Of a stretch of 64,000 bases of DNA, positions 1 through 64,000 are shown one piece after another (position 1 is the stretch's first letter; every line of letters starts with the position of its first letter). Source of the stretch: Galbibacter mesophilus (GTDB taxonomy: Bacteria; Bacteroidota; Bacteroidia; Flavobacteriales; Flavobacteriaceae); the NCBI RefSeq assembly GCF_023721415.1, contig NZ_JAMQVC010000001.1, positions 186,001 to 250,000 of the forward strand, read 5' to 3'. Below the pieces are notes generated by a model. It did no database searches. It was not told where the DNA came from and worked only from the letters and a program-made list of their open reading frames with translations. Both the position numbers and the translations under genes were made by a program.

Positions 1-894
1 AATCTCATCATAAATCTCTAGCATTTCGGGATTTACAATTCCCATCGTCATACCATGTTGGATTCCGTGGTAAAGAAAGGCTGCATTCATCGCTTCACGA
101 ACTGTATTATTTCCTCGGAAGGAAAACGAAACGTTACTCACCCCTCCACTAATATGCGCATGCGGAAGATTTTCCCGGATCCATTTCGTGGCTCTGAAGA
201 AATCTACTGCATTCTGGCGATGTTCTTCCATCCCAGTTCCTACTGGGAATATATTCGGATCGAAAATTATATCCTGAGGGGGAAAATTTATTTTATCTAC
301 TAGAATGTCGTAAGATCTTTTACAGATTTCAATGCGCCGCTCATAACTGTCCGCTTGTCCAACCTCATCAAAAGCCATCACGATTACTGCGGCTCCATAT
401 CTTTTTATCAGCTTAGCATGATGCAAAAACTGCTCTTCCCCTTCTTTTAAACTTATTGAGTTTACGACACCTTTACCTTGTACTACTTGCAAACCAGCTT
501 CAATGATTTCCCATTTTGAGCTATCAATCATAATCGGTACGCGGGCAATATCGGGCTCCGCAGCGATAAGATTTAGGAATTTCACCATGGCGTATTTACC
601 ATCGAGCATTCCTTCATCCATATTTATATCGATAATCTGCGCTCCTCCCTCTACTTGAGCGCGAGCAACTTCCAGCGCTTCGTCATATTTTTCTTCTTTA
701 ATCAGGCGAAGAAACTTTCGGGAACCGGTAACATTAGTACGTTCCCCAACATTTACAAAATTGGTGTTTTCGTCTATTACCAAAGGTTCTAATCCGGAGA
801 GAACGAGCGGTTTTCGCTGTTCGTTGTTCGTTGTTATTTTGTGGGTATCCAATACTGGTTGTTTGTTTTTTGTGTCCATTTCATTGATCTCCAT
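1..894 (-). CDS. metH: Methionine synthase, second polypeptide (pterin-binding domain; partial)
   Basis: Partial: the reading frame is open from the start at 894 to the window edge, giving 298 codons. The translation contains the methyltetrahydrofolate-binding (pterin-binding) TIM barrel of cobalamin-dependent methionine synthase, with [15 protein letters not shown] near residue 48, [28 protein letters not shown], and [15 protein letters not shown] near residue 260. The homocysteine-binding domain is a separate gene just upstream (931-1938), so MetH is split, as is common in Bacteroidota. The rest of this chain (cobalamin and reactivation domains) should lie beyond the window. ATG at 894 and ATG at 879 are both possible starts. 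The two genes share the SAM-I riboswitch at 2074-2306. Confidence 0.93.
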
Positions 895-898
895 CTAT

Positions 899-921
899 GC
901 TTCGACAAGCTCAGCATGACA
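899..921. repeat. Copy of dispersed palindromic arm (CTTCGACAAGCTCAG type)
   Basis: GCTTCGACAAGCTCAGCATGACA lies in the 36-bp gap between the two metH genes. The same arm occurs as a complete inverted pair at 49648-49704 and as a variant at 30437-30458, so it belongs to a dispersed intergenic repeat family. Only one arm is present here. Confidence 0.65.
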
Positions 922-930
922 ATTTCACAT

Positions 931-1938
931 TTAACTAAAGCTTTCTTCATAAATTTTTCTAGGGGTATACTCTTGCGCTATTTCCGCCAACATTTTTATA
1001 TGCTCTGGAGTTGTTCCACAGCATCCCCCTACAATATTTACAACATTTTGCTCCATATAATCCCGTATCATTTTTTGCATTTCTTCAGCAGTTTGGTCGT
1101 ATTCCCCAAAATGATTTGGCAAACCTGCATTTGGATAAGCTGAAATATAGAAAGGTGATTTCTGCGAAAGTCTTTTTACATAGGGCAGCAACTGGTCGGC
1201 TCCCAAAGCACAGTTAAATCCGACACTCAACAATGGAATATGCGAAATACTTATTAAAAAAGCTTCGGCTGTTTGACCGGATAACGTTCTTCCGGAAGCA
1301 TCGGTAATCGTGCCACTTACCATAACAGGAGTGTCGATATTTCGCTCTTCCTTTACTTCTTCAATAGCAAATAGAGCAGCTTTGGCATTTAACGTATCAA
1401 AAATGGTTTCCACCAGCAAAACATCCACGCCACCATCTATCAAACCTTCTACTTGTTGTTTGTAGGCTATGCGAAGTTCTTCAAATGTAATGGCTCGATA
1501 GCCGGGGTCGTTTACATCTGGCGACATACTTGCCGTTCTGTTTGTAGGCCCAATGGCGCCTGCAACAAAACGTGGTTTTTCAGAGTTTCTGGCAGTGAAC
1601 TCGTCTGCAACTTTTTTAGCTATTTTGGCAGACTCATAATTGAGTTCATAAACGATATCTTCCAAATGATAATCGGCCATGGCAATGGTTGTTCCTGAAA
1701 ACGTATTGGTTTCTACGATATCTGCACCTACTTCAAAATATTTAGCGTGTACTTCTGCGATTGCCTTTGGTTGGGTAAGAGACAGTAAATCGTTATTACC
1801 CTGTAATGGATGTTCAAAATCTTTAAAACGTTCGCCTCGAAAATCGGCTTCGGTAAATTTGTACTGCTGCAACATGGTGCCCATGGCGCCGTCTAGGACT
1901 AAAATGCGTTTTTCAAGTTCTTTTCTAATATCTTTCAT
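931..1938 (-). CDS. metH: Methionine synthase, homocysteine-binding subunit (split MetH)
   Basis: 335 residues, corresponding to the N-terminal homocysteine S-methyltransferase barrel of MetH. It begins with RILVLDGAMGTMLQQYKF, a family hallmark, and keeps the zinc ligands: Cys in GFNCALGAD (near residue 242) and the Cys pair in VGGCCGTTPEHI (near residue 307). It should bind and activate homocysteine for methyl transfer from the cobalamin carried on the partner chain encoded at 1-894. The start ATG at 1938 follows a long leader with a SAM-I riboswitch and a promoter at 2335-2365. Splitting MetH after this domain is a known Bacteroidota arrangement rather than a frameshift: there is a clean stop and a 36-bp gap. 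Confidence 0.95.
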   Translation of the reverse strand: MKDIRKELEKRILVLDGAMGTMLQQYKFTEADFRGERFKDFEHPLQGNNDLLSLTQPKAIAEVHAKYFEVGADIVETNTFSGTTIAMADYHLEDIVYELNYESAKIAKKVADEFTARNSEKPRFVAGAIGPTNRTASMSPDVNDPGYRAITFEELRIAYKQQVEGLIDGGVDVLLVETIFDTLNAKAALFAIEEVKEERNIDTPVMVSGTITDASGRTLSGQTAEAFLISISHIPLLSVGFNCALGADQLLPYVKRLSQKSPFYISAYPNAGLPNHFGEYDQTAEEMQKMIRDYMEQNVVNIVGGCCGTTPEHIKMLAEIAQEYTPRKIYEESFS

Positions 1939-2073
1939 TCGTACCGATTAATCGTATTTTTCGCTTTCTTTTTTCAGCAGAAAACATGGCATAGTTCAAC
2001 TATTTGAATACTTAAATATTCAATTTGTAAGGGCGTATCAAGAATTTGTGATATAAAAAAGGAAGTCTTTTTT

Positions 2074-2306
2074 GTTATCTGTCCTTAACCACTGAAGTTT
2101 TTGAGTCTTTTTAAATCTAAGAGTCTTAAAAAGACCCTGAAACGAATTCAGGGTAAAGGTAGAACGTAGCACCTTCTTGTAGCCCCGAAACTAGTATGTA
2201 CAAGAGTCTTAAAAAACTAAATTGAATCTTAAGACCCTGAAACAAGTTCAGGGTAAAGGGTTGCTAAGGCTTCTGCGGGTCTAATCCCTACACCTTTCTT
2301 GATAAC
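2074..2306 (-). ncRNA. SAM-I riboswitch with expanded P3 and P4 (metH leader)
   Basis: Read on the minus strand, the P1 arms GTTATC (2306-2301) and GATAAC (2079-2074) enclose the SAM-I core: AAGAAAGG, AGCCTTAGCAACC and GAAGGTGCTAC. The core aligns closely with the metY leader at 14215-14334, but this RNA is 233 nt instead of 120. The extra length sits in two places. One is a 52-nt insertion in P3 (2192-2243). The other is an enlarged P4 with arms at 2083-2090 and 2152-2159 around an inserted palindrome. Both insertions contain CCCTGAA-TTTCAGGG hairpins. The P1 3' strand could alternatively pair downstream (a hairpin of AAAAAAG with CTTTTTT). That may be the expression platform, but its effect is not clear. 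Confidence 0.88.
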
Positions 2307-2334
2307 GCTCAATAAGTAATGAACAATCGAACCG

Positions 2335-2365
2335 CAAATATAATTTACATTTTACTGTTAGACAA
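2335..2365 (-). promoter_or_regulatory. Promoter for metH riboswitch transcript
   Basis: On the minus strand, TTG (2365-2363) lies 20 nt from TATATTTG (2342-2335), a full match to the Bacteroidota consensus TTG-N17-23-TAnnTTTG. Transcription would start about 20 nt before the riboswitch P1 stem. Confidence 0.65.
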
Positions 2366-2428
2366 ATGGAAATTGTTATAAATGAATATAATTTTGGCTA
2401 TAAAATGAGGTATTATACACCTTGGAAT

Positions 2429-2989
2429 TTAAAACGTATATCCTATTCTTAAATGAAGGTCTCCCGCCAGCTCTTGTTTATCTTCTGGATGTGCCAATTC
2501 ATCTGAAAAGTAGAAACGGTATCCAAGGCCAAAACCAACCTCATAATTAAAATGCTTACCAATATTTCTTCGGATTCCCCATTTAGGAATGAAAGAAACA
2601 TTATCGAGCACACTCACATTGTCCAAATTAGAAATCGTAAACCAGTCTGGTAAATAGGTGACATCTAAAGCAAGAAAAGTAGCCGCGTTATGAAAAGTGG
2701 ATTTTCCCTTTTCATTCCTTTTTTTAATATTGTAGTAATACCGAGGCTCGACCGTAATACTTGGTGTTAATATGAAACCATCTTCTATAAAAGTGCCGCT
2801 AAAAAAGCCAGCATTTAAGCCTATTTCAGAGCGTAAAGCCAATTTAGACGCCAACCTTGCTTCATTAAATCCCCAAAGCCCAAGAAATCCTGTTTGGATT
2901 CCAAAAATAGACTTTTCCACATCACTATTTTGAGAATGTACTTTCTGAAAACTAAAAACTATCACAATAATTATAAGAATTTTCTTCAT
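2429..2989 (-). CDS. Putative outer-membrane beta-barrel protein
   Basis: 186 residues. A signal peptide is evident (MKKILIIIVIVFSFQKVHSQ, cleavage after Ser-Gln). The mature chain has alternating hydrophobic/polar strands rich in aromatic residues and ends in LHLRIGYTF, with the terminal Phe typical of outer-membrane barrels. Strand-like phrases such as FNYEVGFGLGYRFYF suggest a small 8-strand barrel. It is monocistronic between the sulfite operon terminator and the metH promoter. I cannot assign a substrate or family name. Confidence 0.75.
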   Translation of the reverse strand: MKKILIIIVIVFSFQKVHSQNSDVEKSIFGIQTGFLGLWGFNEARLASKLALRSEIGLNAGFFSGTFIEDGFILTPSITVEPRYYYNIKKRNEKGKSTFHNAATFLALDVTYLPDWFTISNLDNVSVLDNVSFIPKWGIRRNIGKHFNYEVGFGLGYRFYFSDELAHPEDKQELAGDLHLRIGYTF

Positions 2990-3036
2990 CTGTAAAAATG
3001 TATAATAGTTGCAAATAAAGAAAATATACTCACACT

Positions 3037-3070
3037 AAAAAAGCGAATACTTCTTAAAGTATCCGCTTTT
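3037..3070 (-). terminator. Intrinsic terminator of the sulfite reductase operon
   Basis: Near-perfect hairpin AAAAGCGGATACTT / AAGTATTCGCTTTTTT on the minus strand, 24 bp past the stop codon of the ferredoxin-NADP reductase gene and followed by a T run. Confidence 0.8.
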
Positions 3071-3093
3071 AATAAGTTATAATTAAAAAGCCG

Positions 3094-4149
3094 TTAAACA
3101 ATACTCTTCACCACTTCTTTCTTGGCTTCTTTTTTAGTTCCATCGAAACCTTGCACGCCGCCAACAGTAGTGTATTTCATAACGTACTTTTTATCCGGGA
3201 ATATTCGTTGATAAGCGCTCTGGCACATAACCGCAGCTTCATGGAAACCAGAAAGTATTAATTTTAATTTCCCAGGATATGTATTAACATCTCCAATGGC
3301 ATAAACTCCAGGAATATTGGTAGAATAATCGTATGCATTATTCACTTTAATAGCATTCTTTTCAATTTCCAATCCCCAATTGGCAATAGGTCCAAGCTTA
3401 GGTGAAAGTCCGAACAACGGAATAAAGCTGTCAACTTCTATATGCGATTCACCATCTTTTAGATGTTTTACCGTTACCGCTTCTAATTTATCATCCCCGT
3501 GCAATTGGGTTACTTCTGCCTCGGTAATTAACTCTACTTTTCCTTTTTTGGAAAGTTCAGCTACTTTTTCAACGGAGTCCAACGCACCTCTAAACTCATT
3601 TCTTCTGTGTACCAAATACACTTCTGAAGCAACATCTGCTAAGAAAATAGACCAATCTAAAGCTGAGTCTCCTCCTCCAGCAATTAAAACTTTTTTATCT
3701 CGATAAACTTCTGGGTCTTTAATCATGTAAGCAACCCCGTTATCTTCGTATTTCGTAATATTCTCGATTTGAGGTTTTCTAGGCTCAAAACTTCCCAAAC
3801 CACCTGCAATAACCACTACGGGGGCATGATGTTTAGTACCTTTGTTTGTAGTTACAATAAAAGTTTCATCCTCCAGTTTTTCAATAGTTTCTGCTCTTTC
3901 ACCCAACGTATAAGTTGGTTCAAAAGATTTTATTTGCTCCAAAAGATTTTTTACTAAATCTCCTGCTAATATCTCTGGAAAAGCTGGAATATCGTAAATG
4001 GGTTTCTTCGGATAAATTTCTGAACACTGCCCACCCGGTTGCGGCAAGGCATCTATCAAATGACATTTTAACTTCAATAATCCTGCTTCAAACACCGTGA
4101 ATAATCCAGTTGGACCCGCTCCAATTATTAATATATCTGTTTTAATCAT
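3094..4149 (-). CDS. Ferredoxin/flavodoxin--NADP(+) reductase, thioredoxin-reductase-like type
   Basis: 351 residues, the usual size of the type-2 FNR (YumC-like) family. An FAD dinucleotide-binding motif opens the protein (IIGAGPTGLFT, residues 7-17). A second Rossmann motif for NADPH is at about residue 155 (IAGGGDSALDWS). There is a C-terminal FAD motif, YAIGDVNTYPGKLKL. No redox CxxC is visible between the two nucleotide domains, which argues against thioredoxin reductase. It is the last gene of the operon with sulfite reductase and siroheme synthesis. The likely job is to reduce the ferredoxin that feeds sulfite reductase, or to reduce it from NADPH; that assignment is inferred from context. 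Confidence 0.85.
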   Translation of the reverse strand: MIKTDILIIGAGPTGLFTVFEAGLLKLKCHLIDALPQPGGQCSEIYPKKPIYDIPAFPEILAGDLVKNLLEQIKSFEPTYTLGERAETIEKLEDETFIVTTNKGTKHHAPVVVIAGGLGSFEPRKPQIENITKYEDNGVAYMIKDPEVYRDKKVLIAGGGDSALDWSIFLADVASEVYLVHRRNEFRGALDSVEKVAELSKKGKVELITEAEVTQLHGDDKLEAVTVKHLKDGESHIEVDSFIPLFGLSPKLGPIANWGLEIEKNAIKVNNAYDYSTNIPGVYAIGDVNTYPGKLKLILSGFHEAAVMCQSAYQRIFPDKKYVMKYTTVGGVQGFDGTKKEAKKEVVKSIV

Positions 4150-4201
4150 GATTTCCCTTTTTTCCCGTTCAACGGAACTTTTTATATTTAAATTCTACTT
4201 T

Positions 4202-4786
4202 TTATTTTTCAACCAAACTCTTGGTAAACTCATTCAGTTTTTCAACTTTTTCTTCAAAATTACCTTTGATGGTTTTTCGATACTCGTTCAAATTTTTCAC
4301 CAAATCATCAATATTTTCAGGAATAACTTCTTCAAAAAATTGACGAAGTCTTTTCGCTGTTGTGGGTGATTTCCCGTTGGTAGAAATCGCTATTTTTACG
4401 TTTCCTTTTGTAACGATTCCACCCATGTAAAAATCGCAATATGGAGGATTATCGGCTACGTTTACCAAAATGGTTCTCTCTTTACAGTCTTTATACACTT
4501 GTACATTCACCTCTTCCTTATCCGTCGTGGCAATTACAATATGCTTTCCCTCCAAGTATTTTTCGGCATAGATGTCATTTATCATTTCTACACCATGTGC
4601 TTCTGCCTTTTCAATGGTTTCTTCCCTAAAATAAGGCGCTACCATTTGTACTTGGGCATTCGGACTCGACTTCAGTAAAAAAGTAAGTTTTTCCAGAGCG
4701 ACATTTCCCCCACCTACAATAAGGGTTTGTAAATTATTTACCTTTAAAAATACAGGGTATAACTCGTTTCTTTCTTCCCCTTCCAT
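4202..4786 (-). CDS. Precorrin-2 dehydrogenase / sirohydrochlorin ferrochelatase-like protein
   Basis: 194 residues, similar to the N-terminal half of CysG and to Met8p/SirC. The NAD-binding motif LIVGGGNVALEKL lies near residue 18, and ISTNGKSPTTAKRLRQFF is the typical substrate-site region. The expected reaction is NAD-dependent oxidation of precorrin-2 to sirohydrochlorin, possibly with iron insertion, giving siroheme. It lies 10 bp after cobA and before the FNR gene, so all siroheme steps after uroporphyrinogen III are in one operon with the enzyme that uses siroheme. Whether it also chelates iron cannot be read from the sequence alone. Confidence 0.87.
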   Translation of the reverse strand: MEGEERNELYPVFLKVNNLQTLIVGGGNVALEKLTFLLKSSPNAQVQMVAPYFREETIEKAEAHGVEMINDIYAEKYLEGKHIVIATTDKEEVNVQVYKDCKERTILVNVADNPPYCDFYMGGIVTKGNVKIAISTNGKSPTTAKRLRQFFEEVIPENIDDLVKNLNEYRKTIKGNFEEKVEKLNEFTKSLVEK

Positions 4787-4796
4787 CTCTTCAATT

Positions 4797-5558
4797 TTAA
4801 AAGATTGCTACTTCCTTCGTTATTTCCGCTATTTTTTCGCGATGCTTTACTACTTCTCCGATTAAAATTATAGCCGGATTGGAAAGCTGTTTGTCAGCCA
4901 CTACCTGCTCGATAGTTTCGATGGTTCCAATACCTACTTTTTCTTCTGGAGTAGTGCCACTTTGAATAATGGCCACCGGAACATCGTGCTTATTTTCATT
5001 TTTGAACAAGGCCGTGATTTCTCCCAGTTTGCTCATGCCCATTAAAATTACCACGGTGGCAGACGACTTCGACGCCAGCACCACATCATTTGATAGTTTA
5101 TGGTTCTTGGTGGTGCCCGTAATTACCCAAAAACTTTCTGAACTTCCCCGCTTTGTAATCGGGATATTTTGATACGCCGGAACCGCTAATGCGGATGAAA
5201 TTCCGGGAACAAATTCACTTTCTACACCATGGGAAATTGCATACTCCATTTCTTCGGCGCCCCTACCAAAAACAAATGGGTCACCCCCTTTTAAACGAAC
5301 CACATGTCCATGCGCTCGTGCGCTGCTAACAATAAGTTCATTAATTTGTTCTTGTTGAAAGGCATAGCATCCTTTTCTTTTTCCCACAAAAATATGTGAA
5401 GCATTTGGTGCATGCTCCAACAATTGTGGGTTTACCAAAGCGTCGTATAAAACAATGTTGGCATTTTGTAAAGCTTTCATCCCCTTAATAGTGAGCAAGT
5501 CCGGATCTCCCGGACCTGCCCCTATCAAAGTCAGTTTTGGTTGGTTATTTGTCTGCAT
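4797..5558 (-). CDS. cobA: Uroporphyrinogen-III C-methyltransferase
   Basis: 253 residues, matching the SUMT family. The glycine-rich N-terminus LIGAGPGDPDLLTIKG (about residues 11-26) and the SAM-binding GGDPFVFGRGAEE (about residue 90) are both present, as is the VPGISSALAVPAYQNIPI segment. It methylates uroporphyrinogen III twice with SAM to give precorrin-2, the first step toward siroheme. Its start overlaps the end of the sulfite reductase gene by 14 bp, which implies translational coupling. It therefore also uses SAM made by metK in the same region. Confidence 0.95.
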   Translation of the reverse strand: MQTNNQPKLTLIGAGPGDPDLLTIKGMKALQNANIVLYDALVNPQLLEHAPNASHIFVGKRKGCYAFQQEQINELIVSSARAHGHVVRLKGGDPFVFGRGAEEMEYAISHGVESEFVPGISSALAVPAYQNIPITKRGSSESFWVITGTTKNHKLSNDVVLASKSSATVVILMGMSKLGEITALFKNENKHDVPVAIIQSGTTPEEKVGIGTIETIEQVVADKQLSNPAIILIGEVVKHREKIAEITKEVAIF

Positions 5559-7650
5559 TAGCTAATTCTAATCTTCTGAAGGCATCTGCTTTCTTGTAAA
5601 ATGCCTGCGCATCCTCAAGAAATAATTTGGCGAACTCTTCAGATGGTTTATTAATTTTGATTTGATAAACGAGATCGTGGAAAGATAAGTTTAGTGAAAC
5701 CTTCCCGGTTGAGACAAACACTTCGTCAAACTGATTTATGATACCCGCTTGGGTATTGGTTTTTTTGTTTTCTGCGGTTAACAATGCTTTGGCGGTATTT
5801 ATCAACGATGTGTACGATTGATAAATACTATCTGCCCATTTTCCTTCATTGAAAGAAAGTTGGGCTTTTTCAATTTTCTCTTCACTTTCGAAAAGAAGTG
5901 TTGCTACCAAATCGATAACTACACCGGCACATTCCCCGACACCTACTTCCTGAACATACGCTTTATCATGGCCCCAATCTACAAAATCATCTTCAGTTAG
6001 ATTGTCTGTATCTGACAAAGGTTTAAGATAATCATAAAAATATTTCTGCTCTTTTCTATCGTAATAAGCCAAGAAATTTTCTCCTTCTTCCTTATTCTGC
6101 TGAAAATCATCTAGGATAGAACGCAGTGCCTGCGGCCCTCTCTTAGATGGAATTTTTATTACTTTATCGGCAAATCTTCCTGCTCCATCTCCTAAAACGC
6201 CGCCTCCCAACAATATTTGAAGTGCTGGAGCGACCAATTTATTTTTGGTACGAATGGACATTCCTTGAAACCCAATGTGTGCCATATTGTGCTGCCCACA
6301 AGCATTCATACAGCCACTGATTTTTATAGCCACCTCGTGATTGTTAATGTATTGCGGATATTCTTTTTGCAACATGTCTTCCAATACATCGGCAATTCCT
6401 GTGCTGCTTGCAATTCCCAAATTACACGTATCTGTCCCTGGGCAAGCTGTAATATCTGCAGTGGAATTGTAACCTAAGTCTACAAAACCGAGTTCTTTCA
6501 ACTCCAAGTAAAACAAAGGCAATAAATCGGCTTTTACGTGACGGATTAAAATATCCTGACGTAATGTTAAGCGTAATTCATCAGCAGCATATTTCTGAAT
6601 TAAATGCGCCAGCTTTCTTGCTTTATCTGTATAAAAATCGCCTAGTTTAACTTTTATTCCAATGGAAAATAAACCATCTTGTTTTTGTGGATACACGTTA
6701 GCATCTCTCCACTTCTCGTATCCATCTACATCTTTTAAATCCACTTTAGGAACAGCTATTGCATCAACCACAGAGCGGTCTAAATCAAAGCCATCCTCAC
6801 TAATTGGATAAGAATGGTTTGATAGCGCCAATTTCTCCTCTTCAATCAGTTGCAGAAAAGCTTCTAGTCCAATATCTTTTATTAAGAACTTCATCCTTGC
6901 TTTTAAACGCTTTGCACGTTCCCCGTGGCGATCAAAAATTCGCAATACACTTTCAATTACTGGAATTATTTGATTCGCTGGCAAGAATTCATACATTACG
7001 TCTGCATGTCTGGGCTGAGAACCCAATCCGCCACCAAGCATTACTTTAAATCCTTTCTCACCATTTTTTATCTTCGGAATAAATCCAAGATCATGAATAT
7101 AAGAAAGTGCTGTATCACTATCTGAAGAAGAAAAGGACATTTTAAATTTACGTCCCATTTCCTGACAAATAGGGTTTCTTAAAAAGAACTGAAACGTAGC
7201 GTGCGCATAGGGTGTAACATCAAAAGGTTCGTTTGGATCGATACCCGCTTCCGGACTAGCAGTTACGTTTCTAACGGTGTTTCCGCAAGCCTCTCGAATG
7301 GTAACATCACTTTTTTCAAGTTCCGCCCACAATTCTGGCGTTCTGTCCAAACTCACGTAGTGAATCTGTATGTCTTGACGCGTAGTGATATGCAACCTAC
7401 CTCTTGAATATTCATCAGAAACATCGCAAATACGCAACAACTGATCTCCCGTTACCTTTCCGTAAGGTAATTTTATACGAACCATCTGCACGCCTTCTTG
7501 CCTTTGGCCATAAACTCCACGGGCCAAACGCAAGCTTCTAAAGCGTTCTTCATCTACTTTCCCTTCTCTAAAAAGACGAATTTTCTTTTCTAACTCAATG
7601 ATGTCTTTTTCTACAACGGGATTTTCAATCTCTGTTCTAAAACTTTGCAT
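5545..7650 (-). CDS. Sulfite (or nitrite) reductase, siroheme/4Fe-4S, with C-terminal extension
   Basis: 701 residues. Two ferrite-reductase half repeats are present: PYGKVTGDQLLRICDVSDEY near the start and a second after residue 310. The siroheme-[4Fe-4S] ligands are intact: CPGTDTC near residue 405 and CMNAC near residue 446. Typical ferredoxin-type enzymes are about 550-580 residues. Here about 140-150 helical residues follow the catalytic part (from about residue 550). Flavobacterial homologues with such a tail are often annotated as carrying a HEPN domain, but I could not verify that. Neighbours (DUF2061, siroheme genes, methionine genes) favour sulfite over nitrite as substrate. It is the second gene of the operon starting at 7927. 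Confidence 0.88.
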   Translation of the reverse strand: MQSFRTEIENPVVEKDIIELEKKIRLFREGKVDEERFRSLRLARGVYGQRQEGVQMVRIKLPYGKVTGDQLLRICDVSDEYSRGRLHITTRQDIQIHYVSLDRTPELWAELEKSDVTIREACGNTVRNVTASPEAGIDPNEPFDVTPYAHATFQFFLRNPICQEMGRKFKMSFSSSDSDTALSYIHDLGFIPKIKNGEKGFKVMLGGGLGSQPRHADVMYEFLPANQIIPVIESVLRIFDRHGERAKRLKARMKFLIKDIGLEAFLQLIEEEKLALSNHSYPISEDGFDLDRSVVDAIAVPKVDLKDVDGYEKWRDANVYPQKQDGLFSIGIKVKLGDFYTDKARKLAHLIQKYAADELRLTLRQDILIRHVKADLLPLFYLELKELGFVDLGYNSTADITACPGTDTCNLGIASSTGIADVLEDMLQKEYPQYINNHEVAIKISGCMNACGQHNMAHIGFQGMSIRTKNKLVAPALQILLGGGVLGDGAGRFADKVIKIPSKRGPQALRSILDDFQQNKEEGENFLAYYDRKEQKYFYDYLKPLSDTDNLTEDDFVDWGHDKAYVQEVGVGECAGVVIDLVATLLFESEEKIEKAQLSFNEGKWADSIYQSYTSLINTAKALLTAENKKTNTQAGIINQFDEVFVSTGKVSLNLSFHDLVYQIKINKPSEEFAKLFLEDAQAFYKKADAFRRLELANADK

Positions 7651-7666
7651 TTTCTTTGTTTTCTAA

Positions 7667-7927
7667 TTATTTACCCCACTTAATTCGCTCCCAAATTCGC
7701 TCATGAAAAAAGTAAAGGGTCATTTTGGTTATTAATTCCACCAAACCGATGGATAGTGCTAATTCTATTGTTCCAGTAATAATCCATGAAATTAAAATGG
7801 TATCCATGGTTCCTACAATTCGCCAACTAACCGATTTTGCTATGCTCCTTGAAATCTTATCTCCTGCGGCACTTTTCTCAGCACCTGTCTTGCTACGACT
7901 CCCCTGTAATACCTTATCTAAAATCAT
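7667..7927 (-). CDS. DUF2061 small membrane protein
   Basis: 86 residues. The core SIAKSVSWRIVGTMDTILIS followed by a second hydrophobic stretch and YFFHERIWERIKWG is the DUF2061 signature, with two predicted membrane segments (about residues 33-52 and 53-72). The function is unknown. In Bacteroidota this family commonly heads assimilatory sulfate or sulfite reduction operons, as here, where it lies 16 bp before the reductase. A helper role in sulfur assimilation is an inference from that linkage only. Confidence 0.87.
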   Translation of the reverse strand: MILDKVLQGSRSKTGAEKSAAGDKISRSIAKSVSWRIVGTMDTILISWIITGTIELALSIGLVELITKMTLYFFHERIWERIKWGK

Positions 7928-7979
7928 CTTCTTTACCTTTATTACTCTACTTAATCGATAGGTTAATAGAATTTAATAG

Positions 7980-8010
7980 CGAAAGTAATATATAATTCTA
8001 GAAATCCCAA
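7980..8010 (-). promoter_or_regulatory. Candidate promoter of the sulfite reductase operon
   Basis: On the minus strand, TTG (8010-8008) is followed 20 nt later by TACTTTCG (7987-7980), seven of eight matches to TAnnTTTG. It lies 53 bp before the DUF2061 start and downstream of the metZ terminator. Confidence 0.5.
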
Positions 8011-8048
8011 CGTTTTTGTTGATTTTTAACTAAAGAATTCAAGAAAAG

Positions 8049-8078
8049 GAAAAATCCTCACTCAAAATGAGGATTTTA
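8049..8078 (-). terminator. Intrinsic terminator of the metY-metX/thrA-metZ operon
   Basis: The inverted repeat AAAATCCTCA / TGAGGATTTT with a 7-nt loop, followed by T-rich sequence on the minus strand, begins 22 bp after the metZ stop. It separates the methionine operon from the sulfite reductase operon. Confidence 0.8.
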
Positions 8079-8099
8079 TTTGACTCTCAACGGATTGTG

Positions 8100-9266
8100 C
8101 TACCCCAAAGCCTGCTCTAAATCTGCGATTACATCTTCTACATTTTCAAGTCCGACGGAAACACGAACCAGTCCGTCAGAAATTCCCACCTGCAGTCTAT
8201 CTTCTTCTGAAAGTTTACTGTGCGTAGTAGATGCTGGATGCGTAACAATCGTACGAGTATCTCCCAAATTTGCAGAAAGTGAGCACATTTTTATATTGTT
8301 TAAAAATCTTCTTCCTGCTTCAACCCCTCCTTTTACTTCAAAAGCTACAATACTACCTCCTTTTTTCATTTGCTTTTTAGCGATTTCGTATTGGGGATGC
8401 GATTTTAAGAAAGGATATTTTACAAAATTCACTTTATCGTGCGCCTCTAAAAATTCAGCAACTTTTAATGCATTCTCACAATGCCTATCCACACGTACCG
8501 CCAACGTCTCTAAACTTTTGGAAAGCACCCAAGCGTTAAACGGCGATAATGCCGGACCTGTATTTCGGGAAAATAGATAAATCTCTCGGATTAAGTCCGC
8601 CGGTCCAACAGCTACACCACCCAACACACGACCTTGTCCATCTATTAATTTTGTAGCGGAATGCACCACGATGTGAGCTCCAAAATCTATAGGTTTTTGC
8701 AGGTAAGGTGTTGCAAAACAATTATCCACAATTAAAATTAAATTGTGTTTCTTGGCAACTTCACCTAAAAATTCTAAATCCAATACATCAACCGCTGGGT
8801 TGGTCGGGGTTTCAGCGAACAAAATTTTGGTGTTAGGCTGAATTAACTCTTCAATGGAATCTACTTCATCCACTTTGAAATAAGAAGTTTCTATGTTCCA
8901 CTTCGGAAGAAATTTGGTAAATAAGGCATGCGTAGAACCAAACACCGATCTTGCCGATACAATATGGTCGCCGCTATTCAGTAAAGCCGCAAATGTTGAA
9001 AACACAGCAGACATTCCCGTTGCAAAAGCATAACCAGCTTCCGCTCCTTCCATTTTACAGATTTTATCTACAAATTCCGTTGTATTTGGGTTGGTAAATC
9101 TACTGTATAAATTACGCTCTTTTTCTTCTGCAAAGGATGCTCGCATATCTTCGGCATCTTCAAATACGAAACTAGAAGACAAATACAGTGGTGCTGAATG
9201 TTCTAAAAATTCCGTTCTTTCAATTTGCGTGCGAATTGCCTCGGTTTCAAAATGTTTTTTGTTCAT
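8100..9266 (-). CDS. metZ: O-succinylhomoserine sulfhydrylase-type Cys/Met metabolism PLP enzyme
   Basis: 388 residues, a fold-type I PLP enzyme of the cystathionine gamma-synthase family. The PLP lysine is in VHSATKLIDGQGRVLGG near residue 200, and LYSRFTNPNTTEF, SGMSAVFSTFAALLNSGDHI and NLGDTRTIVTHPASTTH are family blocks. The best fit is MetZ, which joins sulfide to O-acylhomoserine to give homocysteine, but cystathionine gamma-synthase activity cannot be excluded from sequence. It is probably the last gene of the riboswitch-controlled operon. A 173-bp palindrome-rich spacer (9298-9438) separates it from the fusion gene upstream. Confidence 0.88.
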   Translation of the reverse strand: MNKKHFETEAIRTQIERTEFLEHSAPLYLSSSFVFEDAEDMRASFAEEKERNLYSRFTNPNTTEFVDKICKMEGAEAGYAFATGMSAVFSTFAALLNSGDHIVSARSVFGSTHALFTKFLPKWNIETSYFKVDEVDSIEELIQPNTKILFAETPTNPAVDVLDLEFLGEVAKKHNLILIVDNCFATPYLQKPIDFGAHIVVHSATKLIDGQGRVLGGVAVGPADLIREIYLFSRNTGPALSPFNAWVLSKSLETLAVRVDRHCENALKVAEFLEAHDKVNFVKYPFLKSHPQYEIAKKQMKKGGSIVAFEVKGGVEAGRRFLNNIKMCSLSANLGDTRTIVTHPASTTHSKLSEEDRLQVGISDGLVRVSVGLENVEDVIADLEQALG

Positions 9267-9315
9267 TCTTTATATTTTTTTGTTGGGACGAATCTATGTG
9301 TCCATCCGTTATTTT

Positions 9316-9438
9316 GGACAGGCGCATGGGTCTGTGCCTGCATTTTTTTTGGACAGACACACCGGTCTGTCACTACGGTTGTTTTATTTGATGGACATGT
9401 CCGTTGGTTACGGACAGACACCTAGGTCTGTCCCTACG
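9316..9438. repeat. Cluster of GGACAGAC/GTCTGTCC palindromes
   Basis: Four hairpin-forming palindromes follow each other. They are CAGGC/GCCTG at about 9319-9340, GACAGAC/GTCTGTC at 9352-9371, GGACATGTCC at 9393-9402, and GGACAGAC/GGTCTGTCC at 9412-9432. Two of them continue into the same CTACGGTT tail. The layout resembles REP-type extragenic palindromes. The last unit touches the stop codon of the fusion gene, so the folded RNA may protect or attenuate the transcript before metZ. Confidence 0.8.
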
Positions 9439-9439
9439 G

Positions 9440-12400
9440 TTATCCTTTTTCGGCCAATTTTAAAATGTCACCGAATACACCGCGCGCGGTAACAGCTGCT
9501 CCAGCCCCTGCTCCTTGGATTACAATAGGTCTATCTCCGTAGGATTCGGTATAAATTTCAAATATTGAATCGGCTCCCTTTACTTGTCCTAACACGCTAT
9601 CGGAAGGAACGGAAACCAATTTCACGTCCAACACACCTTTGTCCTGCTGCAAATCACCATGCAAATCTCCTACATATCGCAACACATGTCCGGGCTGCTG
9701 ATTTTTCTTCTTTTCTAAATATGGAGCATCAAATTCCCCTAAGCTTTTCAAAAACTCCGGCACATGTTTATCCCGTAATTTTTCAGGAACAAGATTTTCA
9801 ATATTCACATCTTCAAACTCGTTTTGTAAGTCCAATTCCCGTGCTAAAATGAGCAGTTTTCTACCCACATCATTTCCATATAAATCTTCCCGAGGATCTG
9901 GTTCTGTAAAACCTTCATCAATTGTATCTTTTAAAATATCACTGAAAGATTTTTCTTCCGAAGAAAACCTATTAAACAAATAACTCAACGTCCCAGAGAA
10001 AACACCTCGAATACGTGTAATATTCTCCCCAGAAAGGTGCAAAATACGAATCGTATCAATTAATGGAAGTCCGGCTCCCACATTGGTTTCATATAAATAT
10101 TGCTTCTGATTTTTCTCCAGTAAACTTCGCAGTTCTTTGTAAAAACCAAAGTCTAAAGTATTGGCAATCTTGTTGGATGACACCAAATCAAATCCACTCT
10201 CCACCAACGTTTTATAGTTTGCTACAAAATCTTTACTGGCTGTGTTGTCTATCGCAATTAAATTTTCCAAATGATGATCTTTTGCAAAAGCAATTACATC
10301 GTTCACTTGCGCCGAATGGTTTGTAGATTTAATAGCATCACGCCAATTTGTATCGATACCTTCTTTCGCAAGCAACAACTGTCTGGAATTGGAAACCGCA
10401 AAAATGTTCAATTTAATTTTCTTACGCTCTTCAATATTTGCTGCGGAAGTAAGGATTTGGTCTATCAGCGTTCCACCCACTAATCCATGGCCGAAAATTG
10501 CGATGTTTATTTTTTTGGAAATTTCGAAAATCTCACCGTGAATTACGTTCAGTGCCTTATGAAGCTCGGATTTTTTCACCACCAAACTCACATTCTTTCC
10601 CGTAACGGTATTGTTGAACAAAATTGGAATCACTTGATTCTTTATCAGCGCGTTATAAGGTTTGTGAAACGAACTTAAATCTTGCCCAATAATGGAAATC
10701 ACCGACACATCATCCACCACGGAAATTTTATTGACATCTTTGGAGTAAAAATCGTTTTCAAACTCTTTTTCCAAAGCAATCATTGCCTCGGTAGCATCTT
10801 TAGCATTTACCACCAATCCAATTCCTCTTTCCGAAGAACCTTGTGAAATTATACTTACACTAATATCCTTTCTACCAAGCGCATTAAAAATTCGGGCATC
10901 CACACCGGCTTTCCCAAGCAAACCTCGTCCTTCCAAATTAACCAACGCCACATTTTCCAGAACTGACAGCGATTTAATCCCTTCTTTTTTCGGGTTAGCC
11001 GTTATAAGCGTTCCTTTGTTGTCGTGATTGAAAGTATTTAAAATACGTAATGGAATATTCTTTTCCAGAAGCGGAATTATGGTCTTTGCATGCAAAATAG
11101 TTGCTCCAAAATTTGCTAGCTCATTGGCTTCGTTAAAAGATAATTCTTCAATTCGTTGCGCTGTTGGCACCAAGTCCGGATTCGCGGTAAAAATACCATC
11201 TACATGTGTAAAACTTTGTAATTCGCCAGCATCAAGGAAATTAGCCAATAAAGAAGCAGTATAATTACTGCCATTTCTACCCAAAGTAGTGGTTTCATTG
11301 TTTTTGTTGGAACCTATAAATCCGGTTACAATATTGACCGTAGTTCCATTATGTTTGGCAAAATGCTTTAAAACATTTTCTTTGGAAGTTTTCTCCAACG
11401 GCTGTGCATCTCCAAACTTTTCATCGGTTTTAATGAGTTCACGCGAATCTGTAAAATTGGCATTGATTCCTTTTTCTAGAAGGATTTCAGTTATAAGCTT
11501 TGCCGAAATAATTTCGCCTTGTGCTAATACCTCATCTTTGATTTTGGTACTGAAATCGCCCAACAAACTAACACCGGAAAACAATTTTTCCAATCGGTCG
11601 AATTCGACAGACAAATCGGCTTTTGGATAATCTTCGGTTTGATATTTTTTAAAAGCCTCGAATAAATGTCCATAATCCTGCCCATCCGCTGCGGTTTCCA
11701 AGATACTTTCTAGCTCGTTTGTGGCATTGTTTCTTGCGGAAACAACAACGGTTATGCGCTCCCCTTCTTTAACTTTATTCTCTATAATCTCTACAACATT
11801 GTTAATCCCTTTACCATTGGCAAGCGATTTCCCTCCAAATTTTAATACTTTCATTTTATTGTCTTTAAGGGCCGATTGAAATATGTTCCCTATTAATTTT
11901 TCCAATTGTTCATATTCTATTAAAAACGCATCATGTCCGTGCACCGAAACCACTTCCCCGTAACGCACACGGTCGCTCGATTGCGCCAACTGCTTGTAGG
12001 TTTCGCGGTTTTCTTCAGCAGTAAAAAACAAATCTGAATTCACCCCAATAATGTGCACATTCGCATCGATAGACTCCAAAACATTGAAATGCTCGGGACG
12101 ATCTCGGGTTACATCAATTGTTTTTAGCAACTGATTCATTAATTTATAAGCTGAAAGCTGAAAGCGTTCCTGTAATTTTTTCCCGTGATGAAGCAACCAA
12201 CTTTCCACATTGAAAACTTGCAACTCCTCATTTGTGGTACGTTTGAAACGGGATTTAAACGACTCTGGAGTTCGGTAACAAAGCATGGCGTGCATACGCG
12301 CATCGTGTACCGGTTGCTTGGAATTCACCAAAAACTGTTCTTGAATTTGACAATTTGCAATCAACCAATCAGTAGATTTCCAATCGGTAGCCACGGGAAT

Positions 12401-12835
12401 AAAATGTTCGGTTATCGCAGGCTTTAGCGCAACCATTTCCCAAGCGATTCCTCCGCCAAGGGAGCCCCCGATAAGTGCGTACAATTTTTTAATTTGAAGC
12501 GCTTCCAGTCCCAAAAGAAAAATCCGAGCCACATCGCGCGCTACAAAATCTTTATAATTATCAATTACAAATCCGTCATAGCCATTCCCAGGAACATTAA
12601 AAGCTAAAATGGTGTAGTAGTTTGTATCGATAGCTTTTCCTTCACCTATTAAATCTTTCCACCAACCCTGCTCACCACTAACGTCAGAATTTCCTGTAAG
12701 CGCATGGTTCACCATCACGATAGGAGCGCTGTGCAAAGGCTTACCAAACAATTGATACGATAGGTTTATGTCTTGCGAAGCACCACTTAACGTTTGAAAG
12801 TCTTTTAAAGGAATATGTAACAATTTATCTGTCAA
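9440..12835 (-). CDS. Three-part fusion: homoserine O-acyltransferase (MetX-like), aspartokinase, homoserine dehydrogenase
   Basis: 1131 residues in one uninterrupted frame. Residues 1 to about 325 are an alpha/beta hydrolase of the MetX family: VMVNHALTGNSDV, nucleophile elbow IGGSLGGG, the Asp of NSDLFF and the His of VHGHDAF. At residue 328, MKVLKFGGKSLANGKGI begins a ThrA-type aspartokinase with TTLGRNGSNYTA and ACT regulatory segments. From about residue 775 comes homoserine dehydrogenase (INIAIFGHGLVGGTL, NVGAGLPLIDTI, FTEPDPREDLYGNDVGRK). One chain would thus carry the first and third steps from aspartate plus homoserine acylation. The start is TTG at 12835, 5 bp after metY; the next in-frame ATG would remove conserved sequence. 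The first domain is shorter than classical MetX. Confidence 0.93.
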   Translation of the reverse strand: MTDKLLHIPLKDFQTLSGASQDINLSYQLFGKPLHSAPIVMVNHALTGNSDVSGEQGWWKDLIGEGKAIDTNYYTILAFNVPGNGYDGFVIDNYKDFVARDVARIFLLGLEALQIKKLYALIGGSLGGGIAWEMVALKPAITEHFIPVATDWKSTDWLIANCQIQEQFLVNSKQPVHDARMHAMLCYRTPESFKSRFKRTTNEELQVFNVESWLLHHGKKLQERFQLSAYKLMNQLLKTIDVTRDRPEHFNVLESIDANVHIIGVNSDLFFTAEENRETYKQLAQSSDRVRYGEVVSVHGHDAFLIEYEQLEKLIGNIFQSALKDNKMKVLKFGGKSLANGKGINNVVEIIENKVKEGERITVVVSARNNATNELESILETAADGQDYGHLFEAFKKYQTEDYPKADLSVEFDRLEKLFSGVSLLGDFSTKIKDEVLAQGEIISAKLITEILLEKGINANFTDSRELIKTDEKFGDAQPLEKTSKENVLKHFAKHNGTTVNIVTGFIGSNKNNETTTLGRNGSNYTASLLANFLDAGELQSFTHVDGIFTANPDLVPTAQRIEELSFNEANELANFGATILHAKTIIPLLEKNIPLRILNTFNHDNKGTLITANPKKEGIKSLSVLENVALVNLEGRGLLGKAGVDARIFNALGRKDISVSIISQGSSERGIGLVVNAKDATEAMIALEKEFENDFYSKDVNKISVVDDVSVISIIGQDLSSFHKPYNALIKNQVIPILFNNTVTGKNVSLVVKKSELHKALNVIHGEIFEISKKINIAIFGHGLVGGTLIDQILTSAANIEERKKIKLNIFAVSNSRQLLLAKEGIDTNWRDAIKSTNHSAQVNDVIAFAKDHHLENLIAIDNTASKDFVANYKTLVESGFDLVSSNKIANTLDFGFYKELRSLLEKNQKQYLYETNVGAGLPLIDTIRILHLSGENITRIRGVFSGTLSYLFNRFSSEEKSFSDILKDTIDEGFTEPDPREDLYGNDVGRKLLILARELDLQNEFEDVNIENLVPEKLRDKHVPEFLKSLGEFDAPYLEKKKNQQPGHVLRYVGDLHGDLQQDKGVLDVKLVSVPSDSVLGQVKGADSIFEIYTESYGDRPIVIQGAGAGAAVTARGVFGDILKLAEKG

Positions 12836-12840
12836 GGTAT

Positions 12841-14121
12841 TTATTTTTTAATTTTTTCAAAGGCCTTTTTTAGGTCTGCTTTAAGGTCTTCAATTGCTTC
12901 AAGGCCTACTGAAAGCCGTATTAAATCTTTTGTAACTCCTGTAGCCAATTGAGATTCGTCATTTAATTGTTGATGGGTTGTACTTGCTGGATGGATAATC
13001 AATGATTTGGTATCGCCAATATTGGCCAACAGGGAAAATATCTCGGTAGTATCCGCTACTATTTTAGCCGATTCATAGCCTCCATGAACACCAAATGTAA
13101 CCAAACCGCTTTGTCCTTCCGGCAAGTATTCATCAGCTAATTTTTTATATTGATTGCCTTCCAGCCCTGGATATTTTACCCATGCCACTTCTGGTTGATC
13201 CTGTAACCACTTGGCAAGTTCCAAAGCATTTTCACTATGTTTTTTTATTCTGATAGGAAGCGTTTCCAAACCTTGTAAAATCTGAAATGCATTCAGCGGA
13301 CTAAGTGCCGCACCGAAATCGCGTAAACCTTCAATTCTAACTTTAGCAATGAAAGCAGCTTCTTTAAGCACTTCGTGATATACCAATCCGTGATAACTTG
13401 GCGAAGGCTCGGTAAATTCCGGAAACTTACCATTGCCCCAATTAAATGTACCTGCATCTACAATAACGCCTCCCAATGAAGTTCCATTTCCGCAGATGTA
13501 TTTGGTTAAAGAATGAATAACAATATTTGCTCCATGCTCAATTGGTTTTACCAAATATGAAGTAGCTACCGTATTATCAACAATTAACGGAACTTCTGCT
13601 TTCTTCGCTTCCGAAGCAATTGCTTTAATATCCAACACATCAAGTTTTGGATTTCCTAACGACTCTATAAAAATTGCGCGTGTATTATCTTGAACTGCTG
13701 CTTGAAAATTGCCTGCTTCGTCTGGATCTACAAATGTGGTTGTGATTCCCAGCCTAGGCAATGTATTACTCAATAAGTTATACGTTCCGCCATACAAGCT
13801 ACTGGAAGCTACGATATGATCTCCTGATTTCAATAGTGTTAAAAGCGCTGTTGAAATTGCTGAAGTACCAGAAGCGGTCACTACCGCTGCAATCCCTCCA
13901 TCTAAAGCGGCTAGGCGCTGCTCCAAAACATCGTTGGTTGGGTTATTTAGGCGCGTGTAGATAAAACCTGGCTCAGATAAATTAAATAGATTGGCGGCAT
14001 GGTCTGCATTATTAAAAACATATGATGATGTTTGGTAGATGGGCACTGCTCTTGTACCTCCATTACTTTTCACATCGTGACCAGCATGTAATGCGTTTGT
14101 TGAAAATTCTTGTTTACCCAT
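12841..14121 (-). CDS. metY: O-acetylhomoserine sulfhydrylase (aminocarboxypropyltransferase)
   Basis: 426 residues, the usual size of MetY. It opens with FSTNALHAGHD. The PLP lysine is in IVIHSLTKYICGNGTSLGG near residue 209, and the C-terminus has SLLANIGDTKSLIIHPASTTHQQL. It forms homocysteine from O-acetylhomoserine and sulfide, so it uses both the acyl-homoserine made by the fusion protein downstream and the sulfide from sulfite reductase. It is the first gene of the operon and is preceded by the SAM-I riboswitch at 14215-14334. The stop is only 5 bp from the next start, implying coupled translation. Confidence 0.94.
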   Translation of the reverse strand: MGKQEFSTNALHAGHDVKSNGGTRAVPIYQTSSYVFNNADHAANLFNLSEPGFIYTRLNNPTNDVLEQRLAALDGGIAAVVTASGTSAISTALLTLLKSGDHIVASSSLYGGTYNLLSNTLPRLGITTTFVDPDEAGNFQAAVQDNTRAIFIESLGNPKLDVLDIKAIASEAKKAEVPLIVDNTVATSYLVKPIEHGANIVIHSLTKYICGNGTSLGGVIVDAGTFNWGNGKFPEFTEPSPSYHGLVYHEVLKEAAFIAKVRIEGLRDFGAALSPLNAFQILQGLETLPIRIKKHSENALELAKWLQDQPEVAWVKYPGLEGNQYKKLADEYLPEGQSGLVTFGVHGGYESAKIVADTTEIFSLLANIGDTKSLIIHPASTTHQQLNDESQLATGVTKDLIRLSVGLEAIEDLKADLKKAFEKIKK

Positions 14122-14214
14122 TTCTTTTATTTTTTAATTAATTCTTGCCGAACAAATAGCTCGACCAAAAAAATGTTAACAAGAAAAACGTAAACGTGTA
14201 AGAATAAAATTCTT
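14122..14214 (-). promoter_or_regulatory. Possible expression platform between metY riboswitch and start codon
   Basis: In the RNA, AACAAGAA from the P1 3' side can pair with TTCTTGTT about 25 nt downstream (14178-14185 on the plus strand), followed closely by a run of seven U. This would make a terminator-like hairpin that shares bases with P1. A similar overlap exists in the metH leader. Which state SAM favours cannot be decided by eye. Confidence 0.4.
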
Positions 14215-14334
14215 GTTATCTATCCACATTAAAATGTGGTAGAATGTAGCACCTTCTTGTAGCCCCGAAACAAATTCAGGGTAAAGGGTTGCTAAGGCAT
14301 CAACAGGTCTATTCCCTCCGCCTTTCTTGATAAC
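14215..14334 (-). ncRNA. SAM-I riboswitch (metY leader)
   Basis: Minus-strand RNA of about 120 nt. P1 is GTTATC (14334-14329) with GATAAC (14220-14215). P2 pairs AAGGC with GCCTT around the conserved GGAGGGAATAGACCTG block, followed by TTAGCAACC. P3 is CCCTGAA with TTCGGGG. The joining sequence GAAGGTGC comes next, and P4 is CCACAT/ATGTGG. This is the standard SAM-I (S-box) layout. It controls metY, the metX-thrA fusion and probably metZ. Upstream of P1 I see no clear -7/-33 promoter pair. Confidence 0.92.
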
Positions 14335-14469
14335 ATTAACAATTTATTTATGAACTTCCCATCGAGTGGGTATTTTTACTTAAATATTTATTAGGAAACT
14401 CCTAAAACATCGAACTCCAAAGATTCAGAAAATATATTTGATTTTCCAAAGGATACATTGGAAATTTGG

Positions 14470-15726
14470 CTATAAACCAAAAGTTTCTTTTACTTTATCT
14501 ACAAAATCCAATTTCTCCCACGTAAACAACTCAACTTCCCTTTCAATTCTACCGTTGTAAGGTGATTCGAAAACCTTTGTTACCGTTTGCGGTTGTTTCC
14601 CCATATGTCCGTAAGCAGCCGACTCCAAATAAATTGGATTTCTAAGCTTCAATCGCTCTTCAATAGCAAAAGGACGCATGTCGAAAAGTTCCGCTACTTT
14701 TTTGGCAATTTCTCCATCTTTTAAGTCAACATTCGCACTTCCGTAAGTATTTACAAAAATAGAAGTAGGCTCCACCACTCCAATGGCGTAACTCACTTGC
14801 ACTAGAACCTCATCGGCAACACCAGCCGCTACTAGGTTTTTGGCTATGTGCCTTGCCGCATAAGCCGCACTTCGGTCTACTTTACTCGGGTCTTTTCCGC
14901 TAAAAGCACCACCTCCGTGTGCTCCTTTTCCACCATAAGTATCAACTATAATTTTTCTTCCTGTTAATCCGCTATCTCCGTGAGGCCCCCCAATTACAAA
15001 CTTTCCGGTTGGGTTGATATGGTATTTTATATCTTCACTGAAGAGCGTTTGAACATATTCCGGTAATTGTGCTATAACCCTCGGCATTAAAATTTCCAAG
15101 ATATCCTTTTTGATTTTAGCCAACATCTTTTCATCATCAGCATCAAAAGGATCGTGTTGCGTAGAAATTACGATGGTATCAATACGCTGTGGCACGTTTT
15201 CATCAGAATATTCTATGGTTACTTGCGCTTTTGCATCAGGTCTTAAGTAGGTAATCTCCTTTTCTTCCTTCCGAAGATTAGCCAACTCCATTAAAATTTT
15301 ATGGGAAATATCTAACGCCAAAGGCATGTAGTTTTCGGTTTCGTTGGTTGCATAGCCAAACATCATCCCTTGATCTCCTGCCCCTTGTTCTTCTTTGGAA
15401 GCACGGTCTACCCCTTGATTGATGTCTTGTGATTGCTCATGGATTAACGAAATAACACCACAGGAATCCCCACTGAATTGATATGCACCTTTGGTGTAAC
15501 CAATTTTGTTGATTACCTCGCGAGCCAAAGACTGAACATCAAGGTAAGTAGCACTTTTTACTTCTCCTGCCAGTACTACTTGTCCTGTGGTAACCAACGT
15601 TTCGCAAGCCACCTTACTTTCAGGATCGAATGCTAAAAAATTATCTAAAAGCGCGTCGCTAATTTGATCTGCTATTTTATCAGGATGTCCTTCACTAACC
15701 GACTCTGATGTAAATAAATATGCCAT
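14470..15726 (-). CDS. metK: S-adenosylmethionine synthetase
   Basis: 418 residues. Hallmarks include SVSEGHPDKIADQISDALLD near the N-terminus, the acidic-loop hexapeptide GAGDQG (near residue 116), and the phosphate-binding GGGAFSGKDPSKVDRSAAY near residue 270. It makes SAM from methionine and ATP. The length is slightly above E. coli MetK (384), with the extra residues in the central domain, as in other Bacteroidota. The leader carries a SAM-II-type aptamer (15789-15845), so the product of this enzyme probably represses its own gene through an RNA of a different class from those of the other met operons. Confidence 0.96.
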   Translation of the reverse strand: MAYLFTSESVSEGHPDKIADQISDALLDNFLAFDPESKVACETLVTTGQVVLAGEVKSATYLDVQSLAREVINKIGYTKGAYQFSGDSCGVISLIHEQSQDINQGVDRASKEEQGAGDQGMMFGYATNETENYMPLALDISHKILMELANLRKEEKEITYLRPDAKAQVTIEYSDENVPQRIDTIVISTQHDPFDADDEKMLAKIKKDILEILMPRVIAQLPEYVQTLFSEDIKYHINPTGKFVIGGPHGDSGLTGRKIIVDTYGGKGAHGGGAFSGKDPSKVDRSAAYAARHIAKNLVAAGVADEVLVQVSYAIGVVEPTSIFVNTYGSANVDLKDGEIAKKVAELFDMRPFAIEERLKLRNPIYLESAAYGHMGKQPQTVTKVFESPYNGRIEREVELFTWEKLDFVDKVKETFGL

Positions 15727-15788
15727 AAATTTTAAATTCTATATGTAAAGGAGAAAAAGAATTTTGACAGGCACGTCTAAAGGAGTTC

Positions 15789-15845
15789 TTCACTGCTTTA
15801 GCTCTTTTTTTACGAGGTGGCAATCAGTCAAATCTTTCCTCAAAA
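15789..15845 (-). ncRNA. SAM-II-type riboswitch (metK leader)
   Basis: Read on the minus strand, GAGG pairs with CCTC as P1. The conserved loop GATTTGACTGATTGC and the 3' segment AGCTAAAGCAGT follow the SAM-II (metA/SAM_alpha) order: GATTT, ATTGC, GT-A-rich, AGCTAAA. The pseudoknot pairing is also kept, ACTG in the loop with CAGT after GCTAAAG. Two base changes from classical examples occur together in this helix, which is compensatory. Downstream, CTAAAG in the core can pair with CTTTAG, a possible alternative fold. A TACATTTG promoter box at 15854-15861 ends just before the aptamer. SAM-II is best known from Alphaproteobacteria; I cannot run a covariance search here. Confidence 0.78.
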
Positions 15846-15853
15846 TTCTGGTA

Positions 15854-15861
15854 CAAATGTA
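15854..15861 (-). promoter_or_regulatory. Promoter -7 box for metK
   Basis: TACATTTG on the minus strand matches TAnnTTTG exactly and places the transcript start at the first bases of the SAM-II aptamer. No TTG is found at the expected upstream distance. Confidence 0.5.
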
Positions 15862-16038
15862 ATGATAAGATTGTAACTGAAAAATCTTTAACACATTTTT
15901 TTAACACGAAAATTACTATGATATCCATTTTCCTAGCAACTGGATAGATTTCCTGTGTTGACCCCAAATTATTTTTCGTCAAACCACGATATCTTGTATC
16001 TTTACCAAAGTTACTATATCAATAAAACAAACAAACCC

Positions 16039-16653
16039 ATGCACGTTGCAATTGCAGGCAATATTGGCGCCGGAAAAACGACCTTAACCAGACTTCTATC
16101 CAAACATTTTAAATGGGAGCCTCATTTTGAGGACGTTGTGGACAATCCTTACTTGGATGATTTTTACAACCAAATGGAACGATGGAGTTTTAATCTTCAG
16201 ATTTACTTCTTGAACAGTAGGTTCCGACAGATTTTGGAAATCCGGGAAAGCGGTAAGAAAATCATTCAGGATAGAACTATTTATGAAGATGCCTATATTT
16301 TTGCGCCCAACTTGCACTCCATGGGATTAATGACAAACAGAGATTTTAAGAACTATTCTTCCCTTTTCACCTTGATGGAAAGCTTGGTACAATCGCCGGA
16401 TCTATTAATTTATTTGAGAAGCTCTATTCCCAACTTAGTGAATCAAATTCACAAAAGAGGACGCGAATACGAAAACTCTATTTCCATTGATTATTTAAGT
16501 CGATTGAATGAACGTTATGAAGCTTTTATACAAGGTTATGATAAAGGAAAACTTTTAATTATTGATGTAGATAAATATAATTTTGTAGACAACCCCGAAG
16601 ACCTTGGAGAAATAATTAATAAAATAGATGCCGAAATATACGGGTTGTTTTAG
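16039..16653 (+). CDS. Deoxynucleoside kinase
   Basis: 204 residues from ATG 16039. A longer frame from GTG 15955 adds 28 unlikely residues that run through the upstream spacer. MHVAIAGNIGAGKTTLTRLL holds the Walker A P-loop. EPHFEDVVDNPYLDDFY, QDRTIYEDAYIFAPNLH (the DRS-type motif) and YLRSSIPNLVNQIHKRGREY are typical of the dCK/dGK family. It phosphorylates deoxynucleosides in salvage. The base specificity (dA, dG, dC) cannot be set from these motifs. It is transcribed divergently from metK. Confidence 0.93.
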   Translation: MHVAIAGNIGAGKTTLTRLLSKHFKWEPHFEDVVDNPYLDDFYNQMERWSFNLQIYFLNSRFRQILEIRESGKKIIQDRTIYEDAYIFAPNLHSMGLMTNRDFKNYSSLFTLMESLVQSPDLLIYLRSSIPNLVNQIHKRGREYENSISIDYLSRLNERYEAFIQGYDKGKLLIIDVDKYNFVDNPEDLGEIINKIDAEIYGLF

Positions 16654-16690
16654 TTACCTCATGATCATTCTAAGCTGAAAATGAATTATT

Positions 16691-16945
16691 TCAATCAAAA
16701 TTCTTAAAATCATTTTCAACCCTATCTCCAGCTTCTAATTCTTTGATGGAATTCAAAAGAATATCCCTATTCTTTCCTGTTAACAAATGAATAGTCTCTT
16801 TAAATGAATTATATTCATCCAAAGAAATTATGACCAAATCTTTGGCTCCTTTGCATTTTATCGCGACTTCATCTGCATCGTTGATTACTTTATCGAACCA
16901 ATACTTTAAATTCAGTTTAAAATCTTTCATCTTTACTACTTCCAT
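16691..16945 (-). CDS. Phd/YefM-type antitoxin, apparently without a toxin partner
   Basis: 84 residues from ATG 16945. ATG 16930 is also possible; the frame continues to 17047, but the extra hydrophobic residues do not belong to the family. MKDFKLNLKYWFDKVINDAD and the conserved DLVIISLDEYNSFKETIHLL block, then a short C-terminal helix, match YefM/Phd. Such proteins neutralise a RelE/YoeB or Doc toxin and repress their operon. No toxin-like frame is seen on either side: dNK is upstream in the opposite direction and hppA lies beyond a terminator. A -7 box TAATTTTG is at 16960-16967. Confidence 0.78.
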   Translation of the reverse strand: MEVVKMKDFKLNLKYWFDKVINDADEVAIKCKGAKDLVIISLDEYNSFKETIHLLTGKNRDILLNSIKELEAGDRVENDFKNFD

Positions 16946-17132
16946 AAGGGTAACATAATCAAAATTATGGAAATAGGTACTATTTGAAGCTGGAAAATAA
17001 AAACTAATGATAAGGATTATTAAAATCAACGCATTTCGATAAACCAAGGTTTTTGAAATTCGAGCACAGAAAGAACAGATCCCGACGCTGAAGGTCGGGA
17101 TTATAACAGCGAAAGCATTGGCAGATATAAAA

Positions 17133-17167
17133 GAAGCTAAAAACGTTAAGATAACGTTTTTAGCTTC
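17133..17167. terminator. Strong bidirectional terminator downstream of hppA
   Basis: GAAGCTAAAAACGTTA and its exact complement flank a 3-nt loop, and the minus strand continues with TTTT. It lies about 115 bp past the hppA stop and also faces the antitoxin gene side. A second small hairpin (TCCCGAC/GTCGGGA) is at about 17082-17099. Confidence 0.8.
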
Positions 17168-17281
17168 TCAAAACTACCCCAAGTTACTTGCGCCCTACTC
17201 TAAACACAAGCAACAGTTTACCTGTAAATTTAATTATATTATTTTGATTTACAATTATTTACATCGATTTTAACACCCGAT

Positions 17282-19639
17282 TTATTCTTCCTTCTTCATT
17301 TCTTTTACTTGTGCTTCAATCTCTGCAGGTGTTCCTTCAATCACAACTTCCTCTTTCACCATTTCTCCATTTACCATTTTTGAAGTGGTTATAACCGCTT
17401 TTGCCGATTCATACTTTTCCGCATTCGATTTTATAGTAATTTCCTTCTGAATGATTTCTTTTGAATTGGCCACCATGGCTTCAGAAGTATGCCCGCCGAG
17501 AATTGGTGCTATCACCAAGCCAACCAAACAGGTTAATTTAATAAGAATATTCATTGATGGTCCTGAAGTGTCTTTAAAAGGATCTCCTACGGTATCGCCC
17601 GTAACGGCAGCTTTATGAGCATCTGAACCTTTGAAGGTCATTTCCCCGTTAATTTCCACTCCTGCCTCAAAAGACTTTTTAGCATTATCCCAAGCACCTC
17701 CGGCATTATTTTGGAAAATTGCCCACATAACTCCAGACACACAAACACCGGCCATATAACCTCCAAGAGGCTCTGGACCAAATATGAGTCCGATTACAAT
17801 TGGAGTAATGATTGTTAATAGTCCTGGCAATAACATTTCCCTAAGTGCGGCATTGGTAGAAATCTCCACACATTTACCATATTCAGGTTTTGCAGTACCT
17901 TCTAGTATCCCTGGAATCTCCCTAAACTGTCTACGCACTTCTTGGACCATCTCCATCGCCGCTTTACCAACTGACTTCATAGCTAATGCTGAAAAAACTA
18001 CTGGAATCATTCCACCCACAAAGAGTGCAGCCAACACGTCTGCTTTAAAAATATTAATTCCATCAATTCCCGTAAAAGTTACATAGGCCGCAAATAAAGC
18101 CAAGGCTGTTAAAGCTGCAGAAGCAATGGCAAAACCTTTACCAACTGCCGCGGTGGTATTTCCTACGGAATCCAAAATATCAGTACGCTCCCTAACTTCA
18201 GGCTCCAATTCACTCATCTCTGCAACCCCACCTGCATTATCAGCAATAGGACCAAAAGCATCAATGGCCAATTGCATAGCTGTAGTCGCCATCATAGCAG
18301 AAGCTGCCAATGCTACCCCGTAGAAACCAGCCAATTCATAAGACCCATAAATAGCCGCAGCAAATAATAGAACCGACCAAAAAGTGGATTTCATCCCTAC
18401 TGCGAGTCCAGCAATAATATTTGTTGCCGCACCAGTAGAACTGTTTTGAACGATATCCAAGACCGGTTTTTTACCCAAACTGGTATAAAAAGAAGTAACA
18501 TAGGAGATAAGCGCACCCACTGCCAAACCAATACAAGCCGACCAAAATACGTTTATGGAAGGAATGGCTACGGTGTAATCATTTCCGAAGAATTTCATGT
18601 TCATAACCTCCGGAAGCATATAATCAATTAAAAAATAACTGGCTATTAAGGTTAAAATAATCGCAATCCAATTTCCCATATCCAGCGCTTTCTGTACTTG
18701 GGGCTCTTTGGCATCATTCGAAGAAATCTTTACTAGAAATGTTCCAATAATGGAGGCCAGAATACCAATTCCAGCAATCACCAAAGGTAAGAGAATCGGA
18801 CCCATATTATTGAAATCATCCGCGAAAGGAGCATCGATACTCATATCCCGAATAACATAATTTCCCAGCACCATGGCGGCAAGAACCGTTGCGACATAAG
18901 ACCCGAATAAATCAGCACCCATTCCAGCTACATCACCTACATTATCACCAACGTTATCTGCAATGGTTGCGGGGTTTCTAGGGTCATCCTCCGGAATACC
19001 TGCCTCTACTTTTCCAACCAAATCGGCACCCACATCGGCGGCTTTTGTGTAAATTCCGCCCCCAACTCTAGCAAATAAAGCTATGGATTCCGCTCCAAGC
19101 GAAAAACCTGCTAAGGCTTCTAAAACAATGGTCATATCATCATAAAAAGAACTGGAAGTTCCCAGAAATTGTCCAGTAAAAACCAAAAAGAATAGACTCA
19201 ATCCTAGTACTGCTAATCCAGCAACACCAAGCCCCATTACCGTTCCACCACCAAAAGACACTTTTAAAGCTTGCGGCAAACTGGTTTTGGCAGCTTCGGT
19301 AGTTCTTGCATTGGCTTCCGTAGCGATGCGCATACCGATATTTCCTGCGAGAGCAGAAAAAACAGCCCCAATGATAAAAGCAGGAACAATCATCCAACTG
19401 GTAGTTTCCACCAAGACCGATATTCCGAAGAGTGCAATAGAGGCAATAATAACAAAAATGAATAGCAGTCGGTATTCCGCGTTTAGAAAAGCAAGTGCTC
19501 CTTCTTTAATACTTTTGGAAATAGATTGCATGCGTTCGTTCCCAGCGGGTTGGCGTTTTACCCAAGCAGCTTTTATACCCATAAAAATAAGGCCAAGGAT
19601 GGCCATTAAAATTGGAATGTAAATAATATTAGATTTCAT
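17282..19639 (-). CDS. hppA: Membrane-bound ion-translocating pyrophosphatase, K+-dependent type
   Basis: 785 residues with about 16 membrane segments. The substrate motif DDPRNPATIADNVGDNVGD (near residue 218) is intact, as are the second acidic block DNAGGVAEMSELEPEVRERT and the C-terminal DNAKKSFEAG and GDTVGDPFKDT. The sequence GNTTAAVGKGF has Ala and Gly at the two positions that are Lys and Thr in K+-independent enzymes, so this is the K+-dependent subtype. H+ versus Na+ pumping is not resolved. The last 60 or so residues are a hydrophilic, charged tail (ending VKEMKKEE) longer than in many homologues. The gene for soluble pyrophosphatase lies next to it. Confidence 0.95.
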   Translation of the reverse strand: MKSNIIYIPILMAILGLIFMGIKAAWVKRQPAGNERMQSISKSIKEGALAFLNAEYRLLFIFVIIASIALFGISVLVETTSWMIVPAFIIGAVFSALAGNIGMRIATEANARTTEAAKTSLPQALKVSFGGGTVMGLGVAGLAVLGLSLFFLVFTGQFLGTSSSFYDDMTIVLEALAGFSLGAESIALFARVGGGIYTKAADVGADLVGKVEAGIPEDDPRNPATIADNVGDNVGDVAGMGADLFGSYVATVLAAMVLGNYVIRDMSIDAPFADDFNNMGPILLPLVIAGIGILASIIGTFLVKISSNDAKEPQVQKALDMGNWIAIILTLIASYFLIDYMLPEVMNMKFFGNDYTVAIPSINVFWSACIGLAVGALISYVTSFYTSLGKKPVLDIVQNSSTGAATNIIAGLAVGMKSTFWSVLLFAAAIYGSYELAGFYGVALAASAMMATTAMQLAIDAFGPIADNAGGVAEMSELEPEVRERTDILDSVGNTTAAVGKGFAIASAALTALALFAAYVTFTGIDGINIFKADVLAALFVGGMIPVVFSALAMKSVGKAAMEMVQEVRRQFREIPGILEGTAKPEYGKCVEISTNAALREMLLPGLLTIITPIVIGLIFGPEPLGGYMAGVCVSGVMWAIFQNNAGGAWDNAKKSFEAGVEINGEMTFKGSDAHKAAVTGDTVGDPFKDTSGPSMNILIKLTCLVGLVIAPILGGHTSEAMVANSKEIIQKEITIKSNAEKYESAKAVITTSKMVNGEMVKEEVVIEGTPAEIEAQVKEMKKEE

Positions 19640-19870
19640 CTGTTTATATTTATTTCTTTTAAGCAGTTAGATGGGACACCCAAAAACCATCATCCTGGCG
19701 TGTTAGTAATTACTCTATCTTAGTGTGGGGTGTTTTCAAAAAAAGGCGGTGATTCATTTACAAGAAATTGCTAATTGAATCATTTTAATGTGAAGAATAG
19801 GCGGATAATATTTCATATTGATGCGTCGGTTAATTATTAATCTTTATAAATGTAAGCAAATCAATAGAAT

Positions 19871-19905
19871 AAAAAAAGCAGCAACTTTTAGGTTACTGCT
19901 TTTGA
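19871..19905 (-). terminator. Intrinsic terminator of ppa
   Basis: On the minus strand, AAAAGCAGTAAC pairs with GTTGCTGCTTTTTTT (one mismatch) around a short A-rich loop, about 25 bp after the ppa stop. Confidence 0.75.
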
Positions 19906-19928
19906 AATATTTTATGTATTTAAAAAAG

Positions 19929-20456
19929 TTAGTCGATACTCACTTCTTCTCTTGGAACATCACTATCTTGGAAACGGTTGATACATGCAGCTACAATTTC
20001 TTTAGCTTCCTGCAAATTACCCCATCCACCGATGGAAACCTTTTTCTTTTCTAAATCTTTGTACACTTGGAAAAAGTGTTCAATCTCTTTAATTAAGTGC
20101 GGATTTAATTCGCTTAAATCCCTTACACGGTTCCAAATAGGATCGGAAACAGGAACACAAATTACTTTCTCATCAGGTCCTTTCTCGTCTTCCATATGGA
20201 AAACACCAATTGGCTTCACTTCCATAACACAACCTGGGAAGGTAGGCTCGGTAACCAATACCAAAACATCCAACGGATCGCCGTCCAACGCCAACGTTTC
20301 TGGCACGAAACCGTAATCTGCTGGGTACATCATAGATGAAAAAATCATACGATCGTAACGGATTTTCTTTAATTTAAAATCGTACTCGTATTTGTTTCTG
20401 CTCCCCTTTGGGATTTCGATAAGCACATCGAAAGACTCTATTTGATCTGAACTCAT
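19929..20456 (-). CDS. ppa: Inorganic pyrophosphatase, soluble family I
   Basis: 175 residues, the normal length. GSRNKYEYDFKLKKIRYDR, YPADYGFVPETLALDGDPLDVLV and KVSIGGWGNLQEAKEIV carry the Mg2+/PPi-binding acidic residues of family I enzymes. It hydrolyses cytosolic pyrophosphate from biosynthesis. The gene precedes hppA on the same strand but has its own terminator and a near-consensus promoter at 20528-20558, so the two pyrophosphatases are adjacent yet likely separate units. Confidence 0.96.
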   Translation of the reverse strand: MSSDQIESFDVLIEIPKGSRNKYEYDFKLKKIRYDRMIFSSMMYPADYGFVPETLALDGDPLDVLVLVTEPTFPGCVMEVKPIGVFHMEDEKGPDEKVICVPVSDPIWNRVRDLSELNPHLIKEIEHFFQVYKDLEKKKVSIGGWGNLQEAKEIVAACINRFQDSDVPREEVSID

Positions 20457-20527
20457 TTATTTATTGAATTGTAAATCCAGCGCTAATGAACTTCTGAATT
20501 TGTTTATTACTTCTTTAAAATGGAGTG

Positions 20528-20558
20528 CAAAAGTAGTGAAATACTGCATTAAAAGCAA
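20528..20558 (-). promoter_or_regulatory. Promoter of ppa
   Basis: On the minus strand, TTG (20558-20556), 20 nt, TACTTTTG (20535-20528): a full match to the Bacteroidota housekeeping consensus, 72 bp upstream of the ppa start. Confidence 0.65.
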
Positions 20559-20703
20559 CGAAAGAAAGATTAAGTTATGGTTAAAGTGGTTGGAGGCTGG
20601 GTGTTAGAAGACTGGATAGCTTACACCTACCCAATCCTTCAAGTCCACACGATATAATCGTGCGGTAGCGGATAAAACCTATTTCCTTGAATATAAATGA
20701 GAC

Positions 20704-20848
20704 TTCCCGCAAGCTGAGGAACGCTTCCTTCGTCCCGGTGACCCTTCCCTCATCTTCATCAGCCTTTCCCGCGCCCTAATTTACCCTCCCCGCGTAGGCA
20801 ATCACCTTTCCCGCAAGCAAATCACCCTCCCCGCGGCGCGGGAATAGT
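20704..20848. repeat. Array of about 21-bp units with TTCCCGC heptamer
   Basis: Seven units start at 20704, 20725, 20745, 20766, 20787, 20808 and 20828, spaced 21, 20, 21, 21, 21 and 20 bp. Each begins with a TTCCCGC-like heptamer (TTCCCGC, TTCCTTC, TTCCCTC, TTCCCGC, TCCCCGC, TTCCCGC, TCCCCGC) followed by 13-14 variable bases. The stretch is strikingly GC-rich for this AT-rich genome. It has the same design as the TTGCTAC array at 45994-46182. Function unknown. Confidence 0.8.
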
Positions 20849-20856
20849 ATTTTTTG

Positions 20857-21065
20857 ATGAAGGAAGTGAAATAAACTACAAAATAATGGCTACGTATAAT
20901 TTTCAACCTAAATATTGAATGCTGGAAGCTGGGTGATTGCTGAATGTCGGAAAATTTTCATCCTCAATCCTTTCAATTAACTAAATTCATAATTAACCAA
21001 TAACTAATTGCCTTTTCAACTCCTTCCCTACTTAACTCTTTACCTCCTTAACTCAACAAAAAAAC
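20857..21065. other. Rest of the ppa upstream spacer: no gene seen
   Basis: The 609-bp spacer 20457-21065 holds the ppa promoter, the TTCCCGC array and, on either side, low-complexity sequence. There are GGAGGCTGGGTG-like and GGAAGCTGGGTG-like stretches near 20588 and 20927, and AACT-rich sequence near 20990-21055. A palindrome CACGATATAATCGTG lies near 20647. No convincing coding frame or RNA gene was found. Confidence 0.6.
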
Positions 21066-23558
21066 CTAAAAAACAAACTCTAAATTCCCAGTAATGGAGA
21101 ACGGTCTTGCATCGGGGATATCGAGATAATTTCCTCGGAAGTTAAAGTCGATACGCAACAGTTTAAAAATGTTGGCAACCCCAAATGAATATTCGTAATA
21201 AACATTTTCGGAAGGCGCCCTTAACATAGCTCCCGCAGGCGCACTAAGCGCTATATTTTCATCGGAAATTTCACCCCAAACTCCGCGCAAGCCCACAATT
21301 TCACGTAAATCCAATTTCTTTAAAAACGGAATTTTCGAGAAGAGACGTCCGTTGAAATTGTGTTCAATCTGTCCAGAAACATAAGTATCGGTTACAAATT
21401 CGTAGAAATTTAAGTTAGGAAACGTATTAAAAATGGAGAAATAGGTTTGGTTTCCAGGAATGGGACTCAACAAACCTAAAGGAACGGCTCCGAATGTTTT
21501 TCCTGTTTCTATTGTGGTAATAGTGCGTCCCAATCCCCCCAACTGGAACGGTTGACGATAATAAAACTGTAATTTTTCGTAGTTGAAATCACTTTCCAAA
21601 AAGCCTTCTAGTCCGGCAGTGTACACTAAATACAATCGAGGAAAATTACTGCTAACGTTATTTCTTTCCACACCATAGCCCGTTGTTTTACGTCCAGGCG
21701 TAAAATCGATGGAAACATTAATATCAAACTGTTTTGTTTCGCTAGAAATTCCGCCTGGAGCTTCCGGATCAACGTAATCTAAGTTGAAATCATCTGGCAA
21801 CGCTGAGCGCAATGTTCTAAAATTGGTTTCTGTACGAAGCACAAAATTCTTCATAGGCTCGTATTGCACCCCGAATGTTGTCAAGTTTATATCCGTAAGG
21901 GTGTTGTTGGCGCCTGCAGTGAAAATAGCAGACGAAGCAAAACTACGACCTAAAACATCTGAAGAAGACGTTAAACTGGTTCCCAATTGCTCAATATCCC
22001 TTCGGGTCCCTCCAGAAATTATCAATCTATTTTTTCTATCCAGCAACCACTTCGCAGAAATACCGTATTTAAACTTTTTGTCTTTAAATCCGTAAGCAGT
22101 GTACCCTTCAATTCGCCAAGGATCATTAGGCCCTGAATAGGTTCTTCCCCCTGTACGAAGACGTATTCCTTCTGCTTCGTTATATCCAAAAGTGGAATAA
22201 ATAGGTCCGTAGTCAAAATTAATACTTGGAAATTCCACATATCCAGAAACCAAAATAGTCGCCAAATCGGTTAGGCGCTTAAACTTGGGCACCGTTTTTA
22301 AAGTGTCCAGCATTTTGTACACCCCACGCTCGTCATCATTTAAACTTTCCAATCTGTTCTGATTCCAAAAAGTACTATCACGATTGTAAACCACCTCATT
22401 GTAAGGATCTACACGTTTGGTGTAAAAACTCTTTGGCTTCTCTTCATCAAAAACGTAATTATTGTAAACCGTGGTGCGTTTTCCATAAAGTCCACGGGAT
22501 TCTTCTTTTTTCCGAAGGCTAAAGTCACTCAATAAATAATCCCTTTTCAGCAGAAAAACCGAATCGCTCAATACTTCAAACTCCTGCTCAATATACAGTT
22601 CTTTCACCCAATTAATGTTGGCACTCTTAGAAACCTGCATATTAATATCCTTTACCGCAAAAGTGGTGTCGTTCACCCAAAAATCACCTTTAAAGGTCAT
22701 TTCATTTTTGCGTCGAGGATAATACACAATATTATAACACCATTTATTGTCTATAAAAGCACTGTCTGAAAGCACATAATTATAAACATCCACGCCCGTT
22801 TTGGAAAGCGGACTCACAAAACTTTTATTGAAGAGTTTTATGTAATTGTTATAAATATTATAATCGGCATACAGATCTTTAACAAAGGAAATAATACTCT
22901 GATTGTTGCTGAAGCCAGAGTTTTGATTCCCGCGCAGTTTTTCAATTTTCTCATTAAGCTTGTTATCTCCGTATACTTCGGAAACGGCCTCGTTGATAAA
23001 AATAGGCAAATACGTTTTTCCTGTGATATTGGATGTATCTACTTCATCAAAAATAAATTCCATTCCGTTGAAGATTTTTCGACTCATAAAAGCACTATCT
23101 ACTGTATTGAAATCGAATTCTATTTTTTCGTATTTGTTATATTTATATTGATCAAAAAGGTAAATCCCGTTTTGTCGTTTCTTTGCCCATATTTTTTTCA
23201 GAATAGCAATCGCCGGATTACCTTTTTTGGGCTGTTTCCCAACGTAAAGAACAACTTCATCCAGCTCCTCCCCTTCGTTAAGCACCACTTTAAGATTGTA
23301 ATTGGCTTTTTTCTCCAGTTTTAAAACTTCCGTAGCAAACCCAAGCAATGAAACCGTTAGGGAATCATAACTTTTCTCTGATTCTAAGTAAAATCGTCCT
23401 TCCTCATTGGTAATGGTTCCCTCCGTAGAATTAGGGAACATAACATTGGCGTAAGGAATTTCTATCCCTGCTCCATCCACCACCACACCACTTACTTTGG
23501 TTTGGGCGGAAAGCATTAACGTGAATAAAATTAAAATTAGGGATAGTAAATACTTCAT
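21066..23558 (-). CDS. DUF5686 / CarboxypepD_reg-like outer-membrane protein
   Basis: 830 residues from ATG 23558. The frame extends to 23576, but those bases belong to the pdhB terminator, so the shorter start is preferred. A signal peptide (MKYLLSLILILFTLMLSAQ) is followed by a carboxypeptidase-regulatory-like beta-sandwich (about residues 22-95; TKVSGVVVDGAGIEIPYANV, ITNEEGRFYLES). A long DUF5686-type region follows, ending in an aromatic-rich barrel (last residues SITGNLEFVF). The architecture resembles TonB-independent outer-membrane proteins of Flavobacteriia. The role is unknown; surface or periplasmic assembly is a guess. It stands alone between pdhB and ppa. Confidence 0.85.
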   Translation of the reverse strand: MKYLLSLILILFTLMLSAQTKVSGVVVDGAGIEIPYANVMFPNSTEGTITNEEGRFYLESEKSYDSLTVSLLGFATEVLKLEKKANYNLKVVLNEGEELDEVVLYVGKQPKKGNPAIAILKKIWAKKRQNGIYLFDQYKYNKYEKIEFDFNTVDSAFMSRKIFNGMEFIFDEVDTSNITGKTYLPIFINEAVSEVYGDNKLNEKIEKLRGNQNSGFSNNQSIISFVKDLYADYNIYNNYIKLFNKSFVSPLSKTGVDVYNYVLSDSAFIDNKWCYNIVYYPRRKNEMTFKGDFWVNDTTFAVKDINMQVSKSANINWVKELYIEQEFEVLSDSVFLLKRDYLLSDFSLRKKEESRGLYGKRTTVYNNYVFDEEKPKSFYTKRVDPYNEVVYNRDSTFWNQNRLESLNDDERGVYKMLDTLKTVPKFKRLTDLATILVSGYVEFPSINFDYGPIYSTFGYNEAEGIRLRTGGRTYSGPNDPWRIEGYTAYGFKDKKFKYGISAKWLLDRKNRLIISGGTRRDIEQLGTSLTSSSDVLGRSFASSAIFTAGANNTLTDINLTTFGVQYEPMKNFVLRTETNFRTLRSALPDDFNLDYVDPEAPGGISSETKQFDINVSIDFTPGRKTTGYGVERNNVSSNFPRLYLVYTAGLEGFLESDFNYEKLQFYYRQPFQLGGLGRTITTIETGKTFGAVPLGLLSPIPGNQTYFSIFNTFPNLNFYEFVTDTYVSGQIEHNFNGRLFSKIPFLKKLDLREIVGLRGVWGEISDENIALSAPAGAMLRAPSENVYYEYSFGVANIFKLLRIDFNFRGNYLDIPDARPFSITGNLEFVF

Positions 23559-23567
23559 AAAACAAAA

Positions 23568-23601
23568 AAACTTCACTGGCTAAAGATAGTCAGTGAAGTT
23601 A
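23568..23601 (-). terminator. Intrinsic terminator of pdhB
   Basis: AACTTCACTG and CAGTGAAGTT form a 10-bp stem. On the minus strand the stem is followed by TTTTTTTG, 20 bp after the pdhB stop. It occupies the region where an extended DUF5686 start would otherwise lie. Confidence 0.8.
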
Positions 23602-23620
23602 TAATAACGGTAAAAATCTC

Positions 23621-24598
23621 TTATTTGTATAAAACTTTTTTTACAGCTTTGATAACATCTTCATAATTAGGCAACCATTCCTCCAAAAGAACAGGAGAAT
23701 ATGGTGCAGGTGTATCTGCTGTATTTATTTTTACGATAGGCGCATCTAAAAAGTCGAATGCTTTGGATTGCACTTGGTACGTAATTTCAGTAGCAACGTT
23801 ACCAAAAGGCCAAGCTTCTTCCAGAATAACCAATCGATTTGTTTTCTTAACGGATTTTAGAATGGCTTCATGATCCATCGGTCTAACCGTTCTTAAATCT
23901 ATAATTTCACAACTGATGCCATCTTTTTCAAGTTCATCGGCTGCTTTATAAGCTTCTTTAATAATTTTTCCGAAGGAAACAATAGTTACATCTTTCCCTT
24001 CTCTTTTAATATCAGCAATACCTAACGGGATTGTGTATTCATCTTCTGGCACCTCACCTTTATCACCATACATTTGCTCCGACTCCATGAAAATCACTGG
24101 ATCGTCATCGCGGATAGCTGCTTTTAAAAGGCCTTTCGCATCGTAAGGATTTGATGGAACTACAACTTTCAATCCAGGCGTGTTTGCAAACCAATTTTCA
24201 AAAGCCTGAGAGTGGGTTGCCCCTAACTGACCTGCAGAAGCTGTTGGACCACGAAATACAATAGGACAATTAAACTGTCCGCCAGACATTTGGCGAATCT
24301 TTGCAGCGTTGTTTATAATCTGGTCGATCCCTACCAAGGCGAAGTTAAAAGTCATAAACTCAATAATAGGTCGGTTACCATTCATGGCAGAACCCACACC
24401 GATCCCGGCAAAACCAAGCTCAGAAATTGGAGTATCCAATACGCGTTCTGGGCCAAATTCGTCTAACATTCCTTTAGAAGCTTTGTACGCACCGTTGTAT
24501 TCGGCTACCTCTTCACCCATTAAGTAAATCGATTCGTCCCTACGCATCTCTTCGCTCATCGCCTCGCATACGGCTTCTCTAAACTGAATTGTTTTCAT
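23621..24598 (-). CDS. pdhB: Pyruvate dehydrogenase E1 component, beta subunit
   Basis: 325 residues, a full-length transketolase-like beta subunit. MGEEVAEYNGAYKASKGML, RVLDTPISELGFAGIGVGSA (with the E that activates thiamine diphosphate) and the C-terminal domain EIIDLRTVRPMDHEAI...VILEEAWPFG are characteristic. With E1 alpha it decarboxylates pyruvate (or a branched-chain 2-oxo acid) and loads the E2 lipoyl group; pyruvate is the likelier substrate. The alpha and E2 genes are not adjacent. A lipoyl-supplying lipB is elsewhere in the window. Divergent from etfBA. Confidence 0.9.
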   Translation of the reverse strand: MKTIQFREAVCEAMSEEMRRDESIYLMGEEVAEYNGAYKASKGMLDEFGPERVLDTPISELGFAGIGVGSAMNGNRPIIEFMTFNFALVGIDQIINNAAKIRQMSGGQFNCPIVFRGPTASAGQLGATHSQAFENWFANTPGLKVVVPSNPYDAKGLLKAAIRDDDPVIFMESEQMYGDKGEVPEDEYTIPLGIADIKREGKDVTIVSFGKIIKEAYKAADELEKDGISCEIIDLRTVRPMDHEAILKSVKKTNRLVILEEAWPFGNVATEITYQVQSKAFDFLDAPIVKINTADTPAPYSPVLLEEWLPNYEDVIKAVKKVLYK

Positions 24599-24641
24599 TT
24601 ATTGTATTTGATATTATTAACGTCTGTTTTTTTAGGCTTAG

Positions 24642-24673
24642 CAAAAATAGTAATTCTTACTCAACTAACTCAA
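24642..24673 (-). promoter_or_regulatory. Promoter of pdhB
   Basis: TTG (24673-24671), 21 nt, TATTTTTG (24649-24642) on the minus strand: a full consensus match, 44 bp before the pdhB start. Confidence 0.6.
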
Positions 24674-24774
24674 TAAGATTTTAATAAAAAATTATTATGC
24701 ATGCATAGCATATTTTGGAAATTATCAGTATCTTCGTAGCACGTTTAGTAAAATCACAAAAAATTACCTAAAAT

Positions 24775-25515
24775 ATGAAGATATTAGTGTGTATAAGCCA
24801 CGTACCAGACACTACATCAAAGATAAACTTTACTGATGGAGACACCAAGTTTGATACAAATGGCGTGCAATTTGTTATAAATCCGAATGATGAATTTGGT
24901 TTAACACGTGCCATGTGGTTCAAAGAAAAGCAAGGAGCAAGTGTAACCGTTGTTAATGTTGGAGAGGCAGATACAGAGCCTACCCTTAGAAGAGCATTAG
25001 CTATTGGTGCAGACGAGGCTATTAGAATAAATACAAAACCTACTGATGGTTTTTTCGTTGCCAAACAATTGGCGGCTATCGCCAAAGATTTTGATTTGGT
25101 GATTGCAGGAAGAGAATCGATTGACTATAACGGCGGAATGGTTCCAGGTATGCTAGCCACCTTAATTGATGCAAATTTTGTGAATAACTGTATCAGTTTA
25201 GAAGTGGAAGGTCAAACGGCAACGGCTATCCGTGAAATCGATGGTGGAAAAGAAACCTTAAAAACTTCTTTCCCTCTTGTAATAGGCGGACAAAAAGGAT
25301 TGGTAGAAGAAAGCGACCTTAAAATACCTAACATGAGAGGTATTATGATGGCGCGTAAAAAATCTTTAGATGTAAAAGAACCTGTTGACGGAGGTAACGC
25401 TACGAAGGCTGTTTCTTTTGAAAAACCAGCACCTAAAGGAGACGTTAAAATGGTTTCACCTGATAATTTAGATGAATTGGTGAATCTATTACACAACGAC
25501 GCGAAAGTAATATAA
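24775..25515 (+). CDS. etfB: Electron transfer flavoprotein, beta subunit
   Basis: 246 residues. MKILVCISHVPDT, FVINPNDEFGLTRAMWFKEK, IAGRESIDYNGGMVPGMLA and DLKIPNMRGIMMARKKSL are typical of EtfB, which binds AMP and helps form the FAD site with EtfA. The dimer passes electrons from acyl-CoA dehydrogenases to the quinone pool. A -7-like box TATCTTCG is at 24729-24736. EtfA follows 118 bp later on the same strand. The spacer contains AACTTTT-rich low-complexity sequence. Confidence 0.95.
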   Translation: MKILVCISHVPDTTSKINFTDGDTKFDTNGVQFVINPNDEFGLTRAMWFKEKQGASVTVVNVGEADTEPTLRRALAIGADEAIRINTKPTDGFFVAKQLAAIAKDFDLVIAGRESIDYNGGMVPGMLATLIDANFVNNCISLEVEGQTATAIREIDGGKETLKTSFPLVIGGQKGLVEESDLKIPNMRGIMMARKKSLDVKEPVDGGNATKAVSFEKPAPKGDVKMVSPDNLDELVNLLHNDAKVI

Positions 25516-25633
25516 CAAAACATAAAGTGAAAAGATAAAGGTAGGGAGCTGAATAGAAATTAGAATCGCTCTCTACATTGAGAAACACTCAACTTTTAAC
25601 TTTTTAACTTTTAACTTTTTTAACTAAAAACAT

Positions 25634-26602
25634 ATGTCTGTTCTTGTATATACCGAAACCGAAAACGGAAAACTTAAAAAAACAGCTTTTGAAGTTGCTT
25701 CCTACGCAAAAGGCGTAGCAGATATGCTTGGCACAAGCGTAACTGCCGTTGCCGTTAATGCTGATGACGTGAGCGAACTTGGAAAGTATGGTGTAGAAAA
25801 AGTTTTGACCGTTTCAAATGATAAACTGAATAATTTTAACGCCAAAGCATATGCAGATGTGCTAAAGCAAGCTGCCGAAAAGGAAAGCAGTAAAGTAGTA
25901 GTGGTCAGTTCTAGCGCAAATGCCAAGTTCTTAGCTCCTATTTTAGCGGTAAACTTAAACGCTGGTTACGCTTCTAACGTGGTTGCATTACCAGAAAGTG
26001 ACAGCCCGTTTAAAGTGAAACGTACTGCTTTTACCAATAAAGCTTTTAATGTTACTGAAATTACTACGGATGTAAAATTGGTAGGATTGTCTAAAAACGC
26101 TTTTGGACTGAAAGAAAGCGATGGTGCCGCTTCAACTGAAGATTTTTCACCATCGTTGAATGATGCTGATTTTACTACGGAAGTTTCTTCTGTAGATAAG
26201 GTTACTGGGAAAGTGCCAATTGCTGATGCAGAAATCGTTGTTTCTGGAGGTCGCGGACTAAAAGGCCCTGAAAACTGGGGAATGGTTGAAGAATTGGCTG
26301 ATGTTTTAGGTGCTGCCACAGCTTGCTCCAAACCTGTTTCAGATATGGGATGGAGACCGCATAGCGAGCACGTTGGACAAACAGGAAAGCCTGTTGCCTC
26401 CAATTTATACATCGCAATCGGTATTTCTGGAGCCATTCAACATTTGGCTGGTATCAATGCTTCCAAAGTAAAAGTGGTTATCAATAACGATCCAGAAGCG
26501 CCTTTCTTTAAAGCCGCAGATTACGGTGTTGTTGGGGATGCCTTTGAGGTTGTTCCTCAGCTAATCGAAAAATTGAAAGAATTTAAAGCGAATAACGCAT
26601 AA
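25634..26602 (+). CDS. etfA: Electron transfer flavoprotein, alpha subunit
   Basis: 322 residues. The N-terminal domain is followed by the FAD-binding C-terminal domain with VVSGGRGLKGPENWGMVEEL, GWRPHSEHVGQTGKPV, YIAIGISGAIQHLAG and VINNDPEAPFFKAADYGVVG, the full ETF-alpha signature. It is the partner of the upstream etfB. A GGCTGTCTAAATT/AATTTAGACAGCC hairpin about 25 bp after the stop ends the transcript. Confidence 0.96.
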   Translation: MSVLVYTETENGKLKKTAFEVASYAKGVADMLGTSVTAVAVNADDVSELGKYGVEKVLTVSNDKLNNFNAKAYADVLKQAAEKESSKVVVVSSSANAKFLAPILAVNLNAGYASNVVALPESDSPFKVKRTAFTNKAFNVTEITTDVKLVGLSKNAFGLKESDGAASTEDFSPSLNDADFTTEVSSVDKVTGKVPIADAEIVVSGGRGLKGPENWGMVEELADVLGAATACSKPVSDMGWRPHSEHVGQTGKPVASNLYIAIGISGAIQHLAGINASKVKVVINNDPEAPFFKAADYGVVGDAFEVVPQLIEKLKEFKANNA

Positions 26603-26627
26603 TTTTTGTTAAATTGTGCCCCTAAAG

Positions 26628-26674
26628 GGCTGTCTAAATTTTTGGGATTTGCCCATAATTTAGACAGCCTTTGC
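26628..26674 (+). terminator. Terminator of etfBA
   Basis: A 13-bp perfect stem GGCTGTCTAAATT/AATTTAGACAGCC with a 16-nt loop, followed by TTTGCTATTT. The T tract is weak, but the stem is strong and well placed. Confidence 0.65.
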
Positions 26675-26689
26675 TATTTATAATGAAGT

Positions 26690-27310
26690 ATGAGTTTAGT
26701 AAAATTAAACATAAAGGGGATTTCTTACAGCCAAACGCAAAATGGTGCATACGCATTGATTCTTAATGAAGTAGACGGCGAAAGAAAACTCCCTATTGTT
26801 ATTGGAGCATTTGAAGCACAATCTATTGCCATAGCACTGGAAAACGAAATAAAACCACCAAGGCCACTTACACACGACTTGTTTAAAAGTTTTGCCGATC
26901 GGTTCGAAATTGTTGTAAAGCAAGTCATAATACACAAATTGGTAGACGGTGTTTTTTATTCCAGTATCATTTGTGAGCGCGATAAAATTGAAGAAATTAT
27001 AGATGCTAGGACTAGTGATGCTATTGCCTTAGCACTTCGATTTAACGCTCCGATTTTCACTTACAAAAACATACTTGACAAAGCTGGAATTTACTTGAAA
27101 TTTGCTCCTAAAGATGAAAAAGAGCAACAGGAAGAAAGCATAATTGTAGATGAAGTTTTAAGTAATGAGTCGGCTCCAAAAAGTGAAACTTCCTACAAAA
27201 CTTATTCCTTACAAGAATTGTACACCATGCTGGATGGCGCTGTAAATAATGAAGATTACGAGAAAGCAGCGAAAATAAGGGACGAAATTTCTAAGAGAGA
27301 AGAAAAATAG
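26690..27310 (+). CDS. Bifunctional nuclease domain (DUF151) protein with C-terminal UVR motif
   Basis: 206 residues. Residues 1-135 are the BFN/DUF151 fold (LPIVIGAFEAQSIAIALEN, RPLTHDLFKSF, ARTSDAIALALRFNAPIF). The C-terminus (about residues 170-203, LYTMLDGAVNNEDYEKAAKI RDEI) is a UvrB/UvrC-interaction helix pair. DUF151 proteins have reported RNase and DNase activity, and the UVR motif suggests contact with a DNA-repair or Clp-type partner. It starts about 20 bp after the etf terminator and 55 bp before the CNT transporter on the same strand. Confidence 0.88.
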   Translation: MSLVKLNIKGISYSQTQNGAYALILNEVDGERKLPIVIGAFEAQSIAIALENEIKPPRPLTHDLFKSFADRFEIVVKQVIIHKLVDGVFYSSIICERDKIEEIIDARTSDAIALALRFNAPIFTYKNILDKAGIYLKFAPKDEKEQQEESIIVDEVLSNESAPKSETSYKTYSLQELYTMLDGAVNNEDYEKAAKIRDEISKREEK

Positions 27311-27365
27311 TTCTCCACCGTTAATCAATCTACCGTAAAAATACTAACATCAATACTTAAGAAAC

Positions 27366-29036
27366 GTGTTAAAAAAATTTCTTTTACTACTGTTAACTAT
27401 TTTTCTTACGGGAAGTTTGACAGCTCAAGACATTGAAAAAAAGTGGATTCCTAGCGACGATAATACAATAGAACAGCTCGAATTTAACAACGGAGATTTT
27501 TCCTTCAGTAATAAAAATCAAGAATTTTCAGGAAGTTATATTTTTCAAAATAACAACCTCATCCTCTACTATAATTCTCCAACCGATAGTCTAGAGCGAT
27601 TTAAAATCAATGAGATTACCGATACTACCCTCGTTTTTACCAATAAAGCGAACGTTTTTAAATTTATTCCCGGTAGCGAAACGATTAAAGGTGGTATCGT
27701 TTCACCTTCAGAAAAAAAAGATTTAATTCCCAATCAAGGATTTAGCTTTCAAAGCCTCTGGCGCGGCGCTTTGGGTATGTTCTGCCTGCTATTTATCGCA
27801 TTTCTTTTCAGCAGTAACAGAAGAGCCATTAACTGGAAAACTGTAGGTATTGGTATTGGGGCACAACTTATTTTAGCGGTAGGTATATTGGAAGTTTCCT
27901 TTGTTCAAAAAGCGTTTGAATGGGTTGGTAGCATTTTCGTGTTGGTGTTGGACTTCACCGCCGCGGGTAGTGAATTCTTATTGGGAGACTTAATGGACAC
28001 CACCAGTTTTGGTTACATATTTTTATTTCAAGTACTGCCCACTATAATTTTCTTTTCCGCTTTAACATCTGTTTTATTTTACTTAGGAGTAATTCAAGTA
28101 ATTGTAAAGGGAATGGCCACAGTGCTCTCTAAACTTTTAGGCATATCTGGCGCAGAAAGTCTTTCCGTGGCAGGAAACATCTTTTTAGGACAAACGGAAG
28201 CGCCTTTAATGATAAAAGCTTATCTAGAACGTATGACCCGTTCAGAAATTCTCTTGGTTATGGTTGGTGGTATGGCTACCGTTGCCGGAGGTGTTTTGGC
28301 GGCTTATATCGGTTTTTTGGGCGGTGATGACCCTGCCCTACGTTTGCAATTTGCCAAACATTTGTTGGCAGCATCAGTCATGGCAGCACCGGGAGCAATT
28401 GTCGTTTCAAAAATACTTTATCCGCAACAGGAAAAGGTAAACACCAATGTAGAAGTTTCTTCTGATAAAATTGGAGCCAATATCTTGGATGCTATCGCCA
28501 ACGGAACCACCGAAGGTTTAAAACTAGCTGCGAACGTGGGAGCTATGTTACTCGTATTCATTGCTTTTATCGCTATGATTAATTACATTTTGGGTTGGCT
28601 TGGCGGACTCACAAGTTTGAATACCCTTTTGGCGGAACATACTCCTTACGAATCGTTCTCCCTAGAGTCAATTCTTGGTTTTATTTTTGCACCGCTCATG
28701 TGGCTTATTGGCGTAGCCAAAGAAGACATGATGCTTATGGGGCAGCTACTGGGAATTAAACTGGCTGCCAGCGAATTTGTAGGCTATGTGCAATTAGCCA
28801 ACTTAAAAGACATCAACAGCTTAACGCATTTCACTTATAATAAATCGGTAATTATGGCCACTTACATGCTTTGTGGTTTCGCAAATTTTGCTTCCATCGG
28901 TATTCAAATAGGTGGCATAGGCTCACTTGCCCCTGGTCAGCGAAAAACGTTATCGGAATTTGGTATGAAGGCAGTAATTGGTGGGTCTTTGGCTTCCCTA
29001 CTTTCAGCAACTATCGCTGGGATGATTATTGGGTAA
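27366..29036 (+). CDS. Concentrative nucleoside transporter (NupC/CNT) with N-terminal extracytoplasmic domain
   Basis: 556 residues from GTG 27366. There is no usable ATG nearby, and the signal peptide LKKFLLLLLTIFLTGSLTAQ directly follows. Residues about 21-115 are a small beta-rich domain (WIPSDDNTIEQLEFNNGDF, GSYIFQNNNLILYYN) that resembles a lipocalin-like fold. The CNT transporter starts at about residue 130, with GISGAESLSVAGNIFLGQTE, EAPLMIKAYLERMTRSE and the gate region YMLCGFANFASIGIQIGGIG near the end. CNT proteins import nucleosides with Na+ or H+. The thymidylate synthase and deoxynucleoside kinase genes nearby fit nucleoside salvage. Confidence 0.9.
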   Translation: MLKKFLLLLLTIFLTGSLTAQDIEKKWIPSDDNTIEQLEFNNGDFSFSNKNQEFSGSYIFQNNNLILYYNSPTDSLERFKINEITDTTLVFTNKANVFKFIPGSETIKGGIVSPSEKKDLIPNQGFSFQSLWRGALGMFCLLFIAFLFSSNRRAINWKTVGIGIGAQLILAVGILEVSFVQKAFEWVGSIFVLVLDFTAAGSEFLLGDLMDTTSFGYIFLFQVLPTIIFFSALTSVLFYLGVIQVIVKGMATVLSKLLGISGAESLSVAGNIFLGQTEAPLMIKAYLERMTRSEILLVMVGGMATVAGGVLAAYIGFLGGDDPALRLQFAKHLLAASVMAAPGAIVVSKILYPQQEKVNTNVEVSSDKIGANILDAIANGTTEGLKLAANVGAMLLVFIAFIAMINYILGWLGGLTSLNTLLAEHTPYESFSLESILGFIFAPLMWLIGVAKEDMMLMGQLLGIKLAASEFVGYVQLANLKDINSLTHFTYNKSVIMATYMLCGFANFASIGIQIGGIGSLAPGQRKTLSEFGMKAVIGGSLASLLSATIAGMIIG

Positions 29037-29260
29037 GTATTTTTTTATGTTTTTAGTTTTTTACGCCTTTTTCCATTTATAAGTGGAGGTTAATGGCAAT
29101 GTTGGTCACTCAATTATCAACAAGAATTTCTGCAATTCTACTTTTTGACTTTTATACTTTTTAACTTCTTAACTTTTCTATTCTTTCTAAATCCTAAATA
29201 CTCTAGTCCCACAGAATAATTAAATTTCTCTCCGTATCTTTAGGCTAAATTAGCCCTACC

Positions 29261-30322
29261 ATGAAAGCATTTCAATTCAATCAAAATAAAGTTCTTGTAC
29301 CCAGTTATTTTGCTGAAACAGATAACGAATTGACTTCAGCAGTAAATAACGAAGAACTAGCAGCTTACGCGTCACCAACAGGCAAAGGTATTATCGCTTT
29401 TATAGATGAAGAGCAATCCATCATTTCTGAAAAAGACCTTAGCAATCAATTTATTATCTTTCAATTATCTGATAAAAAGGAGGGTGCAGCCGTACTGGAG
29501 TCTTCTGAGGTGAATCCTGACATTGAAGGTTCAGAAGAGCAGCCTGATGTGTTGGTCAATTTAAAAATGCAATCTTTTCATATAGGGGACGATGTAAAAA
29601 TAAATAAACGAACGCGGGCTACCATGCGCATAAATATTGGGAAAGACGAAAGTTCTTCTAACTCCTATTTTGAAACCGTATTTTGGAGCATTGCCGCGGG
29701 ACTCGACCTTTACAATAAAACGAAAAACAAACCCGCAACCCCTAAAGATTTAAAAGCAGATTTTAAAGAGGCTTTTGCTAACCGACCCATTGAAATCCCG
29801 GGTGGCTTGGCAAAAATGACTTTTGAAGTGGTAAAACACGAAGAACCGAAATGGTGGCAGCGTATTTTCAATTTCTTTAAATCTGGGACTGGTCAGGTTT
29901 TTACCAGTACCATTGGTTTTCCTGCCATTACTGCTTCCGCCATTAATCTGGTTGATGAATTACTGAATAAACTGGACAAATCGGATCCTGAGGTGTTGTT
30001 TAAAAGTAGGCCTTTGCGGTTGGCGCTTTCCCAAAAAGCAAAAAATGACTATACAAGTGGCAACGAACGTATAAAAATAGGTGCGCTCACTCCGGGATTT
30101 TGCGTGTTGGCCAGAGGTAAGGATTTTTTAAAACTGATAAATGCAAACGCATATTATTATCCGACCTACGGAAAATTAGTGCCCGAAAATGTTTCGAATG
30201 CCGATTTAGTTGCTGGAAATTACAACGATCCTTTTAAAAATGTTACCTACGTAATCTTTAGAATTGGAATGAAAGCTACCAAACTAGACCCTACTTTTAA
30301 CTACGGAAATACTGATTTCTAG
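29261..30322 (+). CDS. Conserved-looking protein of unknown function
   Basis: 353 residues, soluble, with no signal peptide or membrane helix apart from a moderately hydrophobic stretch near residue 225. Visible features: an acidic segment (about residues 80-100), DDVKINKRTRATMRINIGKD near residue 110, a Trp-rich KWWQRIFNFFKSGTG near residue 200, and a Tyr-rich C-terminus. I do not recognise a family. It is flanked by the CNT transporter (224 bp upstream) and thyA (175 bp downstream), both on the same strand. Codon use and base composition look ordinary for the window. The start ATG is preceded by TATCTTTA, a near-match to the -7 box. Confidence 0.7.
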   Translation: MKAFQFNQNKVLVPSYFAETDNELTSAVNNEELAAYASPTGKGIIAFIDEEQSIISEKDLSNQFIIFQLSDKKEGAAVLESSEVNPDIEGSEEQPDVLVNLKMQSFHIGDDVKINKRTRATMRINIGKDESSSNSYFETVFWSIAAGLDLYNKTKNKPATPKDLKADFKEAFANRPIEIPGGLAKMTFEVVKHEEPKWWQRIFNFFKSGTGQVFTSTIGFPAITASAINLVDELLNKLDKSDPEVLFKSRPLRLALSQKAKNDYTSGNERIKIGALTPGFCVLARGKDFLKLINANAYYYPTYGKLVPENVSNADLVAGNYNDPFKNVTYVIFRIGMKATKLDPTFNYGNTDF

Positions 30323-30436
30323 TGGTAGTTGATAACATCTTGATAAATTAAACCATCGATTTCAAAAATCTTCTACTCGATTTTATATTTTCGTATCGTA
30401 CGTTAGGGAGTGAGGCTACTTCCTATTAAAATTGTT

Positions 30437-30458
30437 CTTCGACATGCTCAGAATGACA
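30437..30458. repeat. Variant copy of the dispersed CTTCGACAAGCTCAG arm
   Basis: CTTCGACATGCTCAGAATGACA in the spacer before thyA differs by a few bases from the arms at 899-921 and 49648-49704. Confidence 0.5.
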
Positions 30459-30497
30459 AGAAAAGCCTAAAAACACTCACTTTAAGAACGATGTAAG

Positions 30498-31322
30498 ATG
30501 AAACAATATCACGACCTTGTAAAGCACGTATTGGAAAATGGAAATGAAAAAGGAGACCGTACAGGAACGGGCACCAAAAGTGTCTTTGGTTACCAGATGC
30601 GGTTTGATCTAAGTGAGGGTTTCCCAATGGTTACCACCAAGAAACTTCATTTAAAATCCATTATTTACGAATTGCTTTGGTTTCTTAATGGTGATACCAA
30701 CGTTCAATATTTACAGGAAAACGGAGTGCGTATCTGGAACGAGTGGGCTGATGAAAATGGTGATTTAGGACCCGTGTACGGACACCAATGGCGCAATTGG
30801 AACAGTGAAGAAATTGACCAAATAAAAGAGGTTATTGATACTTTGAAAAACAATCCAAACAGTCGCCGTATGTTGGTTTCTGCTTGGAATCCGAGCGTTT
30901 TGCCAGACACTGCCGTTTCATTTTCAGAAAATGTAGCCAATGGTAAAGCTGCTTTACCTCCTTGCCATGCGTTCTTTCAGTTTTACGTAGCAGATGGCAA
31001 ACTATCTTGTCAACTGTACCAACGAAGCGCTGATATTTTCTTGGGAGTTCCTTTTAATATTGCTTCCTATGCCCTTCTTACCATGATGATGGCACAGGTA
31101 TGCGGATACGAAGCTGGTGACTTCATCCACACTTTCGGGGATGCTCACATTTACAATAATCATCTAGAGCAGCTGGAACTTCAACTATCCCGGACACCAA
31201 GACCGTTACCCACTATGAAATTAAACCCCGAAGTGAAAGATATTTTCAGTTTTACTTTTGAGGATTTTACGCTGGAAAACTATAACCCACATCCACATAT
31301 TAAAGGAGCGGTGGCAGTTTAA
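30498..31322 (+). CDS. thyA: Thymidylate synthase
   Basis: 274 residues. Folate-dependent dTMP synthesis is indicated by [20 protein letters not shown], the catalytic Cys in [35 protein letters not shown] and [13 protein letters not shown]. Compared with E. coli ThyA (264 residues), about ten residues ([10 protein letters not shown]) are inserted just before the active-site loop. A dihydrofolate reductase gene, often the neighbour of thyA, is not present. A short AAAGTTT/AAACTTT hairpin with T run at about 31322-31345 may terminate transcription. Confidence 0.97.
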
Positions 31323-31460
31323 AGTTTGGTTTTAAACTTTTTGCTAGCAATCGTAGAATTTACCGCTTTTGCCACTTTAACATCTTTTAACTAGCAATTC
31401 TACAAAGCCTTTGTTAAAATCGTTATTTTTAGTACAAAAAATTAAAGAAAACGATTATTA

Positions 31461-32624
31461 ATGTTAATCACCAACGAAATTATCGGTAATTTCCTTCAAA
31501 CTAGGCAAGCTACTGAAGAGATCTGCGCCCCGCTCACCCAAGAAGATTATGTGGTACAACCCACTGTAGATGTTTCTCCGCCTAAATGGCATTTGGGTCA
31601 TACAACATGGTTTTTTGAGGAGTTTGTGCTCAAGAAATTTGTAGAGGATTATGAAGAATTCGATCCACAATTTAGCTTTCTCTTCAACAGTTATTACGAG
31701 AGCATGGGAAAACGCGTATTGAGAACCAATCGCGGTAATTTAACCCGTCCTTCCGTAGAGGAAGTATATCGCTATAGAGACCATGTAACCAATCATGTTT
31801 CTGAATTCTTGGATGATAATTTAAATGAAGAAATTGCTAAACTCATTACCATTGGAATTAACCATGAACAGCAGCATCAAGAGCTTTTGTTTACGGATAT
31901 AAAATACATTTTAGGGAACAACCCTATTTTTCCTCATTTTTCTGAAACTTTTGAAGAAAACTTAATCGAAAAGCAAAAAAATAAATGGATTAAAATTCCG
32001 GAAGGCACCTATGAAATAGGTCATGCAACTACTGATTTTTGTTTTGATAACGAATTAGGAAAGCACAAGGTTTTTCTTCATAAATATAAAATCTCCAATA
32101 AACTAGTAACCAACGAAGAGTATCTCGAATTTATAAATGATGGCGGTTACTCAAATTTCATCTATTGGCATGCCGAAGGTTGGGACTGGGTTCAGCAGAA
32201 CGAAATTAAGTGTCCGCTTTACTGGCATAAAATTGACAAGGAGTGGCATCAATATACTTTTAAAGGACTAAAACCTTTGGATATGGAAGCGCCTGTAACC
32301 CATGTTTCTTATTACGAGGCTTTTGCCTATGCAGAGTGGAAAGGATTGAAATTACCCACGGAATTTGAATGGGAAGTTGCACAAGATTATTTTGATTGGG
32401 GCAAACGTTGGGAATGGACCGAAAGTGCCTACACCCCCTACCCTTTTTACAAAAAAGAGCCAGGAGCATTAGGAGAATACAACGGGAAATTTATGGTGAA
32501 CCAAAAAGTACTTCGCGGTGCTTCCGTAGTAACTGCAAAAGACCATTCCAGATACACATATCGCAACTTTTTTCATCCACATTTACGGTGGCAATTTACA
32601 GGAATTAGGCTTGCTAAACGATAA
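31461..32624 (+). CDS. egtB: Ergothioneine biosynthesis protein EgtB (sulfoxide synthase)
   Basis: 387 residues. The N-terminal DinB-like half carries the iron ligands: KWHLGHTTWFFEEF (His44 region) and INHEQQHQELLFTD (about residues 133-146). The C-terminal half is the FGE-sulfatase fold (IPEGTYEIGH, FVNDGGY-like EFINDGGYSNF, GLKLPTEFEWEVAQ, ending RWQFTGIRLAKR). EgtB joins trimethylhistidine to a thiol donor using O2. The egtD gene follows at 20 bp. No egtA or egtC homologue is in the window, so cysteine may be the donor, as in some non-actinobacterial EgtB types; this is inference. Confidence 0.93.
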   Translation: MLITNEIIGNFLQTRQATEEICAPLTQEDYVVQPTVDVSPPKWHLGHTTWFFEEFVLKKFVEDYEEFDPQFSFLFNSYYESMGKRVLRTNRGNLTRPSVEEVYRYRDHVTNHVSEFLDDNLNEEIAKLITIGINHEQQHQELLFTDIKYILGNNPIFPHFSETFEENLIEKQKNKWIKIPEGTYEIGHATTDFCFDNELGKHKVFLHKYKISNKLVTNEEYLEFINDGGYSNFIYWHAEGWDWVQQNEIKCPLYWHKIDKEWHQYTFKGLKPLDMEAPVTHVSYYEAFAYAEWKGLKLPTEFEWEVAQDYFDWGKRWEWTESAYTPYPFYKKEPGALGEYNGKFMVNQKVLRGASVVTAKDHSRYTYRNFFHPHLRWQFTGIRLAKR

Positions 32625-32643
32625 ACTACATACAGAAGAAAAG

Positions 32644-33594
32644 ATGCCCAACTTTATAAACGCATTTGAAGAAGATGTGTACCAAGGCTTAACAGCATAC
32701 CCCAAAAAATTATCATCTAAATACTTTTATGACGAGAAAGGGGATAAAATATTTCAGCAAATAATGAACATGCCGGAATATTATCTAACCAATGCAGAAT
32801 ACAACATTATTGAAACCCATAAAAAATCCTTGGCCGAAAAGTTTGCCGGCCCAACGGGTTTCGACCTTATTGAATTGGGTGCAGGAGATGGGAAAAAAAC
32901 TAAAGTACTTTTAAAATATTTAAATGACGAGCAATATAAATTCACTTATTTGCCCATTGATATTAGTAAGTATGTTTTAAAAGATCTAAAAGAATCATTG
33001 GCGGTGGAATTACCGAATGTGGACGTACAGCCCCAAGAAGGAATGTATTTTGAAGTTTTGAGCAAGCTTGCTGAATATAAGCACCGGAAAAAGGTAATTA
33101 TGGTTTTAGGCTCAAATATTGGCAATTTGCTACATGAGAAAGCGATTGAATTTCTTCAAAACATACAGCAAAGTATGAATGAAGGCGATTTATTGTTCAT
33201 GGGGTTTGATCAAAAGAAACATCCGCAGCAAATAATTAACGCATACAGCGATAAAGCCGGAATTACCGAAGCTTTCAACAAAAATTTATTGACCCGTATC
33301 AATAGGGAACTGGAAGCCAATTTCGACCTTGACCAATTTCTACATTGGGAAACGTATGACCCAGAAACGGGAACCGCGAAAAGTTTTTTGGTAGCAAAAG
33401 AAAACCTAAAGGTTACTTTGAAAAAACTTCATCTCACCGTGAATTTTGATGCTTGGGAAACCATCCATACGGAAATTTCCCAAAAATACGATGACCATAC
33501 GGTAAACTGGCTCGCAGAAAGATCCAATTTAAAAGTTATCGACCAATTTACGGATGATAACAACCTTTTTAAAAATTACGTATTCAGTATTTAG
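32644..33594 (+). CDS. egtD: L-histidine N(alpha)-methyltransferase EgtD
   Basis: 316 residues from ATG 32644; a TTG 33 bp upstream would overlap egtB but adds no family sequence. KLSSKYFYDEKGDKIFQQI and EYYLTNAEYNIIE are the EgtD N-terminal signature. The SAM-binding loop is DLIELGAGDGKKTKVLLKYL. LGSNIGNLLHEKAIEFL and FDQFLHWETYDPETG-like sequence follow. It trimethylates histidine to hercynine with three SAM. Together with EgtB this gives the sulfoxide precursor of ergothioneine, an antioxidant thiol. Confidence 0.93.
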   Translation: MPNFINAFEEDVYQGLTAYPKKLSSKYFYDEKGDKIFQQIMNMPEYYLTNAEYNIIETHKKSLAEKFAGPTGFDLIELGAGDGKKTKVLLKYLNDEQYKFTYLPIDISKYVLKDLKESLAVELPNVDVQPQEGMYFEVLSKLAEYKHRKKVIMVLGSNIGNLLHEKAIEFLQNIQQSMNEGDLLFMGFDQKKHPQQIINAYSDKAGITEAFNKNLLTRINRELEANFDLDQFLHWETYDPETGTAKSFLVAKENLKVTLKKLHLTVNFDAWETIHTEISQKYDDHTVNWLAERSNLKVIDQFTDDNNLFKNYVFSI

Positions 33595-33600
33595 AAAATT

Positions 33601-34377
33601 ATGGAACTAATCAATAGTACACAGAACAAATTTCATCATTTAGCGCAATACTTGGCTGCATTCAGCAATAGTTACCTTGAAAAACGCCCTGATGATAGTC
33701 AGTCTGCTTTGATATGGTCTATTTCTAAAAGCGCATTGCAGTCACAAAAAGTGAATGACTTGTATCTTGAACTTAGTTACCAAGAGGTTTACCTAAGAAT
33801 TTATAAGAATGATACTTTTAAAGAGCTCGATTTATTAGGACTTACAGAAAGTGGCATTGATTCTTGGATAAGAGAAACGCTGGAAGATTTTGGATTATCC
33901 GCCAGTAAATATCATCACGACTTAGGTTTTTCAATAGAAACCCCTTTCGATACGTTTGTGTCATTAGATAATGAGGATGAAAAGATAATTTTACAGCTCA
34001 TCGAACAACGCAACATTGCGCAAAAAGCATTGGAAAGTGTAAAAGTTCAGCAAAATAATACTTCTTCAATTTATGTTTGGCCGCATCATTTTGATACGGG
34101 AATGCTGGTTTATGAAGATAACAGCCAAGAAAAAGGATTCGGATTAGGCTACGCAATTGCTGATGATAACGTTTACCAATTACCTTATTATTACGCGTAT
34201 CCCTTCAGCAACAAAAAAATCGATTACGCCAACTTAAAACCACTAGCAAACGGGCAATGGATTCTTGGCAACTGGAACGGGGCAATTATTCCAGTTGATG
34301 AAAAATACGATTTAAACGTAGTTGAAAAGTTCTACAAAGATTTTATAGACGAAATGAACGACCGTTTAGAGCACTAA
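33601..34377 (+). CDS. Unknown protein linked to egtBD (DUF5996-like)
   Basis: 258 residues, soluble. It starts 6 bp after egtD, so it is almost certainly co-transcribed. The second half has VWPHHFDTGMLVYE, GFGLGYAIADDNVYQLPYYY and LANGQWILGNWNGAIIPV. This Trp-Pro-His-His-Phe-Asp pattern plus a Tyr-rich strand is like DUF5996 proteins, though I could not check the profile. The conserved His-His-Phe-Asp suggests a metal or ligand site. Placement makes it a candidate extra factor in ergothioneine synthesis or use; no function is established here. Confidence 0.75.
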   Translation: MELINSTQNKFHHLAQYLAAFSNSYLEKRPDDSQSALIWSISKSALQSQKVNDLYLELSYQEVYLRIYKNDTFKELDLLGLTESGIDSWIRETLEDFGLSASKYHHDLGFSIETPFDTFVSLDNEDEKIILQLIEQRNIAQKALESVKVQQNNTSSIYVWPHHFDTGMLVYEDNSQEKGFGLGYAIADDNVYQLPYYYAYPFSNKKIDYANLKPLANGQWILGNWNGAIIPVDEKYDLNVVEKFYKDFIDEMNDRLEH

Positions 34378-34670
34378 ACAGATAAAACTGCATTTTCTGT
34401 GCCCGCATAGTCATTCCATCGAAAATCATCTGCCTCTGCTTCATTTATATAATTCCCATCGATAATGTATCGGAATTCGTAAGATTCGTCTTTAGGAACT
34501 TCAAAAGTACCCTTAAAGTTTCCATTCTTCAATTTTTTAAGTGCTGCTGACTTTTTATTCCATTCGTTGAAATCACCAACCACCCAAACGTTTTCTGCAC
34601 CTTCTGCGGGAACGGTAAAAGTTACCTTACAAACCGGTCTAGATTTTAAATACTGTTTTGAAATTGCCAT
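34374..34670 (-). CDS. Small CBM48 (glycogen-binding, isoamylase N-terminal-like) protein
   Basis: 98 residues, essentially a single E-set/CBM48 domain: CKVTFTVPAEGAENVWVVGD, FNEWNKKSAALKKLKNGNFK, YEFRYIIDGNYINE and a final DDFRWNDYAGTENAVLSV. Stand-alone copies occur across Bacteroidota. They resemble the AMPK beta carbohydrate-binding module, but sugar binding is unproven. The gene is convergent with the egt operon, overlapping its last stop by 4 bp. Confidence 0.88.
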   Translation of the reverse strand: MAISKQYLKSRPVCKVTFTVPAEGAENVWVVGDFNEWNKKSAALKKLKNGNFKGTFEVPKDESYEFRYIIDGNYINEAEADDFRWNDYAGTENAVLSV

Positions 34671-34824
34671 AATTAAGATGTTTTAATCCAGTTAATACTT
34701 TATCAAAAGAATAAATTAAAATCCTCTTAAACAACTAGTAAACAAATATTTATCATTTTATTAAAACAGCCTTAACTAAAAAAGGAAATGCGTAAAATTA
34801 GGATAGAAAAAATAACAAATAGAT

Positions 34825-35913
34825 TTATTGATGTTTTAAAATATTGCAAACTCTATCTATGTCTTTCGTAGTGTTATACAAATGAAAACTCACTCTAACA
34901 CCTTCTCCACGAACAGAATACACCACATTTCGAGCCACTAATTCTTCTTGCATTTTCTTATTTACTTTCAAGCTAAAAATGGTAGAATGCTCATTTCGAC
35001 TCTTTATTTTATCTGATAATAAATTTAAGTCCGAAAAGCGTTTCACTGCATATTCCGAAAGTGTTTTCAAATAATTCTCAATAGTGTCAATTCCTATTTC
35101 GTTAAACTTCTTAATTGAAAACAAAAGGCTCCCGCAGTTAAGCGTATCAATATGCCCTGGTTCAAAATGGTACTGAAGATGGTTTTTATCCTGAAGAAAA
35201 GGCTCTTTCTGAGGCTCAAAGTCAAATGACTTTGCATACAATTTATCTACCATGTGCGATTTAAAAGCCATGTAACCATTGCCAAAGCCGGCGAGCAACC
35301 ATTTATAGCCACTCCCTCCCAAAACATCGATTCCCGATTGTTCAAAAGAAAACTTTTCAGTGCCAATAAATTGGGTGCCATCAGCAATAAAAATGGTTTC
35401 GGGATACTCTTTCTTCAAGCGATTTATAAAGTCCAAATCGATTTTGATTCCGTTTAAATACTGAACGATACTAAAAGCAAAAACGTCAGGGCTTTCTTTT
35501 TGAAATGTTTCTTCTATGTCTTCTTCCAACATTCCTTCAGAAGATAGGGTTTGCACTTTTTTAAATCCGCTGCTTTTAAACGGCCAGTTCAAGGAAGGGT
35601 AATCATCTTCCAACAACAATATGCTTTTATCTTTATCCAACCCAGCAACCAGTGTTTTTAGCGCAAATGAAAAATTAGGCACTAGAACAGTTTGGTCGGC
35701 TTTAGCATCCAAAAATTGGGCTACCTCGCTTCGGATTTCTTTTATAAGTTTATGAGTGGACTCCCTAAATTTACTTCCCCCAATCAACAAATCGATATCG
35801 TGAGTTTGCCGCCACTCCATCAATTCTTCGGAAAGTAATCCGCTTGCGGCCGTATTTACATAGGTATATTGACTAACTAAAGGAAAGTCTTTGGAAAACT
35901 GTTCTATGGTCAT
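34825..35913 (-). CDS. Class V aminotransferase / cysteine-desulfurase-like PLP protein
   Basis: 362 residues. The fold-type I layout includes TYVNTAASGLLSEELMEW at the start. The PLP lysine is in VLGGSGYKWLLAGFGNGYMA near residue 205, with the preceding Asp-x-x-Gln-like IFIADGTQFIGT. RGEGVRVSFHLYNTTKDIDR ends the chain. The catalytic Cys loop of IscS/SufS desulfurases is not apparent. It could be a C-S lyase, a kynureninase-like or an isopenicillin-epimerase-like enzyme. It is near egtBD but on the opposite strand, so an EgtE-type role (cleaving the sulfoxide to ergothioneine) is possible but unproven. Confidence 0.82.
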   Translation of the reverse strand: MTIEQFSKDFPLVSQYTYVNTAASGLLSEELMEWRQTHDIDLLIGGSKFRESTHKLIKEIRSEVAQFLDAKADQTVLVPNFSFALKTLVAGLDKDKSILLLEDDYPSLNWPFKSSGFKKVQTLSSEGMLEEDIEETFQKESPDVFAFSIVQYLNGIKIDLDFINRLKKEYPETIFIADGTQFIGTEKFSFEQSGIDVLGGSGYKWLLAGFGNGYMAFKSHMVDKLYAKSFDFEPQKEPFLQDKNHLQYHFEPGHIDTLNCGSLLFSIKKFNEIGIDTIENYLKTLSEYAVKRFSDLNLLSDKIKSRNEHSTIFSLKVNKKMQEELVARNVVYSVRGEGVRVSFHLYNTTKDIDRVCNILKHQ

Positions 35914-35944
35914 GTTTTTCAGCTAAAAGGTTCAGAACATAAAA

Positions 35945-37924
35945 TTACGTAAAGAAATTCCAAACCACGCCAAAACGAACTATAAAGTCACGATAAGGAT
36001 AATTTGGAGCCGTAAAGTAGTCTGGCTCGGCAAAGAAAGTATTAAACTGTTCTGCCTTGAGATAAATTCTGGTACGGCGGACTTTAGCGTTAATAAAGAA
36101 ATCCATCATGGGGAAACCACCGATTTCCTCCCTGTCCTGCACCAGCAGTTCCCCAAGCACCGGACTGTAAGAATTCATGTAATATTCCGTGAAATATTTA
36201 GCTGTTAATCCAACTTGTATATACAATGCTTTTTTAAACAAATGATTGGAGTAATATAAAGTATTGCGCGTAGTGAACTGCGGAACATTTAAAATGTTTT
36301 CACTCTGATTTACATTTTGATACATTAAAGTATTTGCCAATCCCCATTTACGTAAAAAGTGAATATCGTTGGAAAATTTAACCTTCATGGAGTTGATCGA
36401 TCCAGAAAATTGTGTTGGTAAGACGGTTTGAACGTCATCAGCAATACTGGAAGTAGAATCTCCTTGATCTAAAACCTCTTGGAAATACGCATATTTATCG
36501 CGTATGGTATATGCCACGCTTAATTCTCCCCATTTCTTTGAAGCTACTGTACCTTCGAAGGTGCTTATGTTTTGTTTTTCAAAATCATCGTTCTGCCAAT
36601 TATACGATTGATAATCACTTTGATACAACAAATAATTAAAATTTGGCATTCGTGAAGATGCGTGTAAGTTGGCTCGAACGCTGATATCGTCGTTTACTTC
36701 GTAGCCCGCTTCAGCATTCAGGAGCGTTCCGCCCATATCGCCCACGATATTTTGGGTAAAATCGGCAGCCACCGTAAACCCGCCTATCCTCTTTTTCCAC
36801 TTACCTCCCAAGGAAATTTCATTATTCTGCATCTGATTTCCAATAATTTGATTTTCTTGGACAACGAGACTGTTGAAATAATAATTGTAACGATAGAAGT
36901 TCACCAGAAAGGAAGCTTCCCCGATTATCTTATTGTTATAATTTAAGTTGAGCTGATTATTGAATGTTTTTAACCTAGCGCGGTCCTCCAAATTACTTGC
37001 TTGAAAGGACTCTCCAAAATAAGGATTGGCTCTTCCTTGACGGAATTCATAAATCTTGGTTTCATATGTGAGCTCATGCCCAATTGATAGTCCGTAATTA
37101 CGAAGTGAATCTTGTTCTTTAAAAAGAAAATATTGATGATCTAAAAAATATCGCTTACCTAACAGAAAATTCTCGGCGTCTTCAAATCGAACATCAATAC
37201 GGGAACGGTCTTGAAACTCTTCGTCTCCAGAAGTAAACTGCTCTGGAACTGCCAATCCACCATTTTCTTGATTCAGTATGTCTTGAGAGGTAATATGTCC
37301 TCTCATTTGATATTTTCCGCTTTTAGTATGATAGTTGGTTGTAAATCTGAAATTTCCCGTACTGGATAAAATATGCTGATATTTTCCCAGAGAACGGGTA
37401 CCCTTGTAGGCGAAAGAAAAATTAAACTGCGGAGATGTATTTAAAGTAATCAAGGCATCCAGCACTTGCCCTTGCTCCATCACAGTTTTATAAAACAGTT
37501 CGGTGGATGGGGTTGGTACATGGTAATAATCAATATCTTCAACTTCCATGTAATTATTATACTTTGCCTCTTCCCCCATTCTTGGATAAAAGCCTTTTTG
37601 CTCGGTCTCGGCTCCTAGAATGTTGTAAGTCTGACCAACGTTCGCAAAAGGCAACAGTTCAAAATTGTCCTTCCGAAGGTAATTGTATTTGTATTCTTTG
37701 AAAATGGTAAGTGTAGTGTCGAAGTGGGTAGTATCCCTTTCGTAAGAAATAATTTTATAATCTTCGATTGCAAATTCTTTTTTGTCTTCCTTTTTTTTGT
37801 TGAATTTCCTTTCAGAAAGAACCGAGGTTGTATCCGAAGCTACTTCGGCATCCGTCTCAGTTTGCGCATAACCAAAGCCCAATCCAATGACAAAGAATAA
37901 CAAAACGAAATTAATATACCTCAT
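35945..37924 (-). CDS. Putative porin (Porin_10 family)
   Basis: 659 residues. The signal peptide is MRYINFVLLFFVIGLGFGYA, followed by a charged linker (FNKKKEDKKEFAIED). A long beta-barrel region follows with repeated aromatic strands, ending FIVRFGVVWNFFT with a terminal aromatic belt. The segments LRKDNFELLPFANVGQTYN and NFSFAYKGTRSLGKYQHIL match the Bacteroidota putative porin family as I recall it. It should sit in the outer membrane; the substrate is unknown. It lies 31 bp upstream of the class V aminotransferase on the same strand and may be co-transcribed. Confidence 0.82.
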   Translation of the reverse strand: MRYINFVLLFFVIGLGFGYAQTETDAEVASDTTSVLSERKFNKKKEDKKEFAIEDYKIISYERDTTHFDTTLTIFKEYKYNYLRKDNFELLPFANVGQTYNILGAETEQKGFYPRMGEEAKYNNYMEVEDIDYYHVPTPSTELFYKTVMEQGQVLDALITLNTSPQFNFSFAYKGTRSLGKYQHILSSTGNFRFTTNYHTKSGKYQMRGHITSQDILNQENGGLAVPEQFTSGDEEFQDRSRIDVRFEDAENFLLGKRYFLDHQYFLFKEQDSLRNYGLSIGHELTYETKIYEFRQGRANPYFGESFQASNLEDRARLKTFNNQLNLNYNNKIIGEASFLVNFYRYNYYFNSLVVQENQIIGNQMQNNEISLGGKWKKRIGGFTVAADFTQNIVGDMGGTLLNAEAGYEVNDDISVRANLHASSRMPNFNYLLYQSDYQSYNWQNDDFEKQNISTFEGTVASKKWGELSVAYTIRDKYAYFQEVLDQGDSTSSIADDVQTVLPTQFSGSINSMKVKFSNDIHFLRKWGLANTLMYQNVNQSENILNVPQFTTRNTLYYSNHLFKKALYIQVGLTAKYFTEYYMNSYSPVLGELLVQDREEIGGFPMMDFFINAKVRRTRIYLKAEQFNTFFAEPDYFTAPNYPYRDFIVRFGVVWNFFT

Positions 37925-38111
37925 CCATTTTTAGTTTGAAAGCAAAGGTAAATTATTTGCTTGAAATGAACCAGTAATAAATTTTAAACACAAAATCATG
38001 ATTAACAATATGCTCCAACTATATTTCGACGAGCCTGGTTTCATAAATATAAAGCTAAGTTGTCCTGTTCGTAATTTCTACTGAAGTTCACTTTGTATAA
38101 ATTTTATCTTT

Positions 38112-38119
38112 TACCTTTG
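38112..38119 (+). promoter_or_regulatory. Promoter -7 box of rnhB
   Basis: TACCTTTG with a TTTG 16 nt upstream (38092-38095). It lies inside the upstream extension of the rnhB frame and therefore supports the start at 38162. Confidence 0.5.
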
Positions 38120-38161
38120 AAAGCTGATGCTCCTTTATTCATCAACACAATAACGACTAAA

Positions 38162-38758
38162 ATGCTGAAATCTTATAGCCATTACAAATTTGAAGCCGGA
38201 ACCGATGAAGCCGGAAGAGGTTGTTTAGCCGGACCGGTTACCGCTGCGGCTGTAATATTGCCTTCTGAATTCGACAATGAGATAATAAACGATTCTAAGC
38301 AGCTAACGGAAATTAAAAGGAATCTTCTGCGACCTATAATAGAATCTGAAGCCCTTTGCTTCGGAGTTTCTCACATTTTTCCTTCAGAAATCGATGAAAT
38401 CAACATTTTAAATGCTTCCATTTTAGGGATGCATCGAGCCTTGGAACAGCTTACAACCAACATTGAGCATATTATTGTGGATGGCAACAAGTTTAAACCG
38501 TACTGCGAAATACCCCATCAATGCATTATTAAAGGCGACAGTAAATATTTGAGCATAGCAGCAGCTTCCATTTTGGCAAAAACCTATCGTGATGCTTACA
38601 TGGAGCAAATCCATGAAGAATTCCCTATGTACAATTGGAAAAAAAATAAAGGATACCCAACAAAAGAACACCGAGAAGCTATAAAGAAATACGGAGCAAC
38701 CAAATATCACCGTAAGTCTTTTCGGTTATTACCGGAGCAGTTGCGGTTGGAGCTTTAG
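38162..38758 (+). CDS. rnhB: Ribonuclease HII
   Basis: 198 residues from ATG 38162; the longer frame from TTG 38093 contains the promoter. [20 protein letters not shown] holds the DEAGRG catalytic motif. [12 protein letters not shown] (third acidic residue), [20 protein letters not shown] and [11 protein letters not shown] complete the family pattern. It removes RNA from RNA-DNA hybrids and misincorporated ribonucleotides. In the spacer after it, a 24-codon frame (38806-38880) is open but unsupported. Confidence 0.95.
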
Positions 38759-38947
38759 GATGTTCAAAGACATTTTATCTCAAAAATCCTAATAAAACCA
38801 ACCAAATGATCAACGAAATCAGTCCTTCCCAATTGGATTTAAAAAATAAAATTACCGTTCGAGGTCGTATTAGAAGTTGACGTTAACACTTCTAAAAAAT
38901 TTTCAATAAAAACAGTAAGAAACAATTATTTGTTTTGGAATTTAAAT

Positions 38948-38976
38948 AAAAAAACCGCCTCCAAGGTGGGAGGCAG
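38948..38976 (-). terminator. Terminator of the susC-susD operon
   Basis: GCCTCC/GGAGGC stem with a 6-nt loop followed by GGTTTTTTT on the minus strand, about 30 bp past the SusD stop. Confidence 0.8.
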
Positions 38977-39006
38977 CTTCTCTAATTTATACTTAGAATA
39001 CAGTCT

Positions 39007-40431
39007 TTAATTAAATGGCAAAACTGCATCGGAAGATTTGTTAGCTACTAGAATTTCATTTAAATCAATTTCAGTAGTTGCCGTTCCTGAGCCAGGCTCA
39101 TAATTTATTTTATCTAAATCACCAACAATACTAGATATAAAAGAAGGTATCACTGGAACTGTAGAAGGATCTCCTTCGGAAACGTTGGGATTTTGAAGTA
39201 TTTCGTTTTCGGTTACTACTAGTTTCACCCCCATATCCACAAATCTAATACCTTCAGAAATAAAAATTTCTTGTCGAGTTCTATAAAGTAGCCTTAACGC
39301 TTCATCTTCATTACCAATTCCACCAATTTCACTTTGAGTCAATGAAGTACCAGACACTGAAGGAACATCAATTCTATCCCCAAGTCTATACAAAACAAGC
39401 CCAGAACGACCATTAACAACAACATTTGTACTATCCGGTCTTGAACCTGGATCAATTTGTGATCTTTGTTCAATATTATCGTCAATATTTCTTACCTCCC
39501 GTGTACTAACTAAATTCAATAAATCTTCCATTTTCATTTGGGCAGAGCTTAAATTACCATCGGTGATATCGGCTTCAGCTAAAATTAAATGAGCTTCTTC
39601 CGCTTTAAGATAAGCTACAGGAGCGTCTTCAGATGCAGACAAAAAAGAATATTTTGGATCCAGAAAGTCTAAAGTTGGTAAAGGCTGAAAATCATCAAAT
39701 GTTGCACGGCCGTATAAAGCACTCTCCATGGTATTTGTTGGCCCATTAGCTGCATCAAAGTTAGCAAATCTTATAAAATCATTGCTTAGTGCCAATGCGC
39801 TATTTGCAGATGCTACTGCATTCACCTTATCTCCTAAGTAATAGTTGGCACGAGCTTTAGCCAAATGATATTCCGGTTTAGCATTAAGCGAAATTGCTTG
39901 GTTAAATGACTCAATGGCACTTAAATAGTTATCATCTGAAGAAATGATTGGCCCTAGTTCTTCCTGTGGAAGTCCAGAAAAATACATTCCTGAGAACAGA
40001 TAAGATAACCCCTCGAAGAAATGGTACTCAGCTTCTGTTTCAGTATTGTAATTAACATCGGCAGGTCCCACAGTTTCCAATCCAAATAAAGCAGCTTCCC
40101 TCAATCGAGCAATTCTAAATTGAGTATCTCTAATATCAGGATCCGTAGTCCTAATGTCCAAATTATCCAAGAACTGGCTATAAAAAGTTTGAGTATTAAC
40201 ATAGTTATCCGAACCTAACTCTGCTAGTATCAGAATTTCATTCAAGGTAAGCGATACCTCCCTTTCAATACCTGTTAACCAAATCTCTGAAGAGTTTGGT
40301 TGACCAACAACTGATTGCTCTGATAGATTAGGATTTTCTACGTCTGTAAAGTCTACAGCGCCGTCAAAATTATCTGTGCAACTCGAAACTATGAGTGCCG
40401 CTAAAATATTTATATATATAAATTTTTTCAT
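39007..40431 (-). CDS. SusD/RagB-family outer-membrane lipoprotein
   Basis: 474 residues. The lipoprotein signal MKKFIYINILAALIVSSCTD has its lipobox Cys at residue 18. The chain is helical and TPR-rich (EYHLAKARANYYLGDKVNAV, LKAEEAHLILAEADI) and ends with the SusD C-terminal pattern (LYRTRQEIFISEGIRFVDMG). It forms the lid over the SusC barrel encoded 10 bp upstream and captures a nutrient at the cell surface. There are no glycoside hydrolase, peptidase or anti-sigma genes alongside, so the ligand cannot be guessed. Confidence 0.9.
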   Translation of the reverse strand: MKKFIYINILAALIVSSCTDNFDGAVDFTDVENPNLSEQSVVGQPNSSEIWLTGIEREVSLTLNEILILAELGSDNYVNTQTFYSQFLDNLDIRTTDPDIRDTQFRIARLREAALFGLETVGPADVNYNTETEAEYHFFEGLSYLFSGMYFSGLPQEELGPIISSDDNYLSAIESFNQAISLNAKPEYHLAKARANYYLGDKVNAVASANSALALSNDFIRFANFDAANGPTNTMESALYGRATFDDFQPLPTLDFLDPKYSFLSASEDAPVAYLKAEEAHLILAEADITDGNLSSAQMKMEDLLNLVSTREVRNIDDNIEQRSQIDPGSRPDSTNVVVNGRSGLVLYRLGDRIDVPSVSGTSLTQSEIGGIGNEDEALRLLYRTRQEIFISEGIRFVDMGVKLVVTENEILQNPNVSEGDPSTVPVIPSFISSIVGDLDKINYEPGSGTATTEIDLNEILVANKSSDAVLPFN

Positions 40432-40441
40432 TTTTTTTTAT

Positions 40442-43252
40442 TTAAAATTGAAATTTTAAAGATGTCAAGAAAATTCTAGGTGCAGATTCAGTACCGTAGG
40501 CAAATCCACCACTTGAAAATCCATTTTGGGTACCAATACCTGATCCAGTAATTTCAGGGTCGAAATCACCAGCGGTCCAGTTAAAAGGATTAGTTACGTT
40601 AAATGATAATATAACATCATTAAAAGGCTTAAGTGCATCACCAAAACGATAAGAAGCTCCAATGTTTCTTATTTTAAAGAAGTCGTTGTCAAAAGTTACA
40701 AAATTAGTGTAATTAAAAGGTGATGTTTGTCCGAATAACTCATCAGGAATACCTTCTGAATCAACACCTCTTAACACCCTTAGGAGAAAACTTAAGTCAA
40801 CAATGCTTCCTCCATACTGATAATCACCTGTTACAAAAAGACTAAAGTTTTTGTAAGAATAATTTAAGTTAAGAGATCCAAAGTAAGGAGCGAACGTCTT
40901 ACCTAGAGAAGCGTTAGGTGTAAATGCATAAGTACCATCATCTTGCAACTCTGCAATAGTACCTCGCAAGTATCCTAAGCTTTCACCTTCTTCAACCCAT
41001 GATCCAATTACCGTAAAACCACCTACGTTAAATGGTGCACTTCCTCCTGTACTAGTAACTAAGTTTTCATTAGTGTTATAGGAGACCCCCATTGATAAAT
41101 TATGATTCTGACCTTGCAATATTTTGGCGTTCAATTCAAACTCCCATCCTTTGTTCTCAATCTCACCTATATTCTGAATTTGATTTAATTGACCTGAAGA
41201 AGGAGGTGCTCCGGGTGTAAATAATGCGTCCTCCGTAGTGGCATTATAATAAGTAACACCAAAATTTAAACGATTGTAAAGAAAACCTAAATCAACTCCA
41301 AACTCATATGTTTTTACAAGTTCAGAAACCAAATCTGGGTTTCCAGGCTGATCAAATCTAAAGGCAGGTTGCTCCAAAAAAGACTCTAAAGCGAAGGTTT
41401 TATCCTGAGAAAATGGTTGAGCAAAATTAGTTGCTTCTCCATAATTTGCTCTAAGCTTCAGGGTCGATACAGCATTATACAAACCACTTTCTCTGTAAAA
41501 TTCATGGTCTGATATGTTATAAGTTACTCCTATTTTAGGTAAGAAAATAGCACTTGTATTCTCTCCAGCTGAAGTGTTCTTATCTAACCTACCTCCAAGC
41601 TCCAAATATGCTACATTATAAATCCCAATATTTTCCAAAAAGTACAATCCATAGTTTGCGTTTTCCAACAAAAAATCTGACGCCGTTCTAATTGAAAAAT
41701 TATTTATGGAGGAAGTACCATCAACTCCACCTGAACCATCTAATCTATTCTGAAAATCTGAACTTCGAAAAAATTGCCCACCTAGTATACTTACAAATGA
41801 AAAATTCTCCATGTCATAAGAATGAGTAAAGTTAAGGTCTGCAGTAGTAGTAAAAGAAGACCTTAAAACTCTAGACAGAAAAGCCTGATCAGTCGTACCT
41901 TCTGGAATCGAACCTAGAGCAATTTGTAATGCATTACTATCAACCTCTTCATCTTTTGACTCCCTATAATCCACCCCTAAAGTAGCGTTTGCTTGTAGAT
42001 TACCGGTAATGTCGTAAGTAAATTTGTTTGACGCAGTGAAACGGTTAATTTTTCTGTTTATATCAACTAAAGGAGCTATAGCATCCGATCTTTCGATTTC
42101 AGCTTGCCATTCAGCATCTGAAAGTTCATTTAAATCACCAAACACACCTCCCTCGAAATTTGAGAATCTCGAAAAACTTGTATTAGCATTGAAATCCAGG
42201 GTGTTCTCGAATCCTGTATACGAAAAAGAACCTTGATATCTTAATTTATCAGAAACTTCTGCTCCAAATCCGAAGGTAAAACTTCTTCTAACTTGTTCAT
42301 TAACATCATTAAAAGAATCATCTTCATACAGACTACCTCCGAAATTATAGGTGAATTTTTCGGAACCGCCATTAATACCAAACCTGTGCTCTATTGAAAC
42401 TCCTGGATCAAACAACGCCTCCGCGGTTCTATCATATTCCAAATAATCCTTGGTTCCCTTAATAACACCAACTCTACCTTCATAAAACACGGTTGCTTTA
42501 CCTTCTTTACCTTTTTTGGTTATAATCTGTATTACACCATTAGCGGCATCTGCACCGTACAATGTGGTGGCTGCACCACCTTTAATATATTCAATCTTTT
42601 CTATAGATTCAACTGGAATATCGGCTAAAGCAGAAACACTTGCTCCACCAGTATCCAATCCAAGTTCAGGATTGGAGTTTAAGTTATCCACTCTAATACC
42701 ATCCACAATTACAACAGGAGTTGAAGATGATGCTGCACTAATGGGACCTCTAGTTCGAATAATCGCCGCAGTCCCTGGTTGACCAGAACTTAATCTTATC
42801 TGAGCACTAGGTGCGTTTGATTGTAAAATTTGGTCAATTTGGGTTGCTGGAAGACGGTCAATCTGCTCAGCATCAATAACATCTACCGTCGTTGAAAGTC
42901 TCTTCTTTTGTATTCCAGAGCCCTGTCCCGTAACAATAACTTCCTCCAATGCCTGAGCATCCTGTTCCAAGGCAATATTGATTACACTTGCAGCTCCAAC
43001 CGTTTTCTCTTCTGTTTTCTGACCAACAAAAGAAAACACCAATACCTCTCCAGTAGAGGCGTTAATAGTATAATTCCCGTCGAAATCGGTTTGGGTACCG
43101 GTTGATGTACCCTTAATCCTTACACTTGCTCCCGGTAACGGAAGCCCATCCTGGTCCGTCACCGTACCAGTAATTGTCTTCTCCTGCGCATAGGAGAACT
43201 GAAATGCTATCACCATTAGAAGCGACAGCAACCAAGTAAACTTTGATCTCAT
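40442..43252 (-). CDS. SusC/RagA-family TonB-linked outer-membrane transporter
   Basis: 936 residues. A signal peptide ends at SYAQ. A carboxypeptidase-like regulatory domain (about residues 24-100, TVTDQDGLPLPGASVRIKG) precedes the plug (VIVTGQGSGIQKKRLSTTVD, VVIVDGIRVDNLNSNPE, IEYIKGGAATTLYGADAANG). The barrel ends APRIFLTSLKFQF. It takes up a large nutrient through the outer membrane using TonB energy, with the SusD lipoprotein downstream. It is divergent from the large lipoprotein gene at 43479, with a 226-bp AT-rich spacer holding the promoters. Confidence 0.94.
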   Translation of the reverse strand: MRSKFTWLLSLLMVIAFQFSYAQEKTITGTVTDQDGLPLPGASVRIKGTSTGTQTDFDGNYTINASTGEVLVFSFVGQKTEEKTVGAASVINIALEQDAQALEEVIVTGQGSGIQKKRLSTTVDVIDAEQIDRLPATQIDQILQSNAPSAQIRLSSGQPGTAAIIRTRGPISAASSSTPVVIVDGIRVDNLNSNPELGLDTGGASVSALADIPVESIEKIEYIKGGAATTLYGADAANGVIQIITKKGKEGKATVFYEGRVGVIKGTKDYLEYDRTAEALFDPGVSIEHRFGINGGSEKFTYNFGGSLYEDDSFNDVNEQVRRSFTFGFGAEVSDKLRYQGSFSYTGFENTLDFNANTSFSRFSNFEGGVFGDLNELSDAEWQAEIERSDAIAPLVDINRKINRFTASNKFTYDITGNLQANATLGVDYRESKDEEVDSNALQIALGSIPEGTTDQAFLSRVLRSSFTTTADLNFTHSYDMENFSFVSILGGQFFRSSDFQNRLDGSGGVDGTSSINNFSIRTASDFLLENANYGLYFLENIGIYNVAYLELGGRLDKNTSAGENTSAIFLPKIGVTYNISDHEFYRESGLYNAVSTLKLRANYGEATNFAQPFSQDKTFALESFLEQPAFRFDQPGNPDLVSELVKTYEFGVDLGFLYNRLNFGVTYYNATTEDALFTPGAPPSSGQLNQIQNIGEIENKGWEFELNAKILQGQNHNLSMGVSYNTNENLVTSTGGSAPFNVGGFTVIGSWVEEGESLGYLRGTIAELQDDGTYAFTPNASLGKTFAPYFGSLNLNYSYKNFSLFVTGDYQYGGSIVDLSFLLRVLRGVDSEGIPDELFGQTSPFNYTNFVTFDNDFFKIRNIGASYRFGDALKPFNDVILSFNVTNPFNWTAGDFDPEITGSGIGTQNGFSSGGFAYGTESAPRIFLTSLKFQF

Positions 43253-43453
43253 ATTTTTAATTAATTTGAATTTAGCGTAGCACGAATATCTTAAAAAAAT
43301 ATTAAAAAAAAAAAATAAATATTAAATTATGTTAATTGATGAGGTATTCTCATAAATTTCGTTATCTCATAGATTATACGCTATTCTTGCAACGATTTTT
43401 ATAAACAAAAGTTATTTTTACTAAACTACTTTACGTTTCAATGGTATAAATTT

Positions 43454-43461
43454 TATTTTTG
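43454..43461 (+). promoter_or_regulatory. Candidate -7 box of the 43479 gene
   Basis: TATTTTTG matches TAnnTTTG 17 bp before the start codon. No TTG at the expected distance. Confidence 0.35.
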
Positions 43462-43478
43462 TTGAAAATCATTTTTCA

Positions 43479-45923
43479 ATGAAGCAATTAATAGCCCTTT
43501 TAATAATATCTTCCTTTTTATTTTCTTGTAAAAAAGAGCCCCCTACAAAACCAGACAACCTTATCGCATACACTCCTCGAAATGCCACAGTAGTTATTAG
43601 GGTAAACGACTTTAATGGTTTTAAGAGTGAACTTATTAATAATGACTTCCTAAAGTTAATTAACAACAGTAGTGTTTATAAGAATGCTTCATCATTAATT
43701 TCAACATTAGATTATATAGAGCCGAAATCCACAGCCCTTATTGCTTTCAATGAAATTGGGAAAAATAAATTTGAATACACCTTCATCAGTAAAAACCATA
43801 ATAATTTATTCAAAATAGATTCTTCCGTTAACCGGAAATTGGAAACTATTACTTATGAAAATGCCAGTATAAAAGCACTAACTATTAATGACAAGAAATT
43901 ATTCAGCACTACTATCAACAATTACTTTATTGGATCTTCTTCCCGACTGATTATTGAAAACTTTATTCGGAATTCCAATAATTTACAAAGCCCTGCAGAA
44001 CTACAAAAGCTTTATGAAGTTTCCCAAAGGAATGTTGCTGCCAATATTTTCGTGAACCATAAAAAAGGACGGTATTTCTTCGAACAGGTCCTTTCTGAAA
44101 AAACAACTACACAAGTTTTTAGTTTTAACGATTGGACTTCCCTTGATGCAAGCATAGCCCAAGACTATGTAAAGCTCAATGGTATTGCTGTTGCCAACGA
44201 CTCCATAAAGAATACACTAAATACTTTTAAGCGCTCTATGCCCAAGAATAGCTTGGCAGCCGAAATAACACCTATTAATGCAACCTACTTTATCTCCTAC
44301 CCTTCACTTACTGGAAACGAGCCTTCCGCCACTAAAGTAACCGACTCACTTTTCCACACGGTTAGTGAAATGATTGAAATAGGAACGGATGAAGAAAAGG
44401 TTTTTGCCTTTCTAATGAATGACAATTTGGATTTTGAAGACCGACTGCAAAAATATGTAAAGGAAAAGAAAAGTTTTCGCGACTATCCTATTTGGGCTCT
44501 TAATCAAGAAGAAATTATTTCACTTCATTTTTCTAAATTCACAAAAGGCAACACAACTAATTTTGTTTCCAAAGTAGACGATTTTTATGTCTTTGCTGAA
44601 AATGAAAGCGATATAGAAAGTATAATTTCAAACTATCAAAATAGCGCTACCCTTGCTCAATTGCCTTCCTACAAAAATTTAAGAAGCGAACTCGCCGATG
44701 AGTCTACTATATTGGGCATTGGGAATCTCGAAAAACTTAAATCTTCTAACAATATCCTGAACGAAGAATTTGAAAAATCCATTGAAAACAAATCGTTTGA
44801 CGATTATAAATTTATTGCCTTTCAATATATTGCTGAAGGTGATTTTGCCCATTTCCATACACTTCTTAAAAAAGCCAATACATCTACGGTACAATCGAAC
44901 ATTATAACTCAGATGTTTACCACTACGCTTGATGCTGATATTGCCACAAGACCTCAATTTGTATTAAATCACTACACCAAGAAGAAAGAAATTGTGGTGC
45001 AGGACACGGAGAACAACCTTTATTTAATAGGTACAGACGGGAAATTACTTTGGAAAAAACAATTGGAGGGGAAAATTTTAGGCGATATCACACAGGTTGA
45101 TTTATACAGAAATGGCCGACTGCAACTAGCTTTTACAACCGACAAAAAATTTAGAATTGTAGACAGAAACGGAGAGGATGTCAACCCATTTCCATTGGAA
45201 TTCAATTCTAAAATCACCCAGCCCCTAGCGGTTTTTGATTATAGCAACAATAAAGACTACCGATTCTTAGTGGTAATGGGAAAACAGATAAAAATGTACA
45301 ACAGAAATGCAGATATTGTTGATGGCTTTATTCTGAAAGAAACTGAGAATACTATAATTAATCCTCCGAAGCATATACGTATTGGAAACAAGGATTATAT
45401 TATTTTACAGGAAAGTGATGGCAAGCTGGATATTCTCCACAGAACGGGTGACGTAAGAATACGAGTTAAAGGCAGTATTGATTTCTCCGGAAACGAAGTC
45501 TATTTGTACGATCGTAAGTTCACTACTACAAACACCTCTGGCGATCTTATTCAAGTGGACCAAAAAGGTGGCCTGAACAAAATTGAAAAAGGATTTAAAG
45601 AAAATCACCTCATCGATGCCACCATACATACATTGACTTCTATTTCTGAAAACAAACTGAGCATTAAAGACAATGAAGCAACTTTGGATTTTGGCATCTA
45701 CACGCAACCCAAAATATTTTATATTGGTGATAAAATTTATGTTTCTACCACCGATAAACAAACGCACAAAGTCTATTTATTTGATAGTAATGCCAAAATG
45801 ATTGAAAATTTCCCAGTCTATGGAGACTCGGCTATCGATTTGGATGACATGGACAATGATAAAAACTTGGAATTTGTAACAGTGGGAGATAAAAACTCGA
45901 TAATCTGCTATAAACTAAATTAA
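43479..45923 (+). CDS. Large lipoprotein of unknown function with C-terminal beta-propeller-like region
   Basis: 814 residues. The lipoprotein signal is MKQLIALLIISSFLFSCKKE (lipobox Cys17). The N-terminal half (about residues 30-470) has DUF3352-like features (LIAYTPRNATVVIRVNDFNG, repeated sandwich segments). From about residue 490 there are repeated blades such as NHYTKKKEIVVQDTENNLYL, QVDLYRNGRLQLAFTTDKKF and VYGDSAIDLDDMDNDKNLEF. These suggest a PQQ/WD-like propeller, with the last one resembling an FG-GAP or EF-type Asp-rich loop. Homologues seem widespread in Flavobacteriia, but I know of no tested function. The TTGCTAC array lies just after the stop. Confidence 0.78.
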   Translation: MKQLIALLIISSFLFSCKKEPPTKPDNLIAYTPRNATVVIRVNDFNGFKSELINNDFLKLINNSSVYKNASSLISTLDYIEPKSTALIAFNEIGKNKFEYTFISKNHNNLFKIDSSVNRKLETITYENASIKALTINDKKLFSTTINNYFIGSSSRLIIENFIRNSNNLQSPAELQKLYEVSQRNVAANIFVNHKKGRYFFEQVLSEKTTTQVFSFNDWTSLDASIAQDYVKLNGIAVANDSIKNTLNTFKRSMPKNSLAAEITPINATYFISYPSLTGNEPSATKVTDSLFHTVSEMIEIGTDEEKVFAFLMNDNLDFEDRLQKYVKEKKSFRDYPIWALNQEEIISLHFSKFTKGNTTNFVSKVDDFYVFAENESDIESIISNYQNSATLAQLPSYKNLRSELADESTILGIGNLEKLKSSNNILNEEFEKSIENKSFDDYKFIAFQYIAEGDFAHFHTLLKKANTSTVQSNIITQMFTTTLDADIATRPQFVLNHYTKKKEIVVQDTENNLYLIGTDGKLLWKKQLEGKILGDITQVDLYRNGRLQLAFTTDKKFRIVDRNGEDVNPFPLEFNSKITQPLAVFDYSNNKDYRFLVVMGKQIKMYNRNADIVDGFILKETENTIINPPKHIRIGNKDYIILQESDGKLDILHRTGDVRIRVKGSIDFSGNEVYLYDRKFTTTNTSGDLIQVDQKGGLNKIEKGFKENHLIDATIHTLTSISENKLSIKDNEATLDFGIYTQPKIFYIGDKIYVSTTDKQTHKVYLFDSNAKMIENFPVYGDSAIDLDDMDNDKNLEFVTVGDKNSIICYKLN

Positions 45924-45993
45924 TACATCTATTGTAAAAATTAAAAGTCTATAGCCTTATCCTCTAAAATGAAAGTTTAATTGTAAAATTTGG

Positions 45994-46182
45994 TTGCTAT
46001 CCATCACTTTTGAATTGCTACTCATCATTTTTGGGTTGCTACTGACTCAAATCACGTTGCTACCAATTGATTTTCCATTGCTACTGGCTTATCATGTATT
46101 GCTACCGGCTTACTTTCTATTGCTACTCATCAATCGTGCATTGCTACCGGCTTATTTCATGTTGCTACGCGCAAATATTGTT
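45994..46182. repeat. Nine-unit 21-bp array with TTGCTAC heptamer
   Basis: Units begin at 45994, 46015, 46036, 46057, 46078, 46099, 46120, 46141 and 46162, an exact 21-bp period. Eight of nine start with TTGCTAC and the first with TTGCTAT. The other 14 bases differ between units, though phrases such as CGGCTTAT and TCATCA recur. It fills the spacer between two convergent genes. It is unlike a CRISPR (the conserved part is only 7 bp). No promoter or terminator was seen in it. Confidence 0.92.
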
Positions 46183-46225
46183 CGGCTGCAAAAAGAATTT
46201 AGTCAGAGTATAGTCAATTGAAAAA

Positions 46226-46939
46226 TTAAGCGTTTACATTTTCAATAAATTCTGCTTCAAAAAGGGTTTGAAAATGTTTTAAAAGCTTCTTTTTCAGTTC
46301 CGTTTCATCTACTTTCTCCACCCCAAGCTCTACATTTAAAGAGGTAACGCCCTTGCCTCGAATTCCGCAGGGAATAATATTATCAAAATAGCCTAAGTTA
46401 GCATTTACGTTTAGAGCAAAACCATGCATGGTAACCCATCGTGAAGCACGAACACCCATGGCACAAATTTTTCTGGCAAACGGGGTTCCTACATCTATCC
46501 AAACGCCCGTTTCGCCCTCACTTCTCGTGGCTTTTACGCCGTATTCATCGAGAGTAAGAATAATTACTTCTTCTAAAAAACGTAAGTATTTATGAATATC
46601 CGTAAAAAAATTGTCTAAGTCCAAAATAGGATACCCAACAATCTGGCCGGGACCATGGTATGTAATATCGCCTCCCCTGTTGATTTTATAAAAGGTAGCT
46701 TGCTTTTCTTTCAGCTGTACTTCATTCAATAGCAAATTGCTTAGGTCACCGCTTTTTCCCAACGTATACACATGCGGGTGCTCCACAAAAAGAAAGTAAT
46801 TAGTGGTCTCATCTGTCCTATTTTCGCGTCTGTTTCTAATTTTTAGATCCAGAATCTCTTTAAATAGCACCTCTTGATAGTCCCACGTTTCTTTGTAATC
46901 CTTATACCCTAAATCTCTTAAAACAACTTTCTTATTCAT
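46226..46939 (-). CDS. lipB: Octanoyltransferase (lipoate-protein ligase B)
   Basis: 237 residues from ATG 46939. The frame extends to 46960, but a TATTTTTG promoter box occupies 46958-46965. VEHPHVYTLGKSGDLSNLL, NRGGDITYHGPGQIVGYPIL and KICAMGVRASRWVTMHGFAL are LipB signatures, including the GGxxTxHGPGQ active-site loop; the Lys/Cys pair lies in ARKICAMG and IPCGIRGKGVTSL. It transfers octanoyl from acyl carrier protein to lipoyl domains, serving complexes such as the pyruvate dehydrogenase whose E1 beta is at 23621-24598. Confidence 0.95.
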   Translation of the reverse strand: MNKKVVLRDLGYKDYKETWDYQEVLFKEILDLKIRNRRENRTDETTNYFLFVEHPHVYTLGKSGDLSNLLLNEVQLKEKQATFYKINRGGDITYHGPGQIVGYPILDLDNFFTDIHKYLRFLEEVIILTLDEYGVKATRSEGETGVWIDVGTPFARKICAMGVRASRWVTMHGFALNVNANLGYFDNIIPCGIRGKGVTSLNVELGVEKVDETELKKKLLKHFQTLFEAEFIENVNA

Positions 46940-46957
46940 CTCTTTCAAATTCCTATA

Positions 46958-46965
46958 CAAAAATA
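46958..46965 (-). promoter_or_regulatory. Promoter -7 box of lipB
   Basis: TATTTTTG on the minus strand, 19 bp before the preferred lipB start. No clear -33 TTG at the right distance. Confidence 0.4.
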
Positions 46966-47084
46966 CAACTTCCTAAACAATTACATAAAACTGAAGGATT
47001 TCCTAATGTCCATTACAATCAACTAAAATTCCCACATATTCATTTTTTTACTAATTTTATGAATACCAACAAATTAGACCAATC

Positions 47085-47495
47085 ATGAAACGATTTCTAT
47101 TCTTCTCGCTCTTAACCCTATTTATAACGTTCACTTCTTGCTCAAACGACGATGACGGATACACGCCCTACAATCAACGGCTCATCGGGCAATGGTTTTT
47201 AACGGGTGTCACCCAGAATGGAATGCTTACTGCACCAGATGAATGTACTTCTCAAACCTATCTAAACTTTGTAAACTTAGAAGATGTAATTACACAATCT
47301 TACGGAAAAGACATGAACGATGTGTGCAACAGTACTGCAGCCGAGGCCTTCAAGTATGCGGTTTCTGAAAATCTTCAGTTAGTTTTATTTGACGACGAAG
47401 AAGCCTTCAATATTTTTGACATTATTGATTTGACCGGCAACGAATTGACCATTGAAGATTCCGGAAATGGAATCCAACTGGTTTTTCAGAAGTAA
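47085..47495 (+). CDS. Small lipocalin-like lipoprotein
   Basis: 136 residues. The signal MKRFLFFSLLTLFITFTSCS has its lipobox Cys at residue 19. The mature part starts with an Asp-rich linker and RLIGQWFLTGVTQNGM, the Gly-x-Trp start of lipocalin-like domains. It has few further landmarks and ends NELTIEDSGNGIQLVFQK. It resembles the many small lipocalin-like lipoproteins of Flavobacteriia. The ligand is unknown. Confidence 0.75.
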   Translation: MKRFLFFSLLTLFITFTSCSNDDDGYTPYNQRLIGQWFLTGVTQNGMLTAPDECTSQTYLNFVNLEDVITQSYGKDMNDVCNSTAAEAFKYAVSENLQLVLFDDEEAFNIFDIIDLTGNELTIEDSGNGIQLVFQK

Positions 47496-47497
47496 AG

Positions 47498-47656
47498 TTA
47501 TCTGTTAGGATTATTTAAAATGATTAAGGCTGCAATAACGCCGGGAATCCAGCCGCATAGCCATAACAGAAATACAATAATTATAGAACCACATCCTTTG
47601 TCTAACACGGCTAGGGGCGGACAAAGAATTGAAAGTAACACTCTCCAAATACTCAT
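47498..47656 (-). CDS. YqaE/Pmp3-family small membrane protein
   Basis: 52 residues, too short for most gene calls but unmistakable. MSIWRVLLSILCPPLAVLDK begins with the PPLAV turn. The second helix is IIIVFLLWLCGWIPGVIAAL with the conserved GWIPG(V/I)IHA-like turn, and the end is LNNPNR. These proteins sit in the inner membrane with two helices and influence membrane potential and salt tolerance in yeast (Pmp3). ATG at 47656, stop at 47498. The gene is convergent with the lipocalin-like gene. Confidence 0.9.
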   Translation of the reverse strand: MSIWRVLLSILCPPLAVLDKGCGSIIIVFLLWLCGWIPGVIAALIILNNPNR

Positions 47657-47879
47657 TTTTTACTTTTTTTTGATTGATGAAAATATTTATGCTGAAAAAA
47701 TCAGCAGTTAACTTCAGCTTGATTACTTCTGAAGACGATGCAAATATAATATGCCTCTATTTTTAAGACGCTAAACTTTAAGATTTGTTACAATTTTATC
47801 AGAATTATTTCAGCAATAATATTTCCAGTGCTGCTTTGGAATACACTCAGAACTTAGCTTCAGTAATAATACAAATTGA

Positions 47880-47910
47880 TTGATAGATTGTTAAATACTC
47901 CGTATCTTCG
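47880..47910 (+). promoter_or_regulatory. Promoter of lysS
   Basis: TTG (47880-47882), 20 nt, TATCTTCG (47903-47910), seven of eight matches to the -7 consensus, 26 bp before the lysS start. Confidence 0.55.
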
Positions 47911-47935
47911 CAGGCTTAAAATGACAAGATAAATT

Positions 47936-49627
47936 ATGCAACTTTCAGAACAGGAAATTATTCGTAGAGAAAAGCTTGGAAAGCTACGTGAATTGGGCAT
48001 TAATCCTTATCCTGCCGATTTATATCCGGTAGATCACACTTCTAAAAAGGTGAAACAGCATTTTGAAGAGGATAAAAAGGTGGTATTGGCCGGTAGGTTA
48101 ATGAGCAGACGTATTCAAGGAAAAGCTTCCTTTGCTGAGTTGCAAGATAGTGAAGGTCGTATTCAACTTTACTTCAACAGGGACGAAATTTGCCCAGGCG
48201 AAGACAAAACGCTTTACAATGATGTTTATAAAAAGCTGTTGGATATTGGTGATATCATTGGAATTGAAGGTACATTATTTAAAACCCAAGTAGGGGAAAT
48301 GACGGTAATGGTGAAAAATTTTATCGTTCTAAATAAATCCCTTAGACCTTTACCACTGCCGAAAGTAGATGCTGACGGAAAGGTTTTCGATGAGTTTAAC
48401 GATCCAGAATTACGCTACAGACAACGTTATGTTGATTTAATTGTGAATCCGCATGTAAAAGAAACGTTTAAAAAGCGTACCAAAATAACCAATAGCATGC
48501 GCGAATTTTTTAACGCGCGTGATTATATTGAAGTGGAAACGCCTATTCTTCAGGCTATTCCCGGTGGTGCTGCTGCCAGACCATTTGTTACGCACCACAA
48601 TGCTTTAAATATTCCATTGTATTTGCGTATTGCCAATGAGCTGTATTTAAAAAGATTAATTGTTGGCGGTTTTGATGGGGTGTATGAGTTTGCTAAAGAT
48701 TTCCGTAATGAAGGAATGGACAAAACCCACAATCCTGAGTTTACGGTAATGGAACTGTATGTTTCTTACAAAGATTACAACTGGATGATGAATATGACGG
48801 AGGAGTTACTGGAAAAAGTGGCCACCGATGCTACTGGGAGTCCGAAAGTAACGGTTGGTAAAAACGAAATTAATTTTACGGCACCTTATCCTCGTGTTCC
48901 TATTCTACAGGCTATTAAAGACCACACCGGCTTTGATGTTGCAGGGATGAATGAAGAAGAATTACGTGAAGTTTGTACTAAATTAGACATTCCGGTAGAT
49001 GAAAGCATGGGTATTGGGAAGCTTATTGATGAAATTTTTGGCGAAAAGTGTGAACACAACTACATTCAGCCTACTTTCATTACGGACTACCCAAAGGAAA
49101 TGAGTCCGCTTACCAAAGAACACCGCGACAATCCTGCACTTACAGAACGCTTTGAACTAATGGTAAACGGTAAGGAGTTGGCAAATGCCTATTCTGAGCT
49201 TAACGACCCAATAGACCAAAGAGAACGTTTTGAAGAGCAGTTAAAACTATCTGAAAAAGGAGACGACGAAGCGATGTTTATTGATCAGGATTTCCTTCGA
49301 GCTTTGGAATATGGAATGCCTCCAACATCAGGTATTGGTATTGGTATTGACCGTTTGGTAATGCTGTTAACCAATAATGCTTCTATTCAAGAGGTTTTAT
49401 TTTTCCCACAAATGCGACCAGAGAAAAAGACTGAAGTTGCTTTGAACGATGAAGAAAAAGCCGTTCTTGAAATACTTAAAAAAGAAACAAAAATGCCATT
49501 GGAAGAATTAAAAAACCAATCGGGATTGAGCAATAAAAAATGGGACAAAACCATTAAGGGACTTACAAAACACAAACTTGTAAAAGTTTCCAAAACTGAT
49601 GAAGGCCTGTTTTGCGAAGTGCTGTAA
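47936..49627 (+). CDS. lysS: Lysyl-tRNA synthetase, class II
   Basis: 563 residues. After the OB-fold anticodon domain (about residues 60-150) come the class II motifs: RYRQRYVDLIVNP (motif 1), EFAKDFRNEGMDKTHNPEFT (motif 2) and GMPPTSGIGIGIDRLVML (motif 3). E. coli LysS has 505 residues. Here about 55 extra residues at the C-terminus (EEKAVLEILKKETKMPLEEL and on) read like a small winged helix. A large inverted repeat at 49648-49704 follows the stop and probably ends transcription. Confidence 0.97.
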   Translation: MQLSEQEIIRREKLGKLRELGINPYPADLYPVDHTSKKVKQHFEEDKKVVLAGRLMSRRIQGKASFAELQDSEGRIQLYFNRDEICPGEDKTLYNDVYKKLLDIGDIIGIEGTLFKTQVGEMTVMVKNFIVLNKSLRPLPLPKVDADGKVFDEFNDPELRYRQRYVDLIVNPHVKETFKKRTKITNSMREFFNARDYIEVETPILQAIPGGAAARPFVTHHNALNIPLYLRIANELYLKRLIVGGFDGVYEFAKDFRNEGMDKTHNPEFTVMELYVSYKDYNWMMNMTEELLEKVATDATGSPKVTVGKNEINFTAPYPRVPILQAIKDHTGFDVAGMNEEELREVCTKLDIPVDESMGIGKLIDEIFGEKCEHNYIQPTFITDYPKEMSPLTKEHRDNPALTERFELMVNGKELANAYSELNDPIDQRERFEEQLKLSEKGDDEAMFIDQDFLRALEYGMPPTSGIGIGIDRLVMLLTNNASIQEVLFFPQMRPEKKTEVALNDEEKAVLEILKKETKMPLEELKNQSGLSNKKWDKTIKGLTKHKLVKVSKTDEGLFCEVL

Positions 49628-49647
49628 AACTCCAAACAGAAATACAA

Positions 49648-49704
49648 TTTGTCAGTCTGAGCTTGTCGAAGGCTATCTGTCTTCGACAAGCTCAGACTGA
49701 CAAA
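49648..49704. repeat. Complete inverted pair of the dispersed repeat; likely lysS terminator
   Basis: TTTGTCAGTCTGAGCTTGTC GAAG and its exact complement flank a 9-nt loop, giving a 24-bp perfect stem. Single arms of the same family are at 899-921 and 30437-30458. It lies 21 bp past the lysS stop. Two related 18-bp units (GACTTCCAACGTGACTTA, GACTTGCAACATGATTTG) follow at 49716-49751. Confidence 0.88.
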
Positions 49705-49905
49705 AACCACGGTCGGACTTCCAACGTGACTTAGACTTGCAACATGATTTGACCGACAATCGTTCATAAAATACTTTTTAGATAATCTTTCTTTCTCTTC
49801 CGAATCAGGAAAAACCCCCTTTTTAATACAAGGATTTACCTCTTACTATACCCTTGATAATTAGTTAGTTTTGGGCAAACAAATCAACAACCAATCCAAA
49901 CTAAT

Positions 49906-50238
49906 ATGAATTCTTCAACATTTAAAATTGAAAAAACGAGTGTAAACACAGAACAACAATCCATTTTATGGAACGGGAGTAAAATTCCAATTCACGCACA
50001 AATAACATTTAGCGGCTACTCCCATAGATTTAGGGTATATTTTGTAGATAAAGAATATGCCAATATCCCTTCAACTTTCATGTCACATCAAAAATTAGTG
50101 ATTAAGTTCGAGCATCACGGGGAAATTCACAAATACTCACAATTCACCCGTTCTACTTCTCCCGTTTATGCTTTTTATGATACCCTTTGCCCTGAATTGA
50201 ACTGTATAACAGCACGCGAGCGTCGGTTAGCGTTTTAA
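49906..50238 (+). CDS. Small protein of unknown function
   Basis: 110 residues, soluble, no signal peptide. It begins MNSSTFKIEKTSVNTEQQSI and contains two CysxxxCys-like residues (TLCPELNCITARERRLAF) at the end. I do not recognise a family. It precedes the SnoaL-like gene by 23 bp on the same strand and may be co-transcribed with it. The frame has normal codon use and a TAGTTTTG box about 33 bp upstream of the start, so I consider it real. Confidence 0.6.
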   Translation: MNSSTFKIEKTSVNTEQQSILWNGSKIPIHAQITFSGYSHRFRVYFVDKEYANIPSTFMSHQKLVIKFEHHGEIHKYSQFTRSTSPVYAFYDTLCPELNCITARERRLAF

Positions 50239-50261
50239 TCAATTCTATAAATTTTATAATT

Positions 50262-50843
50262 ATGAAAAGGCTATTTCTATTCGGACTCATTCTTTTAATT
50301 TTTGAAATCTGTTTTGCCCAAACGGAAGAATCAAAAACTTTTCAGAAACTGAAACAAAACAAAGAAATAGCCAAAAATTTCTATCAAGATTTGTGGGCTA
50401 CTAATAATACCGACAAATACAAAGATTATGTTGCCGATGAATATGTGGTTCATGATATTGGCGACAGAAAAAACGTTACCGAGCCAGCAATAGAACAAAA
50501 GAATGTTGCAGATATGTTCTGGAATAACGGCAGCAACCAAGTTACCATAGATTATCAAATTGCAGAAGGCGACTTAGTGGCAACCCGCTGGCTTATGAAG
50601 TACGAACCGAAAACATTGTTTGGAAAAATTCTTTTTGGTTCTGGAACGCTCCCTATAATTAATGTTTTTAGGATTAAAGATGGCAAAATCGTGGAGTTCT
50701 GGAATCATCGGCACGATATTGACACCAACCAAACACTTCGCTTTACTTTAAAAGGTTTATTAATCGGCCTGCTTATCGCATTAATCCCAACTATTTGGGC
50801 CTTTCGATTACGAAAAAAGCTAAAGCGGCAAACTAACGTTTAA
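50262..50843 (+). CDS. SnoaL-like (NTF2-fold) ester-cyclase-type protein with signal peptide and C-terminal anchor
   Basis: 193 residues. The signal peptide MKRLFLFGLILLIFEICFAQ is followed by an NTF2-fold domain: NKEIAKNFYQDLWATNNTDK, DYVADEYVVHDIGDR, FRIKDGKIVEFWNHRHD. A membrane segment (LKGLLIGLLIALIPTIWAF) lies near the C-terminus, with a basic tail. This pattern fits the SnoaL-like/ester cyclase group, whose members have varied or unknown activities. A bidirectional terminator at 50897-50934 follows. Confidence 0.78.
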   Translation: MKRLFLFGLILLIFEICFAQTEESKTFQKLKQNKEIAKNFYQDLWATNNTDKYKDYVADEYVVHDIGDRKNVTEPAIEQKNVADMFWNNGSNQVTIDYQIAEGDLVATRWLMKYEPKTLFGKILFGSGTLPIINVFRIKDGKIVEFWNHRHDIDTNQTLRFTLKGLLIGLLIALIPTIWAFRLRKKLKRQTNV

Positions 50844-50896
50844 TTTTTTCATTTTAGTTAGCTCAATTTTGTAATTGTCCAACCAACCCCTCAAAC

Positions 50897-50934
50897 AAAA
50901 AACCGGCAGAAAGGTTCTCTTTCGCCGGTTTTAA
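50897..50934. terminator. Bidirectional terminator between convergent genes
   Basis: AACCGGC-A-GAAAG and CTTTC-G-CCGGTT pair around GTTCT, with A/T runs on both sides, between the SnoaL-like gene (+) and the lipoprotein gene (-). Confidence 0.85.
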
Positions 50935-50954
50935 AATGTTGAAAAATTTATTTT

Positions 50955-51755
50955 CTAATAAGTATATTCTGTTATTATATAATCCTCTCCATTGTCACCG
51001 ATTTCGGTTTTCTTGATAGGATAGCCATCTTCGTTATACTCATATTCGTATATGTCAATATTGGGCTCACCACTGGAGTAGCTGAAGCTTTCCTTAACCA
51101 CATTATTTTTGCTAATTTCTTTTGAATTATCTAATAATAAGTTATATCCTAAAACATTAGACAGTGGAGATTTCTTATCATCGTATTCGTATGTATCTGC
51201 GTAACTTGATTCACCCTCATAAAATTCTTCATCCTTCACCAAGTTACCATCTTTAAAATATAATCTACCTTCTCCATATTTGGTTTCTTCGTTAGTTTCT
51301 TCATTCACATCGTACATCACATACGAAACATATTCATCAGAATCATGGGAGTAAACAGTTTTCTGAACATAAAATTCAGTACCATCTTGGGAAGATACCT
51401 CCTTTGATAATGCAGAACTTAATTTTCCATCCTTATAAGTATAAGTATTCGAAAAATCAAATACTTCATTTCCGTTCTCATCAATATCATAGTCAACAAT
51501 TTGACTAATAAAATCTCCATCATAGGTGAAAACACTTTTAGATGAACCGTCTACACCCAAAACCTCCACGATTTTATTTTCGTTATAGGTAACATTAACT
51601 GCACTGTTGTCTTCAGGATAATCAATATAAGTGTATCTTATGGTTTTAGGTAACACCAAATCTTCGGCTGGATCAGTTGTTGATGAATCATCATCTTTAG
51701 AACAAGCAGTAAAAAGCAAAGTTAAAATTCCGATTAGGGGCAATAATTCTCTCAT
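50955..51755 (-). CDS. Lipoprotein of unknown function with repeated YD-like strands
   Basis: 266 residues from ATG 51755. The frame extends to 51845, but the first 30 residues are not signal-like, while MRELLPLIGILTLLFTACSK is a good lipoprotein signal (Cys18). The mature part is acidic and Tyr-rich with repeated strand-turn units (YEDKKSPLSN-like, FSYSSGEPNIDIYEYEYNED), similar to the many Flavobacteriia lipoproteins carrying tyrosine-rich hairpins. Function unknown. It lies 25 bp before the alaS end on the opposite side of a terminator. Confidence 0.75.
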   Translation of the reverse strand: MRELLPLIGILTLLFTACSKDDDSSTTDPAEDLVLPKTIRYTYIDYPEDNSAVNVTYNENKIVEVLGVDGSSKSVFTYDGDFISQIVDYDIDENGNEVFDFSNTYTYKDGKLSSALSKEVSSQDGTEFYVQKTVYSHDSDEYVSYVMYDVNEETNEETKYGEGRLYFKDGNLVKDEEFYEGESSYADTYEYDDKKSPLSNVLGYNLLLDNSKEISKNNVVKESFSYSSGEPNIDIYEYEYNEDGYPIKKTEIGDNGEDYIITEYTY

Positions 51756-51869
51756 CTTAATATAGTTTAAATTAATTATTTGTGGCGAAAATAATCTTTT
51801 CAACTTACTAAAAAAAATAGATTGCCAAAAAATACTTCTCGACAATCCATTTTTATGAATTATTAAATT

Positions 51870-54494
51870 TTACCCTATAAAATCCTTCGCTTTATCAAGA
51901 GCTTCTGGAATTCCTGCTGGATTCTTACCTCCTGCCGTAGCAAAGAATGGTTGTCCGCCACCCCCTCCTTGAATGAGTTTACCGAGCTCCCTCACTATTT
52001 GTCCGGCGTTCAATTCTTTTTCCTGAACAATTTCTTTGGAAACATAACAGGTTAGCAAAACTTTTCCATCATTTTCTGATGCAAACAACAAATACAAGTT
52101 TTTAAATTCGCTTCCCAATTCAAAAGCCAAATCCTTTATACTTCCTTGATCCAAATCTACTTTCTTCGCTAGAAATTGAACTCCGTTAACCGTTTCCAAC
52201 TCCGATTTAAGTTCTCCCTTGAGTCCTTTAGCCTTATCCTTCAGCAATTGCTCTATTTGCTTCTTCATCGCAGCATTTTCTTCCTGCAACGCAACGATCG
52301 CTTTTACCGGATCGTTATTACTTTTTAATATCGACTTTACTTCTTTAAAAGCTTCCGTTTGACTTGCAAAATAGTCCTTCGCTGCATCACTCGTAATAGC
52401 CTCAATTCTACGTACCCCAGCCGCGACAGCACTTTCCGAAGTAATAATAAAATGCCAAATATCAGCTGTATTCTTCACATGCGTTCCTCCGCAAAGTTCC
52501 ATACTTTCGCCAAACTTCACTGTACGCACTAAATCGCCGTATTTTTCTCCAAACAATGCAACCGCTCCTTCATCAATAGCTTGCTGATAGGGCATTCTTC
52601 TGTTTTCCTCCAATGCCAATTGCTCTCTAATTCTCGCATTTACAAAATCTTCCACTTGGGTAAGTTCCTCCGAAGAAACTTTACTAAAATGAGAGAAATC
52701 GAAACGTAAATAACCACTATGCACCATGCTTCCTTTTTGTTCTACATGTGTACCCAAAACCGCTCTTAATCCTTGATGCAGTAAGTGTGTAGCCGTATGG
52801 TTGGCAGCTGTTCTACTGCGCTGTTTTTCATCTACTACAGCCTTAAAAGTTCCATCTAAGTTCTTTGGAAGGTTTTTAGATAGGTGAATGATTAAATTAT
52901 TCTCTTTTTTAGTATCTACAATGTAAATTACATCGCCATTAGAAGCCTCTAAATATCCTTTATCACCTACTTGTCCGCCGCCTTCAGCATAAAAAGGTGT
53001 AATATTAAATACCAATTGATACATTTCACCGTCCTTTTTGCTTTCCACTTTACGGTAACGAGTAAGTTTTACCTGAGCTTCCAGCATATCGTAGCCTACG
53101 AATTCCTCCTCTGGATCGTCGATAAGCACTTCCCAATCGCCTGTCTCTACTTTTGTAGCGGCACGCGATCTATTTTTTTGTTTTTCCAATTCTATTTGGA
53201 ACCCTTTTTGATCGAGCTGATATCCTTTTTCCTGAAGAATCAAGGCCGTTAAATCGATTGGAAATCCATATGTGTCGTACAACTCAAAAGCTTTGCTTCC
53301 CGCAATAATCTTGTCGTCGTTGGCATCTATAATCGAATCGAGCAATACCAATCCTTGTGCTAAGGTTCTTAAGAAAGAATTCTCTTCTTCCCGAATTACA
53401 TTTACAATTATATTTTTCTCCTTTTTCAATTCTGGGAAAAACTCTTGCATTTGTTTGGTAAGCGTATCTACTAACTTGTAAATAAAAGGTTCTTTCTGAT
53501 TTAAAAAGGTAAATCCGTAGCGAATGGCCCGACGTAAAATCCGACGGATTACGTAACCAGCACCTGTATTGCTAGGAAGCTGCCCATCGGCAATGGCGAA
53601 TGAAACGGCACGGACATGATCGGCAATTACACGAATGGCAATATCCACTTCTTCGCCTACTTTTCCGGCAGTTCCATATTTAGAATTGGTAATAGTTTCG
53701 ATTTCACGAATTAAAGGTGTAAAAACATCGGTGTCGTAGTTACTTTTTTTACCTTGAAGCACCATCGACAAACGCTCGAAGCCCATTCCCGTATCCACAT
53801 GTTTCGCAGGCAATTTTTCCAGCGAACCATCAGCTTTTCTATTGAATTCAATAAAAACCAAGTTCCAAATTTCCACTACTTGCGGATGATCTTGATTTAC
53901 CAATTCGGCGCCAGGAGTTTTTGCTTTTTCTTCCGCAGAGCGAATATCCACATGAATTTCCGAAGAAGGTCCGCATGGCCCTTGATCGCCCATCTCCCAG
54001 AAATTATCCTTTTTATTCCCTAGGATAATTCTATCTTCAGGAACAATTTCTTTCCAAAGATCATAGGCGTCTTGATCTATTGGCAAACCTTCTCCCTCAG
54101 CACCTTCAAAAACAGTTACATACAAAATATCTTTGTCTATTTTATAGACTTCGGTAAGCAATTCCCACGCCCATTGTATGGCTTCTTTTTTAAAATAATC
54201 TCCAAAGCTCCAATTCCCCAACATTTCAAACATGGTGTGGTGGTAGGTATCTTTTCCAACTTCTTCCAAATCGTTATGTTTACCACTCACACGAAGGCAT
54301 TTCTGGGTATCTGTCACCCTCGTATTTTTTGGTGTTTTATTACCTAAAAAGTACTCTTTAAACTGATTCATCCCCGCATTGGTAAACATTAGCGTAGGAT
54401 CATCTTTTATTACCATTGGTGCCGAAGGAACAATTTGGTGTTTCTTGGCTTCGAAAAAATTTAAAAACTGCCTTCTTATCTCTTTAGAGTTCAT
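51870..54494 (-). CDS. alaS: Alanyl-tRNA synthetase
   Basis: 874 residues, full length. The catalytic core begins [20 protein letters not shown] and has [16 protein letters not shown]. The editing domain has the Zn site [11 protein letters not shown] (near residue 565) and CGGTHVKNT (near 668). The C-terminal oligomerisation domain ends [17 protein letters not shown]. It charges tRNA-Ala and proofreads Ser/Gly mischarging. The downstream lipoprotein gene is on the same strand 114 bp away. The upstream divergent gene is the M23 peptidase. Confidence 0.97.
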
Positions 54495-54590
54495 CTTCTC
54501 TCTGTTTTTATTTTTATGGGATTATACTGAATGGTAATTTATTTAAAATTGATTCGCTATCCCCAATATTCTCTTAACATTTACTAAAAA

Positions 54591-54623
54591 TTGCGCTCAC
54601 TATAAAAACAATTTTTATATTTG
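54591..54623 (+). promoter_or_regulatory. Promoter of the M23 peptidase-merR unit
   Basis: TTG (54591-54593), 22 nt, TATATTTG (54616-54623): full consensus match, 59 bp upstream of the start. Confidence 0.6.
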
Positions 54624-54682
54624 CTCGTTACACAATTTAGTAGTACGCTTATTTAATTGGCAAAAATAGAATTTTTAAACTA

Positions 54683-55660
54683 ATGGCGAAGGTAAAATAT
54701 TATTACGATTCTGATACGTTATCCTACCGAAGAATTGAGCCTAAAAAAGGCAAAAAAATTGTCAATATTAGTTTATTTTTAGTAGCCTCTTTTCTTTTTG
54801 GCGGTATCTGCCTTTTAATTTTACTGAATACAAATTTGGTAAACACCCCAAAGGAACTTTCGCAAGCGAGGGAATTGAGAAATTATGAATTTCAATTTGA
54901 GTTATTGAATAAAAAAATGACTCAAATGGAGGAAGTGCTAGCCAATATTGAAGACCGCGACAACAACATCTATCGTTTATATTTTGAAGCAAGTCCCATT
55001 CCTGCTGAACAGCGCAACGCTGGTTTTGGCGGAATTAATAGATATAAAAAATTAGAAGGTTTCAATAACTCCGATTTAATTATTGATGCTACCAAAAAAC
55101 TGGAAAAACTTCAGAAAAGATTGGTTATTCAATCGAAATCCCTTGATGAAATTACAGAACTTGCCAAAGAAAAGGAAAAACTATTGGCAGCGGTTCCTGC
55201 GATTCAGCCGGTTAGCAATGAAGATCTAACCAGAATGGCTTCGGGTTACGGTTGGCGTTCGGATCCTTTTACAAAGGTGAGAAAAATGCATTACGGAATG
55301 GATTTTACAGCACCAAGAGGAACTCCAATTTACGCTACCGGAGATGGTGTTGTAACTAGAGCAGACAATAGATCTTCTGGATTTGGAGAACACATTAGAA
55401 TTGACCATGGTTTTGGTTATATGAGTCTTTATGCGCACCTTAGCAAATACAAAGTAAGGTCTGGCCAAAAAGTAAAACGAGGCGATTTAATTGGCTTTGT
55501 AGGAAGTACAGGAAGGTCGCAAGCACCGCATTTACATTATGAAGTATGGAAAGACGGCCAACGTATAAATCCTATTAATTTTTACTACGGAACGCTTTCT
55601 GCAGAGGAATACGAAGCTTTATTACATGTTGCATCACAAGAAAACCAATCGCTTGACTAA
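54683..55660 (+). CDS. M23-family metallopeptidase, membrane anchored
   Basis: 325 residues. A single N-terminal membrane helix (about residues 28-48, SLFLVASFLFGGICLLILL) is followed by a coiled-coil-like stretch (residues 60-180). The C-terminal LytM/M23 domain carries the zinc ligands MHYGMDFTAPRGTPIYA (His/Asp) and APHLHYEVWKDGQ (HxH). It likely cleaves or regulates cleavage of peptidoglycan cross-links. Its stop codon overlaps the merR start, so the two are translationally coupled. Confidence 0.92.
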   Translation: MAKVKYYYDSDTLSYRRIEPKKGKKIVNISLFLVASFLFGGICLLILLNTNLVNTPKELSQARELRNYEFQFELLNKKMTQMEEVLANIEDRDNNIYRLYFEASPIPAEQRNAGFGGINRYKKLEGFNNSDLIIDATKKLEKLQKRLVIQSKSLDEITELAKEKEKLLAAVPAIQPVSNEDLTRMASGYGWRSDPFTKVRKMHYGMDFTAPRGTPIYATGDGVVTRADNRSSGFGEHIRIDHGFGYMSLYAHLSKYKVRSGQKVKRGDLIGFVGSTGRSQAPHLHYEVWKDGQRINPINFYYGTLSAEEYEALLHVASQENQSLD

Positions 55661-55989
55661 TGCATGTTAACCTGCCCGAAAAATTATATTATAGTATTGG
55701 CGAAGTTGCCAAAGCGTTTGATGTGAATGCATCGCTTATTCGCTTTTGGGACAAGGAATTTGATATTATCAATCCGAAAAAAAACGCCAAGGGCAATAGA
55801 AAATTCACCCAAGAAGACATTAAAAATTTCAGTTTGATTTATCATTTGGTAAAGGAAAGAGGATTTACTTTGGACGGCGCAAAACTTCACTTAAAAGAAC
55901 AAAAACAAAAAACACTTTCTAATTTTGAGATAATTCGTAAATTGGAAGGAGTAAAGGCTGAGCTTATAAAAATTAAGGAGCAGCTGTAA
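55660..55989 (+). CDS. MerR-family transcriptional regulator
   Basis: 109 residues. The winged helix-turn-helix is LYYSIGEVAKAFDVNASLIR followed by FWDKEFDIINPKKNAKGNRK and the second helix FTQEDIKNFSLIYHLV. It ends with a short dimerisation helix and lacks a large effector domain. The one-base overlap with the M23 peptidase gene is common in Bacteroidota. The target is unknown. Confidence 0.92.
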   Translation: MHVNLPEKLYYSIGEVAKAFDVNASLIRFWDKEFDIINPKKNAKGNRKFTQEDIKNFSLIYHLVKERGFTLDGAKLHLKEQKQKTLSNFEIIRKLEGVKAELIKIKEQL

Positions 55990-56058
55990 CTAACGAGCTT
56001 TTATTGAGCAATTAACTACAACAATAAAAATAGCAACTTAAAAATAAAATTCAGACGT

Positions 56059-56673
56059 ATGAAAAAGTGGATCATTGGTTTAATAGTTTTGGCAATCATT
56101 GGTTTTGGTATTTACAATTGGGCCGTTCGCTTCAACAATACCGCGGTTAGGTACAATGAAGATATTTCTGAAGCTTGGGGAAATGTACAAACCTCTTACC
56201 AACGTAGAAATGACCTAATTGGAAATTTAGTAAATACGGTAAAAGGAGCTGCCGATTTTGAGCGTAACACACTAACCGAGGTAATTGAAGCACGTGCCAA
56301 AGCTACATCGGTAAATGTAAATGCTGATAATTTAAATGCGCAACAACTAGAGCAGTTTAACCAAGCGCAAGGTCAAGTAAGTAGTGCCTTGAGCCGGCTT
56401 TTGGTGACTGTGGAGCGTTATCCTGAATTGAAGGCAAATCAAAACTTTTTGAAACTTCAAGACGAGCTTACCAGTACAGAAAACAGTATTCAAACCTCAC
56501 GTGTACGTTATAATGAAGCCATTAAACCTTACAACAATCATGTAAAAAAATTTCCAAACAAAATTTTAGCGGGATTATTCGACTTTGAAGGTAAGCCTTA
56601 TTTTGATGCGGAAGCTGGTGCGGAAAGACCTGTAGATGTGGAGTTTGACTTTAATAGCAACAACGAAGGATAA
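56059..56673 (+). CDS. LemA-family membrane protein
   Basis: 204 residues. The N-terminal anchor is WIIGLIVLAIIGFGIYN, followed by a helical bundle with AWGNVQTSYQRRNDLIGNLV, TVKGAADFERNTL and YNEAIKPYNNHVKKFPN, the LemA landmarks. The function is unclear; LemA proteins are often next to TPM-domain proteins, as here, and linked to envelope stress. It heads the lemA-TPM-TPM group, 66 bp before the next gene. Confidence 0.93.
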   Translation: MKKWIIGLIVLAIIGFGIYNWAVRFNNTAVRYNEDISEAWGNVQTSYQRRNDLIGNLVNTVKGAADFERNTLTEVIEARAKATSVNVNADNLNAQQLEQFNQAQGQVSSALSRLLVTVERYPELKANQNFLKLQDELTSTENSIQTSRVRYNEAIKPYNNHVKKFPNKILAGLFDFEGKPYFDAEAGAERPVDVEFDFNSNNEG

Positions 56674-56739
56674 GAAATCCAACCAGTTCTAAATCGAGAA
56701 AAATATCTTTTCCCTTAAAAAATTCGTAAGCCTTTCATT

Positions 56740-57183
56740 ATGAAGAAGTCTAAAGTTGAAGCATTTCTTACTTCAGAAGAAGAAAATGAAATTGTAGAGG
56801 CAATCCGGCAAGCAGAAAAAGAAACTTCTGGCGAGATTCGTGTGCACATTGAAGCTTCCAGCAAAAAAGATCCATTAAAACGGGCATACGAAGTTTTCCA
56901 TTACCTTAAAATGGACAACACAAAAGAAGAGAATGGCGTACTTATTTATGTTGCTACCGCAGATAAAACGTTTGCCATTTACGGTGATAAAGGGATTGAT
57001 AAACTGGTTCCAGATGATTTTTGGAACAGCACCAAAGATATTATTCTAGCACATTTTAAAAAGAATCAATTCAAAGACGGACTTGTAGAGGGGATTTTAA
57101 GGGCAGGACAGGAATTACAGGCACATTTTCCTTGGCAGCACGACGACGTAAACGAACTTCCAAATGAAATTTCGAAAAGTTAG
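56740..57183 (+). CDS. TPM-domain protein, soluble form
   Basis: 147 residues consisting of a single TPM domain (SGEIRVHIEASSKKDPLKRA, NGVLIYVATADKTFAIYGDK). There is no signal peptide or membrane segment, so it probably stays in the cytoplasm or is peripheral. TPM domains have been assigned phosphatase activity in one plant member and a photosystem II assembly role. The end overlaps the next TPM gene if that gene starts at 57164. Confidence 0.88.
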   Translation: MKKSKVEAFLTSEEENEIVEAIRQAEKETSGEIRVHIEASSKKDPLKRAYEVFHYLKMDNTKEENGVLIYVATADKTFAIYGDKGIDKLVPDDFWNSTKDIILAHFKKNQFKDGLVEGILRAGQELQAHFPWQHDDVNELPNEISKS

Positions 57184-57184
57184 T

Positions 57185-57988
57185 ATGTTGACACCAAAAA
57201 AGAAATTCTTATCATTTTTATTTTTCTTTGGAAGTATATTGCTGCACTCAATATTTGCACAATTTGATATTCCGAAATTACCGGAAAAGCAAACAAGCGT
57301 TTATGATTATGCCAATGTGTTTTCTGCTTCGGAAAAAACTGCGTTAGAACAGAAACTTATAAATTATGCCGATACCACCAGCACACAAATTGTGATTGCT
57401 ACGGTACCAACCATAAATGGTGAATACATTGGAACGCTTGCTCCTAAATGGGCCCATGAATGGAAAATTGGACAAGCAAATGAAGATAATGGGGTCTTTA
57501 TTCTTTTAGCTGAAAAGGAGCGTAAAATATGGATTTCTCCCGGGTACGGACTCGAACAAAAGCTTACGGCTGGAATCAATGGTGAAATTGTAAGAAATGT
57601 CATTATTCCGGAATTTAAAAGAGGCGACTACTACAGCGGTCTCGATAAAGGTACCGACGCTTTAATTGACCTTTTTAGCGGAACCTACAAAGGATCGGCC
57701 AAACAAAGAAAGAGAAGTTCTTCTTCTAGTGGAGGCGGAATCATTTTCTTTTTCATCTTATTTATCATAATCATGATTATCCTATCGCGTAAAAATCGCG
57801 GTGGTGGGAACCGTGGCCGAAGAGGTGGCGGTTTCGATTTAATGGACATGATTATCCTTAGCAACCTTGGTCGGGGCGGCGGAAGCTTTGGTGGCGGATC
57901 ATCGGGAGGTGGTTTTGGCGGTGGCGGTTTTGGCGGCGGCTTCGGCGGTGGCGGATTTAGCGGCGGTGGCGCTGGAGGAAGTTGGTAA
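57185..57988 (+). CDS. TPM-domain membrane protein with glycine-rich tail
   Basis: 267 residues from ATG 57185 (ATG 57164, overlapping the previous gene, is also possible). The signal peptide ends at SIFAQ. The TPM domain follows (about residues 30-165; VYDYANVFSASEKTALEQKL, WKIGQANEDNGVFILLAEKE). Next come a membrane helix (GGGIIFFFILFIIIMIILSR) and an extreme Gly-Ser tail (GGGSFGGGSSGGGFGGGGF). This is the classic layout of the LemA partner protein. The Gly-rich tail's overlapping frames are an artefact of its repeats. Confidence 0.92.
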   Translation: MLTPKKKFLSFLFFFGSILLHSIFAQFDIPKLPEKQTSVYDYANVFSASEKTALEQKLINYADTTSTQIVIATVPTINGEYIGTLAPKWAHEWKIGQANEDNGVFILLAEKERKIWISPGYGLEQKLTAGINGEIVRNVIIPEFKRGDYYSGLDKGTDALIDLFSGTYKGSAKQRKRSSSSSGGGIIFFFILFIIIMIILSRKNRGGGNRGRRGGGFDLMDMIILSNLGRGGGSFGGGSSGGGFGGGGFGGGFGGGGFSGGGAGGSW

Positions 57989-58164
57989 CATTTGTTTCAT
58001 ATCGCATGTTCAATTATCCTTTTATTCTGAAGGTCACTTTCAACGCAATTGCACCTTTCTTCTGAAGCAAAATATCCTAAGCATTCATTATTTTTTCATA
58101 ACTTGTAGTTGCGAAATCAGTCGCGCGTATCTTTCTGTATGAGTCCATAAATAAATAGTAAGAG

Positions 58165-58557
58165 ATGAAAACTTTATTTGAAAAACTGAAACTGGAAAAC
58201 CAAAAGGAAATCCTCATTTTAAATGAACCCGAAGGTTTTGCGGAGGAATTGGCATCTTTGGTAGATATCGACATTTATCAATCGTTGATTCAGGTAAATA
58301 AAATGGAGTTTGCGTTAATTTTTGTATCCACCATCAAAGAGCTGGAAGATCAATTTCATACCCTTCATCCTAAACTAAAAGACGATGTGGTACTTTGGGT
58401 GGCGCATCCTAGGAAAATATCAGAAAAACTAAAAACCGACATTACAGATGATTACGATTGGCATCCGTTAGCGAAACACCGTTACGAGCGTGTAAAAAAT
58501 ATTAAAATAAATCCCGACTGGGAAGCAGTACGCTTTCGAAGGGAAGAATATATTTAA
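58165..58557 (+). CDS. DUF3052-like protein
   Basis: 130 residues, soluble. EILILNEPEGFAEELASL, FALIFVSTIKELEDQF, KDDVVLWVAHPRKISEK and DWEAVRFRREEY follow the DUF3052 pattern (a short Rossmann-like fold without visible catalytic motifs). Function unknown. It lies 176 bp after the TPM gene and 44 bp before the DUF885 gene on the same strand. Confidence 0.75.
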   Translation: MKTLFEKLKLENQKEILILNEPEGFAEELASLVDIDIYQSLIQVNKMEFALIFVSTIKELEDQFHTLHPKLKDDVVLWVAHPRKISEKLKTDITDDYDWHPLAKHRYERVKNIKINPDWEAVRFRREEYI

Positions 58558-58601
58558 AAATCAACTCTTGCCCCCTATTTAACGCACTAACTCAAAAACC
58601 A

Positions 58602-60386
58602 ATGAAAAGATTAAAATTCCTTTTGGCATTCATCCCCTTATTTATTGCTTGTAAAAACACTCCTGAAAAAAAAGAGGCTGTTGAAAAACAAGCTTCTATA
58701 GATTCGGTTTTTAAAAATTACTATGAAGAAAGTCTAAAACTATACCCTTTAAATGCCACCTATGCCGGCGATGATCGCTACAACGATTACCTTCCCAATG
58801 ATATTTCCCAAGCTTTTAAAAAGAAGCAAACCGATTTCTACAACAAATACAAAGAGGCGCTTCTAGAATACGATAAAGATTCGTTGAGCAAAGAGCAAAA
58901 AATGAGCTACGATGTGTTGATGTGGGAATGCAACACGAATTTAAACGGACTACTTTACCCAACGGAACTCACTCCTATCAATCAGTTTTCATCTCTGCCA
59001 CAAACCATTGGCCAGCTCGCCGGTGGGACTTCGGCTCAGCCTTTTAAAACGGTTGAAGATTATAAAAACTGGTTGAAGCGGCTGGATGATTATGTGGTTT
59101 GGTGCGACACGGCCATCGTTAACATGAAGAAAGGCATGGAAATGGGCTACGTTTTACCAAAAAGTCTTACCGTAAAAGTAATACCGCAAATGGCTAGTTT
59201 TTCTAGTGGTGAACCTACCGAACATTTGTTTTATACGCCCGCAAAAAATTTTCCTTCCTCTTTTTCTAAAGCGGAAAAAGATACATTAGCTGCAGCTTAC
59301 GAAGCTATGGTAGCAAACAAAATTATTCCAACCTATAAAAAACTGGAAGACTTTTTTGCAAATACTTACTTACAAGCTTCTAGGGAAACCGCAGGAATCA
59401 ACCAAGTACCAAGGGGAAATGCCTATTACGGTCACCAAATACAAGTCTACACCACTACTTCACTTGAAGCAGATTCTATTCACAGATTAGGTTTGAGCGA
59501 AGTAAAACGTTTGGAAGGAGAAATGAAGAAAGTAATGCAACAAGTTGGTTTTGCAGGAGATTTAAAAGATTTTTTCCAAGCGGTTAGAACGGCTGATGAG
59601 TTAATGCCGTTTGATAAGCCAGAACAAGTGATTGCCAATTTTAATGCGATTCATGAAAAAATGAAACCGCAACTGAATAAATTGTTCGATCTAACCCCAA
59701 AAACAGCGTTTGAAGTAAGGAGAACCGAATCTTTCCGGGAAGCTTCTGCCAGCGCAGAGTACAACCCTGGATCGCTGGACGGAACACGCCCAGGTATTTT
59801 CTATGTTCCTATTCCCAACGTAAAAAAATACAACATGTACAGCGACGAAGATTTGTTCCTTCATGAAGCCATTCCTGGCCATCATTACCAAATCTCCCTT
59901 CAGCAAGAAAATGAAAACTTACCTGATTTCAGAAAAACATTGTGGTACAGTGCGTACGGCGAAGGCTGGGCTTTATATTCAGAATCTTTAGGAAAAGAAC
60001 TGGGACTTTATGATGATCCCTACCAATATTTTGGGATGCTAAGCGCCGAAATGCACCGAGCTATACGATTAGTAGTAGACACCGGAATCCATACAAAAGG
60101 ATGGACTCGAGAAGAGGCTATACAGTATTCCCTAGATCATGAAGCAGAATCTGAAGAAAGTATAATCGCAGAAATAGAGCGCTATATGTCTTGGCCAGGG
60201 CAAGCATTGTCCTATAAAATCGGACAATTAAAAATAATTGCTCTTAGAAACAAAGCCCAGAAAGAGCTGGGAGATGCATTTGATATTAAGATCTTCCACA
60301 ATAAAGTATTGGAATCAGGTTGCATCCCTCTAAAATTGTTGGAGGACAAAATTAATAATTGGATTAAAACCACTAAAAATGGATAA
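58602..60386 (+). CDS. DUF885-family lipoprotein, putative zinc peptidase
   Basis: 594 residues. The lipoprotein signal is MKRLKFLLAFIPLFIACKNT (Cys17). The catalytic-type motif LHEAIPGHHYQISL (an HExxxGHH-like zinc site near residue 425) is characteristic of DUF885, which is related to M32-like carboxypeptidases. TRPGIFYVPIPNVKKYNMYS and GWALYSESLGKELG are further family blocks. It is expected on the periplasmic side of a membrane. The stop overlaps the next start by 8 bp. Confidence 0.93.
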   Translation: MKRLKFLLAFIPLFIACKNTPEKKEAVEKQASIDSVFKNYYEESLKLYPLNATYAGDDRYNDYLPNDISQAFKKKQTDFYNKYKEALLEYDKDSLSKEQKMSYDVLMWECNTNLNGLLYPTELTPINQFSSLPQTIGQLAGGTSAQPFKTVEDYKNWLKRLDDYVVWCDTAIVNMKKGMEMGYVLPKSLTVKVIPQMASFSSGEPTEHLFYTPAKNFPSSFSKAEKDTLAAAYEAMVANKIIPTYKKLEDFFANTYLQASRETAGINQVPRGNAYYGHQIQVYTTTSLEADSIHRLGLSEVKRLEGEMKKVMQQVGFAGDLKDFFQAVRTADELMPFDKPEQVIANFNAIHEKMKPQLNKLFDLTPKTAFEVRRTESFREASASAEYNPGSLDGTRPGIFYVPIPNVKKYNMYSDEDLFLHEAIPGHHYQISLQQENENLPDFRKTLWYSAYGEGWALYSESLGKELGLYDDPYQYFGMLSAEMHRAIRLVVDTGIHTKGWTREEAIQYSLDHEAESEESIIAEIERYMSWPGQALSYKIGQLKIIALRNKAQKELGDAFDIKIFHNKVLESGCIPLKLLEDKINNWIKTTKNG

Positions 60387-60729
60387 TGGTTGGCACTTTT
60401 ATCTGATGGCAGCTTTATATATTATTGCTGGACTCTTACATTTTGTAAAACCAAAAATGTATGTTTCTATAATGCCTTCTTACATTCCTTTTCAAAAAGC
60501 GATGGTGTACCTCAGTGGGGTTGCAGAAATTGTTTTTGGATTGCTTCTATTTACACAATTTAAGGATATAGCGCTTTGGGGAATTATCTTAATGCTTATT
60601 GCATTTATTCCCGTACATATTTACATGCTGGAAGATAAAAAGTTTGAAAAAATAGCTCCTAGGTGGGTCTTAATTGCCCGAATCCCCTTGCAATTCGGAC
60701 TCATGTTTTGGGCATACTGGTATCTATAA
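60379..60729 (+). CDS. DoxX-like small membrane protein
   Basis: 116 residues with four hydrophobic segments: FYLMAALYIIAGLLHFVKP, YLSGVAEIVFGLLLFT, ALWGIILMLIAFIPVHIYML and LQFGLMFWAYWYL. The LHFVKP motif after the first helix is typical of DoxX/MauE-like proteins. It overlaps the DUF885 gene by 8 bp and is certainly co-transcribed. Function unknown. Confidence 0.85.
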   Translation: MDNGWHFYLMAALYIIAGLLHFVKPKMYVSIMPSYIPFQKAMVYLSGVAEIVFGLLLFTQFKDIALWGIILMLIAFIPVHIYMLEDKKFEKIAPRWVLIARIPLQFGLMFWAYWYL

Positions 60730-60735
60730 ACAAAA

Positions 60736-60762
60736 AAAAGGGAGCTCTAACTACTCCCTTTT
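60736..60762 (+). terminator. Terminator of the DUF885-DoxX operon
   Basis: AAAAGGGAG/CTCCCTTTT, 9-nt loop, directly after the DoxX stop. Confidence 0.75.
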
Positions 60763-60787
60763 CCAACTTCAAAATCTAATTGTAAGA

Positions 60788-61384
60788 TTACAAGCTAACT
60801 GTTTTGTAAAATGTATTCCCGTTGTGGGTTACTTCAAATCTGTAAGATTCATATCTTGCAGATGAGAAATCAAATCTTTTTCCAACACTTTTTCCCGTTT
60901 TTAAAACTTCTTCGTGCAATAAAGCGTTTGTTGCTTCATCGTAAACCTTGATTTCAACAGGTGTTTCATCAATAGTCAATAGATTAACACTCACCATGTT
61001 GTTATCAACTCTGTAATAAGGTTTGTAAACTGTTTCTACTTTTCCAGTTTCTACGATAGTTTTCGTGTTTGTAAATAAAACTGGTACTCTTTCTATTTTT
61101 ATATCGTCTTCAAGAACAAAATAGTAAACTCCGTTAGGCAAATCGTCGAATTTGTATCGTTTTGCGTTTGTGGATAGGCTTTTATGATTATAGTTGTATA
61201 AAATTTCCCCTCTAGCATCTTCAAAAGAGATACTCATTGGGTGGCTTGATTGCTCAAGGAAAAGATCTACAGTTCTGTTGTCGTCACTTTTTACTGATAA
61301 GTAAAAGTCGTTTGCTCTGGTCATCGCCAAAGTTGCAATACTCAATACTACAACTAGCATGCTTTTTCTTAATGTGTTTTTCAT
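60788..61384 (-). CDS. Secreted beta-sandwich-like protein of unknown function
   Basis: 198 residues from ATG 61384 (TTG 61393 is an in-frame alternative). The signal peptide is MKNTLRKSMLVVVLSIATLAMTRA. Two similar halves are visible: ISFEDARGEILYNYNHKSL with YFVLEDDIKI, and VEIKVYDEATNALLHEEVL with SYRFEVTHNGNTFYKTVSL. Each reads like an Ig-like or T9SS-type sandwich. The C-terminus resembles, but is not clearly, a Por secretion tail. A -7 box TATCTTTG lies at about 61430-61437. Confidence 0.7.
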   Translation of the reverse strand: MKNTLRKSMLVVVLSIATLAMTRANDFYLSVKSDDNRTVDLFLEQSSHPMSISFEDARGEILYNYNHKSLSTNAKRYKFDDLPNGVYYFVLEDDIKIERVPVLFTNTKTIVETGKVETVYKPYYRVDNNMVSVNLLTIDETPVEIKVYDEATNALLHEEVLKTGKSVGKRFDFSSARYESYRFEVTHNGNTFYKTVSL

Positions 61385-61429
61385 CTTTTGCAATTTTTAA
61401 GAGTTATACGTTCATTTTAACTACGTTAC

Positions 61430-61437
61430 AAAGATAG
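61430..61437 (-). promoter_or_regulatory. Promoter -7 box of the secreted protein gene
   Basis: TATCTTTG on the minus strand, 46 bp upstream of the start at 61384. A clear -33 element is not visible. Confidence 0.45.
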
Positions 61438-61554
61438 GTTCGAAACACAGGGTACACTACTGCACAATTTTCCAGTTTATGTCCTATTTTATCATAAATG
61501 ATATGTTAAGAAAACGTAAAGGTTAAAATAGAACACTTTTAAGGTAATTTTTCA

Positions 61555-61562
61555 TATATTTG
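61555..61562 (+). promoter_or_regulatory. Promoter -7 box of the first AraC gene
   Basis: TATATTTG matches the consensus 43 bp before the ATG at 61606. Confidence 0.45.
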
Positions 61563-61605
61563 CTGCATATTAAGCGTTTATATTTAAGAACCTAAATATT
61601 TGATT

Positions 61606-62481
61606 ATGAGTATTAAAAAACCTGCTTTAGAAGTAATCAACCCTACTTTTGGGAGTTCTTTCTCCTTTATGAAGTATGATGAGAAGCAAAACCAAAACTC
61701 TTCCTACTGGCATTTTCATCCAGAAATTGAACTGGTTTATGTTAAGGGAGGCGCTGGTAAAAGACAGATTGGGAGTCACATTTCTTATTATACGGATGGT
61801 GACTTAATACTTATTGGCTCCAATCTTCCCCACTGCGGATTTACAGATGAATTTACTGGTAACGAAAATGAGGTAGTAATACAAATGCTTCCAGATTTTC
61901 TTGGAGCCGAATTGATGTCGAAACCCGAAATGAACAACATAAAATTACTCTTTAAACGATGCAAAGGTGGTTTGGCCTTCACAGGAAAAACAAAAGAGGT
62001 AATTGGCAACCGCATTGAAGAATTGGAAAAAATGAACAACTTTGAGCGTTTATTAGGCTTTCTTTCCATTTTAAATGAACTTCAACTCTCTGAAGAATAT
62101 CAAATATTGAACGCTGAAGGTTTTTCTATGCAAGCCGATGTACAGGACAACGACCGCATCAATGTGGTGTTCAATTATGTAAAGAAGAATTTCCAGGAAC
62201 CTATAACACTGGACGAAATTGCCAATATTTCCGGAATGACCGTGCCTTCTTTTTGCAGGTATTTTAAGCAGATTACAGGGAAAACATTTACGCATTTTGT
62301 AAATGAATACCGACTGGTGCACGCCTCCAAACTTTTGGCCGAAAAGCCCATAGGGATTACAGAAATTTGCTTTGAGAGCGGATTTAATAACTTTTCGTAT
62401 TTCAATAAATCGTTTAAAAAATTCACTGGAAAAACACCCTCTCAATATCGAAATGAATTGAAAACAGTGATTGAAGATTAA
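61606..62481 (+). CDS. AraC-family transcriptional regulator with cupin sensor domain
   Basis: 291 residues from ATG 61606. The N-terminal cupin-type domain carries the metal/ligand-like His pattern SSYWHFHPEIELVYVKGG and a second, LPHCGFTDEF. The C-terminal double HTH is complete: ITLDEIANISGMTVPSFCRY and the strongly conserved ITEICFESGFNNFSYFNKSF followed by GKTPSQYR. It should sense a small molecule, likely a sugar, and bind DNA as a dimer; the ligand is unknown. The hairpin at 62566-62602 probably serves as its terminator as well as that of the small RNA on the other strand. Confidence 0.92.
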   Translation: MSIKKPALEVINPTFGSSFSFMKYDEKQNQNSSYWHFHPEIELVYVKGGAGKRQIGSHISYYTDGDLILIGSNLPHCGFTDEFTGNENEVVIQMLPDFLGAELMSKPEMNNIKLLFKRCKGGLAFTGKTKEVIGNRIEELEKMNNFERLLGFLSILNELQLSEEYQILNAEGFSMQADVQDNDRINVVFNYVKKNFQEPITLDEIANISGMTVPSFCRYFKQITGKTFTHFVNEYRLVHASKLLAEKPIGITEICFESGFNNFSYFNKSFKKFTGKTPSQYRNELKTVIED

Positions 62482-62563
62482 AAAAGACGATTGAATTGGA
62501 TCTTGATTTACAAAATCATCCAATTTGCGAAAACTTTATTTTGGAATTTGAACTCTATTAAAA

Positions 62564-62821
62564 CGAAAGAAGCCGCATTTTAGGGAAAAATGCGGCTTCT
62601 TTAAACTAACCAACTTAAAAAATAATCAAACAAGTTTTTATATAGTGATACTGAAGGAATATCTCTTCAGCACTAATTTTCAATTTTCAAACTTTTTGAA
62701 TAGTAGAGCCGTACAATTTAAGGGGCTAACTATGAAAAATGTACGACTCTGCTAAATAATCAAATCAAAAAAAACATCTATTATGAAAAAATATTTTAAA
62801 GAACTTTTCTCTTTCTTTATT
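62564..62821 (-). ncRNA. Candidate small RNA, copy 1
   Basis: A minus-strand promoter box TACCTTTG (62835-62828) would start an RNA near 62821. The RNA contains an AGAGTCGTACA...TGTACGGCTCT hairpin (about 62703-62757), then the conserved TTGTTTGATTATTTTTTAAG segment, and ends in the hairpin at 62566-62602. No coding frame is conserved with the second copy. The -33 element is poor. Confidence rests on promoter, hairpin, terminator and duplication together. Confidence 0.55.
62566..62602. terminator. Terminator hairpin (first RNA copy / AraC gene)
   Basis: AAAGAAGCCGCATTTT and AAAATGCGGCTTCTTT form a perfect stem around a 4-5-nt loop. T runs on both strands make it usable in both directions. 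Confidence 0.85.
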
Positions 62822-62990
62822 ACATTACAAAGGTACATCGGCCAGCCACTTTAGAACTTGTAAAAAACAAGCAAAAAATTTCCATCTTTAAAAAAGACAA
62901 ACCTTCAATTTTCATCATAATGTATTGTGATTTTTAGTTAAAGAAACAAAAACGGTAATACGGACAATACGTTTAGAGTTTGAGACTTTT

Positions 62991-63226
62991 AAAACAAAAA
63001 AAAAGCTGTATTTTAGGGAAAATACAGCTTTTTCAAACTAACCAACTTAAAAAATAATCAAACAACCCCTATCCATCATCCTAAAATAAAGAGCCGTACA
63101 GGTTTAGGGGATAGAGGATTGGGGGGATTTGTACGGCCCTTAACTAACCAACCAAAAAAATTAAAAAGGTGATAAAAACACCACTATGAAAAATATTTTA
63201 TAAGAACTTTTGTATTCCTTTGAATT
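62991..63226 (-). ncRNA. Candidate small RNA, copy 2
   Basis: Promoter TTTG (63261-63258), 17 nt, TATCTTTG (63240-63233) on the minus strand. The RNA carries GGGCCGTACA...TGTACGGCTCT, whose loop includes CCCCTA complementary to TAGGGG downstream (a possible pseudoknot). It then shares the TTGTTTGATTATTTTTTAAG segment with copy 1 and ends in the perfect AAAAGCTGTATTTT/AAAATACAGCTTTT stem followed by nine U. Confidence 0.65.
63000..63033. terminator. Terminator hairpin (second RNA copy)
   Basis: AAAAAGCTGTATTTT and AAAATACAGCTTTTT with a 4-nt loop. A run of nine or more T follows on the minus strand, the strongest terminator in the window. Confidence 0.9.
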
Positions 63227-63232
63227 ACAGTA

Positions 63233-63261
63233 CAAAGATACGCCGCTGATAAAGGTGCAAA
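63233..63261 (-). promoter_or_regulatory. Promoter of candidate small RNA copy 2
   Basis: TTTG (63261-63258), 17 nt, TATCTTTG (63240-63233) on the minus strand. The flanking AACTTGTAAAAA (plus strand) is conserved with copy 1. Confidence 0.6.
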
Positions 63262-63356
63262 CTTGTAAAAACTGCTTAAAAATTTTCTATTTTTGATTTA
63301 ATTAACTCATTCCATGAGCTTTAACCAATTTTAACATTAAACACCAAAAGTAAATT

Positions 63357-64000
63357 GTGAATACTGATATATTTCATGAAGGCTTTATGCTTACGGAAGG
63401 AAAGACCGACCGAAAAATGACTTTGGACCGTAAACACAATTTCTTTCAAATTTTGTACATCAAAGAAGGATTGGGAAAAATGATTATCAATAAAATTGAT
63501 GTGCATTACCTTGCCAACAGTATTTTTCTCATGGCGCCCGAAGACATGTACGCTATTGATCCTTCAGAAGAAACAACTTACACCTCTATTAAATTCACAG
63601 AAATATTGTTTTCCAATAAATCTAGTCTTCCAGATAGAAAGTATTGGTTGCAACAAATTGAACACATTTTACATCACCCCAACATAATGCCAGGCGATTG
63701 CATTTCTAATGAAGAAGATCGAGAAAGATTATGGCGAATACACGACTTTATAGTAGAAGAATACAAAACTAAAAATGAATTCTATTGGAGTATCATAACC
63801 AACGGGTTGACCACTAGCTTAAGTATAATTGCTAGAAACATCATAAAAAAATATACGCCAAACAAAGAAATAGACCCTTCCATTAATTTAAAACGTACTG
63901 ACCAAATTCTAGCGTATATACGAAGTAATGTGTATGATGAAGAATTAATGAAGATTGAAAATCTGGCCGCGCAATTTAATATGTCTCAAGCCAATATTGT
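63357..64000 (+). CDS. AraC-family transcriptional regulator (partial)
   Basis: Partial: the frame runs off the right edge after 214 complete codons. GTG 63357 is the most upstream start after a stop at 63351; ATG 63387 is an alternative. The N-terminal cupin-like half has NFFQILYIKEGLGKMIINK and FLMAPEDMYAIDPSEETTY. The C-terminal part begins the HTH (ILAYIRSNVYDEELMKIENL, AAQFNMSQANI), as in AraC activators. It is not a close copy of the first AraC gene. It lies directly downstream of the tandem small RNA candidates and may be regulated or read divergently with them. Confidence 0.88.
   Translation, partial: MNTDIFHEGFMLTEGKTDRKMTLDRKHNFFQILYIKEGLGKMIINKIDVHYLANSIFLMAPEDMYAIDPSEETTYTSIKFTEILFSNKSSLPDRKYWLQQIEHILHHPNIMPGDCISNEEDRERLWRIHDFIVEEYKTKNEFYWSIITNGLTTSLSIIARNIIKKYTPNKEIDPSINLKRTDQILAYIRSNVYDEELMKIENLAAQFNMSQANI

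Follow-up and report, generated by a model that had tools for sequence, protein, structure and literature searches.

The metK leader of Galbibacter mesophilus carries a SAM-II aptamer of family RF01726, and we propose, with a probability of roughly 0.6, that this element represses metK at high SAM by exchanging strands with an anti-aptamer spacer and thereby hindering the start codon. For the Flavobacteriaceae at large it is about an even call that SAM-II elements share a conserved strand-exchange platform, in which the spacer complements both halves of the aptamer and, without ligand, the RNA undergoes complete refolding rather than just an opening of its pseudoknot. If real, such strand exchange would be a SAM-II mechanism distinct from both direct occlusion and termination. 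SAM-II is the textbook riboswitch that conceals a Shine-Dalgarno sequence inside its aptamer. What, then, of the large SAM-II branch that sits in bacteria without Shine-Dalgarno use? The anti-aptamer spacer offers a concrete and testable answer, and this conserved stretch is the part of the leader worth follow-up.

In the mechanism envisaged, the transcript would begin just before the aptamer, from the promoter box. At low SAM the spacer would fold back and dismantle the aptamer, block 2' pairing with CUAAAGCAGU (helix A) and block 1' pairing with GAGGAAAGAUUUGAC (helix B); the A/U-rich start region would stay free and metK would be translated. With SAM bound, the aptamer would retain strands 1 and 2, blocks 1' and 2' would be set free, and the freed spacer would pair around the start codon and slow initiation. 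Computation establishes the aptamer, the position of the promoter, the conserved complementarity of the spacer to the aptamer and the lack of intrinsic terminators; we infer that SAM binds, that the response is repression and that control acts on translation. The expression of metK would on this account depend on the spacer sequences ACTCCTTTAG and GTCAAAATTC. The features concerned are collected in Table 1.

Table 1. Features of the metK leader and of the neighboring met genes (window coordinates)
Feature	Position	Strand	Evidence
metH, homocysteine-methyltransferase half	931..1938	-	PF02574, E 2.6e-100
SAM-I-like metH leader with long insertions	2142..2308	-	RF00162, 31.2 bits; true 3' end probably near 2073
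metY, O-acetylhomoserine sulfhydrylase	12841..14121	-	TIGR01326, E 3e-191
SAM-I riboswitch of metY	14213..14336	-	RF00162, 76.1 bits (cut-off 44.4)
metK, methionine adenosyltransferase	14470..15726	-	TIGR01034, 504.6 bits, E 1.6e-151
Alternative start-codon pairing, tentative: GTGCC (15774-15770) with GGCAT (15724-15720), AAATTC with GAATTT	15720..15774	-	in minimum-energy structure
Candidate anti-aptamer block 1', GTCAAAATTCTTTTTCTC, pairing with strand 1 as helix B	15751..15768	-	pair probabilities about 0.4-0.7, start codon included
Candidate anti-aptamer block 2', ACTCCTTTAG, pairing with strand 2 as helix A with one mismatch	15777..15786	-	pair probabilities 0.94-0.98
SAM-II (long loop) aptamer, RF01726	15847..15788	-	66.8 bits, E 1.1e-10, all 60 positions
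Aptamer strand 2, CTAAAGCAGT, holding the conserved GCTAAA segment and the 3' strand of the pseudoknot	15792..15801	-	mean spacer pairing 0.89
Aptamer strand 1, P1 5' strand and core GAGGAAAGATTTGAC	15827..15841	-	mean spacer pairing 0.93
Bacteroidetes -7 promoter box TACATTTG (TAnnTTTG)	15854..15861	-	sequence

The aptamer, its promoter and the leader

Running cmscan at gathering cut-offs on the window (the whole 64,000-nucleotide stretch of DNA analyzed here) gave two matches, the SAM-I element of metY and the SAM-II element before metK; in the whole 3.77-Mb genome the only copies of either class are this SAM-II element and the two SAM-I elements of the window. The cut-off for RF01726 is 44 bits, and the alignment of the metK aptamer covers all 60 positions with zero non-standard pairs. 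Its P1 strands (GAGG, 15841-15838; CCTC, 15817-15814), GATTTGAC (15834-15827), the mutually complementary pseudoknot strands ACTG (15828-15825) and CAGT (15795-15792), and GCTAAA (15802-15797) all lie on the minus strand, and a single instance of the core pattern is present in the window, against none in 100 shuffles. The preliminary description had listed these elements and proposed a SAM-II-type riboswitch on metK, and both observations stand, the gene itself being recognized by TIGR01034. With the score above the cut-off, the P1 stem and pseudoknot in place, and the setting a metK leader in Bacteroidetes, the leader holds, as judged from its sequence, a genuine SAM-II riboswitch of an ordinary kind, belonging to a known family in the taxon where that family is known.

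Weinberg et al. (PMC2864571, Table 1) introduced RF01726 in 2010 from sequences of Bacteroidetes and of marine origin, a point against the preliminary description, which had SAM-II as best known from Alphaproteobacteria. The family is like the present element in aptamer sequence, P1 stem, pseudoknot, taxon and met-gene context. The Rfam model describes the 60-nt aptamer only, and the anti-aptamer spacer falls outside it. The preliminary description had put forward the models RF00521 and RF00162: the second passes at metY, whereas the first (SAM-II or SAM_alpha, of Alphaproteobacteria) scores 13.5 bits at the metK aptamer against a cut-off of 36, which rules out membership. The RF00521 aptamers of Alphaproteobacteria share their type of core and their H-type pseudoknot with RF01726.

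The -7 box has its upstream edge at 15861, the very boundary given in the preliminary description. Of 129 relatives, 126 have a TAnnTTTG box no more than 60 nt upstream of the aptamer core (6.9 are predicted by shuffles), nearly all of them at 24-35 nt and most at 25-32 nt. In F. psychrophilum this box sits at -12 to -5 (PMC9723704); from that spacing and the position of the box in the window, metK transcription is predicted to begin at about 15849, two bases ahead of the aptamer.

Between the end of the aptamer and the metK start codon there are 65 nt in the window and about 46-112 nt in the relatives analyzed. In reviews, SAM-II is described as directly occluding a ribosome-binding site that lies within its aptamer (PMC10907184), and the ribosomes of Bacteroidia reportedly do not recognize Shine-Dalgarno sequences (PMC9976891). 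On these grounds a different platform is to be expected.

Complementarity between spacer and aptamer

In the family leaders listed, two recurrent spacer blocks complement the aptamer. One is CTTTAG-like and faces CUAAAG...CAGU; the other is GTCAAATC or GCAATC, facing GAUUUGAC or GAUUGC, respectively. The CTTTAG of block 2' is unbroken in the window and in all six congeners examined. Spacer statistics were computed for 129 metK leaders of relatives, whose genera are statistically non-independent, against dinucleotide shuffles of the spacer. The duplex of strand 1 with the spacer has an energy of -15.7 kcal/mol, versus -10.7 kcal/mol for shuffled spacers, while a control strand taken from further upstream gives -4.9 versus -5.1 kcal/mol. 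The leader RNA to the start codon was also folded by partition function, pseudoknot and ligand energies lying outside the model. Pairing of strand 1 with the spacer exceeds 0.5 in 120 of the 129 leaders (27 for shuffle means), and pairing of strand 2 (GCUAAA...CAGU) does so in 91 (2 for shuffle means); the local P1 helix is nearly gone (0.015 versus 0.166).

For the window leader, the strand 1 value is matched by 4 of 500 shuffles and the strand 2 value by 5 of 500; none of the 500 matches both jointly. With the start codon in the folded RNA, helix A holds, and helix B contends with P1 plus a start-codon pairing. Helices A and B are both found in the minimum-energy structure of all six congeners. 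In the sister family, f2, strand 1 pairs strongly with the spacer, at 0.67-0.79 (reached by 0-19 of 100 shuffles), but strand 2 does not. These foldings suggest that the downstream half of the leader can refold in a conserved manner that dismantles the aptamer. A search of the main texts of open-access papers returned no description of an anti-aptamer spacer for SAM-II, and the SAM-II expression platform of Flavobacteriaceae seems undescribed so far.

Proposed readout at the start codon and competing explanations

How would the refolding reach metK? To mimic the form with SAM bound, the aptamer was kept out of pairing. Over the 129 leaders, the cost of opening the region -15..+6 then rises from 3.5 to 5.0 kcal/mol, as against 4.5 to 4.7 kcal/mol in the same test with shuffled spacers, and the rise exceeds the shuffled one in 100 of the 129 (p 2e-12). 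The effect is confined to this region, being absent for -20..+13 and reversed for -30..0. In the window leader, start-region pairing is the same in the two regimes when 60 nt of coding sequence are included (0.54 and 0.54), and is 0.40 and 0.56 with 15 nt. Averaged over relatives, the start region is thus modeled as harder to open with the aptamer held, and no such change is clear in the window's own leader. The rise in opening cost favors translation control, and control likely acts at that level; structure close to the start codon tunes initiation in F. johnsoniae (PMC6847099).

The GTGCC/GGCAT and AAATTC/GAATTT pairing competes with helix B, and its exact pairs vary within the genus. As a candidate for sequestration of the start codon in the window, GTGCC/GGCAT was set aside: the pairs are lost in some congeners, and start pairing shows no clear change.

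The rival that fares best, though we consider it unlikely, is SAM-dependent premature termination in the spacer, intrinsic or Rho-dependent, of the kind predicted for S. meliloti metZ. Termination is known for another SAM-II element (PMC9373788), and the freed spacer, being pyrimidine-rich and G-poor, would suit Rho. Against an intrinsic attenuator, however, no intrinsic terminator was found in the window, and terminator-like hairpins occur in the spacers of 0 of the 129 relatives, versus 1.7 for shuffles. The S. meliloti metA and metZ elements are SAM-II aptamers on methionine genes, as here, and control at metA reaches a start codon 74 nt downstream; they differ in using a Shine-Dalgarno sequence in the riboswitch or a terminator, neither of which was found in the present leader (PMC9373788).

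It is still less probable that the spacer complementarity arises from composition or common ancestry and is no expression platform, the aptamer working in some simpler way. The leaders are related, and compensatory changes in the helices cannot be counted because the aptamer strands hardly vary; a third family of the same class (f11) has neither strand 1 nor strand 2 spacer complementarity. That said, the dinucleotide shuffles and the control strand are far surpassed, and the complement is retained although spacer sequences differ widely among genera, GTCAAATC occurring in one group and GCAATC in another. Moreover, the type of block follows the aptamer variant (Fisher 9e-9, kinship of the leaders ignored). 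Swapping strands between aptamer types gave a non-reciprocal outcome.

Canonical direct occlusion, in which SAM binding would hide a ribosome-binding site in the 3' strand of the aptamer, is equally improbable and is rejected for metK because of the length of the spacer, which leaves neither site nor start codon within or beside the aptamer, the spacing in relatives and the reported lack of Shine-Dalgarno pairing in Bacteroidia pointing the same way; it is the accepted mechanism in reviews of the class, and in one relative (L220, genome G055) the aptamer abuts the metH start codon at its 3' end with zero spacer, possibly a direct-occlusion form within the same family.

SAM-I and SAM-II in the gene block and among relatives

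The SAM-I S-box (RF00162) serves the same ligand and pathway as SAM-II with an unrelated fold, and the preliminary description held that two such folds together were uncommon. A survey of 149 Flavobacteriaceae genomes, nearly one per genus, led us to drop this idea: RF01726 is present in 141, RF00162 in 118 and both in 114, so that coexistence is the norm in the family. The intuition did have a historical basis, since a 2007 survey by Barrick and Breaker stated that SAM-I and SAM-II did not occur together in any one species (PMC2258182), a statement that no longer holds. The further suggestion of the preliminary description, that different kinetics or affinities could tune SAM synthesis separately from that of methionine, is speculative. 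Four genomes (G048, G066, G118 and G138) have SAM-I without SAM-II. A phylum-wide scan of 395 genomes recovered RF01726 in 63, mostly of this family and otherwise from elsewhere in the order and class.

Among family leaders with a called gene, SAM-II is followed by metK in 136 of 138, by metY in one and by metH in one. Several genomes, among them G001, G026, G032, G056, G104, G120 and G126, repeat the window's order of SAM-II, metK and SAM-I, in which SAM-I follows some 1.5 kb downstream on the same strand; in another arrangement, seen in G038, SAM-I and SAM-II are divergent with about 130 bases between them. In some marine relatives SAM-II precedes metY, and at L012, L089, L144, L148 and L166 it stands there in place of SAM-I. 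As SAM-I is undetected in the genome of L012 (G004), one sensor class seems to have replaced the other on the same gene. In streamlined marine flavobacteria (L131:1362-6192; also L292, L293 and L294) a second SAM-II heads a run comprising a queF-like gene (PF14489), a gene for a DUF6580 membrane protein and a split metH.

SAM-I elements had been described on both metY and metH in the window. The metY assignment is secure, and that of metH is weaker, its score falling under the cut-off of 44.4 bits (E 0.0019 in 24 kb), apparently because of the long insertions; the core motifs are kept. The metH element is closely like that of metY over the first 80 bases, the insertions coming further on. A P3 hairpin, CCCTGAAnTnGTTTCnGGG, is common to both leaders (window 2073-2308 and 14213-14336) and is present in two copies in that of metH, in addition to the insertions. 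The genome contains five copies of it with at most 3 mismatches, three of them in these two leaders; so few copies, and their location, suggest that the two leaders stem from duplication of one SAM-I element. The notion that the hairpin is a genome-wide repeat is unsupported by this count.

Several other features of the block may be recorded. Flanked by the metH leader and a pyridine-nucleotide oxidoreductase is a 186-aa ORF (2429-2989) with zero matches in Pfam or NCBIfam. The sulfite/nitrite reductase-like protein encoded at 5545-7650 has an extra C-terminal stretch, with a weak resemblance to HEPN (21.8 bits, slightly under the cut-off). The gene at 9440-12835 encodes a protein of 1131 aa in which a MetX-like acyltransferase domain is fused with aspartokinase and homoserine dehydrogenase, and between this gene and the next PLP enzyme (9290-9440) there are imperfect repeats of the form GGACAGAC...GTCTGTCC.
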